From Xanthomarina gelatinilytica (lineage in GTDB: Bacteria; Bacteroidota; Bacteroidia; Flavobacteriales; Flavobacteriaceae), in contig NZ_ANLA01000004.1 in the NCBI RefSeq assembly GCF_000348685.1, positions 372,001 to 436,000 on the forward strand: a stretch of 64,000 nucleotides of DNA. Reading direction: 5' to 3'. Positions 1 to 64,000 of this stretch are shown here, in pieces. The notes beneath the pieces are model-generated. The model searched no databases. It was not told the DNA's origin and saw only the letters and a list, made by a program, of their open reading frames with translations. A program made the position numbers and the translations under genes. Position 1 is the stretch's first letter; every line of letters begins with the position of its first letter.

Positions 1-43
1 TCATGAAATTTGGTCGTGCACCAGCAACTATGGTAATATTCAT
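1..43 (-). CDS. UDP-N-acetylglucosamine 2-epimerase-like, N-terminal fragment
   Basis: Only the first 14 codons are inside the window; the gene continues beyond base 1. They read MNITIVAGARPNFM, the usual opening of the non-hydrolysing UDP-GlcNAc 2-epimerase (WecB) family, which makes UDP-ManNAc for surface polysaccharides. Its ATG overlaps the stop of the upstream ligase gene in an ATGA, so the two are probably translationally coupled. The call rests on a very short stretch plus a fitting neighbour. Confidence 0.6.
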   Translation of the reverse strand, partial: MNITIVAGARPNFM

Positions 44-1359
44 TCTACTTCTTTTATTAGTGATGTAAACTGTTTCAATTTACCGCTTTTTGAGCGTTGT
101 AAGGTATCCAATCTTTTAAATTGAATGTGAAGTCCTTTTTCCAAATACCTTTCCATTTCTTCCGAAATCATTTTTATTTTTAAGTCAGAAAGCACCTCTT
201 TACTAATATATTTAACGATAAAGGTATCTTTTTTGTGTTGTTCAATAATAAATTCCTTCACATTCCCATCATCTTCAATAATACGTTTGGTAATATAATA
301 AAATGTTAAGCCTGCAGCCCTTTTCCCACTTGGCAGTATGGCTATATCATTGGTTCTTCCAATAAGTTTTTCCATAATAGGCTTTTTAAGGGTACTTTGT
401 TTGGAAAGTATTCCAATATCTCCAATATCGTACCTAATAAAAGGATGTGCTTTGTTGTAGAGGGATGTTATTACTATTCGTCCTTCTTCGCCATAAGGAA
501 GGACATTATTCTTTTCATCCAAGATTTCAACATATAAGGTTTCACTGTTTACTTGCCATGCATTTTTAGGGTTTTGAAAGGCAATGATGTCGAGTTCTGA
601 AGCTCCATATTCGTTAACTACAGGAACGCCAAACTGTAATTCCAAGAATGATTTATCATCTTCAAAAAGCATTTCAGAAGTGACAATACAAACTTTTAAG
701 CTAGGACAAACAAGTTTTAATTGCATGTTTTTTTTCTGAAGAAATTTTGCAAACTGGACCATGGAACTCGTATAACCATTCATATAATCGAAATGGACAG
801 TTTTAAATTTTTCAAGACAATCAGCCAACGCCTCTTCACTTAAATCAAATACCGAAAAACGATACCGATTGCTTAAAAAGTCCTTTAAACGTTCTTTAAA
901 GTAGCCTATTTTATCTAAAGGAATACCATAAAATCTAGCTTGTTTGGATTTATTAAAATCCAAGCCATACCAACCAAATCTATTTTTAATCAGCGCCCAA
1001 GTCAAAGCATGGCAAAATTTATCTTTTGCAAATATAAAAGGGGTTCCAGAAGAACCCGAGGTTTTGTTTACATAAACATTTTTATGATTAAACCCTTCAG
1101 CCAGACGCTCATTTAAAGGTTGTTGCAAATTAGCTTTGGTCATTACAGGTATGGTGTTCCAATTATTCGGGTCTGCATTTTTTGCAAGGGCGTTGTAAAA
1201 AGGAGTGTGTTTTAAATGAAATTCAACTATGTTCTGCTTTTTTTCGTTAACATAGGCTTGATAGTCATTATTTTTTATTTGTTGAATGTTCTGTATAGCA
1301 GTTTCTGCCTTCTCAATTGGAAAGCCACTGAATTTTAAAGAAAGGTCAAATAAATTCAA
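40..1359 (-). CDS. Phenylacetate-CoA ligase family protein (CapK-like)
   Basis: This 439-residue protein belongs to the adenylate-forming PaaK/CapK group. Visible motifs are the phosphate-binding loop TSGSSGTPF, a YGASELD motif and the RYDIGDIG core motif, followed by a small C-terminal domain. Catabolic PaaK activates phenylacetate. Members next to sugar epimerases, as here, are usually found in capsule or O-antigen clusters and are called CapK, with the acceptor unknown. It is followed, with a 4-bp overlap, by a wecB-like gene, which favours the polysaccharide role. The start at 1359 fits family N-termini. The real substrate cannot be told from sequence. Confidence 0.85.
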   Translation of the reverse strand: MNLFDLSLKFSGFPIEKAETAIQNIQQIKNNDYQAYVNEKKQNIVEFHLKHTPFYNALAKNADPNNWNTIPVMTKANLQQPLNERLAEGFNHKNVYVNKTSGSSGTPFIFAKDKFCHALTWALIKNRFGWYGLDFNKSKQARFYGIPLDKIGYFKERLKDFLSNRYRFSVFDLSEEALADCLEKFKTVHFDYMNGYTSSMVQFAKFLQKKNMQLKLVCPSLKVCIVTSEMLFEDDKSFLELQFGVPVVNEYGASELDIIAFQNPKNAWQVNSETLYVEILDEKNNVLPYGEEGRIVITSLYNKAHPFIRYDIGDIGILSKQSTLKKPIMEKLIGRTNDIAILPSGKRAAGLTFYYITKRIIEDDGNVKEFIIEQHKKDTFIVKYISKEVLSDLKIKMISEEMERYLEKGLHIQFKRLDTLQRSKSGKLKQFTSLIKEVE

Positions 1360-1422
1360 AACAGTAAAACATTATTTCTGTAAAGTAAACAAAAATAATT
1401 CGTGTATTCGAAGCATTAGTTT

Positions 1423-1430
1423 TATTTTTG
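1423..1430 (+). promoter_or_regulatory. Bacteroidota -7 box upstream of purD
   Basis: TATTTTTG fits the Bacteroidota housekeeping -7 consensus TAnnTTTG and lies 20 bp before the purD start codon. The matching -33 element is weak, since TTCGTG stands where TTTG is expected. It probably drives purD. Confidence 0.5.
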
Positions 1431-1449
1431 CGGGAAACAAACACACAAC

Positions 1450-2721
1450 ATGAACATTTTAATTCTTGGTTCTGGAGGTAGAGAACATACTTTTGCTTGG
1501 AAAATAGCTCAAAGCCCTTTATGTAAAACCCTTTTTGTGGCTCCAGGAAATTCCGGAACAGCCCAAATTGCAAAAAACCTGGATATAAAAGTCACCGATT
1601 TTCATACCATTAAAGAGGCTGTTTTGCAACATGAAATCACTATGGTTGTGGTTGGTCCTGAAGACCCTTTGGTAATGGGCATTCATGATTTCTTTTTAAA
1701 TGATGATGCCTTAAAACACGTCTCTGTCATTGGGCCTCAAAAAGCTGCTGCACAACTGGAAGGCAGCAAGGAGTTTGCCAAGGAATTTTTAATAAGACAC
1801 AACATTCCAACAGCTGCATATAAAAGTTTTAATGCAGGGAATGTAGAAGCAGGTTATGCCTTTTTAGAAACGTTAAGCCCTCCATATGTTTTAAAAGCCG
1901 ATGGTTTGGCTGCAGGAAAAGGTGTGCTGATCCTTAACGATTTAAACGAGGCCAAAACCGAATTAAAAAACATGCTAGTGGATGCAAAGTTTGGTGCAGC
2001 CAGTACCAAAGTGGTTATTGAAGAGTTTTTGGATGGTATTGAATTAAGCTGTTTTGTTTTAACCGATGGCGAGAATTACAAAATATTACCTACTGCCAAG
2101 GATTATAAACGAATTGGGGAAGGAGACACAGGTTTAAATACTGGTGGCATGGGAGCTGTATCTCCAGTACCTTTTGCTACAGATGCTTTTTTAAGTAAAA
2201 TTGAAGAACGTATTGTAAAACCTACTATTGAAGGATTAAAAAAAGACAACTTACCTTATAAAGGCTTTGTGTTTATTGGGTTGATTAAAGTTGGGGAAGA
2301 CCCAAAGGTGATCGAGTACAATGTTAGAATGGGAGACCCAGAAACTGAAGTTGTTTTACCAAGACTAAAAACCGATTTGGTTGAAATTTTCCAAGCAATA
2401 GCCAATCAAACATTAGATAAAATTAATTTAGAAATTGATGAACGTGCAGCAACAACCGTGATGTTGGTGTCTGGCGGTTATCCAGAAGGGTATGAAAAAG
2501 GGAAGGTAATTACTGGATTGGAGCAGGTTACAGACTCCATCCCTTTTCATGCTGGAGCAATAAACAAGGATGGTAACATTGTAACCTCTGGAGGACGTGT
2601 CATGGCCATCACCTCTTATGGAAATACTTATGAAGAGGCCATAAAAAAATCTTATCAAAACATAGAAAAACTACATTTTGATAAGATGAATTATAGGACA
2701 GATATTGGTTTCGATTTATAA
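1450..2721 (+). CDS. purD: Phosphoribosylamine-glycine ligase
   Basis: GAR synthetase joins glycine to 5-phosphoribosylamine using ATP, the second step of de novo purine synthesis, in the cytosol. The 423-residue length is normal. The N-terminal Rossmann-like opening MNILILGSGGREH is diagnostic. It is followed by the ATP-grasp domain (KADGLAAGKGV, NTGGMGAVSP) and the metal-binding segment EYNVRMGDPETEVVLPRL. It stands alone, divergent from the CapK-like gene, with its own -7 promoter box. Its end overlaps the convergent small membrane gene by 6 bp. Confidence 0.97.
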   Translation: MNILILGSGGREHTFAWKIAQSPLCKTLFVAPGNSGTAQIAKNLDIKVTDFHTIKEAVLQHEITMVVVGPEDPLVMGIHDFFLNDDALKHVSVIGPQKAAAQLEGSKEFAKEFLIRHNIPTAAYKSFNAGNVEAGYAFLETLSPPYVLKADGLAAGKGVLILNDLNEAKTELKNMLVDAKFGAASTKVVIEEFLDGIELSCFVLTDGENYKILPTAKDYKRIGEGDTGLNTGGMGAVSPVPFATDAFLSKIEERIVKPTIEGLKKDNLPYKGFVFIGLIKVGEDPKVIEYNVRMGDPETEVVLPRLKTDLVEIFQAIANQTLDKINLEIDERAATTVMLVSGGYPEGYEKGKVITGLEQVTDSIPFHAGAINKDGNIVTSGGRVMAITSYGNTYEEAIKKSYQNIEKLHFDKMNYRTDIGFDL

Positions 2722-2943
2722 ATAAGAATGCGATGTGATGCTTTTATCATCGTCATTGGCATCGTTATAGGCCTTTAATTGCTTCATCCAATATAAAAAA
2801 GCAACAAAACCTATCAGTATAAATAACCAAGAAACTATATTTGCTGCAAACCAATTTTCCAGTTCTAGCTTAGCTAAAGCATCAAATGGTGCAAATAAAA
2901 CATTTACAAATAAATCTTCAATAGCGTAAAAAAAGTCTTTCAT
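2716..2943 (-). CDS. Small membrane protein, DUF6341 family
   Basis: A 75-residue protein with one clear membrane segment (about residues 32-53, NIVSWLFILIGFVAFLYWM) and an acidic C-terminal tail. It matches my memory of the short flavobacterial DUF6341 family, which sits beside upp and a DUF6427 gene, as it does here. No biochemical role is known to me. It overlaps the last 6 bp of purD convergently, which fits compact packing rather than a spurious ORF. Confidence 0.75.
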   Translation of the reverse strand: MKDFFYAIEDLFVNVLFAPFDALAKLELENWFAANIVSWLFILIGFVAFLYWMKQLKAYNDANDDDKSITSHSYL

Positions 2944-3108
2944 TTTATATAAATTTTATGCTCCATAGGAGCTTATAAGGTATTATCAATATATTTACTC
3001 AACAAAATTACATTTTTTTCATTTTAAATTTCAATAATTTGAAAAGAATATTGGTAATTTACTTTTTATCCAAGGTTTGATAGAAATTTATTTAAACGTG
3101 ATCAATAC

Positions 3109-4035
3109 ATGATTTCCAGTTTTTTCAGTAAGGCAAAACCCATACATTTTGTGGCAGTAACGTTGTTGTTACTGGTTGCTTTTACATATACAAAAGCCAT
3201 TCATATTAAACAATCGGTTGATGTATTGTTCATTTTCAAGCAATTCCTGTTGTTTGGAGTGTGCATATTCTCCATTTTTGTTTTCGATTTTTTATCTGGA
3301 AAAAACGATCTTACCAAAAACAACAGCTATAAAATTTTATTTTTTAGCTTGTTTATGGTCATGATGCCCCAAACTTTTTTAAATTCCAAGCTGTTGGTGG
3401 CAAACCTCTTTATTTTGTTCGCTTTAAGACGCATTATAAGCATTCGTTCAAAAAAACAGATCAATAAAAAAGTGTTTGATGCAGCTTTCTGGATTAGCTT
3501 GGCAACCTTACTGAGTTTTTGGTGTTCGCTTTATTATATCTTAATCTTTGCAGCATTATTCCTATACACGGTTGCCGATGTGAAAAACTGGATCATTCCT
3601 TTTATTGGAATCTTAACCGTTGGTGTTATAACTGTATCTTTCCTGGTTCTAACCAATACAGATGTTATTACTTATTTTTCAAGTATAAACACAGCAGTTA
3701 GTTTTGATTTTAGTATGCTCAATTCTTCTCAAATTGTCCTTTCCTCAACGGTTATCCTGTCTTATTTTGTTTGGGCAGTATTTTTTTATGTCTTAAATAT
3801 AAAATCCAAGTCCAAAAGCTATAAACCGTCTTATTTTTTGGTGCTTTTAGCTGCTTTAATTGCTATAGCCATCCTTGTTATTGTTCCACAAAAATCTGGA
3901 GCAGAATTTTTGTTTTTATTTGCTCCATTGTCTATAATCATGGCGAATTATATGGAGATTATTTCTGAAAAATGGTTTAAGGAAATATTAATCTGGATGC
4001 TTATGCTTGTTCCTTTAATCAATTTAATGCTGTAA
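3109..4035 (+). CDS. Polytopic membrane protein, DUF6427 family
   Basis: A 308-residue integral membrane protein with about eight to nine hydrophobic segments from residue 15 to the end and short Lys-rich loops. The opening MISSFFSKAKPIHF is typical of the flavobacterial DUF6427 family, which is regularly found next to upp. No catalytic motif is visible and the function is unknown. The start is the ATG at 3109. The end overlaps the convergent upp gene by 12 bp. Confidence 0.8.
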   Translation: MISSFFSKAKPIHFVAVTLLLLVAFTYTKAIHIKQSVDVLFIFKQFLLFGVCIFSIFVFDFLSGKNDLTKNNSYKILFFSLFMVMMPQTFLNSKLLVANLFILFALRRIISIRSKKQINKKVFDAAFWISLATLLSFWCSLYYILIFAALFLYTVADVKNWIIPFIGILTVGVITVSFLVLTNTDVITYFSSINTAVSFDFSMLNSSQIVLSSTVILSYFVWAVFFYVLNIKSKSKSYKPSYFLVLLAALIAIAILVIVPQKSGAEFLFLFAPLSIIMANYMEIISEKWFKEILIWMLMLVPLINLML

Positions 4036-4683
4036 CTTTTCCCCAAAAGCCAAATCTCCAGCATCTCCCAATCCAGGAACTATATAGCCAAATTCGTTGA
4101 GTTTTTCATCAACAGTGGCAACCCATAAATGTGTTTCTGAGTCGAAATAATTTTCCACAAAATCAATGCCCTCTTGTGCTGCAATAACACTAACCAAATG
4201 AATGTTTTTAGGTGTTCCAAAAGGTTTTAAGGCTTCAAAAGTGGCTATCATGGATTGCCCTGTGGCCAACATTGGGTCTGCTAATATTAAGGTTTTGTTT
4301 TCTAAACTTGGGCAAGCTAAATATTCAACTATAATTTCAAAATTTTCGGGCTTTTCCTTATGGTGTCTGTAGGCAGATATAAATGCGTTTTCGGCATTGT
4401 CAAAATAATTTAATAAACCGTCGTGCAAAGGAACTCCAGCCCTTAAAATAGAACACAACACGACCTTATTGTCTATTTTTTCAATCTCACATATTCCCAA
4501 AGGTGTTTTAACGGTTGTAGGTTTATAACTTAAGGTTTTACTTAATTCGTAACCCAAGATCTCGCCAATACGCTCAATGTTTCTTCGAAAACGCATGGAA
4601 TCTTTTTGAATGGTTACATCTCTCATTTCAGCAATAAACGTATTTAGGATGGTGTTTTGGTTTGAAAAGTTATGAATATGCAT
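4024..4683 (-). CDS. upp: Uracil phosphoribosyltransferase
   Basis: Pyrimidine salvage enzyme making UMP from uracil and PRPP. The 219-residue type I PRTase fold shows the PRPP-binding loop LILADPMLATGQSM and the C-terminal uracil-binding stretch FGYIVPGLGDAGDLAFG. An upstream segment has weak similarity to a -7 box (TAACTTTA). It runs head-to-head with the DUF4254 gene and tail-to-tail with the DUF6427 gene. Confidence 0.95.
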   Translation of the reverse strand: MHIHNFSNQNTILNTFIAEMRDVTIQKDSMRFRRNIERIGEILGYELSKTLSYKPTTVKTPLGICEIEKIDNKVVLCSILRAGVPLHDGLLNYFDNAENAFISAYRHHKEKPENFEIIVEYLACPSLENKTLILADPMLATGQSMIATFEALKPFGTPKNIHLVSVIAAQEGIDFVENYFDSETHLWVATVDEKLNEFGYIVPGLGDAGDLAFGEKLQH

Positions 4684-4818
4684 GTTGTTACTTATTTTAT
4701 GGTGTGGTAAAGTTAATTAATTAGGCTTATATTTACCGTTGGAATTCTCAATTTAATAATAATGCAAACATCCATCTACATTCCTAGGGCTCTTAAAACC
4801 TTTTAGCTAAAAAATATG

Positions 4819-4826
4819 TAGATTTG
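4819..4826 (+). promoter_or_regulatory. Bacteroidota -7 box upstream of the DUF4254 gene
   Basis: TAGATTTG matches TAnnTTTG and ends 18 bp before the ATG at 4845. I see no convincing TTTG at the usual -33 spacing, so only half of the promoter is supported. Confidence 0.45.
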
Positions 4827-4844
4827 TGCTATAAAACAACAATC

Positions 4845-5453
4845 ATGTTTACAGACAAAGCCAACAACATTTTTCAGGACGTTATAGAAACATATCATGT
4901 TATCAATACAGTCGATCAGCCGTTTAAAAACCCTTACAACAAAGATTCTCATTTGTTAGAGCACCTGCTTTACAGAAAATGTTGGATTGACACAGTTCAA
5001 TGGCATTACGAAGATATTATTCGTGATCCACAAATAGATCCTGTTGCTGCTTTAAAACTGAAACGTCAGATTGATGCTTCCAACCAAGACAGAACAGACA
5101 TGGTGGAATATATAGACAGCTATTTTCTTGAAAAATATAAAGACGTAACCCCAAAAGCTGATGCGACCATCAATACCGAAAGTCCAGCTTGGGGAATTGA
5201 TAGATTGTCTATTTTAGCCTTGAAAGTATACCATATGCATGAAGAGGCAACACGTACAGATGCTTCTGAAGCTCATATAGCTGCCTGTAAAAAGAAATTG
5301 GATGTCTTACTGGAACAGCGTAAAGACCTATCTACAGCTATCGATACCTTGTTAAGCGACATTGAAAAAGGCGACAAATACATGAAAGTGTATAAGCAAA
5401 TGAAAATGTATAACGACGACGAACTGAATCCAGTATTGCGTTCACAGAAATAA
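4845..5453 (+). CDS. DUF4254 family protein
   Basis: A 202-residue, mostly alpha-helical cytosolic protein of the DUF4254 family, whose function is unknown. I chose the ATG at 4845 (MFTDKANNIF) because the longer reading from 4824 overlaps the promoter box and adds an atypical leader. In Bacteroidota this family commonly precedes a GT9 glycosyltransferase, as here, which suggests a link to lipid A or LPS sugar assembly. That link is inferred from context only. Confidence 0.85.
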   Translation: MFTDKANNIFQDVIETYHVINTVDQPFKNPYNKDSHLLEHLLYRKCWIDTVQWHYEDIIRDPQIDPVAALKLKRQIDASNQDRTDMVEYIDSYFLEKYKDVTPKADATINTESPAWGIDRLSILALKVYHMHEEATRTDASEAHIAACKKKLDVLLEQRKDLSTAIDTLLSDIEKGDKYMKVYKQMKMYNDDELNPVLRSQK

Positions 5454-5506
5454 AACTGTTTTTCAGAACATTCCTACAACCCTTGGAGTTGAAGAATTTT
5501 ATTTTC

Positions 5507-5534
5507 AAGATATTTCGCTGCACTCAATATGACA
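5507..5534. repeat. Degenerate interspersed palindromic repeat
   Basis: This stretch in the short gap before the GT9 gene reads, on the minus strand, TGTCATATTGAGTG then GCGAAATATCT. It matches the TGTCATTCTGAGCG...GAAGAATCT element seen at 26946, 29989 and 30345, with substitutions. It looks like a decayed copy. Confidence 0.5.
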
Positions 5535-5544
5535 CATCGTTTGT

Positions 5545-6564
5545 ATGATGCCTTCAACTAAACACATCCTAGTCATTCGTCTCTCAGCCATGGGAGATGT
5601 GGCTATGACAGTTCCTGTTTTAAAGGCATTTACTGCACAATATCCAGAAGTAAAACTAACCGTTTTAACCAGGGAATTTTTTACACCTTTTTTTAGGGAT
5701 TTAGAAAATGTATCTGTTTTTCCTGCCGATTTAAAAGGAACACACAAAGGTGTTTTAGGACTTTATAAACTCACAAAAGAATTAAAAAAACTGAATATCG
5801 ATGCCATCGCAGATCTTCACAATGTGTTGCGTACAAATATTTTAAAATGCTTTTTCTTAGGAAAACCGTTTGTGCAAATAGATAAAGGCAGAGCAGAAAA
5901 AAAAGGGTTAGTTTCAGGAAAAACATTCCAACAACTAAAAACAACTCATGAACGTTATGCAGATGTTTTTAGAAAATTAGGATTTCTGTTAGATTTAGCA
6001 AACCCTAAATTTCCAAATCGTGTAGCGTTAAATTCCAAATTGCAGGATTTAGTAGGAGAAGACACTAAAAAATGGATTGGCATGGCACCTTTTGCAGCAC
6101 ACGAAAGTAAAATGTATCCTTTGGATTTGATGGAGCAAGTAATTGAAACACTTTCAAAGACTCATAAAATATTATTGTTTGGTGGAGGCAAAAAGGAAGT
6201 TGACATTCTTGATGCTTACCAAAACAAATATGAAAATGTTATTAATCTAGCTGGAAAATTAACCCTTGATGAAGAATTAGATGTCATTTCCAATTTAGAT
6301 GTGATGTTGTCTATGGATTCAGGAAATGCACATATGGCAGCTATGTTAGGTGTAAAAGTAATTACCATTTGGGGAGTGACGCATCCTTATGCTGGTTTTG
6401 CGCCTTTTAATCAACCTGAAGATTTTGCACTACTTTCAGATAGAGAACAATTCCCATTAATTCCAACGTCTATTTATGGGAATAAATATCCTGAAGGCTA
6501 TCAAGATGCAGCTGGAAGTATTGCTCCGGAAAGAGTTGTTGAGAAAATAAATTTAGTTCTTTGA
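5545..6564 (+). CDS. Glycosyltransferase family 9 protein (heptosyltransferase-like)
   Basis: A 339-residue GT-B enzyme of the ADP-heptose:LPS heptosyltransferase family, acting on the cytoplasmic face in LPS core assembly. Visible signatures are the N-terminal loop RLSAMGDVAMTVPV and the C-terminal sugar-nucleotide site MDSGNAHMAAMLGVKVITIWG. Two ATG codons are adjacent at 5545 and 5548; either may be used. It follows the DUF4254 gene in the same direction. Donor and acceptor sugars cannot be read from the sequence. Confidence 0.9.
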   Translation: MMPSTKHILVIRLSAMGDVAMTVPVLKAFTAQYPEVKLTVLTREFFTPFFRDLENVSVFPADLKGTHKGVLGLYKLTKELKKLNIDAIADLHNVLRTNILKCFFLGKPFVQIDKGRAEKKGLVSGKTFQQLKTTHERYADVFRKLGFLLDLANPKFPNRVALNSKLQDLVGEDTKKWIGMAPFAAHESKMYPLDLMEQVIETLSKTHKILLFGGGKKEVDILDAYQNKYENVINLAGKLTLDEELDVISNLDVMLSMDSGNAHMAAMLGVKVITIWGVTHPYAGFAPFNQPEDFALLSDREQFPLIPTSIYGNKYPEGYQDAAGSIAPERVVEKINLVL

Positions 6565-6610
6565 CGATTTTACCAGTAGTTACAGTTTTTTTAATTGTTA
6601 ATTAATAAAA

Positions 6611-6814
6611 ATGACATTATTAAAATTTGATTTTAATCTTTTTGAAAATCCATTTCTATTTTTCATATTTGGAATTTTACTTTTATTATATTCTCTATAT
6701 GATTATAATAAAAATTATAAAGATTCAAGTCTAGTAGGGCAAATGAGTATTGTAGGGTATTTTTTTATTGGAATCTTTTGTATAATACTAGGTATAGGAT
6801 TATATTTAAAATAA
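6611..6814 (+). CDS. Small hypothetical membrane protein
   Basis: A 67-residue ORF with two strongly hydrophobic segments (about residues 13-29 and 46-65) separated by a charged loop with DYNKNYKD. I do not recognise the family. An ATG preceded by an A-rich leader, a sensible hydrophobic pattern and a position in a 349-bp gap make it plausible. It is more AT-rich than its neighbours and may be an accessory gene. Confidence 0.5.
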   Translation: MTLLKFDFNLFENPFLFFIFGILLLLYSLYDYNKNYKDSSLVGQMSIVGYFFIGIFCIILGIGLYLK

Positions 6815-6889
6815 TTAATTCATCTTCAATAAAAAGAACTTTCAGGTTTAAAAAATTTAAAATGTCTAACTAATTATAAATTCGGAGAG

Positions 6890-6904
6890 ATGTCCGAAGG
6901 ACAT
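6890..6904. repeat. Short palindrome (REP-like or terminator stem)
   Basis: ATGTCC GAA GGACAT is a perfect 6-bp hairpin with a 3-nt loop, bordered by GGAGAG and AGAGAG. It lies just past the 3' end of the PaaE-like gene. It lacks a clear U-run, so it may be a mobile palindromic repeat rather than a terminator. Confidence 0.45.
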
Positions 6905-6912
6905 AGAGAGCT

Positions 6913-7968
6913 TTATATATCATCATAATCCACTTTCACAGTAGGCGTTGTTGGATGCGCTTGGCAAGTTAAAATCAATCCTTCAGCCACTTCGCTATCT
7001 GTTAAGATGTTGTTTTGCCTCATGGTTACTTCACCTTCAACCACTCGAGCCAAACAGCTACTGCAAATACCACCTTGGCAAGAATAAGGTGCATCTAAGT
7101 CTTCGTCTAAAGCAGCTTCAAGAATGGATTGTTTTTGAGACATTTCAAAGGTGGTTTCTTCATCATCAACCACAACGGTAATTTTAGTGTTCCCACTAGC
7201 AATGTCATCTTCATTAACATCAGCAGGTTTAGCCGCTTTAAAAAGTTCATAAAATATATGTTCCTTAGGAATATTATGTTCGGTCAAGACATCTTTAACC
7301 GTATGGATCATGGCTTCTGGACCACACAAATAAAAAGCATCTACAACCACGTGCTTGTGGGTGTTTTTCATTACAAAGTTTACGGTACTTTTTTCTATAC
7401 GTCCAAAAATAGCATCTTCTTCATCGGCTTGACTAAACACAAATTGTATGGAGAAACGCTCTTTGTAGTTATGCTGAAGGTCTAAAAGCTCTTGCAAAAA
7501 CATGGTGTCCTCAGTGGTTTTATTCCCATAAACAAGAATGACTTTGCTATAAACCTCTTCTTCCAAAGCACATTTAATAATGCTTAAGATTGGCGTGATA
7601 CCACTTCCAGCTGCAAAAAGGGCAATGTTTTTGGTTTTGGAATCGTTAGGTTCAAAAACAAAACGTCCTTTGGGTGGCGCCACTTCTATAACATCTCCAG
7701 CTTTTAGTGTGTTGTTGGCATACGAAGAAAACGTACCATCTGTCACTTCTTTAACAGCCACTTTTAAATCGCCACTTTTTGGAGAAGAACACAGCGAGTA
7801 ATCGCGTCTTACCTCATGGTTGTTTATAGTAGTTTTTAAGGTAACATATTGTCCAGCTTTAAAGGCATAAGTAGATTTTAAATGGGCTGGAACTTGGAAA
7901 CTAATTACAACAGATTTGTCTGTTTCCCTAATGATATCTTTTATGGTAAGGTTATGAAAATGTGACAT
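6913..7968 (-). CDS. PaaE-like flavin/2Fe-2S oxidoreductase
   Basis: A 351-residue electron-transfer protein with three domains. A flavin-binding domain carries the FAD motif RRDYSLCSS. A NAD(P)H domain carries GSGITPILSIIK. A C-terminal plant-type ferredoxin domain has cluster ligands Cys297, Cys302, Cys305 and Cys335. This order is that of PaaE, the reductase of phenylacetyl-CoA epoxidase, and related ferredoxin-NADP reductases. The other paa genes are not next to it, so its oxygenase partner is unknown. Confidence 0.85.
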   Translation of the reverse strand: MSHFHNLTIKDIIRETDKSVVISFQVPAHLKSTYAFKAGQYVTLKTTINNHEVRRDYSLCSSPKSGDLKVAVKEVTDGTFSSYANNTLKAGDVIEVAPPKGRFVFEPNDSKTKNIALFAAGSGITPILSIIKCALEEEVYSKVILVYGNKTTEDTMFLQELLDLQHNYKERFSIQFVFSQADEEDAIFGRIEKSTVNFVMKNTHKHVVVDAFYLCGPEAMIHTVKDVLTEHNIPKEHIFYELFKAAKPADVNEDDIASGNTKITVVVDDEETTFEMSQKQSILEAALDEDLDAPYSCQGGICSSCLARVVEGEVTMRQNNILTDSEVAEGLILTCQAHPTTPTVKVDYDDI

Positions 7969-8071
7969 ATTTAAATTTTTGACAAAAATAAGAAATACTG
8001 TTAGGAATTAAGTTTTGATTGTAACAAAATGTATGTTAATATTACTAATAGAAAAAACCAACTCAATTCAA

Positions 8072-9553
8072 ATGAAACTAAAACACTTTATAAACTTAGA
8101 ATGGAAGCAATATTTTAGATCTGCTTATTGGCAAAAAAGCATGGCTTTAAATGTTTTACTTGTTTTTGTAGCTTTATATTTTGTAGTTACATTTTTGGCG
8201 TTGGGTATTGCGTTATACCCTATTTTAAAAGACACATTTCCAGATCAAGACCCTTTAAATATTGTAAACAGTTATTTGTTTTATTGGTTTTTAGCCGATG
8301 TAATTATGCGCTTTTTCTTTCAAAAACTGCCAGTTATGAGTGTAAAACCATTATTGACCCTGCCTGTTAAAAGAAGTAAGGTTGTTAATTACGTCTTGGC
8401 AAAATCGTGTTTTTCTTTTTTTAATTTTTTGCCTCTTTTTGCAATCATTCCATTTGGAACGATGTTGCTAGGCAATGGCTATCCAGCTGTTTCGGTTGTG
8501 TCTTGGATGGTGAGTATTTTTATAATCACGCTTGGCATCAATTTTTTAAATTTCATCATTGAAAATTTTACTTCGGAAACCGAACTCTCTTTTTTGCCTA
8601 TAATTGCCTTGGGAGGAAGCTTGTTTGCACTTAACTACTTTAATATTGTTTCGTTTACCAGTTTGGTGTCTGGAGCCATTTCATCTATTTACGACACTCC
8701 TTTGCTTTTAGTTGTTCCGTTGCTATTATTGGTTGTCTTGTATGTTTTAAACTACAGTAAATTAAAAGCTAAATTATATTTGGACAGTTCTTTAAAAACC
8801 AAAGTTCAGGAGGTAAATGCCTCTAATCTGGAATGGACCAGGAAGTTTGGCGATGCTGCACCATTTATGCAGTTGGATTTAAAGCTGATATGGCGAAATA
8901 AAAGACCACGATCTTCAATTTTTATTTTGCTAATTGGATTGTTATATGGATTGTTTTTTTATCCAAATCCGGTTTATCAAGACCAATCTTGGATGTTTGC
9001 TTTTATTGGCATTTTTGTAACAGGCATCTTTTTAATCAATTTCGGACAGTTTATTCCTGCTTGGGACAGTGGCTATTACAAAATGCTCATGAGCCAAAAC
9101 ATACCATATAAACAATATTTAAAATCTAAATTTACCTTAATGGCAGTAAGTGTGGTTATCATGTTTATTTTAAGCATCCCTTATGTGTATTTTGGATGGA
9201 ACATTTTATTGGCACATTTAGCAGCAGCCATTTACAACATTGGAATCAATACGCATGTTATTTTATATGCAGGTTCATTCAATAGAAAAAAAATAGACTT
9301 AAATCAACGAGCAGCATTTAATTATCAAGGAACAGGAGCAGTACAATGGCTTTTAGGAATCCCGTTAATGTTTTTGCCATTGGCTATTTTTGGTGGTGTT
9401 TATGCCTTATTCAGTTTTGAAATAGGCTGTTTGGTCCTTGCTGTACTTGGTTTGGTAGGCGTTGTATTTCACCAAAAACTCATGACTATCATTACCACAA
9501 AATATTTAGACTCAAAATACAAAATGATTCAGGCTTTTGGCCAGGACAACTAA
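8072..9553 (+). CDS. ABC exporter permease, DUF5687 family
   Basis: A 493-residue integral membrane protein with about 12 hydrophobic segments and an opening MKLKHFINLEWKQYFRS typical of the flavobacterial DUF5687 family. I chose the ATG at 8072 because the longer reading adds a 19-residue leader unlike the family. It ends 12 bp before an ABC ATPase gene, so the pair very probably forms one two-component exporter. The substrate is unknown. Confidence 0.85.
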   Translation: MKLKHFINLEWKQYFRSAYWQKSMALNVLLVFVALYFVVTFLALGIALYPILKDTFPDQDPLNIVNSYLFYWFLADVIMRFFFQKLPVMSVKPLLTLPVKRSKVVNYVLAKSCFSFFNFLPLFAIIPFGTMLLGNGYPAVSVVSWMVSIFIITLGINFLNFIIENFTSETELSFLPIIALGGSLFALNYFNIVSFTSLVSGAISSIYDTPLLLVVPLLLLVVLYVLNYSKLKAKLYLDSSLKTKVQEVNASNLEWTRKFGDAAPFMQLDLKLIWRNKRPRSSIFILLIGLLYGLFFYPNPVYQDQSWMFAFIGIFVTGIFLINFGQFIPAWDSGYYKMLMSQNIPYKQYLKSKFTLMAVSVVIMFILSIPYVYFGWNILLAHLAAAIYNIGINTHVILYAGSFNRKKIDLNQRAAFNYQGTGAVQWLLGIPLMFLPLAIFGGVYALFSFEIGCLVLAVLGLVGVVFHQKLMTIITTKYLDSKYKMIQAFGQDN

Positions 9554-9565
9554 TACATAATTATT

Positions 9566-10288
9566 ATGATAAACGCATCAAACCTTTCAAAAAAATACGG
9601 AAACAATACTGTTTTAAATATAGAGCAACTAAACATCCCTAAAGGTCAAAGTTTTGGCTTGGTTGGAAACAATGGCGCAGGAAAAACCACCTTTTTCAGT
9701 TTGCTGTTAGACTTGATAAAACCAAGTTCGGGACAAATTACAAGCAAAGATATTTTAGTAAATAATAGCGAAGATTGGAAACCGTTTACGTCGGCATTTA
9801 TAGACGAAAGTTTTTTAATAGGTTATTTAACACCAGAAGAATATTTCTATTTTATAGGAGAGCTTAGAGGTCAAAACAAAGCAGATGTGGACAATTTATT
9901 GGCACAATTCGAAGACTTTTTTCATGGAGAAATATTGAACCAGAAAAAGTACTTGCGCGATTTAAGCAAAGGAAACCAGAAAAAAGCTGGCATTGTAGCA
10001 GCATTAATAGGAAACCCAGAAGTTATTATCCTGGATGAACCATTTGCCAATTTAGATCCAACCACTCAAATTCGATTAAAGAGCATTATTAAAAACCTTG
10101 CCGAAACCCAAGGCGTAACGGTTTTGATATCCAGTCATGATTTGTTGCACGTTACAGATGTGTGCGAACGGATTGTGGTTTTGGAAAAAGGCGAAGTGGT
10201 CAAGGACTTGGCAACAAGTGCGGCTACTTTAAAAGAATTGGAAGCACATTTTGCTGGCAACGAAACGCTTGTAAACGAAGCAAATTAA
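9566..10288 (+). CDS. ABC transporter ATP-binding protein
   Basis: A 240-residue nucleotide-binding subunit. It shows Walker A GNNGAGKTT, the signature-like LSKGNQKK and Walker B VIILDEPFANLD followed by the H-loop histidine in SSHD. It belongs to the single-domain exporter ATPases that energise a separate permease, here the DUF5687 protein directly upstream. It should dimerise at the inner face of the cytoplasmic membrane. The substrate is not predictable. Confidence 0.92.
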   Translation: MINASNLSKKYGNNTVLNIEQLNIPKGQSFGLVGNNGAGKTTFFSLLLDLIKPSSGQITSKDILVNNSEDWKPFTSAFIDESFLIGYLTPEEYFYFIGELRGQNKADVDNLLAQFEDFFHGEILNQKKYLRDLSKGNQKKAGIVAALIGNPEVIILDEPFANLDPTTQIRLKSIIKNLAETQGVTVLISSHDLLHVTDVCERIVVLEKGEVVKDLATSAATLKELEAHFAGNETLVNEAN

Positions 10289-10444
10289 AGTTTAAAACAG
10301 TACCTATTCCAACCAAGCCAACTTGGAAGAAGTTATATTTGATATATTTCTTTACAAATAATTCAAAAAGATGCCTTATTTTTACGGCTATACATAATAA
10401 ATGTAGCTTAATTTAGTTTAATCTAAAACCAAATACAATCAACG

Positions 10445-13024
10445 TTGCGCACATCTTTTAGAATTATATCATTTCTGTTTTGTATCACGCTTTTAATAGT
10501 AAGTTGCTCTAGAAAGAAAGACACTTTTTTAAGCCGAAACTACCATGCACTCGCAGCTAAAGACAATACCTTGTACAATGGTTACATAGCTTTAGAGGAA
10601 GGCAGGCAAGAGCTTAATGCCACTTACGAAGACAATTACTGGGATATTTTACCAATAGAACGTATGCAGGTCTCAGAAGAGATCACACTTCCAGGGCAAA
10701 ATGAAAATGAGCGTTTTTCCAGGGCTGAAGAAAAAGCCGTTAAGGCCATTCAAATGCATAGTATGAACATTCAGGGGAAAGAGGTAAACCCTCAAATGGA
10801 CGAAGCCTATCTGCTATTGGGAAAAGCTAGGTATTTTGACCAAAGGTTTGTGCCTGCTCTAGAAGCTTTTAATTACATTCTTTACAAGTATCCAGCTAGC
10901 GATAAAATCAATCAGGCAAAAATATGGCGAGAAAAAACCAACCTACGGTTGGAAAACGAAGAAGTGGCTATAGAAAACTTAAAGCGACTTTTAAAACAAG
11001 AAACACTTAAAGACCAAGATTTAGCAGATGCTACTTCTACCTTGGCTCAAGCATATATCAATATCCAAGCATTGGATAGTGCTGCTACCCAATTGAATGT
11101 TGCTAGTTTAAATACCAAAAGCAATGATGAACGTGGACGCTATAGATATATTCAAGGACAGCTTTATAACAAATTGGGTTATAAAGACAGTGCCAACATG
11201 GCTTTTGATAAGGTAATTAAACTAAACCGAAAAACACCTCGCATCTATTTAATTGCTGCACAACTTGAAAAAGCCAATAATTTCGATCATGAAACGGGAG
11301 ACAAGGTACAACTAGCCGAAACCCTTACAGATATTGAAGAAAACAGGGAAAACAGACCTTATTTGGATAAAATATATCATCAAATAGGGAACTTTCACGC
11401 CAGAAGTGGTCAAGATTCCTTGGCTGTGGAATATTATAACAGGTCATTAAGGGCCATCACAAACGATAAAAGGTTAAAAGCCATTAATTATGAAATTTTA
11501 GGGGATTACTTCTTCGATTACACCGAATATAAAATTGCAGGAGCTTATTACGATAGTACCATGCTTAACATGAAAAAAGATACAAAACCCTATCGTATCA
11601 TGAAACGGAAAAGAGATAATCTGGACGATGTTATTTATTACGAAGACATTGCATTTGCCAACGACAGCATCATAAGCCTTACAACGCTCTCTAAAGATGA
11701 ACAATTGGCTTTTTTTCAAGATTACACCGAAAAACTAAAAGTGAAAGCCCAAGAAGAATTAGAAAGAAAAGAACTAGAACAAGAAGCAGCAAACAGAAAC
11801 CGGGATTTTACTTCAATGGATAACAATAAAAACGGGTTTGCTTCCAGAGATTCAAGTAAAAGCCTGTCAAGAGGTCCCAACACACCACCAGGTTCCAGTT
11901 TTTATTTCTACAATCCTACAACTGTAGCTTATGGTAAAAACGATTTCCTAAAAAAATGGGGAGATAGACCGTTGGAAGACAACTGGAGATGGTCTACTAA
12001 AAGTAAAACCAACATCAATGTATCTGCCAAAGATGCTAAAAGTGCAGTACTTGCCGAGAATGAGCTTTTTAAACCAGAATACTATATAAGTCAAATTCCA
12101 ACAGATCAAAAAGCCATAGATAGTATTGTAAAAGAAAGAAACTTTGCATATTACCAATTAGCAGTAATCTACAAAGAAAAATTTAAGGAATATGAGCTTT
12201 CCAAAGAGAGGTTTCTAGACCTGTTAAGCATGGAGCCAGAACAAAAGTTGGTACTGCCATCCAAATACAATTTGTATAAAATTTACACCCTTTTAGGTGA
12301 AAATGATGAAGCCCAAATAACCAAAAACGATATTATTTCAAATTATCCAGATTCTAGATATGCAGCCATCTTAAAAAATCCAGAATCTTTGGCAGCTAAA
12401 GATGAAAACAGTCCAGAAAGCATATACCAAAGCCTGTACAGCAAATTGGAAGACCAAGAATACAGCCAAGTTATAAAAGAAGCCGAAAGTTATGCAGCTT
12501 CTTTTGAAGGCGACCCAATGGTACCCAAATTTGAATTGCTGAAAGCCACTGCCATTGGGAGACTGCAAGGATTTGAATCTTATAGTAATGCCTTAAACTA
12601 TGTGGCTTTAAATTATGCCAACACTCCAGAAGGCGTTAGGGCTCAAGAGATTATAGACACTGTTTTGCCAAAATTGGCCAGTAAAGATTTTGTTGATAGC
12701 GAAACAGATAAAAACTTTAAAATAGTTTACTATTTCACAAATGCTTCAAATAAAGACATTGAAGCGTTTAAAAAGAAACTACAAACAGAAATAGACAAGG
12801 TTAATGTGTACGACCTATCCCTTTCCGTAGATGTATATAATCCTACAACAACATTTGTTATTGTCCATGGATTAAAGAGTAAAGAAGGAGCCACAGGCTA
12901 TGCGCTATCGTTACAAGAAAAGAAAAAGGATAAAATTACACAAGATTTCTTTTCCGTATCTTCAGCCAATTATAGAATCATACAAATTCATAAAAATTTC
13001 GATGAATATTTAAATTTACAATAA
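10445..13024 (+). CDS. sprE: Type IX secretion/gliding lipoprotein SprE (PorW)
   Basis: An 859-residue lipoprotein: N-terminal signal with lipobox LIVSC (Cys at residue 21), then tetratricopeptide repeats over much of residues 90-400 and 560-760, with an Asn/Ser/Pro-rich linker near 460-490. Length and opening match the SprE/PorW family, a periplasmic lipoprotein needed for gliding and type IX secretion. The start must be TTG at 10445 because an in-frame stop lies just upstream and no ATG precedes the signal peptide. It leads a run continuing into bactofilin and atpZ. Confidence 0.88.
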   Translation: MRTSFRIISFLFCITLLIVSCSRKKDTFLSRNYHALAAKDNTLYNGYIALEEGRQELNATYEDNYWDILPIERMQVSEEITLPGQNENERFSRAEEKAVKAIQMHSMNIQGKEVNPQMDEAYLLLGKARYFDQRFVPALEAFNYILYKYPASDKINQAKIWREKTNLRLENEEVAIENLKRLLKQETLKDQDLADATSTLAQAYINIQALDSAATQLNVASLNTKSNDERGRYRYIQGQLYNKLGYKDSANMAFDKVIKLNRKTPRIYLIAAQLEKANNFDHETGDKVQLAETLTDIEENRENRPYLDKIYHQIGNFHARSGQDSLAVEYYNRSLRAITNDKRLKAINYEILGDYFFDYTEYKIAGAYYDSTMLNMKKDTKPYRIMKRKRDNLDDVIYYEDIAFANDSIISLTTLSKDEQLAFFQDYTEKLKVKAQEELERKELEQEAANRNRDFTSMDNNKNGFASRDSSKSLSRGPNTPPGSSFYFYNPTTVAYGKNDFLKKWGDRPLEDNWRWSTKSKTNINVSAKDAKSAVLAENELFKPEYYISQIPTDQKAIDSIVKERNFAYYQLAVIYKEKFKEYELSKERFLDLLSMEPEQKLVLPSKYNLYKIYTLLGENDEAQITKNDIISNYPDSRYAAILKNPESLAAKDENSPESIYQSLYSKLEDQEYSQVIKEAESYAASFEGDPMVPKFELLKATAIGRLQGFESYSNALNYVALNYANTPEGVRAQEIIDTVLPKLASKDFVDSETDKNFKIVYYFTNASNKDIEAFKKKLQTEIDKVNVYDLSLSVDVYNPTTTFVIVHGLKSKEGATGYALSLQEKKKDKITQDFFSVSSANYRIIQIHKNFDEYLNLQ

Positions 13025-13042
13025 CCCCAAACAACACCTATT

Positions 13043-13468
13043 ATGTTTTCCGACAGCAAAAAAGACAGACAAAACGCAGAGCTCATTTCAAGTCAGAATA
13101 TTATTTCCAATGGCACTAAAATAGTTGGTGATTTAATAAGTGAAGGCGATTTAAGAATTGATGGCACCATAGAAGGAAATTTAAAAACACCTGGAAAAGT
13201 GGTTGTAGGAAAGTCTGGAATGATTAAAGGAACCCTAAATGGTACAGATGCTCATTTTGAAGGTAAATTTTCTGGTAAATTAAATTTATCTGGAACACTT
13301 ACTCTAAAATCTTCGGCACATGTAGAAGGAGAAGTGGTTTTAGGGAAACTGGAAGTAGAGCCAGGCGCCACATTTAATGTAACCTGCACCATGAAAGGTG
13401 CCGTAAAAGAGATTCACTCAAAAAATGAGCGCAAAGAACCATCAAAGTCCGGACAAGAAACAGCTTAA
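13043..13468 (+). CDS. Bactofilin (polymer-forming cytoskeletal protein)
   Basis: A 141-residue bactofilin. The central region, about residues 20-115, is a right-handed beta-helix of repeated short strands (GDLISEGDLRIDGTIEGNL and similar turns) that self-assembles into filaments at the membrane. Flexible charged tails flank it. It starts 18 bp after sprE and its last 44 bp overlap the atpZ reading frame, so the three genes are very likely co-transcribed. Its cellular role here, shape or envelope organisation, is inferred from the family. Confidence 0.9.
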   Translation: MFSDSKKDRQNAELISSQNIISNGTKIVGDLISEGDLRIDGTIEGNLKTPGKVVVGKSGMIKGTLNGTDAHFEGKFSGKLNLSGTLTLKSSAHVEGEVVLGKLEVEPGATFNVTCTMKGAVKEIHSKNERKEPSKSGQETA

Positions 13469-13667
13469 CACCTATGCGCGCTATTCCAGCATCGCGTTTC
13501 AAATGTTTGCCATAATTGGCATAGGAGCTTTTATTGGTGTGAAACTAGACGATGCGTTTCCAAACAAACACAACATGTACACCATTATTTTGTCTTTAGT
13601 GTTTGTAATTTTTGCTATTGTTTTTGTAATAAGACGTATTATTGCAATCTCAAAAGAAAACAATTAA
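13425..13667 (+). CDS. AtpZ/AtpI family protein
   Basis: An 80-residue protein with two membrane segments (about residues 20-40 and 50-71) and a short polar N-terminus. It is of the AtpZ family found at the head of ATP synthase operons and thought to assist c-ring or Mg2+/Ca2+ handling. The start at 13425 makes a 44-bp overlap with the bactofilin gene in another frame. The stop abuts the next ATG. Confidence 0.8.
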   Translation: MSAKNHQSPDKKQLNTYARYSSIAFQMFAIIGIGAFIGVKLDDAFPNKHNMYTIILSLVFVIFAIVFVIRRIIAISKENN

Positions 13668-14069
13668 ATGAATCCAGATTTTAAATCCAGACAGCTTTCG
13701 TTTTTACTTCAAAATGTAGCAGTAACCTTAATCCTGTTGGGAATCCACAGTTATTTGTTATCCCATTTTGCTGAAAACACCAATTTTATTATCCCAATTT
13801 GGCAAATTTATGTTTTTCATTTTGCAGTAACCACCTTATTGTATTCGGTTATTAATTATCAATACTCCAGAGGAAAAACCGAGATTTTCAATCTGTTTAT
13901 GGGCTTCACCTTTTTAAAAATGATTTTGTCCATTGTTTTTTTGTTGCCAGTTTTACTGTCGGATTCTGATAACAAGCAACCAGAAGTCTTCAACTTTTTT
14001 ATACCTTACTTTCTTTACTTGTTTTTTGAAGTGTATTCCTTAACAAGTTTCCTTCAAAAAAAGCCTTAA
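13668..14069 (+). CDS. Hypothetical membrane protein of the atp cluster (DUF6168-like)
   Basis: A 133-residue protein with four hydrophobic segments, beginning directly after the atpZ stop. Its position between atpZ and atpB matches a flavobacterial family I remember as DUF6168. By position and topology it could be an AtpI-like assembly factor, but no shared motif is evident. The family name is moderately secure and the role is inference. Confidence 0.65.
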   Translation: MNPDFKSRQLSFLLQNVAVTLILLGIHSYLLSHFAENTNFIIPIWQIYVFHFAVTTLLYSVINYQYSRGKTEIFNLFMGFTFLKMILSIVFLLPVLLSDSDNKQPEVFNFFIPYFLYLFFEVYSLTSFLQKKP

Positions 14070-14112
14070 AACTCTCTCAAAAACAGAGCTTTAAATAATC
14101 ATTAAAAAAGTG

Positions 14113-14143
14113 TTTGACAATTAATATAATGTACGTACATTTG
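14113..14143 (+). promoter_or_regulatory. Promoter of the atpB-G operon
   Basis: TTTG at 14113-14116, exactly 19 bp, then TACATTTG at 14136-14143: a perfect match to the Bacteroidota primary sigma consensus TTTG-N19-TAnnTTTG. It lies 38 bp before the atpB ATG in a 112-bp gap, so the ATP synthase genes have their own strong promoter separate from sprE-bactofilin-atpZ. Confidence 0.85.
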
Positions 14144-14181
14144 CACGGAATTTAAAGCAAGGTATTTTTAATCAATATAGA

Positions 14182-15267
14182 ATGACATTAAACACCTTTA
14201 AAAACGTATTATTTTCTGCATTGTTTATAGCAATTTCATTTGTTGGATATGCATCAGAAAGCCCAGAGAACGAGAACGATAAAGAGTTCAATGCCAAAGA
14301 GATGATCATGCATCACGTAAAGGATGCCCATGAGTTTCATATTGTTGATTGGAATGGAAAGCCTATTTCTATTGCTTTACCAATTATTTTATGGACAGAC
14401 CAAGGCTTGGTTACTTTTATGTCCAGTGAATTTCACCATGACGATTCAGGTTCCCATATCGTAGAAAAAGATGGGATGAGATTTGTAAAGTATCATGAAA
14501 AAATTTACCAATTGGAGCCTAATGTCCAAGAATTGGCTTTTGATGACGAGCATCATCCTACAAACGCTAGTTTGCCAACAGATTTGTCCATTACAAGAAA
14601 TGTCTTTATGATGTGGGTTTCGGTAATTGTTCTGTTGCTTGTTTTTATTTCCACAGCTAGAGTTTACAAAAAATCAGACCATAAGATCCCAACGGGAATT
14701 GCTGGTTTCATGGAGCCTTTAATTGTTTTTGTTCGTGATGAGATAGCAAAACCAATGATAGGAGACCACAAATACAAAAAATACATGCCGTATTTATTGA
14801 CCATATTTTTCTTTATATGGATCAATAATATTTTTGGATTGATTCCAATTATTAATGGAGCAAACGTAAGTGGTAACATTGCCTTTACTTTAACCTTGGC
14901 AGTATTTACCTTCTTGGTAACCACTTTTAGTGGGAACAAAAATTATTGGAAACATATTTTCTGGATGCCTGGTGTTCCTGTGCCTATGAAAATTTTCTTA
15001 ATGCCTATAGAAATTGTAGGGATGTTTGTAAAACCAATCTCGTTAATGATTCGTTTGTTTGCAAACATCACAGCAGGACATATTATTATTTTAGCTTTAA
15101 TGTCCTTAATATTTATTTTTGAGACCATAGCTGTAGCACCAGTTTCAGTAGCGTTCTCATTATTTATTGGATTAATAGAAATTGTAGTAACTGCAATTCA
15201 AGCATATATATTTACAGTGTTGTCAGCCTTATATATTGGAATGGCAACCGAAGAAGCACATCATTAA
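14182..15267 (+). CDS. atpB: ATP synthase F0 subunit a
   Basis: Proton-channel subunit a of the F0 sector. The 361-residue length includes the Bacteroidota-type extension: a cleavable signal peptide (about residues 1-24) and a His- and acid-rich extracytoplasmic stretch of roughly 100 residues before the membrane part. The essential arginine is Arg291 in ISLMIRLFANITAGH, facing the c-ring. It starts the operon 21 bp before atpE and is preceded by a consensus promoter. Confidence 0.96.
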   Translation: MTLNTFKNVLFSALFIAISFVGYASESPENENDKEFNAKEMIMHHVKDAHEFHIVDWNGKPISIALPIILWTDQGLVTFMSSEFHHDDSGSHIVEKDGMRFVKYHEKIYQLEPNVQELAFDDEHHPTNASLPTDLSITRNVFMMWVSVIVLLLVFISTARVYKKSDHKIPTGIAGFMEPLIVFVRDEIAKPMIGDHKYKKYMPYLLTIFFFIWINNIFGLIPIINGANVSGNIAFTLTLAVFTFLVTTFSGNKNYWKHIFWMPGVPVPMKIFLMPIEIVGMFVKPISLMIRLFANITAGHIIILALMSLIFIFETIAVAPVSVAFSLFIGLIEIVVTAIQAYIFTVLSALYIGMATEEAHH

Positions 15268-15287
15268 TTAATTTAAATTTTATAACT

Positions 15288-15494
15288 ATGACTATTACAG
15301 GAATCGCAGCAATCGGAGCTGGTTTAGCAGCAATTGGAGCTGGAATGGGAATTGGAAGAATCGGTGGTTCTGCTATGGATGCCATGGCACGTCAACCGGA
15401 AATCCAAGGAAAAATCCAAACTTCAGCGCTTATTTTAGCCGCTTTCGTAGAAGCAGTAGCACTATTTGGTGTTGTTGCTGCATTAATCGTTTAA
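15288..15494 (+). CDS. atpE: ATP synthase F0 subunit c
   Basis: A 68-residue hairpin with two membrane helices. Helix 1 carries the Gly-rich packing motif GAGMGIG, the polar loop is Arg35-Gln36-Pro37, and the ion-binding carboxylate is Glu55 in FVEAVALFG. Glu55 is followed by Ala rather than Ser/Thr, and helix 1 has no Gln. These sodium-ring ligands are absent, which favours proton coupling. Confidence 0.96.
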   Translation: MTITGIAAIGAGLAAIGAGMGIGRIGGSAMDAMARQPEIQGKIQTSALILAAFVEAVALFGVVAALIV

Positions 15495-15508
15495 TTATGA
15501 TTACAAAG

Positions 15509-15643
15509 TACAGAGGTAACGGTTGGTTGCCTCTGTATTTTAATTAAAATTCAAGAAAACCTTTCGATGTAAAACCTAAGGTTTCAACATAGGAAATAAT
15601 TTTAAATTTGAGGCAAGCCTCATACAATTGGCCCACTTGTGGG
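15509..15643 (+). terminator. Hairpins between atpE and atpF
   Basis: The 174-bp gap after atpE holds a 12-bp stem (15509-15520 pairing with 15526-15537, loop GGTTG) followed by TTTTAATT. Two more perfect palindromes follow: GAGGC AA GCCTC at 15610-15621 and CCCAC TT GTGGG near 15632-15643. The first resembles a leaky terminator or mRNA-stabilising stem. Because subunit c is needed in about ten copies per complex, partial termination or differential stability here would make sense. That is inference. Confidence 0.55.
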
Positions 15644-15668
15644 ATTATAAAACTAAATAAATTAAGAA

Positions 15669-16163
15669 ATGGATTTAATTACACCAGGTTTAGGACTTGT
15701 ATTTTGGACAGTAATTACATTTTTGTTTTTGCTTATTATCTTAAAAAAGTTTGCTTGGAAACCTATTCTTGGAGCTGTAAGCGATAGAGAAGAAGGTATT
15801 AAAAAAGCATTGGCATCTGCAGAAAATGCTCGTAAAGAGATGGAAAACCTACATGCAGATAATGAGCGTATCTTAAAAGAGGCTAGAGCAGAACGCGAAG
15901 CGTTACTTAAAGAAGCGCGCGATATTAAAATTAAAATGATTGATGATGCTAAGGGTGAAGCCCAAGCCCAAGCCGATAAAATAATAGAACAAGCACAAGC
16001 TGCCATAGAGAGCGAAAAGAAAGCTGCCATGGCAGAACTTAAAAAACACGTTGCAGACTTATCAATTGATATAGCTGAAAAAGTGGTACGTGCAGAACTA
16101 TCTAACAAAGACAAACAATTAGAATTGGTAGAGTCTATGTTAGGTGAAGCAAAATTAAACTAA
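15669..16163 (+). CDS. atpF: ATP synthase F0 subunit b
   Basis: A 164-residue peripheral stalk subunit: one N-terminal membrane helix (about residues 8-27) and then a long charged, Ala/Glu/Lys-rich coiled coil that dimerises and binds subunit delta. The start ATG at 15669 matches family N-termini (MDLITPGLGLVFWT). It is separated from atpE by a hairpin-containing gap and precedes atpH by 6 bp. Confidence 0.95.
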   Translation: MDLITPGLGLVFWTVITFLFLLIILKKFAWKPILGAVSDREEGIKKALASAENARKEMENLHADNERILKEARAEREALLKEARDIKIKMIDDAKGEAQAQADKIIEQAQAAIESEKKAAMAELKKHVADLSIDIAEKVVRAELSNKDKQLELVESMLGEAKLN

Positions 16164-16169
16164 GATAAA

Positions 16170-16706
16170 ATGGCAGGAGCAAGAGCAGCAATACGTTACG
16201 CAAAGGCAGTTTTAAGTTTAGCATCAGATAAAAATACAACAGAGATTGTAAATAACGATATGAAGCTAATAGCTAAAACTATTGCAGAAAGTTCAGACTT
16301 AAACAGCATGCTTCAAAGTCCTGTAGTGAGTTCTTCGGTTAAAAAAGCAGTATTATTAGATGTTTTTAAAAACGCTAATGAAACAACAAGAAATTTAATT
16401 GATACACTAATAACAAATAAAAGATTGCCACTTTTAGAACAAGTAGCATTAAAATATAACCTTTTGTTTGATGAATTAACAGGAACTCAAACAGCTCAAG
16501 TTACTACAGCCGTTCCTTTAACAGACGCTTTAAGAACAAAGGTATTGGCAAAAGTAAAAGAGCTTACAGGTAAAGATGTTGAAATTAAAAGCACGATAGA
16601 CGAAAGCATTTTAGGAGGTTTTATTCTTCGTGTTGGAGACATACAATACAACGCAAGTATTGCAAACAAATTAAATAAGTTAAAAAGAGAATTTACATTA
16701 AATTAA
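16170..16706 (+). CDS. atpH: ATP synthase F1 subunit delta
   Basis: A 178-residue delta subunit that joins the b stalk to the top of the alpha/beta hexamer. It has an N-terminal helical domain and a C-terminal conserved segment with DESILGGFILRVGD, the typical family signature. It sits between atpF and atpA. The 57-bp gap after it carries a period-7 repeat array. Confidence 0.95.
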   Translation: MAGARAAIRYAKAVLSLASDKNTTEIVNNDMKLIAKTIAESSDLNSMLQSPVVSSSVKKAVLLDVFKNANETTRNLIDTLITNKRLPLLEQVALKYNLLFDELTGTQTAQVTTAVPLTDALRTKVLAKVKELTGKDVEIKSTIDESILGGFILRVGDIQYNASIANKLNKLKREFTLN

Positions 16707-16722
16707 AAAACGTGGAAATAGG

Positions 16723-16757
16723 CGTCTAACGTCTAGTATCTAACGTCTAATATCTAA
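16723..16757 (+). repeat. Tandem heptamer array between atpH and atpA
   Basis: Five head-to-tail 7-bp units with consensus YRTCTAA (for example CGTCTAA and TATCTAA) begin 17 bp after the atpH stop and end 6 bp before the atpA ATG. The array has the same period and placement as those around the small four-helix-bundle gene downstream of atpA, but no gene is inserted here. Confidence 0.85.
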
Positions 16758-16763
16758 ATAAAA

Positions 16764-18344
16764 ATGGCAGAAGTAAAACCAGCTGAAATATCAGCAATCT
16801 TAAAACAACAACTTTCAGGTTTTGAAGCAGGTGCAACTTTAGATGAGGTTGGAACTGTATTAACTGTAGGAGATGGTATTGTACGTGCTTACGGATTAGC
16901 TAATGCACAATATGGTGAGTTAGTAGAATTTGAAGGTGGTGCAGAAGGTATTGTACTTAACCTAGAAGAAGACAACGTAGGTATTGTACTATTAGGAACT
17001 TCAATTGGAGTTAAAGAAGGATCTACTGTAAAACGTACTTCACGTATCGCCTCTGTAAAAGTAGGGGAAGGCATTGTTGGACGTGTGGTTGATACTTTGG
17101 GTAACCCAATTGATGGGAAAGGTCCAATTTCTGGAGACACTTTTGAAATGCCTTTAGAGCGTAAAGCGCCTGGTGTTATCTTTAGAGAGCCAGTAACAGA
17201 GCCATTACAAACAGGAATTAAAGCTATTGATGCCATGATTCCAGTTGGTAGAGGACAACGTGAGTTGGTAATTGGTGATAGACAAACAGGTAAAACAACT
17301 GTATGTATTGATGCCATTTTAAATCAAAAAGAATTTTACGATGCAGGAAATCCTGTATATTGTATATATGTTGCTGTTGGGCAAAAAGCTTCCACAGTAG
17401 CAAATATTGCTAAAACCTTAGAAGAAAAAGGCGCTTTAGCTTACACAACTATAGTTGCTGCAAATGCTTCAGATCCTGCTGCTATGCAAGTTTACGCACC
17501 TATGACTGGAGCATCAATTGGAGAATATTTTAGAGATACTGGAAGACCAGCTTTAATTGTGTTTGATGATTTATCAAAACAAGCTGTTGCTTACCGTGAA
17601 GTATCTTTATTATTACGTCGTCCACCAGGACGTGAGGCTTATCCTGGAGACGTTTTCTACTTACACTCTAGGTTATTGGAGCGCTCTGCAAAAATCATCA
17701 ACAACGATGAAATTGCTAAAGAAATGAACGATTTACCAGAAACCTTAAAACCAATGGTTAAAGGGGGTGGTTCTTTAACAGCTTTACCAATTATTGAAAC
17801 ACAAGCAGGAGACGTTTCGGCATATATCCCAACCAACGTAATTTCCATTACAGATGGACAGATTTTCTTGGATGGAGATTTATTCAACTCTGGTGTACGT
17901 CCAGCAATTAACGTAGGTATCTCTGTATCCCGTGTTGGTGGAAATGCACAAATTAAATCCATGAAAAAAGTATCTGGTACCTTAAAACTGGATCAAGCAC
18001 AGTTCCGTGAATTAGAAGCATTCGCGAAATTTGGATCAGATTTAGATGCAGTTACTTTAAATGTAATTAATAAAGGAAAACGTAACGTTGAAATCTTAAA
18101 ACAAGCACAAAACGATCCTTTTAAAGTAGAAGACCAAGTAGCAATCATTTATGCAGGTTCTAAAAACTTATTAAAAGATGTGCCAGTTGAAAAAGTAAAA
18201 GAATTTGAAAGAGATTATCTAGAATTCTTAAAAGCAAAACATGCAGATGTTTTAGCCACTTTAAAAGCTGGTAAATTAACTGATGAAGTTACAGATACAT
18301 TAATGGCTGTAGCAAAAGACTTATCAGGAAAATATAAAAGCTAA
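16764..18344 (+). CDS. atpA: ATP synthase F1 subunit alpha
   Basis: A 526-residue alpha subunit carrying the non-catalytic nucleotide sites of F1. Walker A GDRQTGKT is at residues 171-178. The arginine finger lies in VSRVGG (Arg390) and completes the catalytic site on beta. The beta and epsilon genes (atpD, atpC) are not in this cluster, the usual arrangement in Bacteroidota. Downstream, atpG is separated from atpA by an inserted small gene. Confidence 0.97.
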
Positions 18345-18378
18345 TTCCGAATTTAGGATTAAGAATTCAGAATTATGA
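18345..18378 (+). repeat. Heptamer array upstream of the atp-operon four-helix-bundle gene
   Basis: Period-7 units of consensus TTNNGAA run from the base after the atpA stop to the start codon of the inserted gene (units at 18345, 18352, 18359, 18366 and 18373). The start codon lies inside the last unit. The segment 18359-18373 is a near-direct repeat of 18706-18720 on the other side of the gene. Confidence 0.8.
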
Positions 18379-18719
18379 GTTTTAAGGAAAGTGGCAATGC
18401 CATAGTAGATAAAAGTTTTTATTTTGCTTGTGATATTGTTATTTATGCTGAAGAACTTAAACAAAAGCGCTTTTTTGAAATAGCAAATCAATTACTAAAA
18501 TCTGGCACTAGTGTTGGTGCCAATGTGAGAGAATCTCAAAGAGGCGTTAGTACAAAAGATTTTAAAAATAAATTAGGAATTGCTCTTAAAGAAGCTGATG
18601 AAACTTCGTTTTGGTTGGATGTAATTGAAGAAACTAAAATTTATGAAGTTCCACAAAAGTTAAGAGAAGATTGTGAAGTGCTTATTAGACTTTTGGTATC
18701 AATTATTAAGAATTCATAA
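18375..18719 (+). CDS. Four-helix-bundle protein (23S rRNA IVP/Avd-like)
   Basis: A 114-residue helical protein of the family first seen encoded in intervening sequences of bacterial 23S rRNA and related to Avd of diversity-generating retroelements. Diagnostic motifs are SGTSVGANVRESQ (residues 43-55) and KEADETSFWL (72-81). It is inserted in the sense direction exactly between atpA and atpG. Its start and its last three codons plus stop lie in flanking period-7 arrays. There is no rRNA or reverse transcriptase nearby. The function is unknown; nucleic-acid binding is suggested by the family. Confidence 0.88.
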   Translation: MSFKESGNAIVDKSFYFACDIVIYAEELKQKRFFEIANQLLKSGTSVGANVRESQRGVSTKDFKNKLGIALKEADETSFWLDVIEETKIYEVPQKLREDCEVLIRLLVSIIKNS

Positions 18720-18747
18720 TTCATAATTCATAATTCATAATTTGAAA
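18706..18747 (+). repeat. Heptamer array downstream of the atp-operon four-helix-bundle gene
   Basis: Six 7-bp units: one TTAAGAA, four exact TTCATAA (18713-18740) and one TTTGAAA. They end 1 bp before the atpG ATG. The first two units encode the last residues and stop codon of the inserted gene. Confidence 0.9.
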
Positions 18748-18748
18748 A

Positions 18749-19609
18749 ATGGCAAATTTAAAAGAAATACGTAACAGAATATCATCGGTATCTTCAACCA
18801 TGCAGATTACCAGTGCCATGAAAATGGTATCGGCTGCAAAGTTAAAGAAAGCTCAAGATGCTATTACAGCAATGCGTCCTTATGCAGATAAGTTAACGGA
18901 ACTTTTACAAAGCTTAAGCGCTACTTTAGATGCAGATTCTGGAAGTAAATTTTCAGACCAAAGAGAAGTTAAAAATGTCCTTATTGTTGCTATAACTTCC
19001 AATCGAGGTTTGTGTGGTGCTTTTAACTCCAACATCATTAAAGAAGTCAATAAACTATCTAAAGTTACTTATGCCAATAAAGAGGTGTCTTATCTAGCAA
19101 TTGGAAAAAAAGCAAACGATGCGTTTAAAAAAACCAATAAAGTAATTGCCAATAAAAGTGCTATTTTTGATGATTTGACATTTGACAATGTAGCTGATAT
19201 TGCGCAAATGCTTATGGATAAGTTTGTTGCTGGCGATTTTGATAAAATTGTAATTGTTTACAATAAGTTTAAAAATGCCGCAACCCAAGAAGTGATGACA
19301 GAACAATTTTTACCAATTGTTCCAGTGGAAAAAGATGCAAATGTAAACTTGGATTATATTTTTGAACCATCAAAAATTGAAATCGTAGAACAGTTAATCC
19401 CTAAATCCTTAAAAACTCAGTTATATAAAGGCGTAAGAGATTCTTTTGCTTCAGAACATGGTGCTCGTATGACAGCCATGCACAAAGCAACAGACAATGC
19501 AACCGAGTTAAGGGATCAGTTAAAGTTAACTTATAACAAAGCTCGTCAAGCAGCCATAACCAACGAAATCCTTGAGATTGTTGGTGGTGCCGAAGCATTG
19601 AACAACTAG
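18749..19609 (+). CDS. atpG: ATP synthase F1 subunit gamma
   Basis: A 286-residue central rotor shaft. The N-terminal helix (MANLKEIRNRISSVSSTMQI) and the C-terminal helix (NATELRDQLKLTYNKARQA) form the coiled coil inside the alpha/beta ring, with a Rossmann-like globular middle containing TSNRGLCGAFNSN. It is the last gene of this atp operon. A strong hairpin terminator follows at about 19.7 kb. Confidence 0.96.
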   Translation: MANLKEIRNRISSVSSTMQITSAMKMVSAAKLKKAQDAITAMRPYADKLTELLQSLSATLDADSGSKFSDQREVKNVLIVAITSNRGLCGAFNSNIIKEVNKLSKVTYANKEVSYLAIGKKANDAFKKTNKVIANKSAIFDDLTFDNVADIAQMLMDKFVAGDFDKIVIVYNKFKNAATQEVMTEQFLPIVPVEKDANVNLDYIFEPSKIEIVEQLIPKSLKTQLYKGVRDSFASEHGARMTAMHKATDNATELRDQLKLTYNKARQAAITNEILEIVGGAEALNN

Positions 19610-19624
19610 TATATTTTAAAATAT

Positions 19625-19653
19625 TGTCCTGAGCACCTGTAATCAGAACAGGT
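19625..19653. repeat. Hairpin/degenerate interspersed repeat after atpG
   Basis: TGTCCTGAGC followed by ACCTGT-N7-ACAGGT (6-bp stem). The first part resembles the TGTCATTCTGAGC end of the interspersed repeat family of this window. It may be a decayed copy. Confidence 0.35.
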
Positions 19654-19674
19654 AAGCAATAAAAGGATTATAAC

Positions 19675-19709
19675 AAAAAAAAACCTCACCTTATAAGTGA
19701 GGTTTTTTT
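19675..19709. terminator. Rho-independent terminator of the atp operon
   Basis: AACCTCAC and GTGAGGTT form a stem around the loop CTTATAA, with an A-run before and a T-run after. It can terminate transcription in both directions and closes the atpB-atpG unit. Confidence 0.9.
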
Positions 19710-19756
19710 ATGGAACAGAATTTGATTTAGTATCTTTATAAAAAGAAACAAAAGCA

Positions 19757-20263
19757 ATGACAGCATCAAAGCAGTTTATGGGACTAATTTCAATTGTGTT
19801 CATCTTGATCAGTTTTTCATACTGTTCCAGTGCCCAAAAACTTCAGAAAAAACCTTCATTTAACCTGGGAGAGGTAAGTTTTCAAAAATGGATTGCTGGT
19901 GTTCAAGGAGGAGGCTCGGGTTATCATATGTTGATTCACGTCACTTCCAATAAAAACAACGTGACTTTCGATTCTATATATTTTAGAGGTTATAAAGCTA
20001 AAATCGAGATAGGCAAAATAGCTTATACAGCACAAATTAAAACGGAAATCAATCTAAGGGAAGACCTGATCATGAGCCATGATGGTCAAGATGAATTTGG
20101 AAACAAAACACCCTTAAAAGATCCCGATTTCCCTTTTAAATTGGAACTTGATGAATGTGTTATAAGTTACATTGAAAACCATACAACCAAATACTATAAA
20201 GTAGAAAACCTTGTAGAAAAACCTAAAGAAGAGTATCCTTCTGCACCTCCAAAACAGCCTTAA
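19757..20263 (+). CDS. Secreted hypothetical protein
   Basis: A 168-residue protein with an N-terminal export signal (hydrophobic residues 9-22) ending in SYCSSAQ. The Cys could be lipidated, but the lipobox is poor, so ordinary cleavage after SSA is equally likely. The mature part is mostly beta-strand-like with a Pro-rich C-terminus. I do not recognise a family, although it resembles short conserved flavobacterial exported proteins. It stands alone between the atp terminator and the flippase gene, with a weak -7 box (TATCTTTA) at 19731. Confidence 0.75.
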   Translation: MTASKQFMGLISIVFILISFSYCSSAQKLQKKPSFNLGEVSFQKWIAGVQGGGSGYHMLIHVTSNKNNVTFDSIYFRGYKAKIEIGKIAYTAQIKTEINLREDLIMSHDGQDEFGNKTPLKDPDFPFKLELDECVISYIENHTTKYYKVENLVEKPKEEYPSAPPKQP

Positions 20264-20322
20264 TTTAATTCGTTGTATAGCGTTCAATAAAACTGTATAT
20301 TTAGCAGCATAAAAACGACCTC

Positions 20323-21786
20323 TTGAGTACTTTAAAATCCCTATTCAAACAAACTTTTATTTATGGCTTAGCAACTGTGCTGCCAAGAATGTTAAGTTTT
20401 TTATTGGTGCGTTTACATACCGATGAAAGTGTTTTAAAGTCGGTTGCAGATTATGGAGATGTCTCTTTGATCTATTCTTATTTTGTACTGTTTAATGTGA
20501 TTTTGGCTTATGGTATGGAAACAGCCTTTTTTAGGTTTTTTCATAAAGAAGACAACAAAGCTAAAGTTGTTGGAACCTCTTCCATTTCTTTAATTGTTTC
20601 TTCAGTTCTATTCTTTGTACTTGCTTTAGCTTTTCAAAATCAAATAGCGAATGTCATTGATATAAAAGCCGAATATATTAATCTGGTGATTTGGATTTTA
20701 TTATTGGATGCCTTGGTAATTATTCCTTTTGCCTGGTTAAGAGCCAATGGAAAACCAATAAAATACGCCTTTATTAAAATTTTAAATGTAGCCATCAATC
20801 TAGGGTTAAACCTTTTTTTACTGTTGTGGTTAAAGGATTTGGCCACAGAATCTTCATTATTGGCAAGTATTTACAGACCTAATTTTGAAATCAACTATAT
20901 ATTTATAGCCAATTTGGTGGCAAGTGCTGTAACGTTGTTGATTATGCTGCCATTTTATTTTAAAATCACCTATACCTTCAATACAAACCTTTGGAAACAG
21001 ATGATACGTTATGCCTTTCCAGTGCTAATTGCTGGTGTGGCCTTTTCCATAAACGAAACGTTCGATAGAATCCTACTAGACAAACTCTTGCCGGAAAACA
21101 TAGCAAAAACCGAAATAGGTATGTATTCTGCATGTTATAAATTGGGCATGTTCATGACACTTTTTGTTACTGCGTATAAGCTGGGTGTGGAACCTTTCTT
21201 TTTTAGCCATGCAAATACTGAAAACCCTAAAAAAAACTATGCTAGGATCCTGGAATACTTTGTTATTTTTGGTTCGGTTATTTTGTTGGGTGTGGTGGTT
21301 TTTGCCGATGTTTTAAAAGTGATTCTTATTGGAGACGAAGCCTATTGGCAAGCCATGCTTATTGTACCAATAATTTTATTGGCCAACCTGTGTTTGGGGA
21401 TTTATCATAATTTATCTGTTTGGTACAAAATAACAGACAGAACCAAATTTGGCGCTTATATTTCAGTGTTTGGGGCATTTTTAACACTGCTGTTGAATAT
21501 TTGGTTAATCCCAAAAATAAGTTATGTAGGCTCTGCCTTGGCAACATTGGCAGCATATGCTTCCATGATGATGATATCTTATTATTTCGGAAAAAAATAC
21601 TATCCCATTCCTTATAACCTAAAAAAGATTTCAGTGTATTTATTGTTGTCCATAGGTCTTTCTGCCATAACTTTTTACGGATTTAGAGGGAATTATGTTG
21701 TTGGAATTTCAGCATTAATTGTATTTTTAGGTCTTGTTTTTCAGCTTGAAAAAAACGATTTAAGAAAACTTTTAAAACAATCATAA
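20323..21786 (+). CDS. Oligosaccharide flippase (Wzx/MATE-type)
   Basis: A 487-residue inner-membrane protein with about 14 hydrophobic segments, of the polysaccharide-export branch of the MOP superfamily that flips lipid-linked sugars. The start is TTG at 20323, giving MSTLKSLFKQTFIYGLATVLPRML, the standard opening of flavobacterial homologues; no upstream ATG fits. It leads a conserved block with dut, a sugar nucleotidyltransferase, a TPR protein, DUF4292 and an EnvC-like gene. The lipid-linked substrate is unknown. Confidence 0.87.
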   Translation: MSTLKSLFKQTFIYGLATVLPRMLSFLLVRLHTDESVLKSVADYGDVSLIYSYFVLFNVILAYGMETAFFRFFHKEDNKAKVVGTSSISLIVSSVLFFVLALAFQNQIANVIDIKAEYINLVIWILLLDALVIIPFAWLRANGKPIKYAFIKILNVAINLGLNLFLLLWLKDLATESSLLASIYRPNFEINYIFIANLVASAVTLLIMLPFYFKITYTFNTNLWKQMIRYAFPVLIAGVAFSINETFDRILLDKLLPENIAKTEIGMYSACYKLGMFMTLFVTAYKLGVEPFFFSHANTENPKKNYARILEYFVIFGSVILLGVVVFADVLKVILIGDEAYWQAMLIVPIILLANLCLGIYHNLSVWYKITDRTKFGAYISVFGAFLTLLLNIWLIPKISYVGSALATLAAYASMMMISYYFGKKYYPIPYNLKKISVYLLLSIGLSAITFYGFRGNYVVGISALIVFLGLVFQLEKNDLRKLLKQS

Positions 21787-21869
21787 TGTAAGTACCTTTT
21801 AAAATAAGGTCTTTTTATGATTTTAATGATAAACCTACAGTACCAAAGGATTAAAAAAAATACATTTTT

Positions 21870-22304
21870 ATGAACATAAAAATCATCAACAAATCCAATC
21901 ATGCCTTACCACATTATGAAACCATAGCGTCTGCAGGTATGGATTTAAGAGCAAACATAACAGAACCTATAACCCTAAAACCTTTAGAAAGGACTGTTGT
22001 TAAAACGGGATTGTTTATAGAACTACCAGTTGGTATAGAAGCCCAAGTGCGTCCTAGAAGTGGCTTGGCTGCAAAAAAGGGGGTTACCGTTTTAAATGCT
22101 CCTGGAACAGTGGATGCAGATTATAGAGGAGAGATTGGTGTGATTCTTGTGAACCTTTCAAACGAAGATTTTACCATTGAAAATGGCGAACGTATAGCAC
22201 AATTGGTAATTGCAAAACACGAACGCGCTGAATGGATGGAAGTAGAAACCCTTTCTGAAACCTCAAGAGGTGAAGGTGGTTTTGGAAGTACAGGAACCAA
22301 ATAA
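21870..22304 (+). CDS. dut: dUTP diphosphatase
   Basis: A 144-residue trimeric dUTPase hydrolysing dUTP to dUMP, which keeps uracil out of DNA and supplies dTMP synthesis. The conserved motifs are present in order: [44 protein letters not shown] and the C-terminal GEGGFGSTG arm that closes the active site. The length is standard. Confidence 0.96.
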
Positions 22305-22412
22305 AATGCTTGTCAAATAAATGTCCTTTAAGACTAAAAAACCTTGAAGGGATATAACAAATAATAAAAAACAGATTTCCGTCTCCAAGGAAATGAAAAA
22401 ATTACTTTTTTA

Positions 22413-23432
22413 ATGAAAATAATAGTACCCATGGCAGGGCGAGGTTCTCGTCTTCGTCCACATAGTTTAACAGTTCCAAAACCATTGATTCCAGTGGCAG
22501 GACAACCCATTGTTCACAGATTGGTAAAAGATATTGTAAAGGTGTTAAACCAACCTATAGAAGAAATTGCCTTCGTTCTAGGCGATCCAGCTTGGTTTGG
22601 AGACGATGTGGTTTCCAGCCTACAGGATTTAGCAAAAAGCTTAAATGCCAAAGCCAGTATTTATCGTCAAGACCAACCCTTGGGGACAGGGCACGCCATT
22701 ATGTGTGCTAAGCCCTCACTGTCTGGACCAGCTGTTATTGCCTATGCTGATACCTTGATTAGGGCCAATTTTGATTTGGATACAGAAGCAGATGCCGTTA
22801 TTTGGACCAAACAAGTTGATAAACCAGAAGCTTTTGGCGTGGTTAAATTAAACGATAAGAATGAAATTATAGAATTGGTTGAAAAACCTAAAACCTTTGT
22901 GAGCGATTTGGCAGTAATTGGTATTTATTACTTTAAAGATGTGGCTGTGCTTAAAAATGAATTACAAAAGGTCTTGGACAATAATATTAAAAATGGAGGC
23001 GAATATCAGATAAACGATGGTATTAAAGGCATGATGGCAAACGGAAACGTTTTTAAAACAGGAACGGTTGATGAATGGATGGATTGTGGCAATAAACCAG
23101 TTACCATTGAAACAAATGCCAGAATGTTGGGATTTTTACATGCAGACGGTAACGAGAATCTTATAGCAGCAACTGTTACCAATAACAATTCAACTATTAT
23201 AGAGCCTTGTTTTATTGGCGAACATGTTGTTTTAAACAATGCCACCATTGGACCTTATGTTTCCATTGGCAATAATTGTAAGATAGAGGCTTCAACCGTT
23301 AAAAATAGCTTAATACAAACCCATACTACTATTAAAAACGCTAATTTAGACGACGCCATGATAGGAAACCATGTAAGTTACGATGGTCATTTTACAAAAA
23401 TCAGTATTGGCGATTATTCAGTTTTGGAATAA
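22413..23432 (+). CDS. Sugar-phosphate nucleotidyltransferase
   Basis: A 339-residue NDP-sugar pyrophosphorylase. The N-terminal catalytic domain shows the nucleotide loop PMAGRGSRLRPHSLTVPKPLIPVAG, and Asp of YADTL is a likely metal ligand. After about residue 240 the sequence turns into hexapeptide repeats forming a left-handed beta-helix, as in glucose-1-phosphate thymidylyl-/uridylyltransferases. The product, dTDP-, UDP- or another NDP-sugar, cannot be fixed. It lies downstream of the flippase and dut. Confidence 0.88.
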   Translation: MKIIVPMAGRGSRLRPHSLTVPKPLIPVAGQPIVHRLVKDIVKVLNQPIEEIAFVLGDPAWFGDDVVSSLQDLAKSLNAKASIYRQDQPLGTGHAIMCAKPSLSGPAVIAYADTLIRANFDLDTEADAVIWTKQVDKPEAFGVVKLNDKNEIIELVEKPKTFVSDLAVIGIYYFKDVAVLKNELQKVLDNNIKNGGEYQINDGIKGMMANGNVFKTGTVDEWMDCGNKPVTIETNARMLGFLHADGNENLIAATVTNNNSTIIEPCFIGEHVVLNNATIGPYVSIGNNCKIEASTVKNSLIQTHTTIKNANLDDAMIGNHVSYDGHFTKISIGDYSVLE

Positions 23433-23441
23433 CTATTAAAT

Positions 23442-23490
23442 TGTCATGCTGAGCTAGCTTGCTCTGAGCAAAGTTGAAGTAAAGCATCTC
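23442..23490 (+). repeat. Degenerate interspersed palindromic repeat
   Basis: TGTCATGCTGAGC at the left and AAGTAAAGCATCTC at the right, with a short inner inverted repeat (GAGCTAGCTTGCTC). It resembles the TGTCATTCTGAGCG...AAGAATCTC family. It fills the 65-bp gap between the nucleotidyltransferase and the TPR gene. Confidence 0.55.
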
Positions 23491-23497
23491 TTATAAT

Positions 23498-24859
23498 ATG
23501 AAATATAAAATCTACATCCTCATCTTTTTCTTCGGAATGATTTTCATGCCACAGATAAACCATGCGCAAGTGGATTTTAACAAAACTCCAGACGACGATT
23601 TAGGAAATGTAGAAGACAAAACCCAAGAATTGTTTTTTGAAGCCTTAAAACAAAAAGCCATTGAAAATTACGATCGGGCTGTTACTGCACTGCTACAATG
23701 TATAGAAATAGATAAATCACAATCGGTTTTTTATTACGAACTAGGCAAAAACTACAACCTATTGAAAAACTTTGGCGAAGCCGAAGATGCTTTAAAAAAA
23801 GCCATTAAAGAACAACCGGACAACGAATGGTACCTGGATGAGCTTTACGATGTTTATGCGCAACAAAACGATTATGATAAGGCCATTAAAACCGTAAAAC
23901 AACTGGTAAAATACCATCCAGATTACAAGGAAGATTTGGCCATGTTGTATTTTAAAAACAAAGATTACAACGATGCTTTGAAAATTTTGGACGAATTGGA
24001 CAAAGAACAAGGTATCACACCTTCAAGGGATTTAATGCGGAATCAAATTTATGCTGCTACAGGACGTAAAAAAGACCAAATAGAAAATTTGGAAGAACGT
24101 GTGGAAAACCATCCAGATGAAGAGTCCAACTATTTGGCGCTGATTTATAGATATAGTGAAAACAACGACAAGGAAAAAGCATTTGAAACAGCAAAAAAAC
24201 TCTTGGAAATAAAACCAAACTCCCAATTGGTACATTTAGCACTTTACAAATTTTATTTAGAGGGCAACGACCCAGAAAAAGCCATTGCATCCATGAAAAT
24301 TGTGCTTCAAAGCACACAAATAAATCCAGATGCTAAAATCATGGTTTTATCGGATTTTGTAAAATTTGTTGGTCAAAATCCCGAGTACGAGCAGGACCTG
24401 GTTGAAGCCACCAGCTTTGCCTTGGACGATACCAACGAAAAAAGTCAAATAGAATTGGCACAATACTATTTAACCAAAGGAGACAAAGCCAAGGCCTTAA
24501 CGCATTTTAACGAAGCCTTAAAAATGGATGCCGACAATTTTACCGTTTTAAAGAATGTACTGCTTTTGGATATTGATTTAGGGCATTACCAAGAGGCTGC
24601 CAGTAAAAGTAAAACAGCCTTATTGAAATTCCCTTCGCAACCTTTATTGTATTTGGTAAATGGCGTGGCTTTAAACAAATTAAATCGTGCAGAAGAAGCT
24701 ATTGAATCTCTTGAAACAGGGTTGGATTACATTATAGACGACCCCAAAATGGAAGCCGATTTTTACAAACAGCTTAGTTTGTCACACACCTCATTAAACA
24801 ATACAGTAAAAGCAAAAACGTTTAGTGATAAAGCAAAACAATTAGAATCCACAAATTAA
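23498..24859 (+). CDS. Periplasmic tetratricopeptide repeat protein
   Basis: A 453-residue exported protein: signal peptide (about residues 1-24, ending NHAQ), then about ten TPR units from residue 45 to the end (for example AIENYDRAVTALLQCIEID and AYYELGKNY-type helices). TPR arrays are protein-interaction scaffolds. It overlaps the next gene by 1 bp (TAATG), so it is co-translated with the DUF4292 lipoprotein and the EnvC-like protein. It probably works with them in envelope biogenesis, which is inference. Confidence 0.85.
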   Translation: MKYKIYILIFFFGMIFMPQINHAQVDFNKTPDDDLGNVEDKTQELFFEALKQKAIENYDRAVTALLQCIEIDKSQSVFYYELGKNYNLLKNFGEAEDALKKAIKEQPDNEWYLDELYDVYAQQNDYDKAIKTVKQLVKYHPDYKEDLAMLYFKNKDYNDALKILDELDKEQGITPSRDLMRNQIYAATGRKKDQIENLEERVENHPDEESNYLALIYRYSENNDKEKAFETAKKLLEIKPNSQLVHLALYKFYLEGNDPEKAIASMKIVLQSTQINPDAKIMVLSDFVKFVGQNPEYEQDLVEATSFALDDTNEKSQIELAQYYLTKGDKAKALTHFNEALKMDADNFTVLKNVLLLDIDLGHYQEAASKSKTALLKFPSQPLLYLVNGVALNKLNRAEEAIESLETGLDYIIDDPKMEADFYKQLSLSHTSLNNTVKAKTFSDKAKQLESTN

Positions 24860-25638
24860 TGACCAAAGCCTTGTTAAAAAAATTTATTCTTATTGGATGT
24901 TTGTTACTTGTTTTTTTTGGATGTAAATCCACTAAAAAGGTTTCAGATGGATCTGTAAATTTAAAATTATCTTCAAAAGAAGTCATCAAGGAAAACTCTA
25001 AAACAGTCCCAGATTTTAAAACACTTCAGGCCAAAGTTAGAATTGCCTATTCGCAAGGAAACGATTCGCAAACACATACCGTTTCTTTTAGAATGCTGAA
25101 AGACCAAATTATTTGGATCAGTTCGTCGTTCAATATCATTCGGGTAAAAATAACTCCAGAAAAAGTAAGTTATTACAACAAGTTGGACAACACGTATTTT
25201 GATGGCGATTTTAAATTTTTAAGTGAGCTTCTTGGTACAGAACTGGACTTTCAAAAAGTGCAGAATTTATTGTTGGGAATCCCTTTGTATCCTTTAAACA
25301 AAACAGATTATAACATGTCTGTTAACAATAACAAATACCTGTTTCAACCTAAAGAACCAGTGGCACTCTTCGAGTTGTTTTACATAGTTAATCCATCGCA
25401 TTTTAAAATAGACTCACAACAATTGGCGCAAACGCTAGAATCGCGATTCCTGCAAATAGATTATTTGAATTTTCAGGAAGTTGATAAGGAAACCTTGCCG
25501 GAAAACATGAAGATTATTGCCTTGGAAAGAGACCAAGAAACTGTTATAGAAATGGCGTTCAAATCTGTATCTTTGAACCAAGATTTAAGATATCCTTTTA
25601 GCATACCTTCAGGATTCAAAGAAATAGTCTTAAAGTAA
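24859..25638 (+). CDS. DUF4292 family lipoprotein
   Basis: A 259-residue lipoprotein with lipobox LVFFGCKST (Cys at residue 22). The mature protein is mostly beta-strand, consistent with a LolA/LolB-like half-barrel often assigned to DUF4292, though I only infer that fold. It is locked between the TPR and EnvC-like genes by TAATG overlaps on both sides. The function is unproven; outer-membrane lipid or lipoprotein handling is a reasonable guess. Confidence 0.85.
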   Translation: MTKALLKKFILIGCLLLVFFGCKSTKKVSDGSVNLKLSSKEVIKENSKTVPDFKTLQAKVRIAYSQGNDSQTHTVSFRMLKDQIIWISSSFNIIRVKITPEKVSYYNKLDNTYFDGDFKFLSELLGTELDFQKVQNLLLGIPLYPLNKTDYNMSVNNNKYLFQPKEPVALFELFYIVNPSHFKIDSQQLAQTLESRFLQIDYLNFQEVDKETLPENMKIIALERDQETVIEMAFKSVSLNQDLRYPFSIPSGFKEIVLK

Positions 25639-26867
25639 TGAGGTACAAACACATTTATAAATACGTATTTCTACTGGTTTTTACCTTAAGTAGCATAGCA
25701 AGTTTTTCTCAAAGTAAAAAGCAACAAGAGCTAGAAGAACGTCGCCAGGAACTTAGAAGGGAAATCAAGCAAATAAACGATTTGCTTTTTAAAAACCAAT
25801 CCCAGAAAAAGTCGCAAACCTCCCTTATAGAAGATTTAAGTTATAAGGTAAGTGTGCGTCAAAACTTAATTAAAATCACCAACCAACAAGCCAATTTGTT
25901 GACCAGGGAAATAAACGCCAATCAGAAGAAAATTACCGAGTTGCGGGACGAGTTGAAAATCTTAAAGGACAACTATGCCAAAATGATTGTCACCTCCTAC
26001 AAGAGCAAGAGTGAGCAAAGCAGGATTATGTTTTTGCTATCTTCCAGTAATTTCCAGCAAGCCTATAAACGGGTTCAGTATATTAACCAATATGCCGAAT
26101 ATCAAAAAGAACAAGGAGAAGCCATTAAAATTAAAACGGCCCAATTACAAGATACCAACAAAGACCTGTTAAGACAAAAAGAAGACAAGCAAAAGCTTAT
26201 TGATGAAAACAGAGTGGCACAAAGGGAACTGGAAGCCGAATTGAAGCAGCAGCAAACCTTAATGGCTTCCATTAATAAAAACTTAAATAATTACACCTCT
26301 CAAATTAGGGAAAAACAACGTGAAGCCGATAAAATTGACAGAGAGATTGAAAAAATTATTCGCGAGGCCATTGCCAGTTCCAATAAAAGTGCTGGAAAAG
26401 CCACGACAGCTTCCAGTGGTTTTGCCTTAACACCTGAAGACAAGATCCTTGCTGATAATTTTGTGTCCAGTAAAGGAAAATTGCCTTGGCCAGTGGAAAA
26501 AGGTGTGGTAAAATTACGTTATGGAAAACAACCACATCCTGTTGTAAAAACTGTCATGATTCAAAGTAATGGTGTGCGTATTGCTACCGAGGAACACGCG
26601 CCAATTCGAGCTGTTTTTAATGGAAAAGTACTGGCAGTTCAAGCTATAAAACACGGAAACCTATCTGTTTTAATACAACATGGTAACTATGTAACAGTTT
26701 ATAAAAACCTATCGAAAGTGTATGTTAAAAAAGGCGATAACGTTACTACCAAACAAGAAATTGGACAGGTTTTTACCAACCCTTCCAACAAAGAAACCAT
26801 TTTAAGCTTTAGCATTTTTAAGGAAAGCGCTACTCAAAATCCAGCAGATTGGATTTACAAGATGTGA
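25638..26867 (+). CDS. EnvC-like murein hydrolase activator with degenerate LytM domain
   Basis: A 409-residue exported protein: signal peptide (about 1-25), a long coiled coil (about 27-255) and a C-terminal LytM/M23 domain. The zinc ligands of active M23 enzymes are missing: NGVRIAT stands where HxGxD is expected, and ILSFSIF where the final HxH lies. It is therefore probably not a peptidase but an amidase activator, as EnvC is in Escherichia coli. It is the last gene of the coupled TPR-DUF4292-EnvC trio. Confidence 0.88.
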   Translation: MRYKHIYKYVFLLVFTLSSIASFSQSKKQQELEERRQELRREIKQINDLLFKNQSQKKSQTSLIEDLSYKVSVRQNLIKITNQQANLLTREINANQKKITELRDELKILKDNYAKMIVTSYKSKSEQSRIMFLLSSSNFQQAYKRVQYINQYAEYQKEQGEAIKIKTAQLQDTNKDLLRQKEDKQKLIDENRVAQRELEAELKQQQTLMASINKNLNNYTSQIREKQREADKIDREIEKIIREAIASSNKSAGKATTASSGFALTPEDKILADNFVSSKGKLPWPVEKGVVKLRYGKQPHPVVKTVMIQSNGVRIATEEHAPIRAVFNGKVLAVQAIKHGNLSVLIQHGNYVTVYKNLSKVYVKKGDNVTTKQEIGQVFTNPSNKETILSFSIFKESATQNPADWIYKM

Positions 26868-26945
26868 TAACATTTTGAAATCTTTTTGTTGGGATTTACA
26901 AGATGTAATCTTGAAAATTTTATCATGGATCTATAATATGTAATT

Positions 26946-27110
26946 TGTCATTCTGAGCGGCATAATATGAAGCGAAGAATCTCTATGTCAACCCAAACTC
27001 CTGCCTGTCTGGAGACAGGTGTGTCAGGATCTTATAAGGAAAAGGTCATGTTATTGACTTCGTCGAATCTTCGATTTCCTAACGAAGTGAAGACTCTCAT
27101 TATTTATTAA
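26946..27110. repeat. Interspersed palindromic repeat complex
   Basis: The left element reads TGTCATTCTGAGCGG then AGCGAAGAATCTC (26946-26983), the clearest copy of the repeat family in this window. It is followed by an inverted pair CCTGCCTGTC/GACAGGTGTG and by GACTTCGTCGAATCTTCG and AACGAAGTGAAGACTCTC, which look like further, inverted, partial copies. Confidence 0.6.
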
Positions 27111-27211
27111 CAATAAATTCCATAAAACCCCAACAATTACGGAAAAACCGTAACCATTTAACAACTTTTCGATAAACTGCATAAATTTCTCACAAAATCT
27201 TGTGGGAATCA

Positions 27212-27227
27212 TTTTTTTTTTTTTTTT
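27212..27227 (+). repeat. Homopolymer T16 tract
   Basis: Sixteen consecutive T residues follow a weak CACAA/TTGTG hairpin, 243 bp before the C10 protease start. Such a run is prone to slippage. It could also act as a terminator tail of an upstream transcript. Confidence 0.7.
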
Positions 27228-27301
27228 AGGTTAGCCCAGTTAAAAACAACGGCATCAAGTTGGAAGTCTTTATAAAATTGTTTGCAACACCATCTAGATA
27301 C

Positions 27302-27322
27302 AAACTGGCGTCAGTTTTTTTA
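27302..27322 (+). terminator. Possible small terminator hairpin
   Basis: AAACTG and CAGTTT pair around GCGT, followed by TTTT. The stem is short, so the call is weak. Confidence 0.3.
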
Positions 27323-27470
27323 AATATGTTGGCATTTAAAACTTCAAGGCTTTAATTAAAAGCCAATCATTAAGTTTAACCAACCTATCATGTAAAAAAC
27401 TGTATACAGGTTTAAAATTTTAGAAATTATGAGATATTTTAAAAATTATCTTTAATTTGAAACCAAAATC

Positions 27471-28793
27471 ATGAAAAAAAACAAATTATTTAGCGGTCTG
27501 TTAGCCCTATTTATTAGCGCGTCTTTAATGCTTTTATCCTGTAATGAAAATGATTTAAGCGACCAATCCTTTTCAGATTCTAATGTGAGCAATGCTTCTT
27601 TAAGTCAAAAAGGTACTACCACAATTGAAATTGATAAAGATGTTGCCAAGACCGTTGCCCTTACCTTTTTTAGCAGGAGTTATGATGTTGACATTGAGAG
27701 TATTTCCATAGATTCCGAAAAAACCATAAAGGATTTTGATGGTAAAATTGCAATTTATTCATTCAATATTAACCCCTCTGGATTTGTACTTGTGTCATCC
27801 AACTTAAGGAACGTACCCATCGTAGCACATTCAAACAAAGGAACTTTTGAATTTAATGAAACTTCTCCCGATGGACTAAAAAGCTGGATTGCCGAGAACA
27901 TTATTTTTAATGATCTTTTGGAAGGTCTCGATAAGTCTGTTGAGGAAATAGATTATCAATGGTATTACCTATCAGAAGGCAGATTTCCATATCCTGGTGA
28001 TTTAGAAGGAAACGGAGGCAGTCCAAACTATACTGTAAGATATAGTCATACAGAAAATCAACAGATTGGCCCATTGATGCAAACAACTTGGAGGCAAGGG
28101 TATCCATATAGTTATTATACACCAAATAATGCGCCAACGGGTTGTGTTGCTGTTGCCATGGCTCAAATAATGAGATATCACGAATGGCCAAATACTTTTA
28201 ATTGGCCAATAATGCCTAATTATTCTTATTATAGTAGTACGAGTACTGGAGCTTTAGAAGTAGCTTCATTAATGTCTGATATTGGGGTTAAAGTAAATAT
28301 GCAATATTCAGAATTTGAATCTGAAGCTTATTCAACTGATGCAAGAGATGCTTTAGTTAATAACTATGGTTATTCTTCATCAGCGAATTATTCTGCTTAT
28401 AATTTTAGTACTGTAAAACAAGAAATAAAAATGTACAATCGTCCTGTTTATATGGATGGCTATCATGCTTATGATACCGAAACAACTGGTTGGTGGTTCT
28501 GGGAAGATACAGATATAACTTATACAATTGGCCATGCTTGGGTTAGTGATGGTTACAAACAACAGTATGATGTATATATCCACAACGAAGGGACTCAGTA
28601 TGAATATACCTCTCAAGAAAATCGTTATGAATGGTTGCATATGAATTGGGGTTGGGGTCCAAATTATGGAGGTAACGGATGGTTTTATCAAAATTTAATA
28701 AATAATAATGGAACAACAATTACAGTTGATGAAAATGAAGTAAACCCAAATTTTCAATACAATAGAAAATGTATCTACAGTATAAAAAAATAA
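27471..28793 (+). CDS. C10 family cysteine peptidase lipoprotein (streptopain-like)
   Basis: A 440-residue protease precursor: lipobox LMLLSCNEN (Cys24), a Spi-type propeptide (about 55-150, with DFDGKIAIYSFNINPSGFVLVSS) and a papain-like C10 catalytic domain. The nucleophile is Cys225 in PTGCVAVAMAQIMRYH and the general base is His355 in IGHAWVSDGYKQ. There is no type IX sorting domain; the lipidated N-terminus implies surface or periplasmic anchoring. It is followed after 18 bp by a small lipoprotein that may be its inhibitor. Confidence 0.92.
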   Translation: MKKNKLFSGLLALFISASLMLLSCNENDLSDQSFSDSNVSNASLSQKGTTTIEIDKDVAKTVALTFFSRSYDVDIESISIDSEKTIKDFDGKIAIYSFNINPSGFVLVSSNLRNVPIVAHSNKGTFEFNETSPDGLKSWIAENIIFNDLLEGLDKSVEEIDYQWYYLSEGRFPYPGDLEGNGGSPNYTVRYSHTENQQIGPLMQTTWRQGYPYSYYTPNNAPTGCVAVAMAQIMRYHEWPNTFNWPIMPNYSYYSSTSTGALEVASLMSDIGVKVNMQYSEFESEAYSTDARDALVNNYGYSSSANYSAYNFSTVKQEIKMYNRPVYMDGYHAYDTETTGWWFWEDTDITYTIGHAWVSDGYKQQYDVYIHNEGTQYEYTSQENRYEWLHMNWGWGPNYGGNGWFYQNLINNNGTTITVDENEVNPNFQYNRKCIYSIKK

Positions 28794-28811
28794 CCTTAAA
28801 TACACAATATT

Positions 28812-29312
28812 ATGAAAAATCCAATAGTCTTATTTCTGTTAGGAATAATAATTATATCATGTAATTCAGATGATGAAAACAATAATACTCCAAGTTATTA
28901 TAATCTAGAAACTAGTGTCGAATTCAAAGTGTCATCACCTGCTGGAGTTGATTTATTGAACCCCAATAACGCTAACGCTTATTTAGCAGAGAATATTAAA
29001 ATTTATTATTTAAGAAATGGTGAAATTGAAGAAATATATAATCCAAATATGGATGCACCTCGCAATTTTTCTATCATTTCGCCTGAAGACACTGGAGAAG
29101 ATTTTTACGGCATAGCTATTGGCCTAAATAGCTCTCAGCTTGAAAATGCCATTACTTATATAGAGTGGAGCGAAACAGATACAGATACTATTAGGGCTAA
29201 TTTTCAGTCAGGCGATAATTTTACAATCTTAACCAAAGCTTGGTATAATGACGTTCTAATTTTTGATGAAGACATTATTCCTGAAACATTGCCTGAAATC
29301 ATAAAAAACTAA
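28812..29312 (+). CDS. Small lipoprotein, partner of the C10 protease
   Basis: A 166-residue lipoprotein with lipobox IIIISCNSD (Cys at residue 17), an acidic Asn/Asp spacer and a probable all-beta mature domain. I do not recognise the family. It starts 18 bp after the C10 peptidase and must share its transcript. In Bacteroides fragilis, small proteins next to C10 proteases act as their inhibitors, so an inhibitor role is a fair hypothesis, not shown by sequence. Confidence 0.75.
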   Translation: MKNPIVLFLLGIIIISCNSDDENNNTPSYYNLETSVEFKVSSPAGVDLLNPNNANAYLAENIKIYYLRNGEIEEIYNPNMDAPRNFSIISPEDTGEDFYGIAIGLNSSQLENAITYIEWSETDTDTIRANFQSGDNFTILTKAWYNDVLIFDEDIIPETLPEIIKN

Positions 29313-29404
29313 AGCTAAATATGTAAAAAAATAGCAGTTAAGTGCCAAGCCAAGTGTTTGGGTCTTTTCTGCTATATCCTTATTGTTTTTAAATCCGTAT
29401 TTTA

Positions 29405-29914
29405 TTAAACAAACAACGCCTTCAACTCAGTCGCCTCAGCAGGTTTCATTTTCCCGGCAAGTACCAAACTTAATTGCTTGCGTCTTAAAGCACCATTATA
29501 ACGTTCTTTTTCCAAGTCGGTTTCAGGAGTCAGTTCTGGCACTTCCACAGGTCGTCCTGTTTCATCCACAGCAACAAAAGTATAAATAGCTTCGTTGGCT
29601 TTGGTTTTCTGTCCAGATTCCCTGTCTTCTATCCACACATCCAAATATATTTCCATGGAACTTCTAAAAGCACGCGATACTTTAGCTTCAACCGTAACAA
29701 CAGAGCCTACAGGAACAGCACGATTAAATTCCACATGGTTTACAGAAGCTGTTACCACAATACGTCTGCTATGTCTTCTGGCAGCAATACTGGCTGCACG
29801 ATCCATTCTGGCAAGTAATTCGCCACCAAATAAATTATTTAAAGGGTTGGTTTCACTTGGCAGCACTAAGTCTGTCATGATGGTTCTGGATTGCTCTGGC
29901 GTTTTTATAGACAT
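29405..29914 (-). CDS. Acyl-CoA thioesterase (hotdog fold)
   Basis: A 169-residue single hotdog-domain acyl-CoA hydrolase of the YciA/cytosolic ACOT type. The family signatures are NPLNNLFGGELLARMDRAASIAA, with the hotdog helix, and the VTASVNHVEFNRAVPVGSVV strand. It cleaves acyl-CoA to acid and CoA; chain preference is unknown. It is monocistronic and convergent with the C10 protease pair. A possible shared hairpin (ATAGCAG and CTGCTAT) lies between them. Confidence 0.9.
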   Translation of the reverse strand: MSIKTPEQSRTIMTDLVLPSETNPLNNLFGGELLARMDRAASIAARRHSRRIVVTASVNHVEFNRAVPVGSVVTVEAKVSRAFRSSMEIYLDVWIEDRESGQKTKANEAIYTFVAVDETGRPVEVPELTPETDLEKERYNGALRRKQLSLVLAGKMKPAEATELKALFV

Positions 29915-29988
29915 GGTTTGACATTTTTTGAATAGAAATGCAAAGGTAAGTCCATTTTAAATTTTAGACTTATGAAATGTGAAATTTT

Positions 29989-30377
29989 TGTTATTCAGAG
30001 CGAAATGAAGAATCTGATAAAATTTATTATTTTTATTAAATGAGGACATTAGGACCACATAATTACTATGTTTACATAGTAACAAATTTAAATAAGACCG
30101 TTTTATATACTGGTATTACAAATAATTTGAAGTAGGGATTATATTTCCATATTAATCCATTACCTTTTTCAAAGGCTTTTACAACAAAATATAAATGCTA
30201 TCATTTAATATATTATGATCATTTTTTTAATGTTGAAGTTGCAATAAAAAGAGAAAAGCAAATAAAAGGATAGCGTAGATTAAAAAAAGACAATTTAATT
30301 TCAGGATTTAATCCTGAATGGGGAGTTTTTGAATGATAAAGTTTAGATTCTTCGGTCGTTCCTCCCTCAGAATGACA
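29989..30377. mobile_element. GIY-YIG nuclease remnant bracketed by inverted palindromic repeats
   Basis: The decayed nuclease gene (30040-30336) is bordered on the left by a repeat TGTTATTCAGAGCG...GAAGAATCT (29989-30015) and on the right by the inverted copy (30345-30377), which reads TGTCATTCTGAGG...CGAAGAATCT on the minus strand. The unit fits cleanly in the gap between two convergent core genes. I infer a small mobile unit in which the nuclease travels with the repeats. Confidence 0.55.
30040..30336 (+). pseudogene. GIY-YIG nuclease pseudogene with two in-frame amber codons
   Basis: The frame encodes 98 codons before the final stop: an opening MRTLGPHNYYVYIVTN, the LYTGITNNLK core of the GIY-YIG fold, then YKCYHLIYYDHF, AIKREKQIKG and a C-terminal FNPEWGVFE. 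This is the complete length of small UvrC-N-terminal-like nucleases. TAG interrupts codon 32 (30133) where Arg is expected, and again at 30271 where Trp is expected (KG-W-RR). There is no frameshift, so the decay is recent or the gene is only lightly mutated. Confidence 0.85.
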
Positions 30378-30385
30378 AAGGAAAC

Positions 30386-31324
30386 TTAATCCAATTCCTT
30401 AACTAACAACCAAGCAGCAGGATTATGGTTGCGCTTCACCTCTCTCAAAGCCTTTAAAGCTTCCAAACGGTCTTCGTAGCTGGCATACACCACCTCGTGT
30501 AAACCATATTTGTTCTGGCCAATTTTTCTGGCATCATAGCCTAAAGCTTTTAGTTCTTCCAATTTTTTGTCGCTGTTTTCTTCCACTCTAAAGGCTCCAG
30601 CAATAATATGGTAATTTCCAGTTTGTTTTTTTACGTTTAAGGTTACGGCAGGAAGTGGGTTTTCAATCACAAACGTGGCTTCTTGGATTTTGCTCTCCAA
30701 TTGTTGGTTGGCTTCTTCCTGAGCTATTTGGTTTTGCGTGTTAATATTGTTCACATAGTAATTGGAAGCTACAAAACCACCTAAAGTAAGTGCTACAACT
30801 GCTACAGCAGCATATTTTAAATAACTTCTGGACTTGCGTTTTTCAGGTGTTACTGCAATAGGAACCACTTTTTCAATCTCTTGAACGGCTTCTTTGTAAA
30901 CTTCCCTGTTTACAGAAGGTGATACAAATTGCGATAAACCAAACGCATCGGTTAAATAGTTTAAATGGTATGAAGGTTCAAAAATAATTTTCCCTTCATT
31001 GTTAAGCGTCAGGTCGCCAATATTTTCAAAAGAAATGGTTTCCCCTTGCGTTAAATAAGATTTTAAGGACTTGACACGCTTTTCAATTTTTTTCGAAGCT
31101 TCTTCAAAAGGAATCTTTTCCACATCAGCAATATAATGGGTTAAAATACCATCGTTTGCCTGAATTTGCTCATTGAACGAAAGTTTCTTTTTTGGAGGAT
31201 AAAAGGCATTGGTCGATTCGTGAATGGTAGCCGAAACCCGTTGTGTTAAAAATGCTCCAAACTCAGGAACCGTAACACATTCATATCTATATAGTAAGTC
31301 GCTTATGTAAGATTCTAATTGCAT
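30386..31324 (-). CDS. HU-CCDC81 and SPOR domain protein
   Basis: A 312-residue bitopic protein. Residues about 1-130 match the bacterial HU-CCDC81 domains (opening MQLESYISDLLYRYECVTVPEFGAFLT). A membrane segment spans about 172-190. The C-terminal SPOR domain (about 235-312, NYHIIAGAFRVEENSDKKLEEL) binds denuded peptidoglycan glycans at division sites. The cytosolic N-terminus could bind nucleic acid or protein. The 5' end is divergent from dprA. Confidence 0.85.
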   Translation of the reverse strand: MQLESYISDLLYRYECVTVPEFGAFLTQRVSATIHESTNAFYPPKKKLSFNEQIQANDGILTHYIADVEKIPFEEASKKIEKRVKSLKSYLTQGETISFENIGDLTLNNEGKIIFEPSYHLNYLTDAFGLSQFVSPSVNREVYKEAVQEIEKVVPIAVTPEKRKSRSYLKYAAVAVVALTLGGFVASNYYVNNINTQNQIAQEEANQQLESKIQEATFVIENPLPAVTLNVKKQTGNYHIIAGAFRVEENSDKKLEELKALGYDARKIGQNKYGLHEVVYASYEDRLEALKALREVKRNHNPAAWLLVKELD

Positions 31325-31428
31325 AAAAACAAAGTTAGCAAAATTTAAAAGCGAACAAAAATTCGACCTAACTATTTATTAACATGATAAAAATTCTTTA
31401 CTTGTAGTCTCATAATCAAAAAACTAAG

Positions 31429-32532
31429 ATGGACCAAAACAGGTTGCTACATATTTTAGCCTTGCAGCACATTCCAAATATTGGCGATATTACTGCTAAA
31501 AAGCTGATATCGCATTGTGGTTCTGTGGAAGCTGTTTTTAATGAAAAAAAACAAAACTTACTTAAAATTGATGGCATTGGGAGTTTGGTGATTAAGGATT
31601 TGTTTAACAATCAACATTTTCTGGCAGCCGAAGAAGAGTTAAAATACATTCAGGAGAATAATATCAAGACCTTATATTTTGCTGATGCAGATTATCCTGA
31701 AAAACTAAAGCACTGCATTGATAGCCCAATTTTACTTTTTCAGGCTGGGAACATCAATTTAAAGAAACAACGCATCATCAGTGTGGTTGGCACCAGAAAA
31801 ATAACAACCTACGGCATAGCTTTTTGCAATAAATTAATTGAGGAATTAGCTGTTTTTAATCCGGTTATTGTATCTGGATTTGCTTATGGTACAGATATTA
31901 CAGCTCAAAAAGCAGCCGTTAACAACCATCTGCAAACCATAGGCTGTTTGGCTCATGGCTTGAACCAGATTTACCCCAAAACACATAAAAAATATGTGGC
32001 TGAGATTGAAAAACATGGTGGTTTTTTTACTGATTTTTGGAGCAGTGATCCGTTTGATAGAAACAATTTTTTAAAACGAAATCGGGTGATTGCTGGTTTA
32101 AGCGAAGCTACCATTGTGATAGAATCTGCTGAAAGAGGTGGTAGCTTGGTCACTGCCGATATTGCAAATTCCTATAACAGAGATGTGTTTGCTGTTCCTG
32201 GTAGAGTAACAGACAGCCAAAGTTTGGGATGCAACAATCTCATAAAATTCCAAAAAGCACATGTTCTGTCCCATCCGTTGGACATTCCATATATGTTGAA
32301 TTGGGAGTTGGAAGAGGAAAAAAAAGCACCTGTACAAAAACAACTTTTTGTGGAACTAAACGATGAAGAAAAGGTGGTTTACAACTATTTAAAGGAAAAC
32401 GAAAAACAACTCTTGGATGTTATAGCACTGGAATGCCAAATGCCCATTTTTAAAATTGCCAGTATCTTATTGAATTTGGAATTAAAAGGTGTGGTGAGGC
32501 CCTTGCCTGGAAAGTTGTTTGAAGTTATCTAA
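31429..32532 (+). CDS. dprA: DNA-processing protein DprA
   Basis: A 367-residue DprA/Smf, which loads RecA on incoming single-stranded DNA during natural transformation. An N-terminal helix-hairpin-helix (IPNIGDITAKKLI) precedes the extended Rossmann fold with VGTRKITTYG, VSGFAYGTDI and the RNRVIAGLSEATIVIES segment. The C-terminal winged helix (about 300-367) is retained. Length and order are complete, so it should be functional. Confidence 0.95.
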   Translation: MDQNRLLHILALQHIPNIGDITAKKLISHCGSVEAVFNEKKQNLLKIDGIGSLVIKDLFNNQHFLAAEEELKYIQENNIKTLYFADADYPEKLKHCIDSPILLFQAGNINLKKQRIISVVGTRKITTYGIAFCNKLIEELAVFNPVIVSGFAYGTDITAQKAAVNNHLQTIGCLAHGLNQIYPKTHKKYVAEIEKHGGFFTDFWSSDPFDRNNFLKRNRVIAGLSEATIVIESAERGGSLVTADIANSYNRDVFAVPGRVTDSQSLGCNNLIKFQKAHVLSHPLDIPYMLNWELEEEKKAPVQKQLFVELNDEEKVVYNYLKENEKQLLDVIALECQMPIFKIASILLNLELKGVVRPLPGKLFEVI

Positions 32533-32564
32533 ATATCCTGAGAGTTTTTTTGAAGCCATGCAGG

Positions 32565-34127
32565 TTAAAAATTTATTTTAAGAATCCAGATATCCTGAAA
32601 ATAATCCAGTTTTGAAAGCTCTTTTTGTTTTTGATAAATAGCACTTGCATCTTCGTCTGTATCTAAATAAATATAGTTCCAGTTGTTTTTGGGATTGATG
32701 TAAGATTTTGGCGTATGACCTTTTGCTTCCAGCGTTTTCATCCAATTTTCAGCATTCTCCTTAACCGAAAACACATTGGTTACCAAATAATAACCTTTTT
32801 CTAAATTAGGAATATGAATGGATTTTAAACTTTCAATGCGTTCCAAGCCACTTTTTTTCCTTGGTTTAGGTGTGGATATTTGTTTTGTTTCAACACCTTT
32901 TGTAAGGTCTTGTTCCGGTTTTGGTTCTTTGTTTGTTGCTTTTTCTTTGTCAATTTCATCCTCAACCACTTCAGTTGGTTCTTCATTTTCAAAAACAACT
33001 AAAGTCTCTGTGTTGCTTTTCCCTTCCAAATAAATGGGACTGATTTCGGTTTCAAAAGCAACAAAAAATAAATAAAAACCATCGGCTTTGGTTTTGAACC
33101 TGATGGTAGCTTCAGAAGAGTTATTGGAAAGAATGCTATTGTTCTTATTGGGGATTTCCATTTTTAACACATCAAAACCCAAGGTGTTAGAGCTATTGGG
33201 ATTTCGGTCAAGGAAAGGCTCGTCTTCTAGGGTAATTTTGCTGTTAAAAAAGTTGTTTCCTGGACGTTGTTTGTTGGATAGCAGTACAAACGATTTTTTT
33301 TCGGCATCTAAAATGGAGCAATTATCTGTTTTGTATTTCTGGTCACCTTCCAGTGCTCCAATTAAAAGCGAGGTTTTAATATGGCCAACTTCATTGGTTT
33401 TAAAATTTTTAAATTGAATATCTGTGGCTGTTTTGTCTACACCTACAAAGCCATTGTAGCTGGTAAAATATTTGGCTGTTTCTGCTTTGTTTTCATAAAT
33501 AACATACAATAACCAACCACCAGCAACTCCTCCAGAGACATAGCCTTGAGTAGCTTTAATGTTTGCAACCGAATAGGTGCCATTTATTACAGGTGCATTT
33601 TGTAGCAAATGGGTAACATCTGCATAGCAAACGTAAGGTTTGGTGTCTTCAAACAAATCGGTATGGTAACTATCAAAAATAACACGACCATCAATGGGTT
33701 TGTAATCTCTACCAGGTTGTTGAAATAAAATGGAATTCACGTTGGTGGAGCGTTCGTCTTTGCCTTGGTACACCATTTCTTCAAAGTTAATAACCCGTTT
33801 TACACCTTTGTCGTATTTATAAACGGCACTCCAATACAAAGCAGCATATTTTACAGAAGAAGCATTATCTGCAAGCTCCAAATTAGCTTGGCTGGAGCTA
33901 AATGTGGAGGGATTATCATCTACATCTATATATTCCATTTTAAGCACATCATTGATTTCCGAATCGTCATTAAATGGCTCAACAGCATCTGTACTTACTA
34001 TACTATTACCAATGATGGTGGAATTCCCTTTTAAATAGAAATTTTTATTGGAAGAGAATGATTTTCCTTCTTGGGCAAAACCAATACAAGTTGCGATAAG
34101 AAATAAACTAAAAAATATACGCTTCAT
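32565..34127 (-). CDS. Secreted protein with C-terminal SPOR-like domain
   Basis: A 520-residue exported protein: signal peptide (about 1-18, ending GFAQ), a large beta-rich domain (about 20-375) with SVKYAALYWSAVYKY and YVSGGVAGGWLLYVIYENK, a charged Glu/Lys/Pro linker (about 380-440) and a SPOR-like C-terminus (about 445-520, GYYLVTNVFSVKENAENWMKTL). The beta-domain resembles N-terminal regions of large flavobacterial surface adhesins, as far as I can recall. Coupling it to peptidoglycan binding suggests a wall-linked envelope protein. Confidence 0.7.
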   Translation of the reverse strand: MKRIFFSLFLIATCIGFAQEGKSFSSNKNFYLKGNSTIIGNSIVSTDAVEPFNDDSEINDVLKMEYIDVDDNPSTFSSSQANLELADNASSVKYAALYWSAVYKYDKGVKRVINFEEMVYQGKDERSTNVNSILFQQPGRDYKPIDGRVIFDSYHTDLFEDTKPYVCYADVTHLLQNAPVINGTYSVANIKATQGYVSGGVAGGWLLYVIYENKAETAKYFTSYNGFVGVDKTATDIQFKNFKTNEVGHIKTSLLIGALEGDQKYKTDNCSILDAEKKSFVLLSNKQRPGNNFFNSKITLEDEPFLDRNPNSSNTLGFDVLKMEIPNKNNSILSNNSSEATIRFKTKADGFYLFFVAFETEISPIYLEGKSNTETLVVFENEEPTEVVEDEIDKEKATNKEPKPEQDLTKGVETKQISTPKPRKKSGLERIESLKSIHIPNLEKGYYLVTNVFSVKENAENWMKTLEAKGHTPKSYINPKNNWNYIYLDTDEDASAIYQKQKELSKLDYFQDIWILKINF

Positions 34128-34135
34128 GGTTCAAA

Positions 34136-34155
34136 ATGAGGTATTATTACCTCAT
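34136..34155 (-). promoter_or_regulatory. Perfect inverted repeat before the SPOR-like secreted protein
   Basis: ATGAGGTA TTAT TACCTCAT is an 8-bp perfect inverted repeat 9-28 bp upstream of the start codon at 34127. It could be an operator or a 5'-UTR hairpin. Nothing tells which. Confidence 0.4.
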
Positions 34156-34211
34156 CTGAACGAATTTAAGCAGATATGTACTGTAATACAAGGAATTCCA
34201 GAAAATATTTG

Positions 34212-34267
34212 TTTCTTGGAATTTGGAATCTGTTTCTATAAAATTTAGAACCTCAAGCCTGGAACCT
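34212..34267 (-). repeat. Heptamer array downstream of trpS
   Basis: On the minus strand, eight contiguous 7-bp units start 2 bp after the trpS stop. Units such as AGGTTCC, AGGTTCT, CAGATTC and CAAATTC share a consensus near ARRTTCY; the two middle units are diverged. The period and placement match the arrays around the four-helix-bundle gene in the atp operon, but no gene is inserted here. Confidence 0.65.
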
Positions 34268-34269
34268 GC

Positions 34270-35238
34270 TTAGTAACCTACTTTCTTGCGAACCCGATTT
34301 AAAACCTCATTGGCTACAATTTTTGCTTTTTCTGCTCCAATGGCCAAGAGTCTGTCCAACTCGTCCAGGTTATTCATATAATAGTGGTAACGCTCGCGTT
34401 CTGTAGCAAATTTTTCAATTATTAATTCGAAAAGCGCTTGTTTGGCATGTCCATAACCATAACCTCCTTGTTCGTAGTTGGCTTTCATGGTTTTTATTTG
34501 AGCGTCTGAAGCTAATAATTTATAAATGGCAAAACAGTTGCAGGTGCTCCAATCTTTTGGGTCTTCCAGAGCTGTGCTATCTGTTTCTATGGACATAATT
34601 TGCTTACGCAGTTTTTTGTCGTCCAAAAATATATTGATAATATTTCCTTGGCTTTTACTCATTTTACCACCATTTGTTCCAGGAATAAGCATGGTGTTTT
34701 CTTGAACTTTTCCTTCTGGCAACACAAAGGTTTCACCCATTCTGGCGTGAAATCTAGAAGCGACATCGCGAGTCATTTCTAAATGTTGTAGTTGGTCTTT
34801 TCCTACAGGAACTATCTCTGCATCATACAATAAAATGTCTGCAGCCATAAGCATGGGATAGTAAAACAAACCAGAATTTACATCTTCCAGCCTGTCTGCT
34901 TTATCCTTAAAGCTATGTGCAAGGGTTAAACGTTGATAAGGAAAAAAACAGCTTAAATACCAAGACAATTCCGTTACTTGAGGAATATCGCTTTGTCTGT
35001 AAAACACCGTTTTTTCTACGTCCAGTCCAAAAGCCAACCAAGTGGCAGCAGTTGAATAGGTATTGCTTTTCAGTAAATCTGCATCTTTAATCTGTGTCAA
35101 GGTATGCAAGTTTGCAATAAACAAAAAAGAGTCGTTTTTAGGATCGTTTGCCATTTTAATGGCTGGCATCAATGCGCCTAAAATATTTCCTAAATGTGGT
35201 GTTCCTGTACTTTGAATGCCTGTTAAAATTCTTGCCAT
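34270..35238 (-). CDS. trpS: Tryptophanyl-tRNA synthetase
   Basis: A 322-residue class I synthetase charging tRNA-Trp. The HIGH-equivalent is TPHLGNILGA near the N-terminus and KMSKSQGN is present in the second half. Length and opening MARILTGIQSTGTPHLGN are typical of bacterial TrpRS. It is divergent from plsC. A period-7 array begins right after its stop codon. Confidence 0.96.
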   Translation of the reverse strand: MARILTGIQSTGTPHLGNILGALMPAIKMANDPKNDSFLFIANLHTLTQIKDADLLKSNTYSTAATWLAFGLDVEKTVFYRQSDIPQVTELSWYLSCFFPYQRLTLAHSFKDKADRLEDVNSGLFYYPMLMAADILLYDAEIVPVGKDQLQHLEMTRDVASRFHARMGETFVLPEGKVQENTMLIPGTNGGKMSKSQGNIINIFLDDKKLRKQIMSIETDSTALEDPKDWSTCNCFAIYKLLASDAQIKTMKANYEQGGYGYGHAKQALFELIIEKFATERERYHYYMNNLDELDRLLAIGAEKAKIVANEVLNRVRKKVGY

Positions 35239-35352
35239 AATTTATCCCACGAGTGTGAGAATTTCATTAAATTAAACTTAATCTCTATTGGAAAACACAA
35301 AGGTAATTTTTTTGAAGTAATAGCTCAATAAATTTAATTAGTTTTGAGTTCT

Positions 35353-36090
35353 ATGAGAATATTTAAGTATTTGTTTTGGATTTTATATCGTATCTGGTTC
35401 TATATACTTGTAGCCTTGCCAATTATTGTTTTGTTTCCAATACTTTTAGTGTCAATTTTAAAGGAGTCGTGGTATCCTTATTTTTTTAAACTGGCTCGTT
35501 TTTGGGCTAAGTTTATTTTAACCGGAATGGGGTTTGTTTGGAAAATTGAACGAGAAGAAATACCAGAAACCGATAAGAGCTATATGTTTGTTGCCAACCA
35601 CACATCTATGGCAGATATCATGCTCATGTTGGTTTCTGTAAAAAACCCTTTTGTTTTTGTAGGTAAGAAAGAATTGGCAAAAATCCCTTTGTTTGGGTTT
35701 TTCTATAAACGCACCTGCATTTTGGTGGATAGAAATTCTGAAAAAAGCCGAAAAGCTGTTTTTTTAAGGGCACAAAGAAGGTTAAAACAAGGATTGAGTA
35801 TTTGTATTTTTCCAGAAGGAGGTGTTCCAGAAGAGCATATTGTTCTGGATACTTTTAAAGATGGCGCCTTTAGATTGGCTATCAATCATCAAATACCTAT
35901 TGTACCCATGACGTTTTTAGATAACAAAAAAAGGTTTTCCTATACTTTTTTTAGTGGAGGACCAGGAAAGATGCGCGTAAAAATCCATCCGTTTATTGAG
36001 ACTAAAGGCTTAACCATACAGGATACTAAGTTGATAAATGAAAAAACAAGGAAACTTATTTTAAAAACCTTGAAAATGGATAATAATTAA
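35353..36090 (+). CDS. plsC: 1-acyl-sn-glycerol-3-phosphate acyltransferase
   Basis: A 245-residue membrane-associated acyltransferase converting lysophosphatidic to phosphatidic acid. Motif I NHTSMAD, the RNSEKSR segment and the FPEGG motif III are in the right order, after an N-terminal membrane anchor (about 10-32). I prefer the ATG at 35353 to the TTG three codons upstream. A strong terminator follows immediately. Confidence 0.92.
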   Translation: MRIFKYLFWILYRIWFYILVALPIIVLFPILLVSILKESWYPYFFKLARFWAKFILTGMGFVWKIEREEIPETDKSYMFVANHTSMADIMLMLVSVKNPFVFVGKKELAKIPLFGFFYKRTCILVDRNSEKSRKAVFLRAQRRLKQGLSICIFPEGGVPEEHIVLDTFKDGAFRLAINHQIPIVPMTFLDNKKRFSYTFFSGGPGKMRVKIHPFIETKGLTIQDTKLINEKTRKLILKTLKMDNN

Positions 36091-36122
36091 AAAGCTGCTC
36101 TTGGCACAGAGCAGCTTTTTTT
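36091..36122 (+). terminator. Rho-independent terminator of plsC
   Basis: AAAGCTGCTC pairs with GAGCAGCTTT around an 8-nt loop, followed by a T-run, starting right after the plsC stop. Confidence 0.9.
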
Positions 36123-36179
36123 AAGATAGTCATTGTGTTCCTTAAAAGGAATGAACAAATCAATCTAACCAACCAAAAA

Positions 36180-37814
36180 CTAAAATTTATAACTAAAACC
36201 TGTATAGATACCAATAATATAAGGGTTGAAATTACCTGAAGTATTTTCAAACGCATTGATTTGGTATTTAAAAGTAGGTTCTAAGTTAAACTTAACTTTT
36301 TCTGAAAATTTATAATCCAATCCAACACCAAAATTGGTGCTGAAACTCATACTTTTTATGTTGTTTGCTTCACCTATATAGGTTTTTTCATCGTTTAATT
36401 CTGAATATACTTCGTTGCCATCCAATATAAACGAGCTAAAACCAGCAATTAAATTTAAGCCTAGTTTTTTACTTCCTATTCTGTAGTTCAGTTCCACTGG
36501 TATTTCAAAATAACTGATACGTTGACTAATGGCTGCATTTGATTTGGGGCTTAAAGAATTGTCAATTTGACCAACGCTCAAATTATCGGCACTTAAGGCT
36601 GTAAGGCCTTCGTTGCCTTTGGATAAGTTAATATTCCTTAACGGACTGGGAGTGGAGTTTGCGCTCGCAATGCTTTCGTATAAGATAACATCGTTGGTAT
36701 CATAGCTTAAGTTAAGCGAACTCAATCCGGTTCGTATGGATAGTTTTTTGTTTAAGTTGTAGCTAACATTTACTCCATAACTGGTGTTTACTTCTCCCGT
36801 TTTGGAATTGTTTTCAAATTGTGCATCAATGTGAGACCCTTTTCCCATCGAATTATAATAAACAGGCGCAATATTTGCATACACTTGCCACCTGTTTATT
36901 ATGTCATCTTTCTCTTCTTCAATAAGCTCTTCATTGGCTGCAATAGCTTCTTCTATGGTTAAGGTTGTTTTGTTTAACTCTTCTTCCATGGTTTCTTCTA
37001 CTTCAGCTTCTATAGTTTCTTCAACAGCAATGCCATTTTTGCTGGCATCCTTGTTTAATTGTTGTAATTGGGTTGCTGTGTTGTTTTTATCCATTTCGGT
37101 ATGGACATCTGTTTCTTTTTTAGGATTGACATTGTTTGCAGCAATATTGTTTTTGGTTTCCGTAGGCTGTTTGTTGTTTGCTTGCCTAGAATTATTGCTG
37201 TAGTTTGCCTTTGGGTTTTCAGTAGGCTTTAATTGGTTTTTAGACGCGCTGTTTGCTACTGTAGGTGTTTCTTTATAGCTGTTTAAAAGGGAAGGGTTCG
37301 TGATGTTGTTTTTAATTTGGTTTTTCTTGGAAGCCTTAGTATTGGTTAGGTTGTTGGTTTTTGATTGTGGTTTGCTTTCTGAAGCTATTTGTGAATTGTT
37401 TTTAAGCCCTTCAGTATTTAAAATATCTTTGGCTTTTTGAGACTCTGCATTGAAACCGTTATTGTTTTCAGGGTTTTTTTCTTGATTGAAGCCATTGGAA
37501 ACAGTAGCATTGATGTCTGTTTCTGTTGAAGGGTTTAAAGTTTCATTAGAAGTGTTTTCGGTGTCCACAACCTTTGTATTGGTTGTATTGTTGGGCGTAA
37601 TATTGTTCCATAACAAACCACCCACGGTTAGCAGTAACAGTAATAGAGCAGCAACTCCAGCTATACGAAACCAAAACGGAATCACTTTCTTTTTGTTTTT
37701 TTCCGGTTGGTTTAGTTTGTTTTGAATTCCTTTCCAGACATGTGGGTCTGGTGATACTTCAAAGTCTTTGAATTTTTCCTGAAAAATTCTATCTATATGT
37801 TTTTTATCACTCAT
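36180..37814 (-). CDS. Anti-sigma/outer-membrane beta-barrel fusion (Dma-like)
   Basis: A 544-residue protein. Residues 1-45 are a charged cytosolic segment (MSDKKHIDRIFQEKFKDFEV) like the N-termini of ECF anti-sigma factors. One membrane helix follows (47-69), then a roughly 230-residue Asn/Lys/Thr/Glu-rich low-complexity linker. From about 300 onward is a beta-barrel of the outer-membrane OMP_b-brl type ending in Phe (IYTGFSYKF). It would span both membranes, like the dual membrane-spanning anti-sigma factors described in Bacteroides. It overlaps the sigma gene by 1 bp (TAATG). Confidence 0.85.
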   Translation of the reverse strand: MSDKKHIDRIFQEKFKDFEVSPDPHVWKGIQNKLNQPEKNKKKVIPFWFRIAGVAALLLLLLTVGGLLWNNITPNNTTNTKVVDTENTSNETLNPSTETDINATVSNGFNQEKNPENNNGFNAESQKAKDILNTEGLKNNSQIASESKPQSKTNNLTNTKASKKNQIKNNITNPSLLNSYKETPTVANSASKNQLKPTENPKANYSNNSRQANNKQPTETKNNIAANNVNPKKETDVHTEMDKNNTATQLQQLNKDASKNGIAVEETIEAEVEETMEEELNKTTLTIEEAIAANEELIEEEKDDIINRWQVYANIAPVYYNSMGKGSHIDAQFENNSKTGEVNTSYGVNVSYNLNKKLSIRTGLSSLNLSYDTNDVILYESIASANSTPSPLRNINLSKGNEGLTALSADNLSVGQIDNSLSPKSNAAISQRISYFEIPVELNYRIGSKKLGLNLIAGFSSFILDGNEVYSELNDEKTYIGEANNIKSMSFSTNFGVGLDYKFSEKVKFNLEPTFKYQINAFENTSGNFNPYIIGIYTGFSYKF

Positions 37815-38356
37815 TACAAGGTATGCGTGTTTAAACTTGTTTTGTAATCTTCAATTTTATCTTTTAAAATCTTTCTAGCCCTGGCTAGGTTGGATTTTGA
37901 GGTCCCAATTGTTATATCTAACATATCTGCTATGTTTTTATGTGAATAGCCATCTAATACATACAGGTTAAAAACCAATCTGTAACGGTCTGGTAATTCT
38001 TGAATGATCTGTAACAAGAATTCCAGGGTTACATCGTCATCCTCAACGGTTACTTCTACATCTTCAATATTTGTATCATCTATAATCTCAAAAACACCTT
38101 GATTTCTATAGCGTTGTAAAGCCGTGTTAATGGTTATTCGTTTAAGCCAGCCTTCAAAAGAACCTTTGTGTTTGTATTGTGATATTTTGTTAAAAATGGT
38201 CACAAAAGCATCTTGCAGATTATCTTCTGCTTCAGCATAATTTTTACAATACTTCAAGCAAACAGAAAACAGTTTGCCCGAAAAGAGCTGGTACAGTTCT
38301 GCTTGTGCTTTTGTATCATTTTTGCTACATTTTTGTATGAGTTGTTTTAAACCCAA
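37814..38356 (-). CDS. ECF RNA polymerase sigma factor
   Basis: A 180-residue sigma-70 family ECF factor. Region 2 (about 20-90) contains YAEAEDNLQDAFVTIF; region 4 (about 115-170) has LPDRYRLVFNLYVLDGYSHKNIADML and GTSKSNLARARK. The start is probably TTG at 38356 (MGLKQLIQKCSK), because the nearest ATG is out of frame. It lies between a small lipoprotein gene (28-bp gap) and its likely anti-sigma partner. The operon is probably autoregulated from the element at 38805-38834. Confidence 0.93.
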   Translation of the reverse strand: MGLKQLIQKCSKNDTKAQAELYQLFSGKLFSVCLKYCKNYAEAEDNLQDAFVTIFNKISQYKHKGSFEGWLKRITINTALQRYRNQGVFEIIDDTNIEDVEVTVEDDDVTLEFLLQIIQELPDRYRLVFNLYVLDGYSHKNIADMLDITIGTSKSNLARARKILKDKIEDYKTSLNTHTL

Positions 38357-38384
38357 ATAACATATGTATTAGTTTAACAAAGTT

Positions 38385-38783
38385 TTAATCTACAACGGGA
38401 ACTACTACAGTTTGATAATTGCTATCGCCTAGCCAAAATTTAAAAATATAAGACCCACTGTTTGTTGCTTTAAAGTTGAACGAGGTTTCCATTTCTTCAT
38501 TCAGTGTTTCGCAATTATTGTTTCCTGAAACCAAATACGCCACAATTGCCACAGTACGTTGGTTCCCTTCTTTTAAATAATAAATGTTATTAAACGCATA
38601 ACAAGTAGAAGGTCTAATATAGGTTAAAGTAATTTCATACGTGTCACCTAAATGGAATTCATCTGGCAAAGTAGCGGTTTCTACAGGTAAAAGTTCATAA
38701 TATATATCTTGTGAACCATCATCACTGATACTACAAGAAAAAATGAACACAACCATTAAGCAGTAGGCTACAAATTTCTTCAT
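38385..38783 (-). CDS. Small lipoprotein of the sigma-factor operon
   Basis: A 132-residue lipoprotein with lipobox VFIFSCSIS (Cys at residue 17). I chose the ATG at 38783 (MKKFVAYCLM); longer readings run into the putative promoter and the recA terminator. The mature part is beta-rich with four further Cys/aromatic-rich stretches and no family I recognise. It is the first gene of the operon with the ECF sigma factor and the barrel/anti-sigma fusion, so it may be a sensor input or a stress effector. Confidence 0.75.
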   Translation of the reverse strand: MKKFVAYCLMVVFIFSCSISDDGSQDIYYELLPVETATLPDEFHLGDTYEITLTYIRPSTCYAFNNIYYLKEGNQRTVAIVAYLVSGNNNCETLNEEMETSFNFKATNSGSYIFKFWLGDSNYQTVVVPVVD

Positions 38784-38804
38784 TAAAAAATACATATTTA
38801 TCTT

Positions 38805-38834
38805 GTAGATGCAAAAAGGTTGAAAAGGTTGCGT
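38805..38834 (-). promoter_or_regulatory. Putative ECF promoter of the lipoprotein-sigma-antisigma operon
   Basis: On the minus strand this 30-bp element has GCAACC, 15 bp, then CATCTAC, and ends 21 bp before the lipoprotein ATG. An identical 30-bp copy lies in the opposite orientation at 39957-39986. GCAACC and CATCTA with this spacing fit an ECF-type -35/-10 pair. The spacer includes a second CAACCTTTT. Use by the adjacent sigma factor is inference. Confidence 0.65.
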
Positions 38835-38845
38835 AGGATAGAAAT

Positions 38846-38876
38846 AAAAATCCCGAAACATTTCGGGATTTTTATT
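38846..38876 (-). terminator. Terminator downstream of recA
   Basis: AAAAATCCCGAAA and TTTCGGGATTTTT pair around CA, forming a long stem with T/A runs on both sides, 5 bp after the recA stop. It separates recA from the lipoprotein-sigma operon. Confidence 0.92.
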
Positions 38877-38880
38877 TAAT

Positions 38881-39888
38881 TTATTCTTTATTGGCTTTAA
38901 GCTGTTCTTTTATTTTTTGTTCCAGTTCGTCTTGCAATTCCGGATTGTCTTTTATCAAGGCTTTAACAGCATCTCTACCTTGGCCTAGTTTGGTATCTCC
39001 ATAGCTAAACCAAGAACCAGCTTTTTTTATGATCTCAAATTCCACGGCAATGTCTAAAATCTCACCAACTTTAGAAATACCTTCGCCATACATAATGTCA
39101 AATTCGGCAGTTTTAAATGGTGGAGCCACTTTGTTTTTTACTACTTTTACCCTGGTTTTGTTACCAGATACGTTTCCGTCTGTTTCCTTAATTTGTGTGG
39201 AGCGTCTTATATCCAAACGCACAGAAGCGTAGAATTTTAATGCATTTCCTCCAGTTGTGGTTTCTGGGTTTCCAAACATCACACCAATTTTTTCACGTAA
39301 TTGGTTGATAAATATCACAGTACAATGGGTTTTGCTTATGGAAGCTGTTAGTTTTCTTAATGCTTGAGACATTAAACGTGCATGAAGTCCCATTTTAGAG
39401 TCGCCCATTTCGCCTTCAATTTCACTTTTTGGTGTTAAAGCTGCCACAGAATCTATAACAACAATATCTATAGCTCCAGAACGGATTAAATTATCGGCAA
39501 TTTCAAGGGCTTGCTCTCCGTTGTCTGGTTGTGAAATAATTAAGTTGTCAATATCCACACCTAACTTTTCGGCATAAAACCTATCGAAAGCATGTTCTGC
39601 ATCAATAAATGCCGCAATACCTCCTGCTTTTTGAGCTTCTGCTATGGCATGTAAGGTTAAAGTTGTTTTTCCAGAAGATTCTGGACCGTAAATTTCTATA
39701 ACACGACCCCTAGGATAGCCATTTACTCCCAATGCAATGTCCAAGCCCAAAGATCCAGATGAAATAGCATCTACATCAACAACAGCTTGATCGCTCATTT
39801 TCATTACGGTTCCTTTGCCGTAAGCTTTATCCAATTTATCTAAGGTAAGTTTAAGTGCTTTTAATTTTGCTTCTTTTTCGTTGCTCAT
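38881..39888 (-). CDS. recA: Recombinase RecA
   Basis: A 335-residue recombinase for strand exchange and SOS co-protease activity. Walker [10 protein letters not shown], Walker [13 protein letters not shown] and the [23 protein letters not shown]2 region (given in part) are intact. The C-terminal tail is acidic/Lys-rich as in the family. It is monocistronic: a terminator follows directly, and 30-bp inverted copies of a putative ECF promoter flank the gene, pointing away from it. Confidence 0.98.
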
Positions 39889-39956
39889 TTCTCTATATTT
39901 TATCTTATGAAAGTGATGCTAAAATACTACTTCTTTTATCACTTTACAATTTTATC

Positions 39957-39986
39957 ACGCAACCTTTTCAACCTTTTTGCATCTAC
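39957..39986 (+). promoter_or_regulatory. Second copy of the putative ECF promoter
   Basis: This is identical over 30 bp to the element at 38805-38834 but on the plus strand: GCAACC, 15-bp spacer, CATCTAC. It points into the small transcription unit at about 40.0-40.27 kb. The perfect identity, against ordinary divergence around it, implies shared regulation. Confidence 0.65.
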
Positions 39987-40012
39987 TATATAAAGTGGGA
40001 AAAATTTTAACT

Positions 40013-40042
40013 ATGAAAAAGAAAAAAATCACTCGCTTTTAA
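40013..40042 (+). CDS. Nine-codon leader ORF
   Basis: ATG begins MKKKKITRF and stops at TAA, 27 bp after the putative promoter. It could be a leader peptide for the 28-codon ORF downstream, or chance. There is no other support. Confidence 0.25.
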   Translation: MKKKKITRF

Positions 40043-40078
40043 TCAAATGATTAGTTTAAACCTAAACGTGTAAGGACT

Positions 40079-40165
40079 ATGAAATTTTTTAAAAAATGTA
40101 TTAATGCATTAGGCGTTTCAGTGGCTATCTTTATAAATAGCAACTGTAAAGCCGATGGAGGTTAA
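40079..40165 (+). CDS. 28-residue hydrophobic small protein
   Basis: A short ORF inside a unit with its own promoter-like element and terminator. The peptide opens MKFFKKCINALG, has a hydrophobic core (VSVAIFI) and ends NSNCKADGG, with two Cys. The pattern of a basic start, a hydrophobic stretch and a Cys resembles a miniature signal peptide or membrane peptide. I do not recognise it. It could be a small membrane effector of the ECF regulon, or the transcript could act as RNA. Confidence 0.5.
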   Translation: MKFFKKCINALGVSVAIFINSNCKADGG

Positions 40166-40229
40166 CTCGTAACATGTTTTTCGATTTAGAAATTAAATTA
40201 AAAAATATTATTAACGAGTTAGTCTACTT

Positions 40230-40265
40230 AAAGCACTTTATAAATTTTTATAAAGTGCTTTTTGT
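40230..40265 (+). terminator. Terminator of the small transcription unit
   Basis: AAAGCACTTTATAAA pairs with its complement around TTT, followed by TTTTG. The stem is long and perfect. It closes the transcript starting near 39993. Confidence 0.9.
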
Positions 40266-40297
40266 TTGTGGTTGAGTCATAAACTCATAAAAAACAC

Positions 40298-40305
40298 TAC
40301 ATTTG
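40298..40305 (+). promoter_or_regulatory. -7 box upstream of trhO
   Basis: TACATTTG matches TAnnTTTG and sits 66 bp before the trhO ATG. The nearest upstream TTG is slightly too far (23 bp), so the -33 box is imperfect. Confidence 0.55.
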
Positions 40306-40371
40306 CACCAAAATACATATACGCATTAGCGACGTTGTAAACAATCTTTAACCTTAAAAAATTAGTATAGC

Positions 40372-41451
40372 ATGCAACTGTACAATACCTTAAGCGCTAA
40401 AGAAAGAGCAGAGCTTATAGCACAAGCTGGCAAGGAACGCTTGACCATCTCTTTCTATAAATACGCTAAAATTGAAAATCCAGAAATTTTTAGAGATCAT
40501 CTATTCCTTACTTGGGATACATTAGATGTTTTAGGCAGAATTTATGTCGCTCACGAAGGCATAAATGCGCAACTTTCTGTGCCAGCAGATAATTTTAATT
40601 TGTTTAAAAACCATTTAGACAGCATTTCGTTTTTGGAAAATGTGCGATTGAACATCGCCATAGAACACGATAATTTTTCATTTTTAAAATTAAAAGTGAA
40701 AGTACGCGATAAAATTGTGGCCGATGGATTGAACGACGATACCTTTGATGTTACCAACAAAGGGATTCATGTTGAAGCCGAGCAATTTAATGAACTTATA
40801 GACGATCCTAATGTGGTCTTGGTTGATATGCGTAACCACTATGAAAGTGAAATAGGACATTTTAAAAATGCCATTACTCCAGATGTGGATACCTTTCGCG
40901 AATCGTTGGATATTATTGAAGCCGATTTAAAAGACCATAAAGAAGACAAAAAGCTGGTCATGTATTGTACAGGAGGCATCCGTTGTGAAAAAGCGAGTGC
41001 CTACTACAAGCACAAAGGGTTTAAAAATGTTTACCAATTGGAAGGAGGTATTATAAACTATGTAAGGCAAGTACAAGCAAAAGGATTGGAGAATAAATTT
41101 ATAGGTAAGAATTTTGTATTCGATGAACGACGTTCTGAACGTATTTCAGACGATGTGATTGCGCATTGCCATCAATGTGGAGAACCAGCCGATTTACATA
41201 CCAATTGTGCTAACGAAGCTTGTCATTTATTGTTTATTCAATGCGATGCTTGTAAAGAAAAAATGGAAAATTGTTGTTCAACACATTGTCAGGAAATCAT
41301 CCATTTACCTTACCAAGAGCAAAAAGCATTACGTAAAGGACAAGGCAATAGTAACGATATCTTTAAAAAAGGTCGCGCAGACCATTTGCCCTACAAAAAA
41401 GATTTACGTAACATTTTCGAAAATTTTAAAACCACGAATTCTAAAGCCTAA
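40372..41451 (+). CDS. trhO: tRNA uridine(34) hydroxylase, rhodanese family
   Basis: A 359-residue TrhO (YceA) protein that makes 5-hydroxyuridine at tRNA wobble position 34 in an oxygen-dependent way. An N-terminal ferredoxin-like domain (about 10-120) precedes the rhodanese domain with catalytic Cys in MYCTGGIRCEKA. The C-terminal region holds a Cys/His-rich zinc-like cluster (CHQCGEP, CDACKEK). It starts 3 bp before the end of the gap to a U32 gene, whose TrhP relatives make the same modification by another route. Confidence 0.9.
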   Translation: MQLYNTLSAKERAELIAQAGKERLTISFYKYAKIENPEIFRDHLFLTWDTLDVLGRIYVAHEGINAQLSVPADNFNLFKNHLDSISFLENVRLNIAIEHDNFSFLKLKVKVRDKIVADGLNDDTFDVTNKGIHVEAEQFNELIDDPNVVLVDMRNHYESEIGHFKNAITPDVDTFRESLDIIEADLKDHKEDKKLVMYCTGGIRCEKASAYYKHKGFKNVYQLEGGIINYVRQVQAKGLENKFIGKNFVFDERRSERISDDVIAHCHQCGEPADLHTNCANEACHLLFIQCDACKEKMENCCSTHCQEIIHLPYQEQKALRKGQGNSNDIFKKGRADHLPYKKDLRNIFENFKTTNSKA

Positions 41452-41454
41452 ATT

Positions 41455-42705
41455 ATGCAACATATAGAATTAATGGCACCTGCAGGAAATTTTGAGTCCT
41501 TACAAGCTGCTCTGGACAATGGCGCCAATTCAGTTTATTTTGGGGTAGAGCAACTAAATATGAGGGCTCGTGCTACTGTAAATTTCACTCTTGCAGATTT
41601 ACCAGAAATTGCAAGACGCTGTGAAGAAAAAAATGTTAGGACTTATCTAACATTAAATACCATTATTTACGATCACGATTTATCCATAGTAAAAACCCTT
41701 TTAAAACAAGCTAAAGAAGCACATATTACAGCTGTTATTGCTATGGATCAAGCTGTTATTGCATCAGCAAGAGAAATTGGAATGGAGGTACATATCTCTA
41801 CCCAATTAAACATAACCAATATTGAAACTGTTAAGTTTTATGCCATGTTTGCAGATACCATGGTGTTGAGTCGTGAGTTAAGTTTACGTCAGGTAAAAAA
41901 AATAACCCAACAAATAGAAAAAGAGCAAATTAAAGGCCCATCAGGCAGATTGGTGGAAATTGAAATTTTTGGTCATGGTGCACTTTGTATGGCAGTTTCC
42001 GGAAAATGCTATATGAGTTTGCACTCTCATAATTCTTCAGCAAATAGAGGGGCTTGCAAACAAAATTGCAGGAAAAAGTATACGGTTATAGACCAAGAAA
42101 CAGGTTTTGAAATGGAATTGGACAATGAATACATCATGTCTCCAAAAGATTTATGTACCATCGATTTTCTTGACGAGATTGTAGATGCAGGCATTAAAGT
42201 CCTTAAAATTGAAGGTCGTGGTCGTGCTCCAGAATACGTGGCAAAAGTGATAAGCTGTTATCGAGCCGCCATTGATAGTGTGGCAAATGGCACCTACAAT
42301 AAAGAAAAAGTGATTTCTTGGATGCAGGAATTGGAAAAAGTGTATAATCGTGGTTTTTGGAGTGGTTATTATCTAGGGCAAAAATTGGGCGAATGGAGCA
42401 ATGGTTCTGGATCTCATGCCACACAAAAAAAGGTGTATCTAGGAAAAGGAACCCATTATTACCCTAAAGCCAACATTGGAGAGTTTAAAATTGAAGCTTT
42501 TGATATAGCCATAGGTGACACCATTTTAATTACGGGTCCAACAACAGGTGCCAAAGAAATGGAAGTTACGGAAATGATGGTAAACGATGTCAAATCCGAT
42601 AAAGGAAGTAAAGGAGATTTGGTAACCATTCCTATGGCATTTAGAATAAGACCATCAGACAAGTTATATAAAATTGTAGAAAATAAAGTGGAAGCTTCAT
42701 GGTAA
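41455..42705 (+). CDS. Peptidase U32 family protein (TrhP/YegQ-like)
   Basis: A 416-residue U32 family protein with a TIM-barrel-like N-terminal part (MAPAGNFESLQAALDNGANSVYFG) and the signature Cys segment GKCYMS...RGACKQNC, likely Fe-S ligands. In Escherichia coli, U32 TrhP makes 5-hydroxyuridine at tRNA U34 using prephenate. Being 3 bp after trhO and overlapping a ferredoxin gene makes that role likely here. Other U32 members act on ubiquinone or 23S rRNA, so it is not certain. Confidence 0.82.
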   Translation: MQHIELMAPAGNFESLQAALDNGANSVYFGVEQLNMRARATVNFTLADLPEIARRCEEKNVRTYLTLNTIIYDHDLSIVKTLLKQAKEAHITAVIAMDQAVIASAREIGMEVHISTQLNITNIETVKFYAMFADTMVLSRELSLRQVKKITQQIEKEQIKGPSGRLVEIEIFGHGALCMAVSGKCYMSLHSHNSSANRGACKQNCRKKYTVIDQETGFEMELDNEYIMSPKDLCTIDFLDEIVDAGIKVLKIEGRGRAPEYVAKVISCYRAAIDSVANGTYNKEKVISWMQELEKVYNRGFWSGYYLGQKLGEWSNGSGSHATQKKVYLGKGTHYYPKANIGEFKIEAFDIAIGDTILITGPTTGAKEMEVTEMMVNDVKSDKGSKGDLVTIPMAFRIRPSDKLYKIVENKVEASW

Positions 42706-42929
42706 TTGTTACCTTACAACGGAATAAGTGCATTGGTTGCAATTATTGTGTGGAAATGGCTCCAAACCAGTTTCAAATGTCCAAAAAAGATGGGAAATCA
42801 GTTTTGTTGCATGCCAATGAAAAAAAAGGATTTTTTACCTTAAAATCTAAGGACCATACTATTTTGGAAGCTTGCGAAAATGCTTCAAAAGCGTGTCCAG
42901 TAAACATCATCAGTGTAAAAATTAGCTGA
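42699..42929 (+). CDS. 4Fe-4S ferredoxin
   Basis: A 76-residue ferredoxin with ligand pattern CIGCNYC near the N-terminus and CENASKACP near the C-terminus, consistent with a single [4Fe-4S] or [3Fe-4S] cluster. It overlaps the U32 gene by 7 bp and so is translationally coupled to it. It probably delivers electrons to, or helps assemble the cluster of, the U32 enzyme. Confidence 0.88.
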   Translation: MVIVTLQRNKCIGCNYCVEMAPNQFQMSKKDGKSVLLHANEKKGFFTLKSKDHTILEACENASKACPVNIISVKIS

Positions 42930-42949
42930 TATAAAAATTCATATAAAAA

Positions 42950-43954
42950 ATGAATATTTACAAACTGTTACAACTCAATAGAAAAATTAAAAACCATAGA
43001 ATTAAATTTCTTGGACTCTATTTGTTGCATCGGTTTAACCAACGTTATTTGGCTGTGAACCTGGATCCTGTTATGGCTTGTAACTTGCGTTGTAAGATGT
43101 GTTATTTTACAGATGCCGATTATGTTAAAACCTTAAAAGGCCAATTTAAAGAAGAAGAACTGAACCAAGTGGCAAAAACCATTTTCAATCGTGCCTTAAA
43201 ATTACAAATTGGCTGTGGTACAGAACCCACTTTATACAAAGACTTGGTAAAAGTTGTGGAATTGGGTAAACTATATAAAGTGCCATATATTTCCATAACA
43301 ACCAATGCCAATTTACTGGATGAAGCTAAAATTGAAGCACTTTTAAAAGCTGGACTTAACGAGTTTACCATCTCGTTACATGGTGTCCATAAAGAAAGCT
43401 ATGAAAATTTCATGCAAAAAGCCAGTTATGAAAAATTTCACAATGCTTTTAGGGCCTTCGAAAAATTAAAAAAGACCTATGATTTCAAGGTAAGGATCAA
43501 CTACACCTTCAACAAAGATAATTTTTACGAATTGGCAGACTTCTTCAAACACTTTAATGGCGCAAGTTTCGATATCCTTCAAATCCGTCCCATACAAAAA
43601 ATTGGTAACACCGAATACAACGATTTTGACTTAGATGCCATCCGAGCCGATTATCCGGAACTAATTCAAAATATTAGAAGCCAATGCAAGGAAAATCACA
43701 TTACCTTATTGGCTCCTAATACCATTCCTGAAAACCAACGCGTTAATGCCTCCAGTTTAATTTTTGATTACACCTTTTGTTATGTGTCACCTCAAAAATT
43801 TTGGAAAGATGGTTTCAATTGGAATCATGAAAGTTTCAATGCCTACTCCAAAAAAATTGGATGGAGCAAAACGCTTTGGTCCAACATTTTTAAATCTGAA
43901 AAAGAACTAAAATCCATGTCCAATAGGCTGAATTATGAAGTGGAGTTCAACTAA
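42950..43954 (+). CDS. Radical SAM protein
   Basis: A 334-residue radical SAM enzyme: the cluster motif is CNLRCKMC in DPVMACNLRCKMCYF (about residues 44-51), followed by a TIM-barrel with ISITTNANLL and FTISLHGVH. There is no obvious SPASM domain; the C-terminus has one conserved-looking FCYVSPQKFW. The substrate is unknown. It lies 20 bp after the ferredoxin, which could be its electron donor, and may be part of the trhO-U32 operon. Confidence 0.85.
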   Translation: MNIYKLLQLNRKIKNHRIKFLGLYLLHRFNQRYLAVNLDPVMACNLRCKMCYFTDADYVKTLKGQFKEEELNQVAKTIFNRALKLQIGCGTEPTLYKDLVKVVELGKLYKVPYISITTNANLLDEAKIEALLKAGLNEFTISLHGVHKESYENFMQKASYEKFHNAFRAFEKLKKTYDFKVRINYTFNKDNFYELADFFKHFNGASFDILQIRPIQKIGNTEYNDFDLDAIRADYPELIQNIRSQCKENHITLLAPNTIPENQRVNASSLIFDYTFCYVSPQKFWKDGFNWNHESFNAYSKKIGWSKTLWSNIFKSEKELKSMSNRLNYEVEFN

Positions 43955-43955
43955 A

Positions 43956-45371
43956 CTATTTTTTTATAAGTTTAAAACGTTCTTGGTCATTTTCGCTGGA
44001 AACAACGGTTAGAAAATACATGCCTTTGGCCATATTGGAAAGATCTATAGTATAAGTAACATTATCTGTAAAGAATATGTTCTTAATTAATTTTCCGCTT
44101 ACATCGTAAATGCTTGCAGATTGCAAGTTTCGTGGTGTTTTTATAGTCACGCTTTCAGTAGCTGGATTTGGATATAGACTGGTGGTTTCCATTGTTTCTT
44201 CTTCAATGCTCAACGCACCAACCTGAAAGGTATGTGTTATTGTATCTCCACCATAGCTTACCTGCCATTTCCATTCCCCTTCCTGATCGAACACACCTGA
44301 ATAATACCAATAGTAATACCAAGATGAAGAAGTGGTTGAGGCTGTTATGTTCCAATCGTATAAAATAGTGTTATCTGGTTTAATAATGGACAAATGAATG
44401 TTGTCTCCAGCCACTTGATCTCTTAGGTAAGTAGCAAAATAAATGGTATCATCTGTTTCAAAACTATTGCTTATGTTTGGTGTTTCAGGTGTTGGACAAG
44501 CTGGAAAGACCACAGGTTCTGCACTATGGGTTAACACAGCATTGATCCCAGAATAATTATAAGGGATTTGAGTGTTCCACCAACTATCTGTATTCATGCC
44601 ATTGCAAGTTCCCGAAAACGGATCTATTAATTGGCTATAAGAACTGTTGGTGTAAATTTCAAAATGTAAATGTGGTCCTGTAGAATTGCCTGAACTCCCA
44701 ACAGTTCCAATAACTTCTCCCAATGATACCATATCACCTACATTTTTTGTGGTAACAGAACCATTTTTCATGTGTCCATACCAAGCGATGCTTCCATCGT
44801 TGTGTTGTATGTAAACAGCGTTCCAGATGTTATTGTTAAAATTACAGCTTCTATCAAATTCACCATCGTGTTTTGCTATAATTTGTCCAGGAGCAGCTGC
44901 AATAATCTCGGTTTGGCTATCGTCCATTTGTTTCCAAATAAAAGGCCATAAATACATATCAACCCCTTGATGGTTGTAACCGGAAGCACTGTCGTAGGTT
45001 CTGGTGCCACAGTTGTAGTCTGTTAACTGATTTGGATAGTTGGCATTATGGTCCACATAACCCGAAATGGCCCAAGTATTGTTATAGTTAAAACCAGCTG
45101 CTTGCTGTAATGGCCAAATAAACAAAGGATGACCACCAAGTCTATTGCTTTCTTTAAAAGCCAGCTTGTTTTCTTGTTTAAGCTGCTTAATATTGTTTTG
45201 GGTCTCCGTTTTTATCGCTTCTCTTTGCGCAGGTGTTACACAAGGTATTTTGTCTTGGTTAAATACATATTCGGCACTTGTCATTACCGAATTGAAATCT
45301 TGAGCCATGGAAAATTGGAAACTGGCCAATAAAAAAAATATAAATAGGCTTAAAGTAAAAGTGTGTCTCAT
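43956..45371 (-). CDS. Secreted M23 metallopeptidase with type IX sorting domain
   Basis: A 471-residue protein: signal peptide (about 1-23, ending SMAQ), a LytM/M23 domain (about 110-260) with intact zinc ligands in NHQGVDMYLW and GPHLHFEIY plus the WYGHM histidine, a beta domain (about 290-385) and a type A type IX C-terminal domain (LYPNPATESVTI to the end, RFKLIKK). It is probably a secreted peptidoglycan or peptide lytic endopeptidase exported by the same T9SS machinery that SprE serves. Confidence 0.93.
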   Translation of the reverse strand: MRHTFTLSLFIFFLLASFQFSMAQDFNSVMTSAEYVFNQDKIPCVTPAQREAIKTETQNNIKQLKQENKLAFKESNRLGGHPLFIWPLQQAAGFNYNNTWAISGYVDHNANYPNQLTDYNCGTRTYDSASGYNHQGVDMYLWPFIWKQMDDSQTEIIAAAPGQIIAKHDGEFDRSCNFNNNIWNAVYIQHNDGSIAWYGHMKNGSVTTKNVGDMVSLGEVIGTVGSSGNSTGPHLHFEIYTNSSYSQLIDPFSGTCNGMNTDSWWNTQIPYNYSGINAVLTHSAEPVVFPACPTPETPNISNSFETDDTIYFATYLRDQVAGDNIHLSIIKPDNTILYDWNITASTTSSSWYYYWYYSGVFDQEGEWKWQVSYGGDTITHTFQVGALSIEEETMETTSLYPNPATESVTIKTPRNLQSASIYDVSGKLIKNIFFTDNVTYTIDLSNMAKGMYFLTVVSSENDQERFKLIKK

Positions 45372-45482
45372 AATGTAGTTTTTAATGATTTACTTTATCA
45401 TCGAAAAAAAATGAAATTGTGAGCATGAAACCGTGAAAAATGAAGTTTTGTCAAGATTAAAGATAATGTTTTTTAAATAAAT

Positions 45483-45500
45483 ACCTGTTTGTTAACAGGT
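45483..45500. other. Perfect short hairpin upstream of ricT
   Basis: ACCTGTT TGT TAACAGGT-type inverted repeat (7-bp stem) in the 274-bp divergent gap between the M23 gene and ricT. It may be an operator or hairpin. A -7-like TATCTTTA lies at 45565-45572. Confidence 0.35.
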
Positions 45501-45645
45501 TACACTATCAGTGGAATTTTAAAAGGTAGCGCTTTCATATTTTATTTAACTTAATAAATAATCTTATCTTTACATCTTTAAATAGATTATTAATCTTCTT
45601 CTGAAACTTGTTGTTTTTTCAGAATCAATATATATCAATAAATTT

Positions 45646-46824
45646 ATGGCTTGTAACAGTTGTTCAACTGGTAAAGACGGTCAACCAAAAGGTTGTAAAA
45701 ACAATGGCACTTGTGGTACAGATAGTTGTAACAAACTAACTGTCTTCGATTGGCTTGCAAATATGTCGCTACCTAATGGCGAAGAACCTTTTGATTGGGT
45801 AGAAGTCCGTTTTAAAAACGGAAGAAAGCATTACTATAAAAATACCGAAAAATTAACTTTAAGTATTGGTGACATTGTTGCTACCCAAGCACAATTTGGT
45901 CACGATGTTGGGATGGTTACCCTTACAGGAGAGCTTGTTAGAATTCAAATGAAGCGCAAAAAAGTGTTTGAATCCAACGATGAAACCCTTAAAATATACA
46001 GGAAAGCTACACAAAAGGATATTGATATCTGGTCTGAATATAGAGACAAAGAAGAACCTATGAAGGTGAAAGCACGTCAATTTGCTATTGATATCAATCT
46101 TCAAATGAAAATTTCAGATATAGAGTTTCAAGGAGATGGCAGTAAAGCCACTTTTTATTATACGGCCGAAGATCGTGTGGATTTTAGGGAATTAATAAAA
46201 ATGTATGCTAGGGAGTTTAAAACACGAATAGAAATGAAACAAGTTGGTTTTCGTCAGGAAGCTTCCAGACTTGGAGGCATTGGCTCTTGTGGGAGGGAAT
46301 TATGCTGTTCCACTTGGTTAACAGATTTCCGTTCGGTAAGCACTTCGGCTGCACGTTATCAACAACTCTCCCTTAACCCTCAAAAATTGGCAGGACAGTG
46401 TGGCAAGCTTAAATGTTGCCTTAATTATGAACTGGACACCTATTTGGATGCCCTTAAGGATTTTCCTAAAACAGACACGAAGCTATATACCGAAAAAGGC
46501 GTGGCCGTTTGTCAGAAAACAGATATTTTTAAAGGACTTTTATGGTATGCTTATGAAGGCGAATGGAGCAATTGGCATGTTATAACTACCGCACAAGCTA
46601 AAGAAATAATAGAGTTAAACAAGAAAAAAGAAAAGGTTGCCAGTTTAGAAGAATATGCTTCAGATGTTGCTGCAAATACTAAAAGCGAATTTGAAAACGT
46701 TGTAGGACAAGATAGTTTAACACGTTTCGATTCCAAAGGTCCAAGAAAAAAGAACAAACGGAACAATAGGAATAAGAATAAGAAAAAAAGAAAACCCCAA
46801 AACAATAAAAATAATGCGAAATAG
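45646..46824 (+). CDS. ricT: RicT/PSP1-domain iron-sulfur protein
   Basis: A 392-residue PSP1 protein. The N-terminus is Cys-rich (MACNSCSTGKDGQPKGCKNN). The PSP1 core follows (about 40-290) with ligand cysteines in CGRELCCSTW and GQCGKLKCCLNYE. A very basic Lys/Asn tail ends the protein. In Bacillus, RicT with RicA and RicF binds Fe-S clusters and promotes RNase Y-dependent mRNA processing; no RicA/RicF is seen here. It overlaps gldH by 11 bp, a conserved flavobacterial order. Confidence 0.88.
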   Translation: MACNSCSTGKDGQPKGCKNNGTCGTDSCNKLTVFDWLANMSLPNGEEPFDWVEVRFKNGRKHYYKNTEKLTLSIGDIVATQAQFGHDVGMVTLTGELVRIQMKRKKVFESNDETLKIYRKATQKDIDIWSEYRDKEEPMKVKARQFAIDINLQMKISDIEFQGDGSKATFYYTAEDRVDFRELIKMYAREFKTRIEMKQVGFRQEASRLGGIGSCGRELCCSTWLTDFRSVSTSAARYQQLSLNPQKLAGQCGKLKCCLNYELDTYLDALKDFPKTDTKLYTEKGVAVCQKTDIFKGLLWYAYEGEWSNWHVITTAQAKEIIELNKKKEKVASLEEYASDVAANTKSEFENVVGQDSLTRFDSKGPRKKNKRNNRNKNKKKRKPQNNKNNAK

Positions 46825-47299
46825 TGTGTTGTTAGTTTTTTTGGCATTTATACTTATGTCTTGCGATTCTAAAAGTGTGTTCGACAAATACCAATCTGTA
46901 CCAAATAAATGGCATAAAGATTCCATAATCAGTTTCAAAATACATCCACCAGATACTTTAAATCCGTATAACCTGTATGTGAATCTCAGAAACAACAACA
47001 ATTACAAATACAACAACCTATTTTTAATTGTCGAGATGAAATTTCCTCATGGTAAAACCCTTAAAGATACCTTAGAGTACAAAATGGCAAAACCCAATGG
47101 CGAATTTTTAGGCACAGGATTTGCAGACATCAAAGAAAACAAGTTGTGGTATAAAGAACAGGTTGTTTTTAATGAATCTGGAGATTATACCGTAAACATA
47201 CAGCATGCCATGAGAGAAAACGGAAAAGTAAATGGCATAGTGAATTTAGAAGGTATTACAGATGTAGGATTTAGAATTGAAAAACCAGCTGCAAAATAA
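46814..47299 (+). CDS. gldH: Gliding motility lipoprotein GldH
   Basis: A 161-residue lipoprotein with lipobox AFILMSCDS (Cys at residue 17). Sequence and length match GldH, needed for gliding motility, chitin use and, through effects on the gliding apparatus, surface function in Flavobacterium johnsoniae. The ricT-gldH-pbp1A order is the known arrangement. Its start lies within the ricT 3' end. Confidence 0.9.
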   Translation: MRNSVLLVFLAFILMSCDSKSVFDKYQSVPNKWHKDSIISFKIHPPDTLNPYNLYVNLRNNNNYKYNNLFLIVEMKFPHGKTLKDTLEYKMAKPNGEFLGTGFADIKENKLWYKEQVVFNESGDYTVNIQHAMRENGKVNGIVNLEGITDVGFRIEKPAAK

Positions 47300-47303
47300 A
47301 TTT

Positions 47304-49646
47304 ATGGCTAAAGCAAAAAAGAAACAAACACAAAAAAATCAAGATTTTTCCAGCTATGTAAGATGGTTCTGGAAATTATTCATTGCAGGCATTTTATTTG
47401 TTGTCCTGATGTTTTTATTGGCATCTTGGGGCGTTTTCGGACAACTTCCCGATCATACCATCTTAGAAAACCCTAAAACCAATCTGGCTACCGAAATCAT
47501 CTCTTCTGATGGAAAAACCCTAGGAAAATTTTATTTTAACGACAACAGGACACCTGTTGGTTACGACGATTTACCACAACACTTGGTAGAAGCTTTAATT
47601 GCTACCGAAGACGCTAGATATTATGAACATTCAGGAATAGATGCACGTGGTACCTTAAGAGCCATTATTAAACTGGGAAGTGGAGGAGGAGCCAGTACCA
47701 TTTCACAACAACTGGCAAAGCAATTGTTTCATGGCGAAGGCTCTACCAATACCATAGGCAGAATTACCCAAAAACTAAAAGAATGGATTATAGCCATTAA
47801 ATTGGAACGACAGTATACCAAAGAAGAAATCATTGCCATGTATTTCAATATTTACGATTTTGGTAATAATGCAGATGGTATTCGTTCGGCATCCAGCATC
47901 TATTTCGATAAAGAACCAAATGAATTGGATCTTAAAGAATCTGCCATGTTGGTTGGCATGTTTAAAAATTCATCGCTCTATAACCCTAGGGAGCATAGAA
48001 ATCCTGTAGGCACCAGAAACAGACGAAATGTGGTATTGGCGCAAATGGAAAAGTATGGTTATATTTCTGAAACTGTAAAAGATTCGCTTCAAAAAACAGA
48101 ATTGGGCTTACGTTATTCCCCTCAATCCCATCGCGATGGCATTGCCACCTATTTTAGAGCTTATTTAGATGGTTTTATGAAAGATTGGATCAAGAACAAT
48201 CCAAAACCAGATGGCGAAAAATACAATTTGTATGGCGATGGTTTAAAAGTGTACACAACCATAGATTCCAGAATGCAAAAATATGCCGAAGATGCCGTAC
48301 AGCAGCACATGCCAAGACTTCAAGCAGAATTTGACCATCAAAACACACCAGACAGGAATCCAACAGCGCCATTTTTGGAATTGAATCAATCTGAAATAGA
48401 TGCCCTTATGAAACGTTCCATGAGACAAAGTGAACGTTGGAGACACATGAAATACGATTTAAAGATGGATGAAGAAGACATTATCGCTTCCTTCCACAAG
48501 CCTACACAAATGACCATATTTTCATGGGAAGGTGAAATAGACACCATTATGAAACCTATGGATTCCATGCGTTATTATAAATCCTTTCTGCATCCAGGCA
48601 TGATGTCTATGGATCCCCAAACCGGTCATGTAAAAGCGTGGGTTGGCGGTATGAACTACAAACACTTTCAATACGATCATGTAAAACAAGGACGCAGACA
48701 AGTAGGTTCTACTTTCAAGCCATTTGTGTATGCCACTGCCATAGATCAATTGCATTTATCGCCTTGCGATGAATTGCCCAACACCCAAATTACCATAGAA
48801 GCCGGTAAATTTGGAAACCCAGAACCTTGGACCCCTAAAAATTCCGATGGGCAATATGGTGGTTCCCGTACCTTAAAAAGTGCATTGGCAAACTCCATAA
48901 ACACCATTACTGCCAGACTAATGGATAAAGTTGGCCCACAACCTGTTGTGGATTTGGTTAAAAAATTAGGCGTGGAAGCAGAGATTCCCGTTGTGCCATC
49001 CATAGCTTTGGGTACAGCCGATTTAAGTGTGTACGAAATGGTTGCTGCCTATGCTACCTTTGCCAACAAAGGCGTTTATACCAAGCCTGTTATGGTTACA
49101 CACATAGAAGATAAAAACGGCACCATTTTATATCAATTCACTCCAGAAACCAGAGATGTGTTAAGTGAAGAAGCAGCCTACGTAACCGTTAAGCTTATGG
49201 AAGGTGTAACAGAAGGAGGATCAGGTACCAGATTAAGAACCAAAGGTGCAGATGCTTATCGTGCAGACTATAGGGAAATTATTACAGGATATCCATATGA
49301 GTTTAAAAACCCTATTGCCGGAAAAACAGGAACCACCCAAAACCAAAGCGATGGCTGGTTCATGGGGATGGTGCCCAATTTGGTAACAGGTGTTTGGGTA
49401 GGAGCCGAGGATAGAGCTGCACACTTTAGAACCATTACCTATGGTCAAGGAGCTGCCATGGCTTTGCCAATTTGGGGTGTGTATATGAAAAGCTGTATAG
49501 AGGATAAAGACTTGGATATTGCAACTTCAGATTTTGAAAGACCTACAGAACTTTCCATTGAAGTTAATTGCGAAAATTATGATCCAGATGAAAATTCAGA
49601 TTCCAATATGCCTGACGTGGAAGTGCCGGATGAATTGGATTTTTAA
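47304..49646 (+). CDS. Penicillin-binding protein 1A
   Basis: A 780-residue bifunctional murein synthase with an N-terminal membrane anchor (about 22-45). The GT51 transglycosylase shows EDARYYEHSGID and GGASTISQQLAKQLF. The transpeptidase has nucleophile Ser in STFKPFVYA, SIN in ALANSINTI and KTGTTQNQSDGWF. I chose the ATG at 47304 (MAKAKKKQTQ) over a TTG at 47277 inside gldH. It is the last gene of ricT-gldH-pbp1A and is followed by a terminator. Confidence 0.95.
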   Translation: MAKAKKKQTQKNQDFSSYVRWFWKLFIAGILFVVLMFLLASWGVFGQLPDHTILENPKTNLATEIISSDGKTLGKFYFNDNRTPVGYDDLPQHLVEALIATEDARYYEHSGIDARGTLRAIIKLGSGGGASTISQQLAKQLFHGEGSTNTIGRITQKLKEWIIAIKLERQYTKEEIIAMYFNIYDFGNNADGIRSASSIYFDKEPNELDLKESAMLVGMFKNSSLYNPREHRNPVGTRNRRNVVLAQMEKYGYISETVKDSLQKTELGLRYSPQSHRDGIATYFRAYLDGFMKDWIKNNPKPDGEKYNLYGDGLKVYTTIDSRMQKYAEDAVQQHMPRLQAEFDHQNTPDRNPTAPFLELNQSEIDALMKRSMRQSERWRHMKYDLKMDEEDIIASFHKPTQMTIFSWEGEIDTIMKPMDSMRYYKSFLHPGMMSMDPQTGHVKAWVGGMNYKHFQYDHVKQGRRQVGSTFKPFVYATAIDQLHLSPCDELPNTQITIEAGKFGNPEPWTPKNSDGQYGGSRTLKSALANSINTITARLMDKVGPQPVVDLVKKLGVEAEIPVVPSIALGTADLSVYEMVAAYATFANKGVYTKPVMVTHIEDKNGTILYQFTPETRDVLSEEAAYVTVKLMEGVTEGGSGTRLRTKGADAYRADYREIITGYPYEFKNPIAGKTGTTQNQSDGWFMGMVPNLVTGVWVGAEDRAAHFRTITYGQGAAMALPIWGVYMKSCIEDKDLDIATSDFERPTELSIEVNCENYDPDENSDSNMPDVEVPDELDF

Positions 49647-49677
49647 ATTTAGTCCATAATTGAAACATATTAAATTT

Positions 49678-49705
49678 AGCCATTCTTTTTAGAATGGCTT
49701 TTTTA
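49678..49705 (+). terminator. Terminator after PBP1A
   Basis: AGCCATTCT pairs with AGAATGGCT around TTTT, followed by TTTTTT. It separates the PBP1A unit from the CoA-transferase genes. Confidence 0.9.
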
Positions 49706-49741
49706 TTTCGTATTTTTCCACTACAAAAAAATGACAGAAAC

Positions 49742-50443
49742 ATGATTAATAAAAAAGTGGCAAACGTTAGCGAAGCTCTAATAGGTGTTCAGGACAATAT
49801 GACCTTTATGCTTGGAGGTTTTGGACTTTGTGGCATTCCCGAAAACAGCATCAATGAGCTTGTAAAATTAAACCTAAAAGGATTGACTTGCATCTCTAAC
49901 AATGCTGGTGTGGACGATTTTGGTTTGGGATTACTGCTTCATAAAAAACAAATCAAGAAAATGATATCCTCTTACGTAGGCGAAAACGATGAGTTTGAAC
50001 GTCAGATGCTTTCTGGAGAATTGGATGTGGAATTGATTCCTCAAGGTACCTTGGCCGAACGTTGTCGTGCTGCCCAGTCCGGTTTTCCTGCAATCTATAC
50101 ACCGGCAGGTTATGGAACCGAAGTGGCAGAAGGCAAAGAAACCAGGGAGTTTGATGGAAAAATGTATGTCCTGGAACATGCCTTTAAAGCCGATTTTGCT
50201 TTTGTAAAAGCGTGGAAAGGAGATGCAGCTGGAAATTTAATTTTTAAAGGTACAGCCAGAAATTTCAACCCAGCCATGTGTGGCGCAGCTAAAATTACCG
50301 TTGCCGAGGTGGAAGAATTGGTGCCTGTTGGAACTCTCGATCCAAATCAAATTCATATTCCAGGAATTTTTGTACAACGTATTTTTCAAGGCGAAACATA
50401 CGAGAAAAGAATTGAACAACGAACGGTGAGACAAAGGGATTAA
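49742..50443 (+). CDS. scoA: 3-oxoacid CoA-transferase subunit A
   Basis: A 233-residue alpha subunit of succinyl-CoA:3-ketoacid CoA-transferase, used in ketone-body and acetoacetate metabolism. The Gly-rich CoA loop [11 protein letters not shown] and the conserved [22 protein letters not shown] are present. The start is the ATG at 49742 (MINKKVANV); a longer reading enters the upstream terminator. Its partner scoB normally follows directly but is displaced by a small inserted gene. Confidence 0.93.
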
Positions 50444-50473
50444 TTAATTTGATGATTAAATAATTTGAAAATG
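50444..50473 (+). repeat. Short AT-rich repeats upstream of the sco-operon four-helix-bundle gene
   Basis: AATTTGA occurs at 50446 and 50462 (16 bp apart) in a stretch that begins directly after the scoA stop and runs into the start of the inserted gene. The reverse-complement word TCAAATT ends the gap on the other side (50852-50858), so the gene is bracketed by inverted short repeats. Confidence 0.6.
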
Positions 50474-50839
50474 AGGAATGACAAAGATAATTTAATCGTA
50501 AAATTAACATTCGAATTAGCTTTAGATGTTATTTCATTTTCTGAAGAAATTAGAGCTAAAAATAAATTTGAAATGGCATCCCAAATTTTTAGAAGTGGTA
50601 CTTCTATTGGAGCGAACATTAGGGAGGCACAAAATGCTGAAAGTAAAAAAGATTTTATACATAAATTTAAAATTTCGGCAAAAGAAGCTGATGAATTAGA
50701 ATATTGGTTAAAACTTTGTGAGTCCTCTGAGTTTTATCCTAATCCAAACGAAAAATTATTAAAAGATTTGAAATCTGTAATTCTAGTTATTTCAAAAATT
50801 ATATCATCTAGTAAACAAAGCAAATTTTCAAATCATTAA
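50471..50839 (+). CDS. Four-helix-bundle protein (23S rRNA IVP/Avd-like), second copy
   Basis: A 122-residue helical protein with motifs SGTSIGANIREAQ (42-54) and KEADELEYWL (71-80), clearly paralogous to the protein inserted between atpA and atpG but only about half identical in the core. I chose the ATG at 50471; a TTG two codons upstream is possible. It sits in sense between scoA and scoB, with 27 bp and 19 bp gaps. The last codons and stop lie in the flanking AT-rich repeat. The function is unknown. Confidence 0.88.
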   Translation: MRNDKDNLIVKLTFELALDVISFSEEIRAKNKFEMASQIFRSGTSIGANIREAQNAESKKDFIHKFKISAKEADELEYWLKLCESSEFYPNPNEKLLKDLKSVILVISKIISSSKQSKFSNH

Positions 50840-50858
50840 ATTAACACATTATCAAATT
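50821..50858 (+). repeat. Short AT-rich repeats downstream of the sco-operon four-helix-bundle gene
   Basis: CAAATT/CAAATC words at 50821, 50829 and 50853 and AAATT at 50838. The reverse complement of this region resembles the upstream flank (AATTTGATAATG against AATTTGATGATTAAATAA). It ends at the scoB ATG. Confidence 0.55.
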
Positions 50859-51512
50859 ATGTTAGATAAAACAGGAATAGCAAAACGTATTGCAAAAGAA
50901 GTAAAAGATGGCTATTATGTCAATCTAGGAATTGGTATTCCAACCTTGGTAGCAAATTATGTAAGGGACGATATTCAAGTCGAGTTCCAAAGTGAAAATG
51001 GTGTACTTGGTATGGGTCCTTTTCCATTTGAAGGCGAAGAAGATGCCGATATCATAAACGCAGGAAAACAAACCATAACCACTTTACCTGGAGCCAGTTT
51101 TTTCGACTCGGCCATGAGTTTTTCCATGATTCGAGGACAACATGTGCATTTAACCATTCTTGGTGCCATGGAAGTTGCAGAAAATGGCGATATAGCCAAT
51201 TGGAAAATTCCAGGCAAAATGGTTAAAGGTATGGGAGGCGCTATGGATTTGGTTGCCAGTGCCGAAAACATTATTGTGGCCATGATGCATACCAATAAGG
51301 CTGGAGAATCTAAATTACTTAAACGTTGTAGCTTGCCTTTAACAGGAGTAGGTTGTGTAAAAAAAGTTGTTACCAATCTCGCTGTTCTTGAGGTAACGGA
51401 TAAAGGATTTAAATTATTGGAACGAGCACCTGGAATTTCTGTGGAAGACATAAAAAAAGCCACAGAAGGCACTTTAATTGTTGAAGGTGATATTCCTGAA
51501 ATGAGTCTTTAA
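50859..51512 (+). CDS. scoB: 3-oxoacid CoA-transferase subunit B
   Basis: A 217-residue beta subunit carrying the catalytic glutamate of CoA-transferases in SENGVLGMGPFP, plus GIGIPTLVANY and the GGAMDLV segment. It completes the enzyme encoded by scoA 416 bp upstream; normally these genes nearly touch. A palindromic repeat follows downstream. Confidence 0.94.
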   Translation: MLDKTGIAKRIAKEVKDGYYVNLGIGIPTLVANYVRDDIQVEFQSENGVLGMGPFPFEGEEDADIINAGKQTITTLPGASFFDSAMSFSMIRGQHVHLTILGAMEVAENGDIANWKIPGKMVKGMGGAMDLVASAENIIVAMMHTNKAGESKLLKRCSLPLTGVGCVKKVVTNLAVLEVTDKGFKLLERAPGISVEDIKKATEGTLIVEGDIPEMSL

Positions 51513-51533
51513 GAAATTTATGAGATAATTTTT

Positions 51534-51584
51534 TGCCACGAATACACGAATGTATTTTTAAACATTATTGTGCATTCGTGGTGC
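51534..51584. repeat. Imperfect palindromic repeat after scoB
   Basis: TGCCACGAATACACGAATG at the left and CATTCGTGGTGCA at the right form an imperfect stem around an AT-rich loop. CACGAAT/ATTCGTG palindromes of this kind are dispersed in many Bacteroidota genomes. It may also work as a terminator for scoB. Confidence 0.55.
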
Positions 51585-52017
51585 ATATTTGCCCAATTCC
51601 AAACATTAATAGAATTCCAAAGAGTTTTCTATTATAACTGCCAACAAAAAAATAACCTAATTGTAATTAAACTTGATTGGCATTCCTGAAGAAATTTTAT
51701 TCCACGCAGTTGTTTTGTATCAAACCTTCAATAATAATTACTGATTTCAAACACGTATAACTTGTACCAAAATTGCATGTAAACATTCTTAGGCCTATTT
51801 GCAATAAGCAGTTTTGTGAATATTCTACAAAAAGAAAAAATCTTTTTTTTGTAGGAAAAAACACAATAATTTTTCTTAAATGTTAAAATTTAATGTATTT
51901 CAACGATTTATTGTGTATTTTAACTGAACTACTCAAAAAAAGTTTCATATTAGCAAAACCAAATCGAAACATAACCAACGTAACCTGGTTCTTTAAAATC
52001 TTGAATTTATAATTTGC

Positions 52018-52134
52018 CCCAAATCTATTATAAATTGAAATTTTAATGAACAAAAACCCAAATCTAACATAAACCCTACTTATTATGAATTTTGCCTCAA
52101 ATCTACCAAAACAACCTACAAATTACGAGAGCAA
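52018..52134 (+). repeat. Three imperfect 39-bp direct repeats
   Basis: CCCAAATCTA at 52018 and 52057 and CTCAAATCTA at 52096 are spaced exactly 39 bp. In the first two units an ATGAA also recurs at the same offset (52046 and 52085). The second ATG opens the 42-codon ORF; the first gives an eight-residue abortive frame with a similar start (MNKNPNLT against MNFASNLP). Confidence 0.65.
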
Positions 52135-52213
52135 ACTTTATACAAGTTTGCAAAATACAGGACGCTTTATAAAAAGTATGTTGTATTTAACTAAAAAAAT
52201 ATTCATGCTATAA
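52085..52213 (+). CDS. Possible 42-residue small protein
   Basis: An ORF opening MNFASNLPKQPTNYESKLY and ending in a hydrophobic/basic LTKKIFML. The composition looks protein-like and the start lies in a duplicated 39-bp unit. The end overlaps the 3' end of the convergent ABC gene by 6 bp. I do not recognise a family and there is no clear ribosome-binding or promoter evidence. Confidence 0.35.
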   Translation: MNFASNLPKQPTNYESKLYTSLQNTGRFIKSMLYLTKKIFML

Positions 52214-53899
52214 TCCCTTTGGGATGGCATGAATTAATTTTTTGGTGTAGTCCCTCTTCGGATGCCTGTAAATAACATCTGCATCATCCATCTCTTCAAT
52301 TTGCCCTTGATTCATTACGATTAATTGGTCTGACATATACTTAACTACAGCTAAATCGTGTGAAATAAAAATATATGTAAATCCAAAATTTTCTTTCAAT
52401 TCGTTCAATAAGTTGAGCACTTGTGCTTGAACTGAAATGTCCAAAGCAGAAACAGATTCATCGCAAATAATCAATTTAGGTTCTAACGAAATAGCTCTGG
52501 CAATACCTATACGTTGTCTTTGACCTCCAGAAAATTCGTGAGGATATCTATTAAAAAACGTCTCATCCAAACCTACTTTTTCAAGTAAGTCCAAAACCAT
52601 TTCCTTTCTATCTTTATCCGAATTACCAATGCCATGGACCTTCATAGGCTCCATAATGGCTTTACCTACTGGAATCCTTGGGTTTAAAGAGGCATAAGGA
52701 TCTTGAAAGATTACTTGAATATCCTTTCGTAGTGTTCTAATATCTTTTTTGGATAACAAGGTAATATCTGTTCCTTTATATAATATGGAGCCAGAAGTGG
52801 CTTTGTCCAATTGTAAAATGGCATTTGCCAATGTGGATTTGCCGCAACCAGATTCTCCAACCAAACCTAGGGTTTCCCCTTCATATAATTTAAAACTTAC
52901 ATTATTAACAGCTTTAAACACATCTGGTTTAGAAAACCAACCAGATTTAGAAAAATAGGTTTTTTCTAAATTTATAACTTCCAACAAAGGTGTTTTTGAA
53001 TAAATTCGATGATGGAAAGCGTTTCTGTCCTCGGCTGAAACAATGTTTTTGTTGATTGTATTATTTATAAAATCCTTGATGGTTGGGAGTCTTTTTAACC
53101 TAACATCCAAAGCAGGTTTAGAGTTTATCAACGCTTTGGTGTATTGGTGTTTTGGGTTTTTAAAAATTTGCTCTACCAAACCTTGCTCCACAATGTTTCC
53201 TTGATACATCACTAAAATCCTATCAGAAATTTCAGAAACCAAAGCCAGGTCGTGCGAAATAAAAATGATACTCATGTTTTCTTCGGCCTGTAACTGTTTC
53301 AATAGCAGGATAATTTCTTTTTGAACAGTGACGTCAAGAGCTGTTGTAGGTTCATCAGCAATAAGTATTTTAGGTTTACAGGCAATGGCCATGGCTATCA
53401 TAACACGTTGCTTTTGTCCACCGGAAATTTCGTGTGGATAAGCCTTAAAGACCCTTTTTGGGTTTGGTAGCTTAACTTTCTCAAATAGGTTTAGGGTTTC
53501 AGCTTGAGCTTCTCTTTTGGACAGTTTTGTGTGCTGCAATAAAATTTCTTGAACCTGTTTGCCACAGGTCATGGATGGATTTAAAGAACTCATGGGTTCC
53601 TGGAAAATCATGGCTATATCCTTGCCTCTAATTTGTTGAAATTTTTTTGATTCCAAATGGATTAAATCCATGTTGTTGAACCAAATACTTCCATTTGTGA
53701 TTTTAGAAACTTTTTTAGGCAACAAGCCAAGTATGGCAAGGGATGATACTGATTTTCCTGAACCAGATTCTCCTACAATACCCAGAATTTCATTGGTATT
53801 TAAATGAAATGAAATACGATGGATAATTTCCTTTCCAATATTGTTGGAAATAAATGAAATGGAAAGCTCCTCAACTGAAAGTAATCTGTGGTTCGGCAT
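52208..53899 (-). CDS. Peptide ABC transporter ATP-binding protein, fused DppD-DppF type
   Basis: A 563-residue tandem ABC ATPase, like YejF. The first domain has Walker [10 protein letters not shown] and signature ISGGQKQR. The second has GESGCGKST and FSGGQRQR. Each carries its own Walker B ([12 protein letters not shown] and [12 protein letters not shown]). It would energise a di-/oligopeptide importer, but no permease or binding-protein gene is adjacent, so its partners lie elsewhere. The start at 53899 fits the domain boundary. Confidence 0.92.
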
Positions 53900-54066
53900 A
53901 CGTAAATGTAAGTATTTTCTCTTTTTAAATTACGGCTTTTCCGTAATTATTAAAGTTTGGAATGTTTTTAATCGAAAAAGGAAATATTTAATTTTCATAT
54001 TAACAAAATTTTAATACTTTCATTTGAATTTTAACAAAAATTAACCTAAAAAATTAAATTATTCAC

Positions 54067-56373
54067 ATGAAAAAAACACTTACTTTATTAACTGTCTGTT
54101 TGTTGTTTTTGGGAACAACTTTCGCCCAGGAGCGAAATTGTGCTTCCATGGACAACCTTGAATACAGAATGCAGCAGGATCCAGGTCTTGCTCAAAGAAT
54201 GGCACAAATTGAAACTTATACACAAAATAAGGTTCAAAGTATGGAACAACATAGAGTTGATGGTTCTATTATTACTATTCCAGTGGTTGTACATGTAATT
54301 TACAGCAATTCCAATGAGAACATTAGCGATGCTCAAATTTTATCGCAAATACAGGTATTGAACGATGATTTTAGGAGAATGAATTCAGATGCCAACAATA
54401 CTTGGTCTCAGGCTGCAGATACTGAAATTCAATTTTGTATGGCAACCGTAGATCCTAATGGAAATCCTACAAATGGGATTACAAGAAAGTCCTCTACTAA
54501 AACATCTTGGGGAACAAACGACGCTATGAAAAAAGCATCCCAAGGAGGTGTAAACCCCTGGGATACCTCACAATATCTCAACATGTGGGTTTGTAACATT
54601 GGAGGAGGAATTTTAGGCTACGCTCAATTTCCTGGTGGAAGTGCTTCTACAGATGGAGTTGTGATTGGGCCTAATTATTTTGGAAGTAAAAATGGAGGTT
54701 CTGGTTTTTATTTATCAGCTCCATTCGATTTGGGAAGAACCACAACTCACGAAGTAGGTCACTTTTTAAACTTGCGTCATATTTGGGGAGATGGTGGTTG
54801 TTCTGTGGACGATTTTGTTAGTGACACGCCAACATCAGATGCAGCCAATTATGGTTGCGCAACTGGACATGTGTCCTGTGGTACCACAGATATGGTTCAA
54901 AACTACATGGATTATAGCGATGATGCATGTATGAATTTATACACTCAAGGTCAAAAAAATAGAATGCGTGCTATTTTGCTTCCAGGAGGAGCCAGAGCTA
55001 GTTTGGGAGCATCAACAAAATGTGATGGCGGAGGAAATACGCCTACCTGTTCAGATGGTGTTCAAAATGGAAATGAAACAGGTGTAGATTGTGGTGGACC
55101 AGATTGTGCACCTTGCCAAACAGCTTGTACAGATAATGAAGTAATTGTATCCATTAAATTTGACAATTACCCAGAAGAAACAGCATGGACCCTTAAAAAC
55201 GATAGTGGAACCACAGTAGCTTCTGGAGGAACTTATGGTTCCCAACCAGATGGTTCTACCTTAACGGAAACTTTATGTTTACCAGATGGATGTTATACTT
55301 TTACAATTACAGATGCCTATGGAGATGGTATTTGCTGTTCTTATGGCAGTGGAAACTATTCTGTTTCTGGACCTACAGGTGTGTTGGCTTCAGGAGGATC
55401 CTTTGGTAGCTCAGAAGCTACTAATTTCTGTTTAGGAAGTGGTCCAGCACCAACATGTACAGATGGTATTCAAAATGGAGATGAAACTGGTATAGATTGT
55501 GGAGGCTCTTCTTGTGCTCCTTGTGTAACACCTCCAACATGTACAGATGGTATACAAAATGGAGATGAAACAGGTGTAGATTGTGGTGGTTCTTCTTGCG
55601 CACCTTGTTCTACAGGAGGTACGGTTATTTTACATGAAGGGTTCTTTGAGTCTGGATGGGATGGATGGTCTGATGGAGGAAGCGATTGTGCTCGTTACTC
55701 TGGATCTCGTTCTTACGAAGGAAATTATTCCATTCGATTAAGGGATAATTCTGGAACGGCTTCTGCTATGACTTCACCTTCATTCAATTTAACCCCTTAT
55801 GGACAAGTTGAAGTTGAGTTTTATTTCTATGCTTATAGTATGGAGAATAACGAAGATTTCTGGTTGCGTTATTATAACGGTTCCAGTTGGACCACAGTAG
55901 CAAGTTATGCGAGTGGAACCAATTTTAACAACAATACGTTCTATACAGCAACGGTTACTCTAGATGCTTCACAATACAACTTTGCAAGTAATGCACAATT
56001 TAGGTTCCAGTGTGATGCTAGTTCCAATAGTGATTATGTTTATATAGATCAAGTTACCATTAGAGGAATCGGTTCTGGTTCTAGAGGAGCAGGAAACACT
56101 TTAAATGCCATTAGAACTTTAGACACCAACGATGCTTTTGCTTCTGAAGAGGATTTTATTTTATATCCAAATCCAGTGAAAGGATCTGTACTTCATGTGA
56201 GATTACCTGGAAATATTTCAGGAACGTTTAGAATTATCAATATGATGGGTCAAGAAGTCCTAAAAGGAGATTCCATTAAAGAAATACAAGTTGGAAACTT
56301 AAAATCTGGCATGTATTTTATTGAAGTAAATGATGGAGATGAGATAATGACCAAAAAGTTTATCAAACAATAG
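54067..56373 (+). CDS. Secreted M43 zinc metalloprotease with type IX sorting domain
   Basis: A 768-residue secreted protease: signal peptide (1-20, ending TFAQ), M43 pappalysin-like catalytic domain (about 45-315) with HEVGHFLNLRH (His228, Glu229, His232, His238) and the Met-turn YMDYSDDACM. Three 23-residue Cys repeats of pattern C-DGxQNG-ETGxDCGG--CAPC follow at 328-350, 464-486 and 492-514, with a beta domain between the first and second. A jelly-roll-like domain (about 520-675) and a type A type IX C-terminal domain (LYPNPVKGSV to KKFIKQ) close the protein. Confidence 0.93.
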   Translation: MKKTLTLLTVCLLFLGTTFAQERNCASMDNLEYRMQQDPGLAQRMAQIETYTQNKVQSMEQHRVDGSIITIPVVVHVIYSNSNENISDAQILSQIQVLNDDFRRMNSDANNTWSQAADTEIQFCMATVDPNGNPTNGITRKSSTKTSWGTNDAMKKASQGGVNPWDTSQYLNMWVCNIGGGILGYAQFPGGSASTDGVVIGPNYFGSKNGGSGFYLSAPFDLGRTTTHEVGHFLNLRHIWGDGGCSVDDFVSDTPTSDAANYGCATGHVSCGTTDMVQNYMDYSDDACMNLYTQGQKNRMRAILLPGGARASLGASTKCDGGGNTPTCSDGVQNGNETGVDCGGPDCAPCQTACTDNEVIVSIKFDNYPEETAWTLKNDSGTTVASGGTYGSQPDGSTLTETLCLPDGCYTFTITDAYGDGICCSYGSGNYSVSGPTGVLASGGSFGSSEATNFCLGSGPAPTCTDGIQNGDETGIDCGGSSCAPCVTPPTCTDGIQNGDETGVDCGGSSCAPCSTGGTVILHEGFFESGWDGWSDGGSDCARYSGSRSYEGNYSIRLRDNSGTASAMTSPSFNLTPYGQVEVEFYFYAYSMENNEDFWLRYYNGSSWTTVASYASGTNFNNNTFYTATVTLDASQYNFASNAQFRFQCDASSNSDYVYIDQVTIRGIGSGSRGAGNTLNAIRTLDTNDAFASEEDFILYPNPVKGSVLHVRLPGNISGTFRIINMMGQEVLKGDSIKEIQVGNLKSGMYFIEVNDGDEIMTKKFIKQ

Positions 56374-56394
56374 TGTAAACTCATCCTATAAAAC

Positions 56395-56430
56395 AAAAGT
56401 CCAGAGTGAAAACTCTGGACTTTTTTTTTT
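56395..56430 (+). terminator. Terminator of the M43 protease gene
   Basis: AAAAGTCCAGAGT pairs with ACTCTGGACTTTT around GAAA, followed by T-runs. It also sits at the 3' side of the convergent exonuclease gene. Confidence 0.92.
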
Positions 56431-56463
56431 CAATGTTTTATAAAGTTTGGTGGTTGTGACTGT

Positions 56464-57177
56464 TTAAATATGAACAATTTCATTGTCATGAAGCAGTTCG
56501 TCACCACGAAGTCTTAGAAAAATTTGAGCCACTGCTATGGTGTCTTTTTCACAATAGGAAATAATTCTGTCAATTTGCTTTTCTTCGTAATACACACGAT
56601 ACACTTCACTGCCATCTATATCATCTTTTGGCGAGGGAATGCCTAAAATGTTTGTCAGTAATTTTAAAGAGGTATAATGTTTATAATCCCCAAATTTCCA
56701 GAGTTCCAAGGTATCCAAATGTGGCACTTCCCATGGTTTTTTTCCAAAAAGGTTAAGTTTGTAAGGCAACTCTATGTTGTGAATAATCATACGTCTCGCT
56801 ATATAGGGAAAATCGAATTCCTTGCCATTATGAGCGCACAACAAATGTTTATTCTGACTAAAATGTGAAATCAACAGGTTTTTAAAATCCTTTAAAATTT
56901 TAATTTCTTCACCATGAAAGGAGGTAACCCTAAAGGTTCTTATGTCTCCTTGAAGTTTAAAATACCCAACAGAAATACAGACTATTTTTCCAAATTCCGC
57001 CCAAATTCCTGCTCTGTCATAAAAAGCTTCGGCAGTAAATTCGTCTTTTCGTTGGTATTGGGTTTTAAGATCCCATAGTGTTTGTTTGGTTTCGTCCAAA
57101 TCTGAAAAGTACTGTGTTTCCGGAACGGTTTCTATATCCAGGAAAAGAATGTTTTCGAGATTTATTTTATCAATCAT
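56464..57177 (-). CDS. 3'-5' exonuclease (PolB-like, DEDD)
   Basis: A 237-residue protein of the predicted 3'-5' exonuclease family related to DNA polymerase B proofreading domains. Metal-binding acidic residues are visible in FLDIETVPE (Exo I), HNGKEFDFPYI (Exo II) and YCEKDTIAV (Exo III). The role in DNA repair is inferred from the family. It is the last gene of a five-gene minus-strand run starting at the CNNM protein. Confidence 0.85.
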   Translation of the reverse strand: MIDKINLENILFLDIETVPETQYFSDLDETKQTLWDLKTQYQRKDEFTAEAFYDRAGIWAEFGKIVCISVGYFKLQGDIRTFRVTSFHGEEIKILKDFKNLLISHFSQNKHLLCAHNGKEFDFPYIARRMIIHNIELPYKLNLFGKKPWEVPHLDTLELWKFGDYKHYTSLKLLTNILGIPSPKDDIDGSEVYRVYYEEKQIDRIISYCEKDTIAVAQIFLRLRGDELLHDNEIVHI

Positions 57178-57189
57178 TTTGTTAATTGC

Positions 57190-57546
57190 TTAACGTTTAG
57201 ATAATAAAGTTACGCATTGTTTTCCAAAAATTCCAGAAATTCCTGCTGCAAGTCCTCCAATGATTCCTGTGACTAAAATTAAAAGAAAGGCATTGCCATT
57301 TAAAGGCAATAAAACAGCAATTTTTTTAGCAAGTATAAAATCGTTGGCATTACTTAACCAAAAGGCATAACCCATCCAAAAAACCATGATGGCCAAAAAA
57401 GGTACAACAAATACGGAAGTTTTTTTTAAGCTAATAAATAAACTGCTAGCAAAGGCAGCTACCATAATGGACCACCAAGGTAAAAATTGAGAAAGTATAC
57501 CAGCTATGATGATTGTTGCTATAAAGTTAAAGATGTTTTTAGTCAT
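57190..57546 (-). CDS. Small membrane protein of unknown function
   Basis: A 118-residue protein with four hydrophobic segments, Gly-rich in the last (GIIGGLAAGISGIFG). I do not recognise a family. It starts 2 bp after the penicillin acylase stop and ends 12 bp before the exonuclease, so it belongs to their operon. Confidence 0.7.
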   Translation of the reverse strand: MTKNIFNFIATIIIAGILSQFLPWWSIMVAAFASSLFISLKKTSVFVVPFLAIMVFWMGYAFWLSNANDFILAKKIAVLLPLNGNAFLLILVTGIIGGLAAGISGIFGKQCVTLLSKR

Positions 57547-57548
57547 GA

Positions 57549-59960
57549 TTACGGAGTTAAAGTTTGGGTAGCAATAATGTCTTCGGAGTTATTTTGATCC
57601 TGTATGAAAAGTGCTTGAAAATATTCGCCAATTGCCCAACGGTCTATAAAATTGTCATAATATTTACTTCCTGGATTTCCCGATTGCCCACCAGGATAAA
57701 TACCTAAAGCTGTTGGAGGAGATGTCATTTCCACAATCATTCGCCAGGAAGGACCATGGTTTTTATCGGCTGCATTTACGGTATTTCGGTCTCCACCAAT
57801 AGGCAGATTAAACCTTGAAAATGCAGGTAAGCCTTGTAACAAATGTCCAACAAAAGTAGCTTTGTAAGCTTGCCAGTTGTAATCGCCATGTTCTTTTTTC
57901 CATTCGGTAAGTTCTTTAGCTGTTTCTTTAAATGTTATTAAAAACAAATCTTTGGCAGTTTCTTTTTCAGGTGTTTCAACAATATCCATAAAGTCATCTT
58001 CTGGATGATTTTTTAGCATATAAATGGTTTGGTATGTATAAGGATCAATGAATGCCGTGTTATCCAAATCAAATTCATCCCATGTTAATGGATAGAGTTT
58101 TTTCCACCATAAATCCCAAATACTAGGACCTGTTTTATCTATATCACTATTAAAATCCCAAGCCTTAATAGTGTTTAAAATTTCCAGTTCTTCTTGAGTT
58201 AAGCTGGATGTATCCATGGTTTTGAACATATAAGGCAACAATTCCGAAGCTTTTAGATTGTAGTTGTTATTTTGAAGGTCTTTAAAATCTTGAATTGTGA
58301 ATGTTTCCTTAGAATTGAAAAAATCATTAATCACTCTATTTCTATAAGTTTCATAACCATCGTTAAATACATAAAAAGGATACGAAGCATCAACAGGATG
58401 CTGATTGGCAGAACTCACAAACCCACGTTCCGGGTTTTTGGTAAAGGCATTGTTATTGCTAGGAATAAAACTTTGCCAGTCGTGTTCCGGATTGCTTCCA
58501 TCCATTAAGAACTTTCCCTGTCCTTTCCATTTGTTTGCAAAGGCACCTTGAATCCAAAGAGCGATGTCTCCACTTGTTGAAGCAAACACAAAGTTCTGTG
58601 CTGGAGCCACCCAATGTTGTAAGGCTTTTAAATAATCGTCATAATTTTTAGCGGCATTTAAATCTATTAAAGTACGCTGATTATTACCACCAATATGCCC
58701 AATCCATTTCATGGCATAGCCTTCTTTTTGGCCATTTCCTTTAAAGGTACGGTCGTAACTTACAGGGCCATGATGTGTGTAAATAACCGAATCCAAATAG
58801 GTTTCTTTTCCTTTTATTTTAATCTCTTCAACTCTTACAGTTGTGTTTTTCCATGTGTTATCATATTTGTATTGTGTCCTTCTGTTGTCTTTAAATTCAA
58901 TTTTGTACCAATCCCTAACATCTCTTGTGGCATTGGTTTCTCCCCAAGCAATATCTGTGTTAAAACCAGAAACGACACCTAAAGCTCCTGGAAGTGTTGC
59001 TCCATAAGCATTGTGTTCTGGAGTTGCCAATTGCATAACAAACCAAATGGATGGCAGGTTGAGGCCTAAATGTGGATCGTTTGCAAGAATTGGGTTGCCA
59101 GAATACGATTTGTTGCCAGAAACAGCCCAATTGTTACTCCCATTGTTTGGATGAGGTTTATCCATGGTTTCTGCAATGGAGTCCTGTGGCAATTCGCTTA
59201 GTGGTATCTCTGTGATGGCTGTATCAATATAACTCCAATCGGTTTTTTTAGGGATAATGGGATCGTTAACATCAAAAAAATCTGGATATAATAAATCAAA
59301 TCGGTCTTTTCCTAACAATCTTAAGGCATTGGTATATTCTAAATCAGATTCCCTTCCACAAAGCATATCTATCATATACATTAATAAATAAGAAGTTTTA
59401 TCTATAGACCAAGGTTCTGGTTTGTAGCCCAATAATTTGTATTCCACAGGATAATCCTTAGGGTTTAAAGAAGCTATGTAACTATTCACCCCTTCACTGT
59501 AAGCTTCAATAAAATCAATGATTTCAGGATCTTCCTTTTGCATTTTTTTTAGGGCATTTTCAGCACCAAAACCCATACCTTTTCTTCGTTGCATCCTATC
59601 ATAGTCCAAGGCTTTTTCACCTAAAATTTCAGACAACCTACCAGCAGAAGCATGTGTTTGAAATTCCATTTGCCATAACCTGTGTTTGGCAGTAATATAG
59701 CCTTGTGCCTTGTACAGATCTGTATTGTTTTGTGCGAAAATATGAGGTACCAAATGTTCGTCGTAATGAACAGTGACTTTGTCTTTAAGCCCTTCAATTT
59801 TAATGGTTCCAGTTATGGATTCGTCTTGTTCGTTCTGCCAAATCCCTTGGGCTGGATTTAAAAATTCGCCTATGGCAGGAACAGAGCCAAACTTGGTGTT
59901 TAAAATAAAAAAGATGCCAATAAGAAGCACTAGTGAAACAATAAATTTGAGATATTTCAT
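57549..59960 (-). CDS. Penicillin acylase family protein
   Basis: An 803-residue N-terminal-nucleophile hydrolase precursor. A membrane anchor or signal (about 7-23) precedes the small-chain region with HVPHIFAQNNTDLYKAQGY-type motifs. The autocatalytic cleavage site and nucleophile Ser275 lie in NNGSNNWAVSG, and NDPHLGLNLPSIW follows. Such enzymes hydrolyse amides such as N-acyl-homoserine lactones or beta-lactam side chains; the natural substrate here is unknown. It lies between ogt and a small membrane gene. Confidence 0.93.
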   Translation of the reverse strand: MKYLKFIVSLVLLIGIFFILNTKFGSVPAIGEFLNPAQGIWQNEQDESITGTIKIEGLKDKVTVHYDEHLVPHIFAQNNTDLYKAQGYITAKHRLWQMEFQTHASAGRLSEILGEKALDYDRMQRRKGMGFGAENALKKMQKEDPEIIDFIEAYSEGVNSYIASLNPKDYPVEYKLLGYKPEPWSIDKTSYLLMYMIDMLCGRESDLEYTNALRLLGKDRFDLLYPDFFDVNDPIIPKKTDWSYIDTAITEIPLSELPQDSIAETMDKPHPNNGSNNWAVSGNKSYSGNPILANDPHLGLNLPSIWFVMQLATPEHNAYGATLPGALGVVSGFNTDIAWGETNATRDVRDWYKIEFKDNRRTQYKYDNTWKNTTVRVEEIKIKGKETYLDSVIYTHHGPVSYDRTFKGNGQKEGYAMKWIGHIGGNNQRTLIDLNAAKNYDDYLKALQHWVAPAQNFVFASTSGDIALWIQGAFANKWKGQGKFLMDGSNPEHDWQSFIPSNNNAFTKNPERGFVSSANQHPVDASYPFYVFNDGYETYRNRVINDFFNSKETFTIQDFKDLQNNNYNLKASELLPYMFKTMDTSSLTQEELEILNTIKAWDFNSDIDKTGPSIWDLWWKKLYPLTWDEFDLDNTAFIDPYTYQTIYMLKNHPEDDFMDIVETPEKETAKDLFLITFKETAKELTEWKKEHGDYNWQAYKATFVGHLLQGLPAFSRFNLPIGGDRNTVNAADKNHGPSWRMIVEMTSPPTALGIYPGGQSGNPGSKYYDNFIDRWAIGEYFQALFIQDQNNSEDIIATQTLTP

Positions 59961-60032
59961 TTATTAAAATTTATAGACTAAAGATAGATTTTTTTTTGAA
60001 TTTTAACTTTTAAAGAAGTTTAGAACTTTAAA

Positions 60033-60527
60033 TTAAAACAAGGATTGTTGTTTATAAGGACTTTCGTGCTCCAACAACCATTTTTTTCTATGTAATCCTC
60101 CTGCATAACCTGTTAAACTACCATCACTACCAATAACCCGATGACAAGGGATTACAATCCATAAGGGATTTTTGCCATTGGCATTGGCAACAGCTCGAAT
60201 GGCTTTAACATCGCCTAGTTGTTTGGACAGCTCCAAATAAGAAATGGTTTTTCCGTAAGGAATGGTTTTTAATTCATTCCATACTTGCTTTTGAAAAGAG
60301 GTTCCTTCAGGATTCAATAAAAGGTCGAACTGGGTTCTAGTTCCTTCAAAATACTCGTTGATTTGATAAACAGCCTCTTGCAGCGTTTCAGGAATGATAT
60401 CTGTAACTTGTTCCTCTGTTTCTTTTTCGGACAGGTTTGCATTTAAAACAATTATGGAAGCTAAGCCATTATCATCACCAGTTATTTTAGTGAGACCTAA
60501 AGGGGTTTGAATAGTGCAACTATCCAT
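60033..60527 (-). CDS. ogt: Methylated-DNA-protein cysteine methyltransferase
   Basis: A 164-residue suicide repair protein removing alkyl groups from O6-methylguanine. The active site is PCHRVIG with the adjacent GSLTGYAGGLHRK, and the helix-turn-helix part has GKTISYLELSKQLG and ANANGKNPLWIVI. There is no Ada regulatory domain. It overlaps the CNNM gene by 1 bp (TAATG). Confidence 0.93.
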   Translation of the reverse strand: MDSCTIQTPLGLTKITGDDNGLASIIVLNANLSEKETEEQVTDIIPETLQEAVYQINEYFEGTRTQFDLLLNPEGTSFQKQVWNELKTIPYGKTISYLELSKQLGDVKAIRAVANANGKNPLWIVIPCHRVIGSDGSLTGYAGGLHRKKWLLEHESPYKQQSLF

Positions 60528-61612
60528 TAGCTATCAGGATCTTCGTCATCAATTAAGCCAAGTCGTTTGGCTCTGGCTTCCCAACTTCGTCTAGCCAAAA
60601 GCTGCAAATCTGGTACATCGTCGCTCTCATCCATAATCTCTAGTCCCAAAAGTGTTTCAATAACGTCTTCCATGGTAACCAGACCACCAACAGAACCATA
60701 TTCATCCACCACTAAGGCCATATGGTTTTTACTTTCAACCAATTGTTCGAATAATCGTGGAATTGGCATACTTCGATTTATGATAATGATGTTTCTTTTT
60801 ATTTCTGAAAGCATTTTTTTACCATTGCCAAAAGCCATTTCCTTAAACACTTCGTCTTTTAAAACCAAACCAGTTATGTTGTCTGGGTTATCTGTAAAAA
60901 CGGGTATTCTTGAAAATTTTACATTGGCATTGTTTTTAAAGAAGGATTCAATGGTTTGGTTTTCATCTTCAATGGTCATAATTGTTCGGGGTGTCATGAC
61001 GTCCTTGGCCAAAACTTCTTTAAAGGTCAGCATGTTTTTTATCACTTTGCTTTCAGACTCATGAAAAACACCTTCTTCTTCGGCCAGGTCTGTCATGGCG
61101 TGAAAATCTTCACGACTTAAAACGCTACCATGTGCATTGCCACCAATAAGTTTGGTTGTAAGTCTTAGTAGCCATAAAATACCAGTATATTTTAAAGGAA
61201 AAATCAGGATATTAAGAGCTGTTGCTGTAAAACCGGCTAGGGATTTCCAGTAGGAAGCACCAATGGTTTTTGGTATAATTTCAGAAACAATCAATATCAA
61301 TAAAGTCATGATAGCAGAAACTATTCCAACGGTATTGATACCAAATACTTCTACTTTGTAAGGTAGTTTTTCAGCTTCAATACCAACCATCATGGCTCCT
61401 AAGGTGTGTGCTATGGTATTTAATGTAAGAATGGCAATTAAAGGTTGATCGACATCGTTTTTAAGTGCTTCCAGTTTAAAGGCGTAGTCTTTGCCATCTT
61501 GTTTTTTTACATTAATAAACGTAGGTGTCACGCTAAGCAGGACAGCTTCTAGAACAGAACATAAAAATGAAAAGAAAATAGAAATGGTTGCCCAAAAAAG
61601 AAGTGTGCTCAT
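60527..61612 (-). CDS. CNNM/CorC-family transmembrane CBS protein
   Basis: A 361-residue protein: a DUF21/CNNM transmembrane domain (about 1-175, four hydrophobic segments), an acidic helical hinge (HAMTDLAEEEGVFHESESKVI) and a CBS pair (about 205-325, with MTPRTIMTIE and VVDEYGSVGGLVTMEDVIE). The C-terminal CorC_HlyC domain of longer relatives is missing. The family is linked to Mg2+ or Co2+ transport; the ion here is inferred. Confidence 0.9.
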   Translation of the reverse strand: MSTLLFWATISIFFSFLCSVLEAVLLSVTPTFINVKKQDGKDYAFKLEALKNDVDQPLIAILTLNTIAHTLGAMMVGIEAEKLPYKVEVFGINTVGIVSAIMTLLILIVSEIIPKTIGASYWKSLAGFTATALNILIFPLKYTGILWLLRLTTKLIGGNAHGSVLSREDFHAMTDLAEEEGVFHESESKVIKNMLTFKEVLAKDVMTPRTIMTIEDENQTIESFFKNNANVKFSRIPVFTDNPDNITGLVLKDEVFKEMAFGNGKKMLSEIKRNIIIINRSMPIPRLFEQLVESKNHMALVVDEYGSVGGLVTMEDVIETLLGLEIMDESDDVPDLQLLARRSWEARAKRLGLIDDEDPDS

Positions 61613-61715
61613 TAAGGTATTTTTAGTTTTATGCTAATTTACGAAATCCATTTCACAACCAAATAAACAAAAAGGTTTGAAATTTTTAAAAGCTTTATGG
61701 TCTTCCGTTTTTGTT

Positions 61716-62708
61716 TTAAGAGTTTAATAATCTCACAACATCCTTTGCAAAATAGCTTGCTATAATATCTGCTCCAGCACGCTTTATGGCAGTAATTTGC
61801 TCCATCATGACAGCATCATGATCCAGCCATCCTTTATCGGCAGCAGCTTTCAACATGGCATACTCCCCAGAAACCTGATACACAGCAACAGGAACATCGA
61901 CTTCATTTTTAATGTCGCGAACAATATCCAAATAGCATAAACCAGGTTTTACCATCACAATATCAGCTCCTTCGTCAATATCCATTTCGGTTTCACGAAT
62001 GGCTTCAAAACGGTTGGCATAATCCATTTGATAGGTTTTTTTGTCTTTAGGGATGTTCTTCAAATCCACAGGAGCTGAATCTAGTGCATCGCGAAATGGT
62101 CCATAAAATGCCGAAGCATATTTAGCAGAGTAACTCATTATTCCTGTATTTAAAAACCCTTCGTCTTCCAAAGCTTCACGAATGGTTAAAATTCTGCCAT
62201 CCATCATATCGCTTGGTGCAACAAAATCGGCTCCAGCCTTGGCGTGGGAGATGCTCATTTCGGCTAAAACATCTGCTGTTTCATCGTTTAATATCATGCC
62301 GTTTTCTATAATGCCATCGTGTCCATAAATAGAATATGGATCCAAAGCCACATCTGTCATGACCAACATGTCTGGACAGGCATTTTTTACGGTTTTAATA
62401 GCACGTTGCATAAGACCTTTTTTATTTAAGGCTTCTTTTCCTGTATTGTCCTTTAGGTTATCTGGCACTTTTACAAAAAGCAATACCGATTTTAATCCCA
62501 AATCCCAAAGTAATTTTACTTCTTTTTCAAGTAGATCCAAACTATATCTATAGTAATTAGGCATGGAAGCAATTTCTTCTTTAACGCCTTTTCCTTCTAC
62601 CACAAAAAGTGGCACTAAAAAATCGTTGGGAGAGATAATGGTTTCTCTCACTAGAGAACGTATGGCTTCGTTGGTTCTCAATCTTCTATTTCTTCTTATT
62701 GGGTACAT
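61716..62708 (-). CDS. hemB: Porphobilinogen synthase (5-aminolevulinate dehydratase)
   Basis: A 330-residue enzyme condensing two 5-aminolevulinate to porphobilinogen in heme synthesis. The Schiff-base lysine lies in IVMVKPGLCYLD, with a second active-site Lys in SYSAKYASAFYGP. The metal-site region reads DVALDPYSIYGHDG, lacking the three cysteines of zinc enzymes, so it is probably Mg-dependent. hemF lies 72 bp upstream on the same strand. Confidence 0.96.
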   Translation of the reverse strand: MYPIRRNRRLRTNEAIRSLVRETIISPNDFLVPLFVVEGKGVKEEIASMPNYYRYSLDLLEKEVKLLWDLGLKSVLLFVKVPDNLKDNTGKEALNKKGLMQRAIKTVKNACPDMLVMTDVALDPYSIYGHDGIIENGMILNDETADVLAEMSISHAKAGADFVAPSDMMDGRILTIREALEDEGFLNTGIMSYSAKYASAFYGPFRDALDSAPVDLKNIPKDKKTYQMDYANRFEAIRETEMDIDEGADIVMVKPGLCYLDIVRDIKNEVDVPVAVYQVSGEYAMLKAAADKGWLDHDAVMMEQITAIKRAGADIIASYFAKDVVRLLNS

Positions 62709-62780
62709 ATTTCTTTTTAGTTTAAATGCCTACAAGTCCCGACGTTTTTGTATTGATAACTTGCAGGTTATTAAGTTATA

Positions 62781-63683
62781 TTAAATCCACTCTATTGGTT
62801 TTTTTAAAACCTCCATTAATTTATCTTCTTCACTTCCTTTCTCCGGTTGGTGATTATAAACCCATTGCACATGTGGAGGTAAACTCATTAAGATACTTTC
62901 TATTCTTCCGTTGGTTTTTAATCCAAAAAGAGTTCCTTTATCATGAACCAAATTGAACTCCACATAGCGTCCACGACGTATTTCCTGCCAACTGCGTTGG
63001 GCTTTAGTGTATGGTAACTCTTTACGTTTTTCTACAATGGGAACATAAGCGTCCAAGAAACTGTTGCCTACTTCTGTTACAAAATCATACCAATTTTCCA
63101 TAGACATATCTTTTGAAGCTTTGCAATAATCGAAAAACAAACCACCTATCCCACGCGCTTCATGTCTGTGAGAATTAAAGAAATATTCGTCGCAGCGTTT
63201 TTTATAAGTAGGATAGAAATTAGGATTGTACTTGTCGCAAGCCGTTTTGCAGGTTCTATGAAAATGGACGGCATCTGCTTCAAACAAATAATAAGGTGTT
63301 AAATCTTGACCACCACCAAACCATTGGTCCACTATTTCTCCTTCTTGATTGTACATTTCAAAATAACGCCAATTGGCATGAACTGTAGGAACCATAGGGT
63401 TTTTAGGGTGTAGAACCAAACTCAAGCCACAAGCAAAAAAGTTGGCATCCTTAACGCCAAAATGATTGCGCATGGTTTCTGGAAGTTCCCCATGTACAGC
63501 AGAAATATTAACGCCACCTTTTTCAAATACTTGTCCGTTTTCAATAACCCTTGTTCGGCCTCCACCTCCTTCCGGACGTTCCCAAAGATCTTCTTGAAAT
63601 TTGGCTTTGCCATCAATTTCTTCCAATTTGTAAGTGATGGTGTTTTGTAAGGCTTGAATGTATTGATAGAATTTATCCTTCAT
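62781..63683 (-). CDS. hemF: Oxygen-dependent coproporphyrinogen III oxidase
   Basis: A 300-residue enzyme that decarboxylates coproporphyrinogen III with O2, indicating an aerobic heme pathway. Typical segments are VHANWRYFEMY, WFGGGQDLTPYY, RGIGGLFFDY and the RRGRYVEFNLVHDKGTLFGL block. I prefer the ATG at 63683 (MKDKFYQYIQ) to 63695; either way the start overlaps the 3' end of the GNAT gene. Confidence 0.95.
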   Translation of the reverse strand: MKDKFYQYIQALQNTITYKLEEIDGKAKFQEDLWERPEGGGGRTRVIENGQVFEKGGVNISAVHGELPETMRNHFGVKDANFFACGLSLVLHPKNPMVPTVHANWRYFEMYNQEGEIVDQWFGGGQDLTPYYLFEADAVHFHRTCKTACDKYNPNFYPTYKKRCDEYFFNSHRHEARGIGGLFFDYCKASKDMSMENWYDFVTEVGNSFLDAYVPIVEKRKELPYTKAQRSWQEIRRGRYVEFNLVHDKGTLFGLKTNGRIESILMSLPPHVQWVYNHQPEKGSEEDKLMEVLKKPIEWI

Positions 63684-64000
63684 AATGCAATTCATAAAGT
63701 TCCATGTCTAAAGGGGTTTTTCCAGATGTGGAAAATTCATTTTTTAATGTTTTTTGCCACTTAAAACCACAACGCTCTGCAACATTGATACTGTTTGTAT
63801 TTGTTTTATGTATGATTATTTGTAATCTTTTTAAACCCAAGTTATTAATAGCAAATTCTGAAAATGCTTTTAAACTTTGTGAAATCCAGCCTTTTCCAGA
63901 AAACTTTTTACCAATGCAATAGGCAAATTCACCTTGTTTTAACGTATAATCCAAATTTTTTAAAACCAGTATTCCAGCCACTTCGTGAGTTTCAATATCT
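63673..64000 (-). CDS. GNAT family N-acetyltransferase, 5'-truncated by the window end
   Basis: The frame is open to base 64000, so the gene starts outside the window; the first readable residues are DIETHEVAGILVLK. The acetyl-CoA-binding motif is GKKFSGKGWISQSLKAF, followed by NLGLKRLQIIIHKTNTNSINVAERCGF, the usual motif B of RimJ/RimL-like members. The substrate is unknown. Its last 11 bp overlap hemF, implying co-transcription. Confidence 0.82.
   Translation of the reverse strand, partial: DIETHEVAGILVLKNLDYTLKQGEFAYCIGKKFSGKGWISQSLKAFSEFAINNLGLKRLQIIIHKTNTNSINVAERCGFKWQKTLKNEFSTSGKTPLDMELYELHYEG

What the first reader, a model, noticed from the sequence alone, without database searches (positions are those of the whole stretch)
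50444..50858. Second four-helix-bundle gene splits scoA from scoB, again in sense between two subunits
Seen: a 122-residue paralogue (SGTSIGANIREAQ, KEADELEYWL) occupies the gap between the two halves of 3-oxoacid CoA-transferase, with AT-rich repeats starting right at the scoA stop and ending at the scoB ATG. The flanks are inverted here (AATTTGA upstream, TCAAATT downstream), unlike the direct heptamers at the atp locus. Two independent cases of the same family choosing the same kind of site within 32 kb is unlikely by chance. Inferred: site preference for tight inter-cistronic gaps, or selection to keep both halves on one transcript.
Basis: partly seen in the sequence, partly recalled or inferred. 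Interest (0 to 1): 0.78.

Follow-up and report, generated by a model that had tools for sequence, protein, structure and literature searches.

The report
Selfish-looking insert between operon genes
A small gene of the family first met inside bacterial 23S ribosomal RNA, framed by two complementary repeat arms, sits in the gap between the two halves of an enzyme, and its sampled relatives in this bacterial family sit nearly always in the same kind of gap and the same orientation, which points to a little-described class of inserts that live inside messenger RNAs.

Summary
Window 50444-50858 is the whole scoA-scoB gap and holds a 122-aa PF05635/TIGR02436 gene (23S rRNA intervening-sequence protein, IVP; 50471-50839). 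The flanks are complementary arms that pair in the folded transcript.

The pattern is general in the Flavobacteriaceae sampled. 145 of 149 copies with both neighbours called are in sense inside a co-directional gene pair; the window alone would predict about 35%. Left and right arms match within a copy better than between copies (0 of 10,000 permutations, two data sets). Arms travel with the protein lineage across different gaps. One clade is rejected for the sdhA/sdhB and fadB/fadA copies (AU p<0.001), so the same gap was entered more than once. The sco lineage is site-locked: of 81 copies in the best 80 named loci, 64 split scoA/scoB, yet only 7 of 35 sampled sco gaps hold an IVP, one decayed.

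Best reading: an rRNA-IVS-like element living in mRNA gaps. Stem mismatches show no G.U excess, which does not support selection on the RNA. RNase III cutting, mobility mechanism and protein function are inferred. Known family, new variant.

The parts
49694..50443 (+). scoA, 3-oxoacid CoA-transferase subunit A (upstream cistron)
   Evidence: TIGR02429 5.9e-79
50444..50470 (+). left arm: AT-rich repeat words from the scoA stop to the IVP start
   Evidence: TRF 50438-50468; 50445-50456 and 50461-50468 pair with the right arm; own right arm ranks first of 59
50471..50839 (+). IVP / S23p-type four-helix-bundle gene, 122 aa
   Evidence: PF05635 6.3e-23, TIGR02436 2.9e-27; solved relative 2RLD 3.5e-20; dN/dS 0.04 against the G005 ortholog
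50820..50858 (+). right arm, overlapping the IVP stop codon and reaching the scoB start
   Evidence: 50836-50843 and 50848-50859 pair with the left arm
50859..51512 (+). scoB, 3-oxoacid CoA-transferase subunit B (downstream cistron)
   Evidence: TIGR02428 1.1e-96
18345..18374 (+). left arm of the sister element between atpA and atpG
18375..18719 (+). IVP gene of the sister element, 114 aa
   Evidence: PF05635 8.1e-18
18708..18748 (+). right arm of the sister element (AATTCAT array)
   Evidence: TRF 18711-18742; pairs with the left arm in the fold

Best explanation
An interstitial element of the rRNA intervening-sequence (IVS) type that lives in mRNA instead of rRNA. Unit: left arm - IVP gene - right arm, about 415 nt here. 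Shown: the arms are complementary within copies; the unit lies in the gap between two cistrons, in sense; arm words go with the protein lineage to other gaps; the gene is under purifying selection in most same-lineage pairs tested and is broken in some copies. Inferred: it is transcribed as part of the host operon, so it needs the sense orientation; the transcript folds into a stem-loop that encloses the gene; a double-strand nuclease (RNase III, as shown for rRNA IVSs) cuts the stem, leaving two mRNA pieces that are each translated, so the insertion costs little in a cistron gap and much elsewhere. In 27 of 77 stems that passed the filters the right arm includes the IVP stop codon, so translation of the IVP gene could also open the stem and free the downstream start codon; this too is inferred. 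How it moves is unknown. Long residence at one gap (sco) is explained mainly by descent with losses, possibly with some transfer by recombination in the conserved flanking genes.
For: Orientation: 57 of 57 in the genus and 88 of 92 in 38 other genera are sense in a co-directional pair; window null 37/53 pairs co-directional x 0.5 = 0.35 (from my gene list). Arms: inverted match within 26.4 v between 17.0 (n=59) and 28.5 v 16.4 (n=92), 0 of 10,000 each; 45 ordinary window genes show none (17.2 v 17.0, 3120 of 10,000); phylum sample 28.4 v 15.3, n=28. Unit mobility: arm similarity follows protein similarity between copies in different gaps (Mantel r 0.23, 0 of 2000); sco-type arms reappear with sco-type IVPs in another gap in 12 Weeksellaceae-type loci, mostly Chryseobacterium (counted by eye). 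Repeated entry: AU rejects one clade for sdhA/B (p 0.0004) and fadB/A (0.0003) (gaps picked for the test after seeing the tree). Empty sites: in the genus 5 of 7 sco gaps and 5 of 7 atp gaps hold no IVP. Decay: 8 of 61 genus matches hold in-frame stops. Folding. The Coxiella rRNA IVS has the same anatomy, including heptamer repeats of varying number next to the S23p start (PMC4990558, sections 3 and 19 and passages read).
Against: Stem mismatches do not favour G.U: 102 G.U v 170 A.C on the sense strand (120 stems), and duplex energies do not favour the sense strand (-25.0 v -25.5, n=144), so selection for pairing in the mRNA is not shown; arms could be kept complementary at the DNA level. Direct similarity of the two arms is also above chance, though weaker (18.9 v 16.6 in the family), so repeat words alone explain part of the signal. 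ORF-less hairpins with similar words occur in some gaps without an IVP. The sco lineage stays in one gap across many genera, and labels of gaps are nearly clustered on the tree (9 changes, minimum 7), so movement is rare. dN/dS of 0.03-0.20 in 11 of 13 computable same-lineage pairs fits a useful protein as well as a selfish one. I looked for no transposase; no fixed terminal repeat or target duplication was seen. Antisense copies exist in the phylum sample (3 of 27). I have no transcript data; one paper's table row lists an IVP gene among changed transcripts in Flavobacterium psychrophilum (PMC5787105, passage).
Confidence: 0.58

Rival explanations
1. A host gene with a regulatory job: the IVP protein and its hairpin tune the ratio or stability of the two cistron products (e.g. 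subunit stoichiometry), and are kept for that.
For: dN/dS 0.03-0.20 in 11 of 13 computable same-lineage pairs; 64 of 81 copies of the named set at the sco gap, with similar arms there; 8 of 12 copies of this genome separate parts of one enzyme or complex by my reading.
Against: Only 7 of 35 sampled sco gaps hold an IVP match (one decayed), and 12 of the 28 without it are 0-6 nt long; the same family sits between unrelated genes (ffh/folD); in-frame stops in 8 of 61 genus matches, including the sco ortholog of G005.
Confidence: 0.2
2. An ordinary small gene family that happens to be inserted into intercistronic low-complexity hairpins; the arms belong to the genome's intergenic repeats, not to the element.
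For: ORF-less repeat words and hairpins occur in other gaps: atpH-atpA, several sco gaps, and the atpA-atpG gap of G006.
Against: Arm words follow protein lineage between different gaps and are shared by sco-type IVPs at two different gaps.
Confidence: 0.14
3. A reverse-transcriptase-dependent retroelement, because the IVP family is related to the Avd protein of diversity-generating retroelements.
For: Avd-PF05635 homology stated in PMC10053308 (passages read); sense-only insertion fits an RNA intermediate; PF00078 is somewhat commoner with IVP (15 of 45) than without (2 of 15), my count.
Against: A PF00078 match is found in 17 of 60 family genomes, and 30 of the 45 IVP-bearing genomes have none, including the richest (G014, 15 copies).
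Confidence: 0.05

Closest known systems
23S rRNA intervening sequences (IVS) with S23p ORF (e.g. Leptospira, Coxiella)
   Same: PF05635-type ORF in sense, enclosed by complementary ends that form a stem; short tandem repeats of variable number beside the start codon (Coxiella, PMC4990558).
   Different: Host is a protein-coding operon gap, not rRNA; up to 15 matches per genome in those sampled; arms differ from lineage to lineage; cutting by RNase III not shown here.
IVP genes in cas loci (PMC3936711, passage read; PMC10910872, one figure-legend passage)
   Same: Same family inside operons; one fetched case lies between cas6 and cas4 with octamer arrays on both sides.
   Different: PMC3936711 lists it as a function associated with CRISPR-Cas; the present pattern suggests it may be an insert unrelated to CRISPR (inference).
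Avd accessory protein of diversity-generating retroelements
   Same: Related four-helix bundle (PMC10053308, passages).
   Different: No linked reverse transcriptase: the only PF00078 match of this genome at E 1e-6 lies on another contig. Template and variable repeats were not searched for.
TAACTGA heptamer repeats of Beggiatoaceae and cyanobacteria (PMC4679880, listing and passages read)
   Same: Intergenic heptamer arrays near start codons, found also in some Bacteroidetes.
   Different: The words 'intervening', 'four helix' and 'S23' do not occur in its text; no paired arms are described in the passages seen.

Membership tests
PF05635 / TIGR02436 (23S rRNA IVP, four helix bundle) | profile score over the curated cut-off | tested here: met
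   81.5 v 33.8 bits, 95 v 24 bits
23S rRNA intervening sequence (IVS) | ORF of the S23p family | tested here: met
23S rRNA intervening sequence (IVS) | complementary ends forming a stem around the ORF | tested here: met
23S rRNA intervening sequence (IVS) | ORF in sense with the host transcript | tested here: met
   57/57 and 88/92 by gene strand; no transcript data
23S rRNA intervening sequence (IVS) | location inside an rRNA gene | tested here: not met
   neighbours are protein genes; no Rfam match at gathering score in the 12 own-genome loci
23S rRNA intervening sequence (IVS) | excision by RNase III without religation | not testable with these tools
   needs RNA data
Insertion sequence or MITE | fixed terminal inverted repeats shared by all copies | tested here: not met
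   arms match within copies, much less between copies
Insertion sequence or MITE | target-site duplication | tested here: inconclusive
   none evident by eye at sco or atp, but the gaps are short and diverged
Diversity-generating retroelement (Avd) | linked reverse transcriptase | tested here: not met
   the only PF00078 match of this genome is on contig C10, the window is on C4

The most novel reading that the evidence does not exclude
A phylum-wide class of mRNA-resident intervening elements: each IVP lineage recognises the repeat words of its own arms in RNA, the transcript is cut in the arms so that the host's two cistrons are expressed from separate pieces, and the excised RNA-protein particle is the mobile form that enters other cistron gaps. 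The IVP genes noted in CRISPR loci would be inserts of this class.
Probability: 0.25. Interest if true: 0.85.

Novelty: new variant of a known kind. Interest (0 to 1): 0.62.

Why it matters
What rRNA intervening sequences do, and how they spread, has long been open (PMC4990558, discussion read). Here the same gene family with the same stem anatomy occurs in many copies per genome, in places where empty, filled and decayed sites can be compared, so excision, mobility and the role of the protein become testable. It also warns that a gene found repeatedly inside an operon (for instance among cas genes) need not belong to that operon's function.

Tried and rejected
Direct heptamers at atp as a different architecture: rejected. 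RNA-level selection through G.U pairs: tested, not supported, and the A-rich sense strand confounds the test. Dependence on a reverse transcriptase: not supported. Phage carriage: no match in the phage collection; 32 plasmid records, those listed first mostly cyanobacterial (query was the L001 IVP, not the sco IVP). Orthology against lateral transfer for the sco lineage: unresolved. Distances correlate with the flanks (r 0.55 scoA, 0.40 scoB, against 0.66 between scoA and scoB; 65 rows), but 8 of 16 strong IVP splits conflict with a strong scoA+scoB split in quick trees. For the G000/G005 sco pair the IVP dS is 0.39 against 0.94 and 1.08 in the flanks; several other pairs lean the same way and some the opposite way, and base composition could cause it.

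A single clade was also rejected for the fadA/fadE gap (AU p 1e-46), but other gaps nest inside that lineage, so jumps out of the gap explain it as well as repeated entry; I do not count it.

A recent exchange of elements was considered from G005 v G006: their paa-type region is 93-100% identical in most 60-column blocks, except around two IVP gaps, where identity breaks close to the ends of the neighbouring genes. Element replacement and mismatch-limited recombination both explain it, so I do not count it as proof of movement.

Literature: eight searches gave no paper that I recognised as describing IVP genes with paired arms in operon gaps; the library is open-access only and holds no preprints.

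Rows left out of counts: 2 of 61 (N or contig end); 1 overlapping duplicate; 4 genus copies and 1 family copy without a called downstream gene; 3 of 30 phylum copies without both neighbours; 154 copies gave 147 tree rows and 144 arm rows; the AU tree used 56 of the 147 rows. One search printed a capped list; I took the 28 new loci it gave and further places in rank order, from 38 genera. One search kept the best 80 of 519 relatives, one of which (L162) is G005 itself. Neighbours were called as the longest ORF of 90 aa or more within 500 nt, so a short true neighbour can be passed over (in L084 the next gene up reads to me as groES, while a SecG ORF was taken).

Full report
What is there. The stretch 50444-50858 is exactly the gap between scoA (ends 50443) and scoB (starts 50859). 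It holds one gene, 50471-50839, 122 aa, of PF05635/TIGR02436, whose only PDB match by sequence at E 1 or better is 2RLD. The rest of the gap is two AT-rich arms. In the folded transcript 50445-50456 pairs with 50848-50859 and 50461-50468 with 50836-50843, in both the minimum-energy and the centroid structure; 0 of 100 shuffles fold as well. The element between atpA and atpG behaves alike. The genome has 12 matches, of which 3 hold in-frame stops. The genus is probably Xanthomarina: a contig of Xanthomarina sp. F2636L with an IVP of the sco type has the same length, 840832 bases, as the G005 contig of the same genus.

Neighbourhood and orientation. In eight genomes of the genus there are 61 matches, 2 to 14 per genome. 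In all 57 with both neighbours called, both neighbours and the IVP gene point the same way; the other 4 have a co-directional upstream gene and no downstream call. In 93 further copies from 38 other genera of the family, 88 of 92 do so, 3 lie downstream of a co-directional gene with the next gene opposed, and 1 is opposed to its upstream gene. In the window 37 of 53 adjacent pairs of my gene list are co-directional, so a random insertion would meet the rule about 35% of the time. In a phylum-wide sample that also contains some of this family, 18 of 27 meet it and 3 are antisense to both neighbours (ORF calls there not verified), so the rule is strong in this family and looser elsewhere. Median gaps in the family set are 55 nt before and 52 nt after the gene, and in 77 stems that passed filters the left arm starts a median of 3 nt after the upstream stop codon.

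Arms. I scored the complementarity of each copy's left arm with its own right arm and with those of the other copies. Own pairs win in the genus (26.4 v 17.0, n=59), the family (28.5 v 16.4, n=92) and the phylum sample (28.4 v 15.3, n=28), each with 0 of 10,000 permutations as good. Forty-five ordinary genes of the window show nothing (17.2 v 17.0). Direct similarity of the two arms is also above chance, but less (family 18.9 v 16.6). In the named set, most of it from the sco gap with arms shared by descent, own pairs win slightly (32.1 v 30.4, 24 of 10,000, n=80); relatedness may contribute. Arm words follow the protein: for copies in different gaps, arm similarity rises from 30.0 to 46.3 with protein similarity (Mantel r 0.23, 0 of 2000). 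So arms and gene behave as one unit. Copy-number change of the words is visible between two copies with identical proteins (L034, L046).

Results against an RNA reading. If pairing in the mRNA were selected, mismatches should favour G.U. They do not: 102 G.U against 170 A.C over 120 stems, and computed duplex energies are about equal in sense and antisense. The sense strand is A-rich, which biases the count, but the test gives no support for selection on the transcript. ORF-less hairpins with similar words also occur, for instance in the atpA-atpG gap of G006, the atpH-atpA gap and several sco gaps; they may be remnants of elements or a separate kind of repeat.

Movement and residence. The 154 genus and family copies fall into 77 gap classes, 30 of them with two or more copies. 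Many shared gaps hold one lineage, but AU tests reject a single clade for sdhA/sdhB and fadB/fadA (p 0.0004 and 0.0003; 56-row tree; gap identities). The gaps were defined by their flanking genes, but I chose which to test after seeing the tree. In the genus the sco gap is filled in 2 of 7 and the atp gap in 2 of 7 genomes. Across 35 sco gaps (7 of the genus and the 28 best-scoring from other genera of 50 genomes with scoB), 7 hold IVP matches, one of them a weak decayed one; 12 of the 28 others are 0-6 nt long. Yet among 81 copies in the best 80 named loci found with the sco IVP as query (519 found), 64 lie between scoA and scoB. Twelve others, from Chryseobacterium and close kin, carry the same kind of arms in another gap whose flanking protein ends look by eye like those of L062, which match enoyl-CoA hydratase and 3-hydroxyacyl-CoA dehydrogenase. 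Thus one lineage is tied to one gap over long times, with occasional jumps and many absences. Of 13 computable same-lineage pairs that I picked in the genus, 11 have dN/dS of 0.03-0.20 and two 0.33 and 0.44. Eight of 61 genus matches have stops, including the sco copy of G005.

What the flanking genes are. In this genome the split pairs are a fadB-like gene and fadA, two pieces of methionine synthase, cysD/cysN, an ABC-2 permease and ABC ATPase, fadA/fadE, sufC/sufD, an RND permease and an outer-membrane efflux protein, ffh/folD, scoA/scoB, an enoyl-CoA hydratase and a PaaY-like protein, atpA/atpG, and a gene close to diphosphomevalonate decarboxylase with an unassigned gene. By my reading 8 of 12 are parts of one enzyme or complex.

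Comparison. The rRNA IVS of Coxiella, as described in PMC4990558 (sections 3 and 19 and passages), has an S23p gene in sense, a 28-bp terminal stem, tandem heptamers of varying number before the start codon, and is cut by RNase III without religation. The features that I could test are met here except the rRNA location. Avd of diversity-generating retroelements is a relative (PMC10053308, passages), but 30 of 45 IVP-bearing genomes sampled have no PF00078 match. PMC3936711 reports 18 IVP genes in cas loci (passage); the one cas case fetched here lies between cas6 and cas4 and is bracketed by octamer arrays, as an insert would be. A second cyanobacterial case has no clear arms.

Verdict. The finding is real and part of a general pattern. 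It is best explained as an IVS-like element adapted to cistron gaps. The transcript processing, the means of movement and the use of the protein are inferred; the absence of a G.U signal, the ORF-less hairpins and the purifying selection are the main reasons for keeping rivals open.

Noticed in passing
window 16707-16763 (atpH-atpA gap): ORF-less tandem words (TCTAACGTCTAATA) upstream of atpA; other Xanthomarina genomes have different words or a small hairpin there.
   Followed up: partly
L071, just before atpG: The atpA-atpG gap of G006 has no IVP but a perfect-looking hairpin of words like those of the G001 arms.
   Followed up: no
L052 v L053 (G005 and G006): A paa-type region nearly identical between two species except around two IVP gaps, where the elements differ; another IVP shared by the two genomes (L043, L051) is identical.
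   Followed up: partly
L004, after the IVP ORF: A second, internally deleted copy of the element follows directly, together with a repeat of the 3' end of the upstream gene.
   Followed up: no
L272 2501-2860: IVP gene between cas6 and cas4 of a type I-D CRISPR locus on a Pseudanabaena plasmid, with AGCTAAAA-type arrays on both sides.
   Followed up: partly
L300: A 360-nt sco gap with no IVP match that seems to hold a different small ORF.
   Followed up: no
L174: A MAG contig labelled Bifidobacterium breve carries a scoA-IVP-scoB locus close to flavobacterial ones; probably a mislabelled bin.
   Followed up: no
window 55450-55608: 84-nt tandem repeat, 1.9 copies, within the ORF 54067-56373.
   Followed up: no
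L015, L016, L019 sco gaps: Empty sco gaps of three Xanthomarina genomes share a hairpin-like CACTGAG...GTCGA repeat.
   Followed up: no
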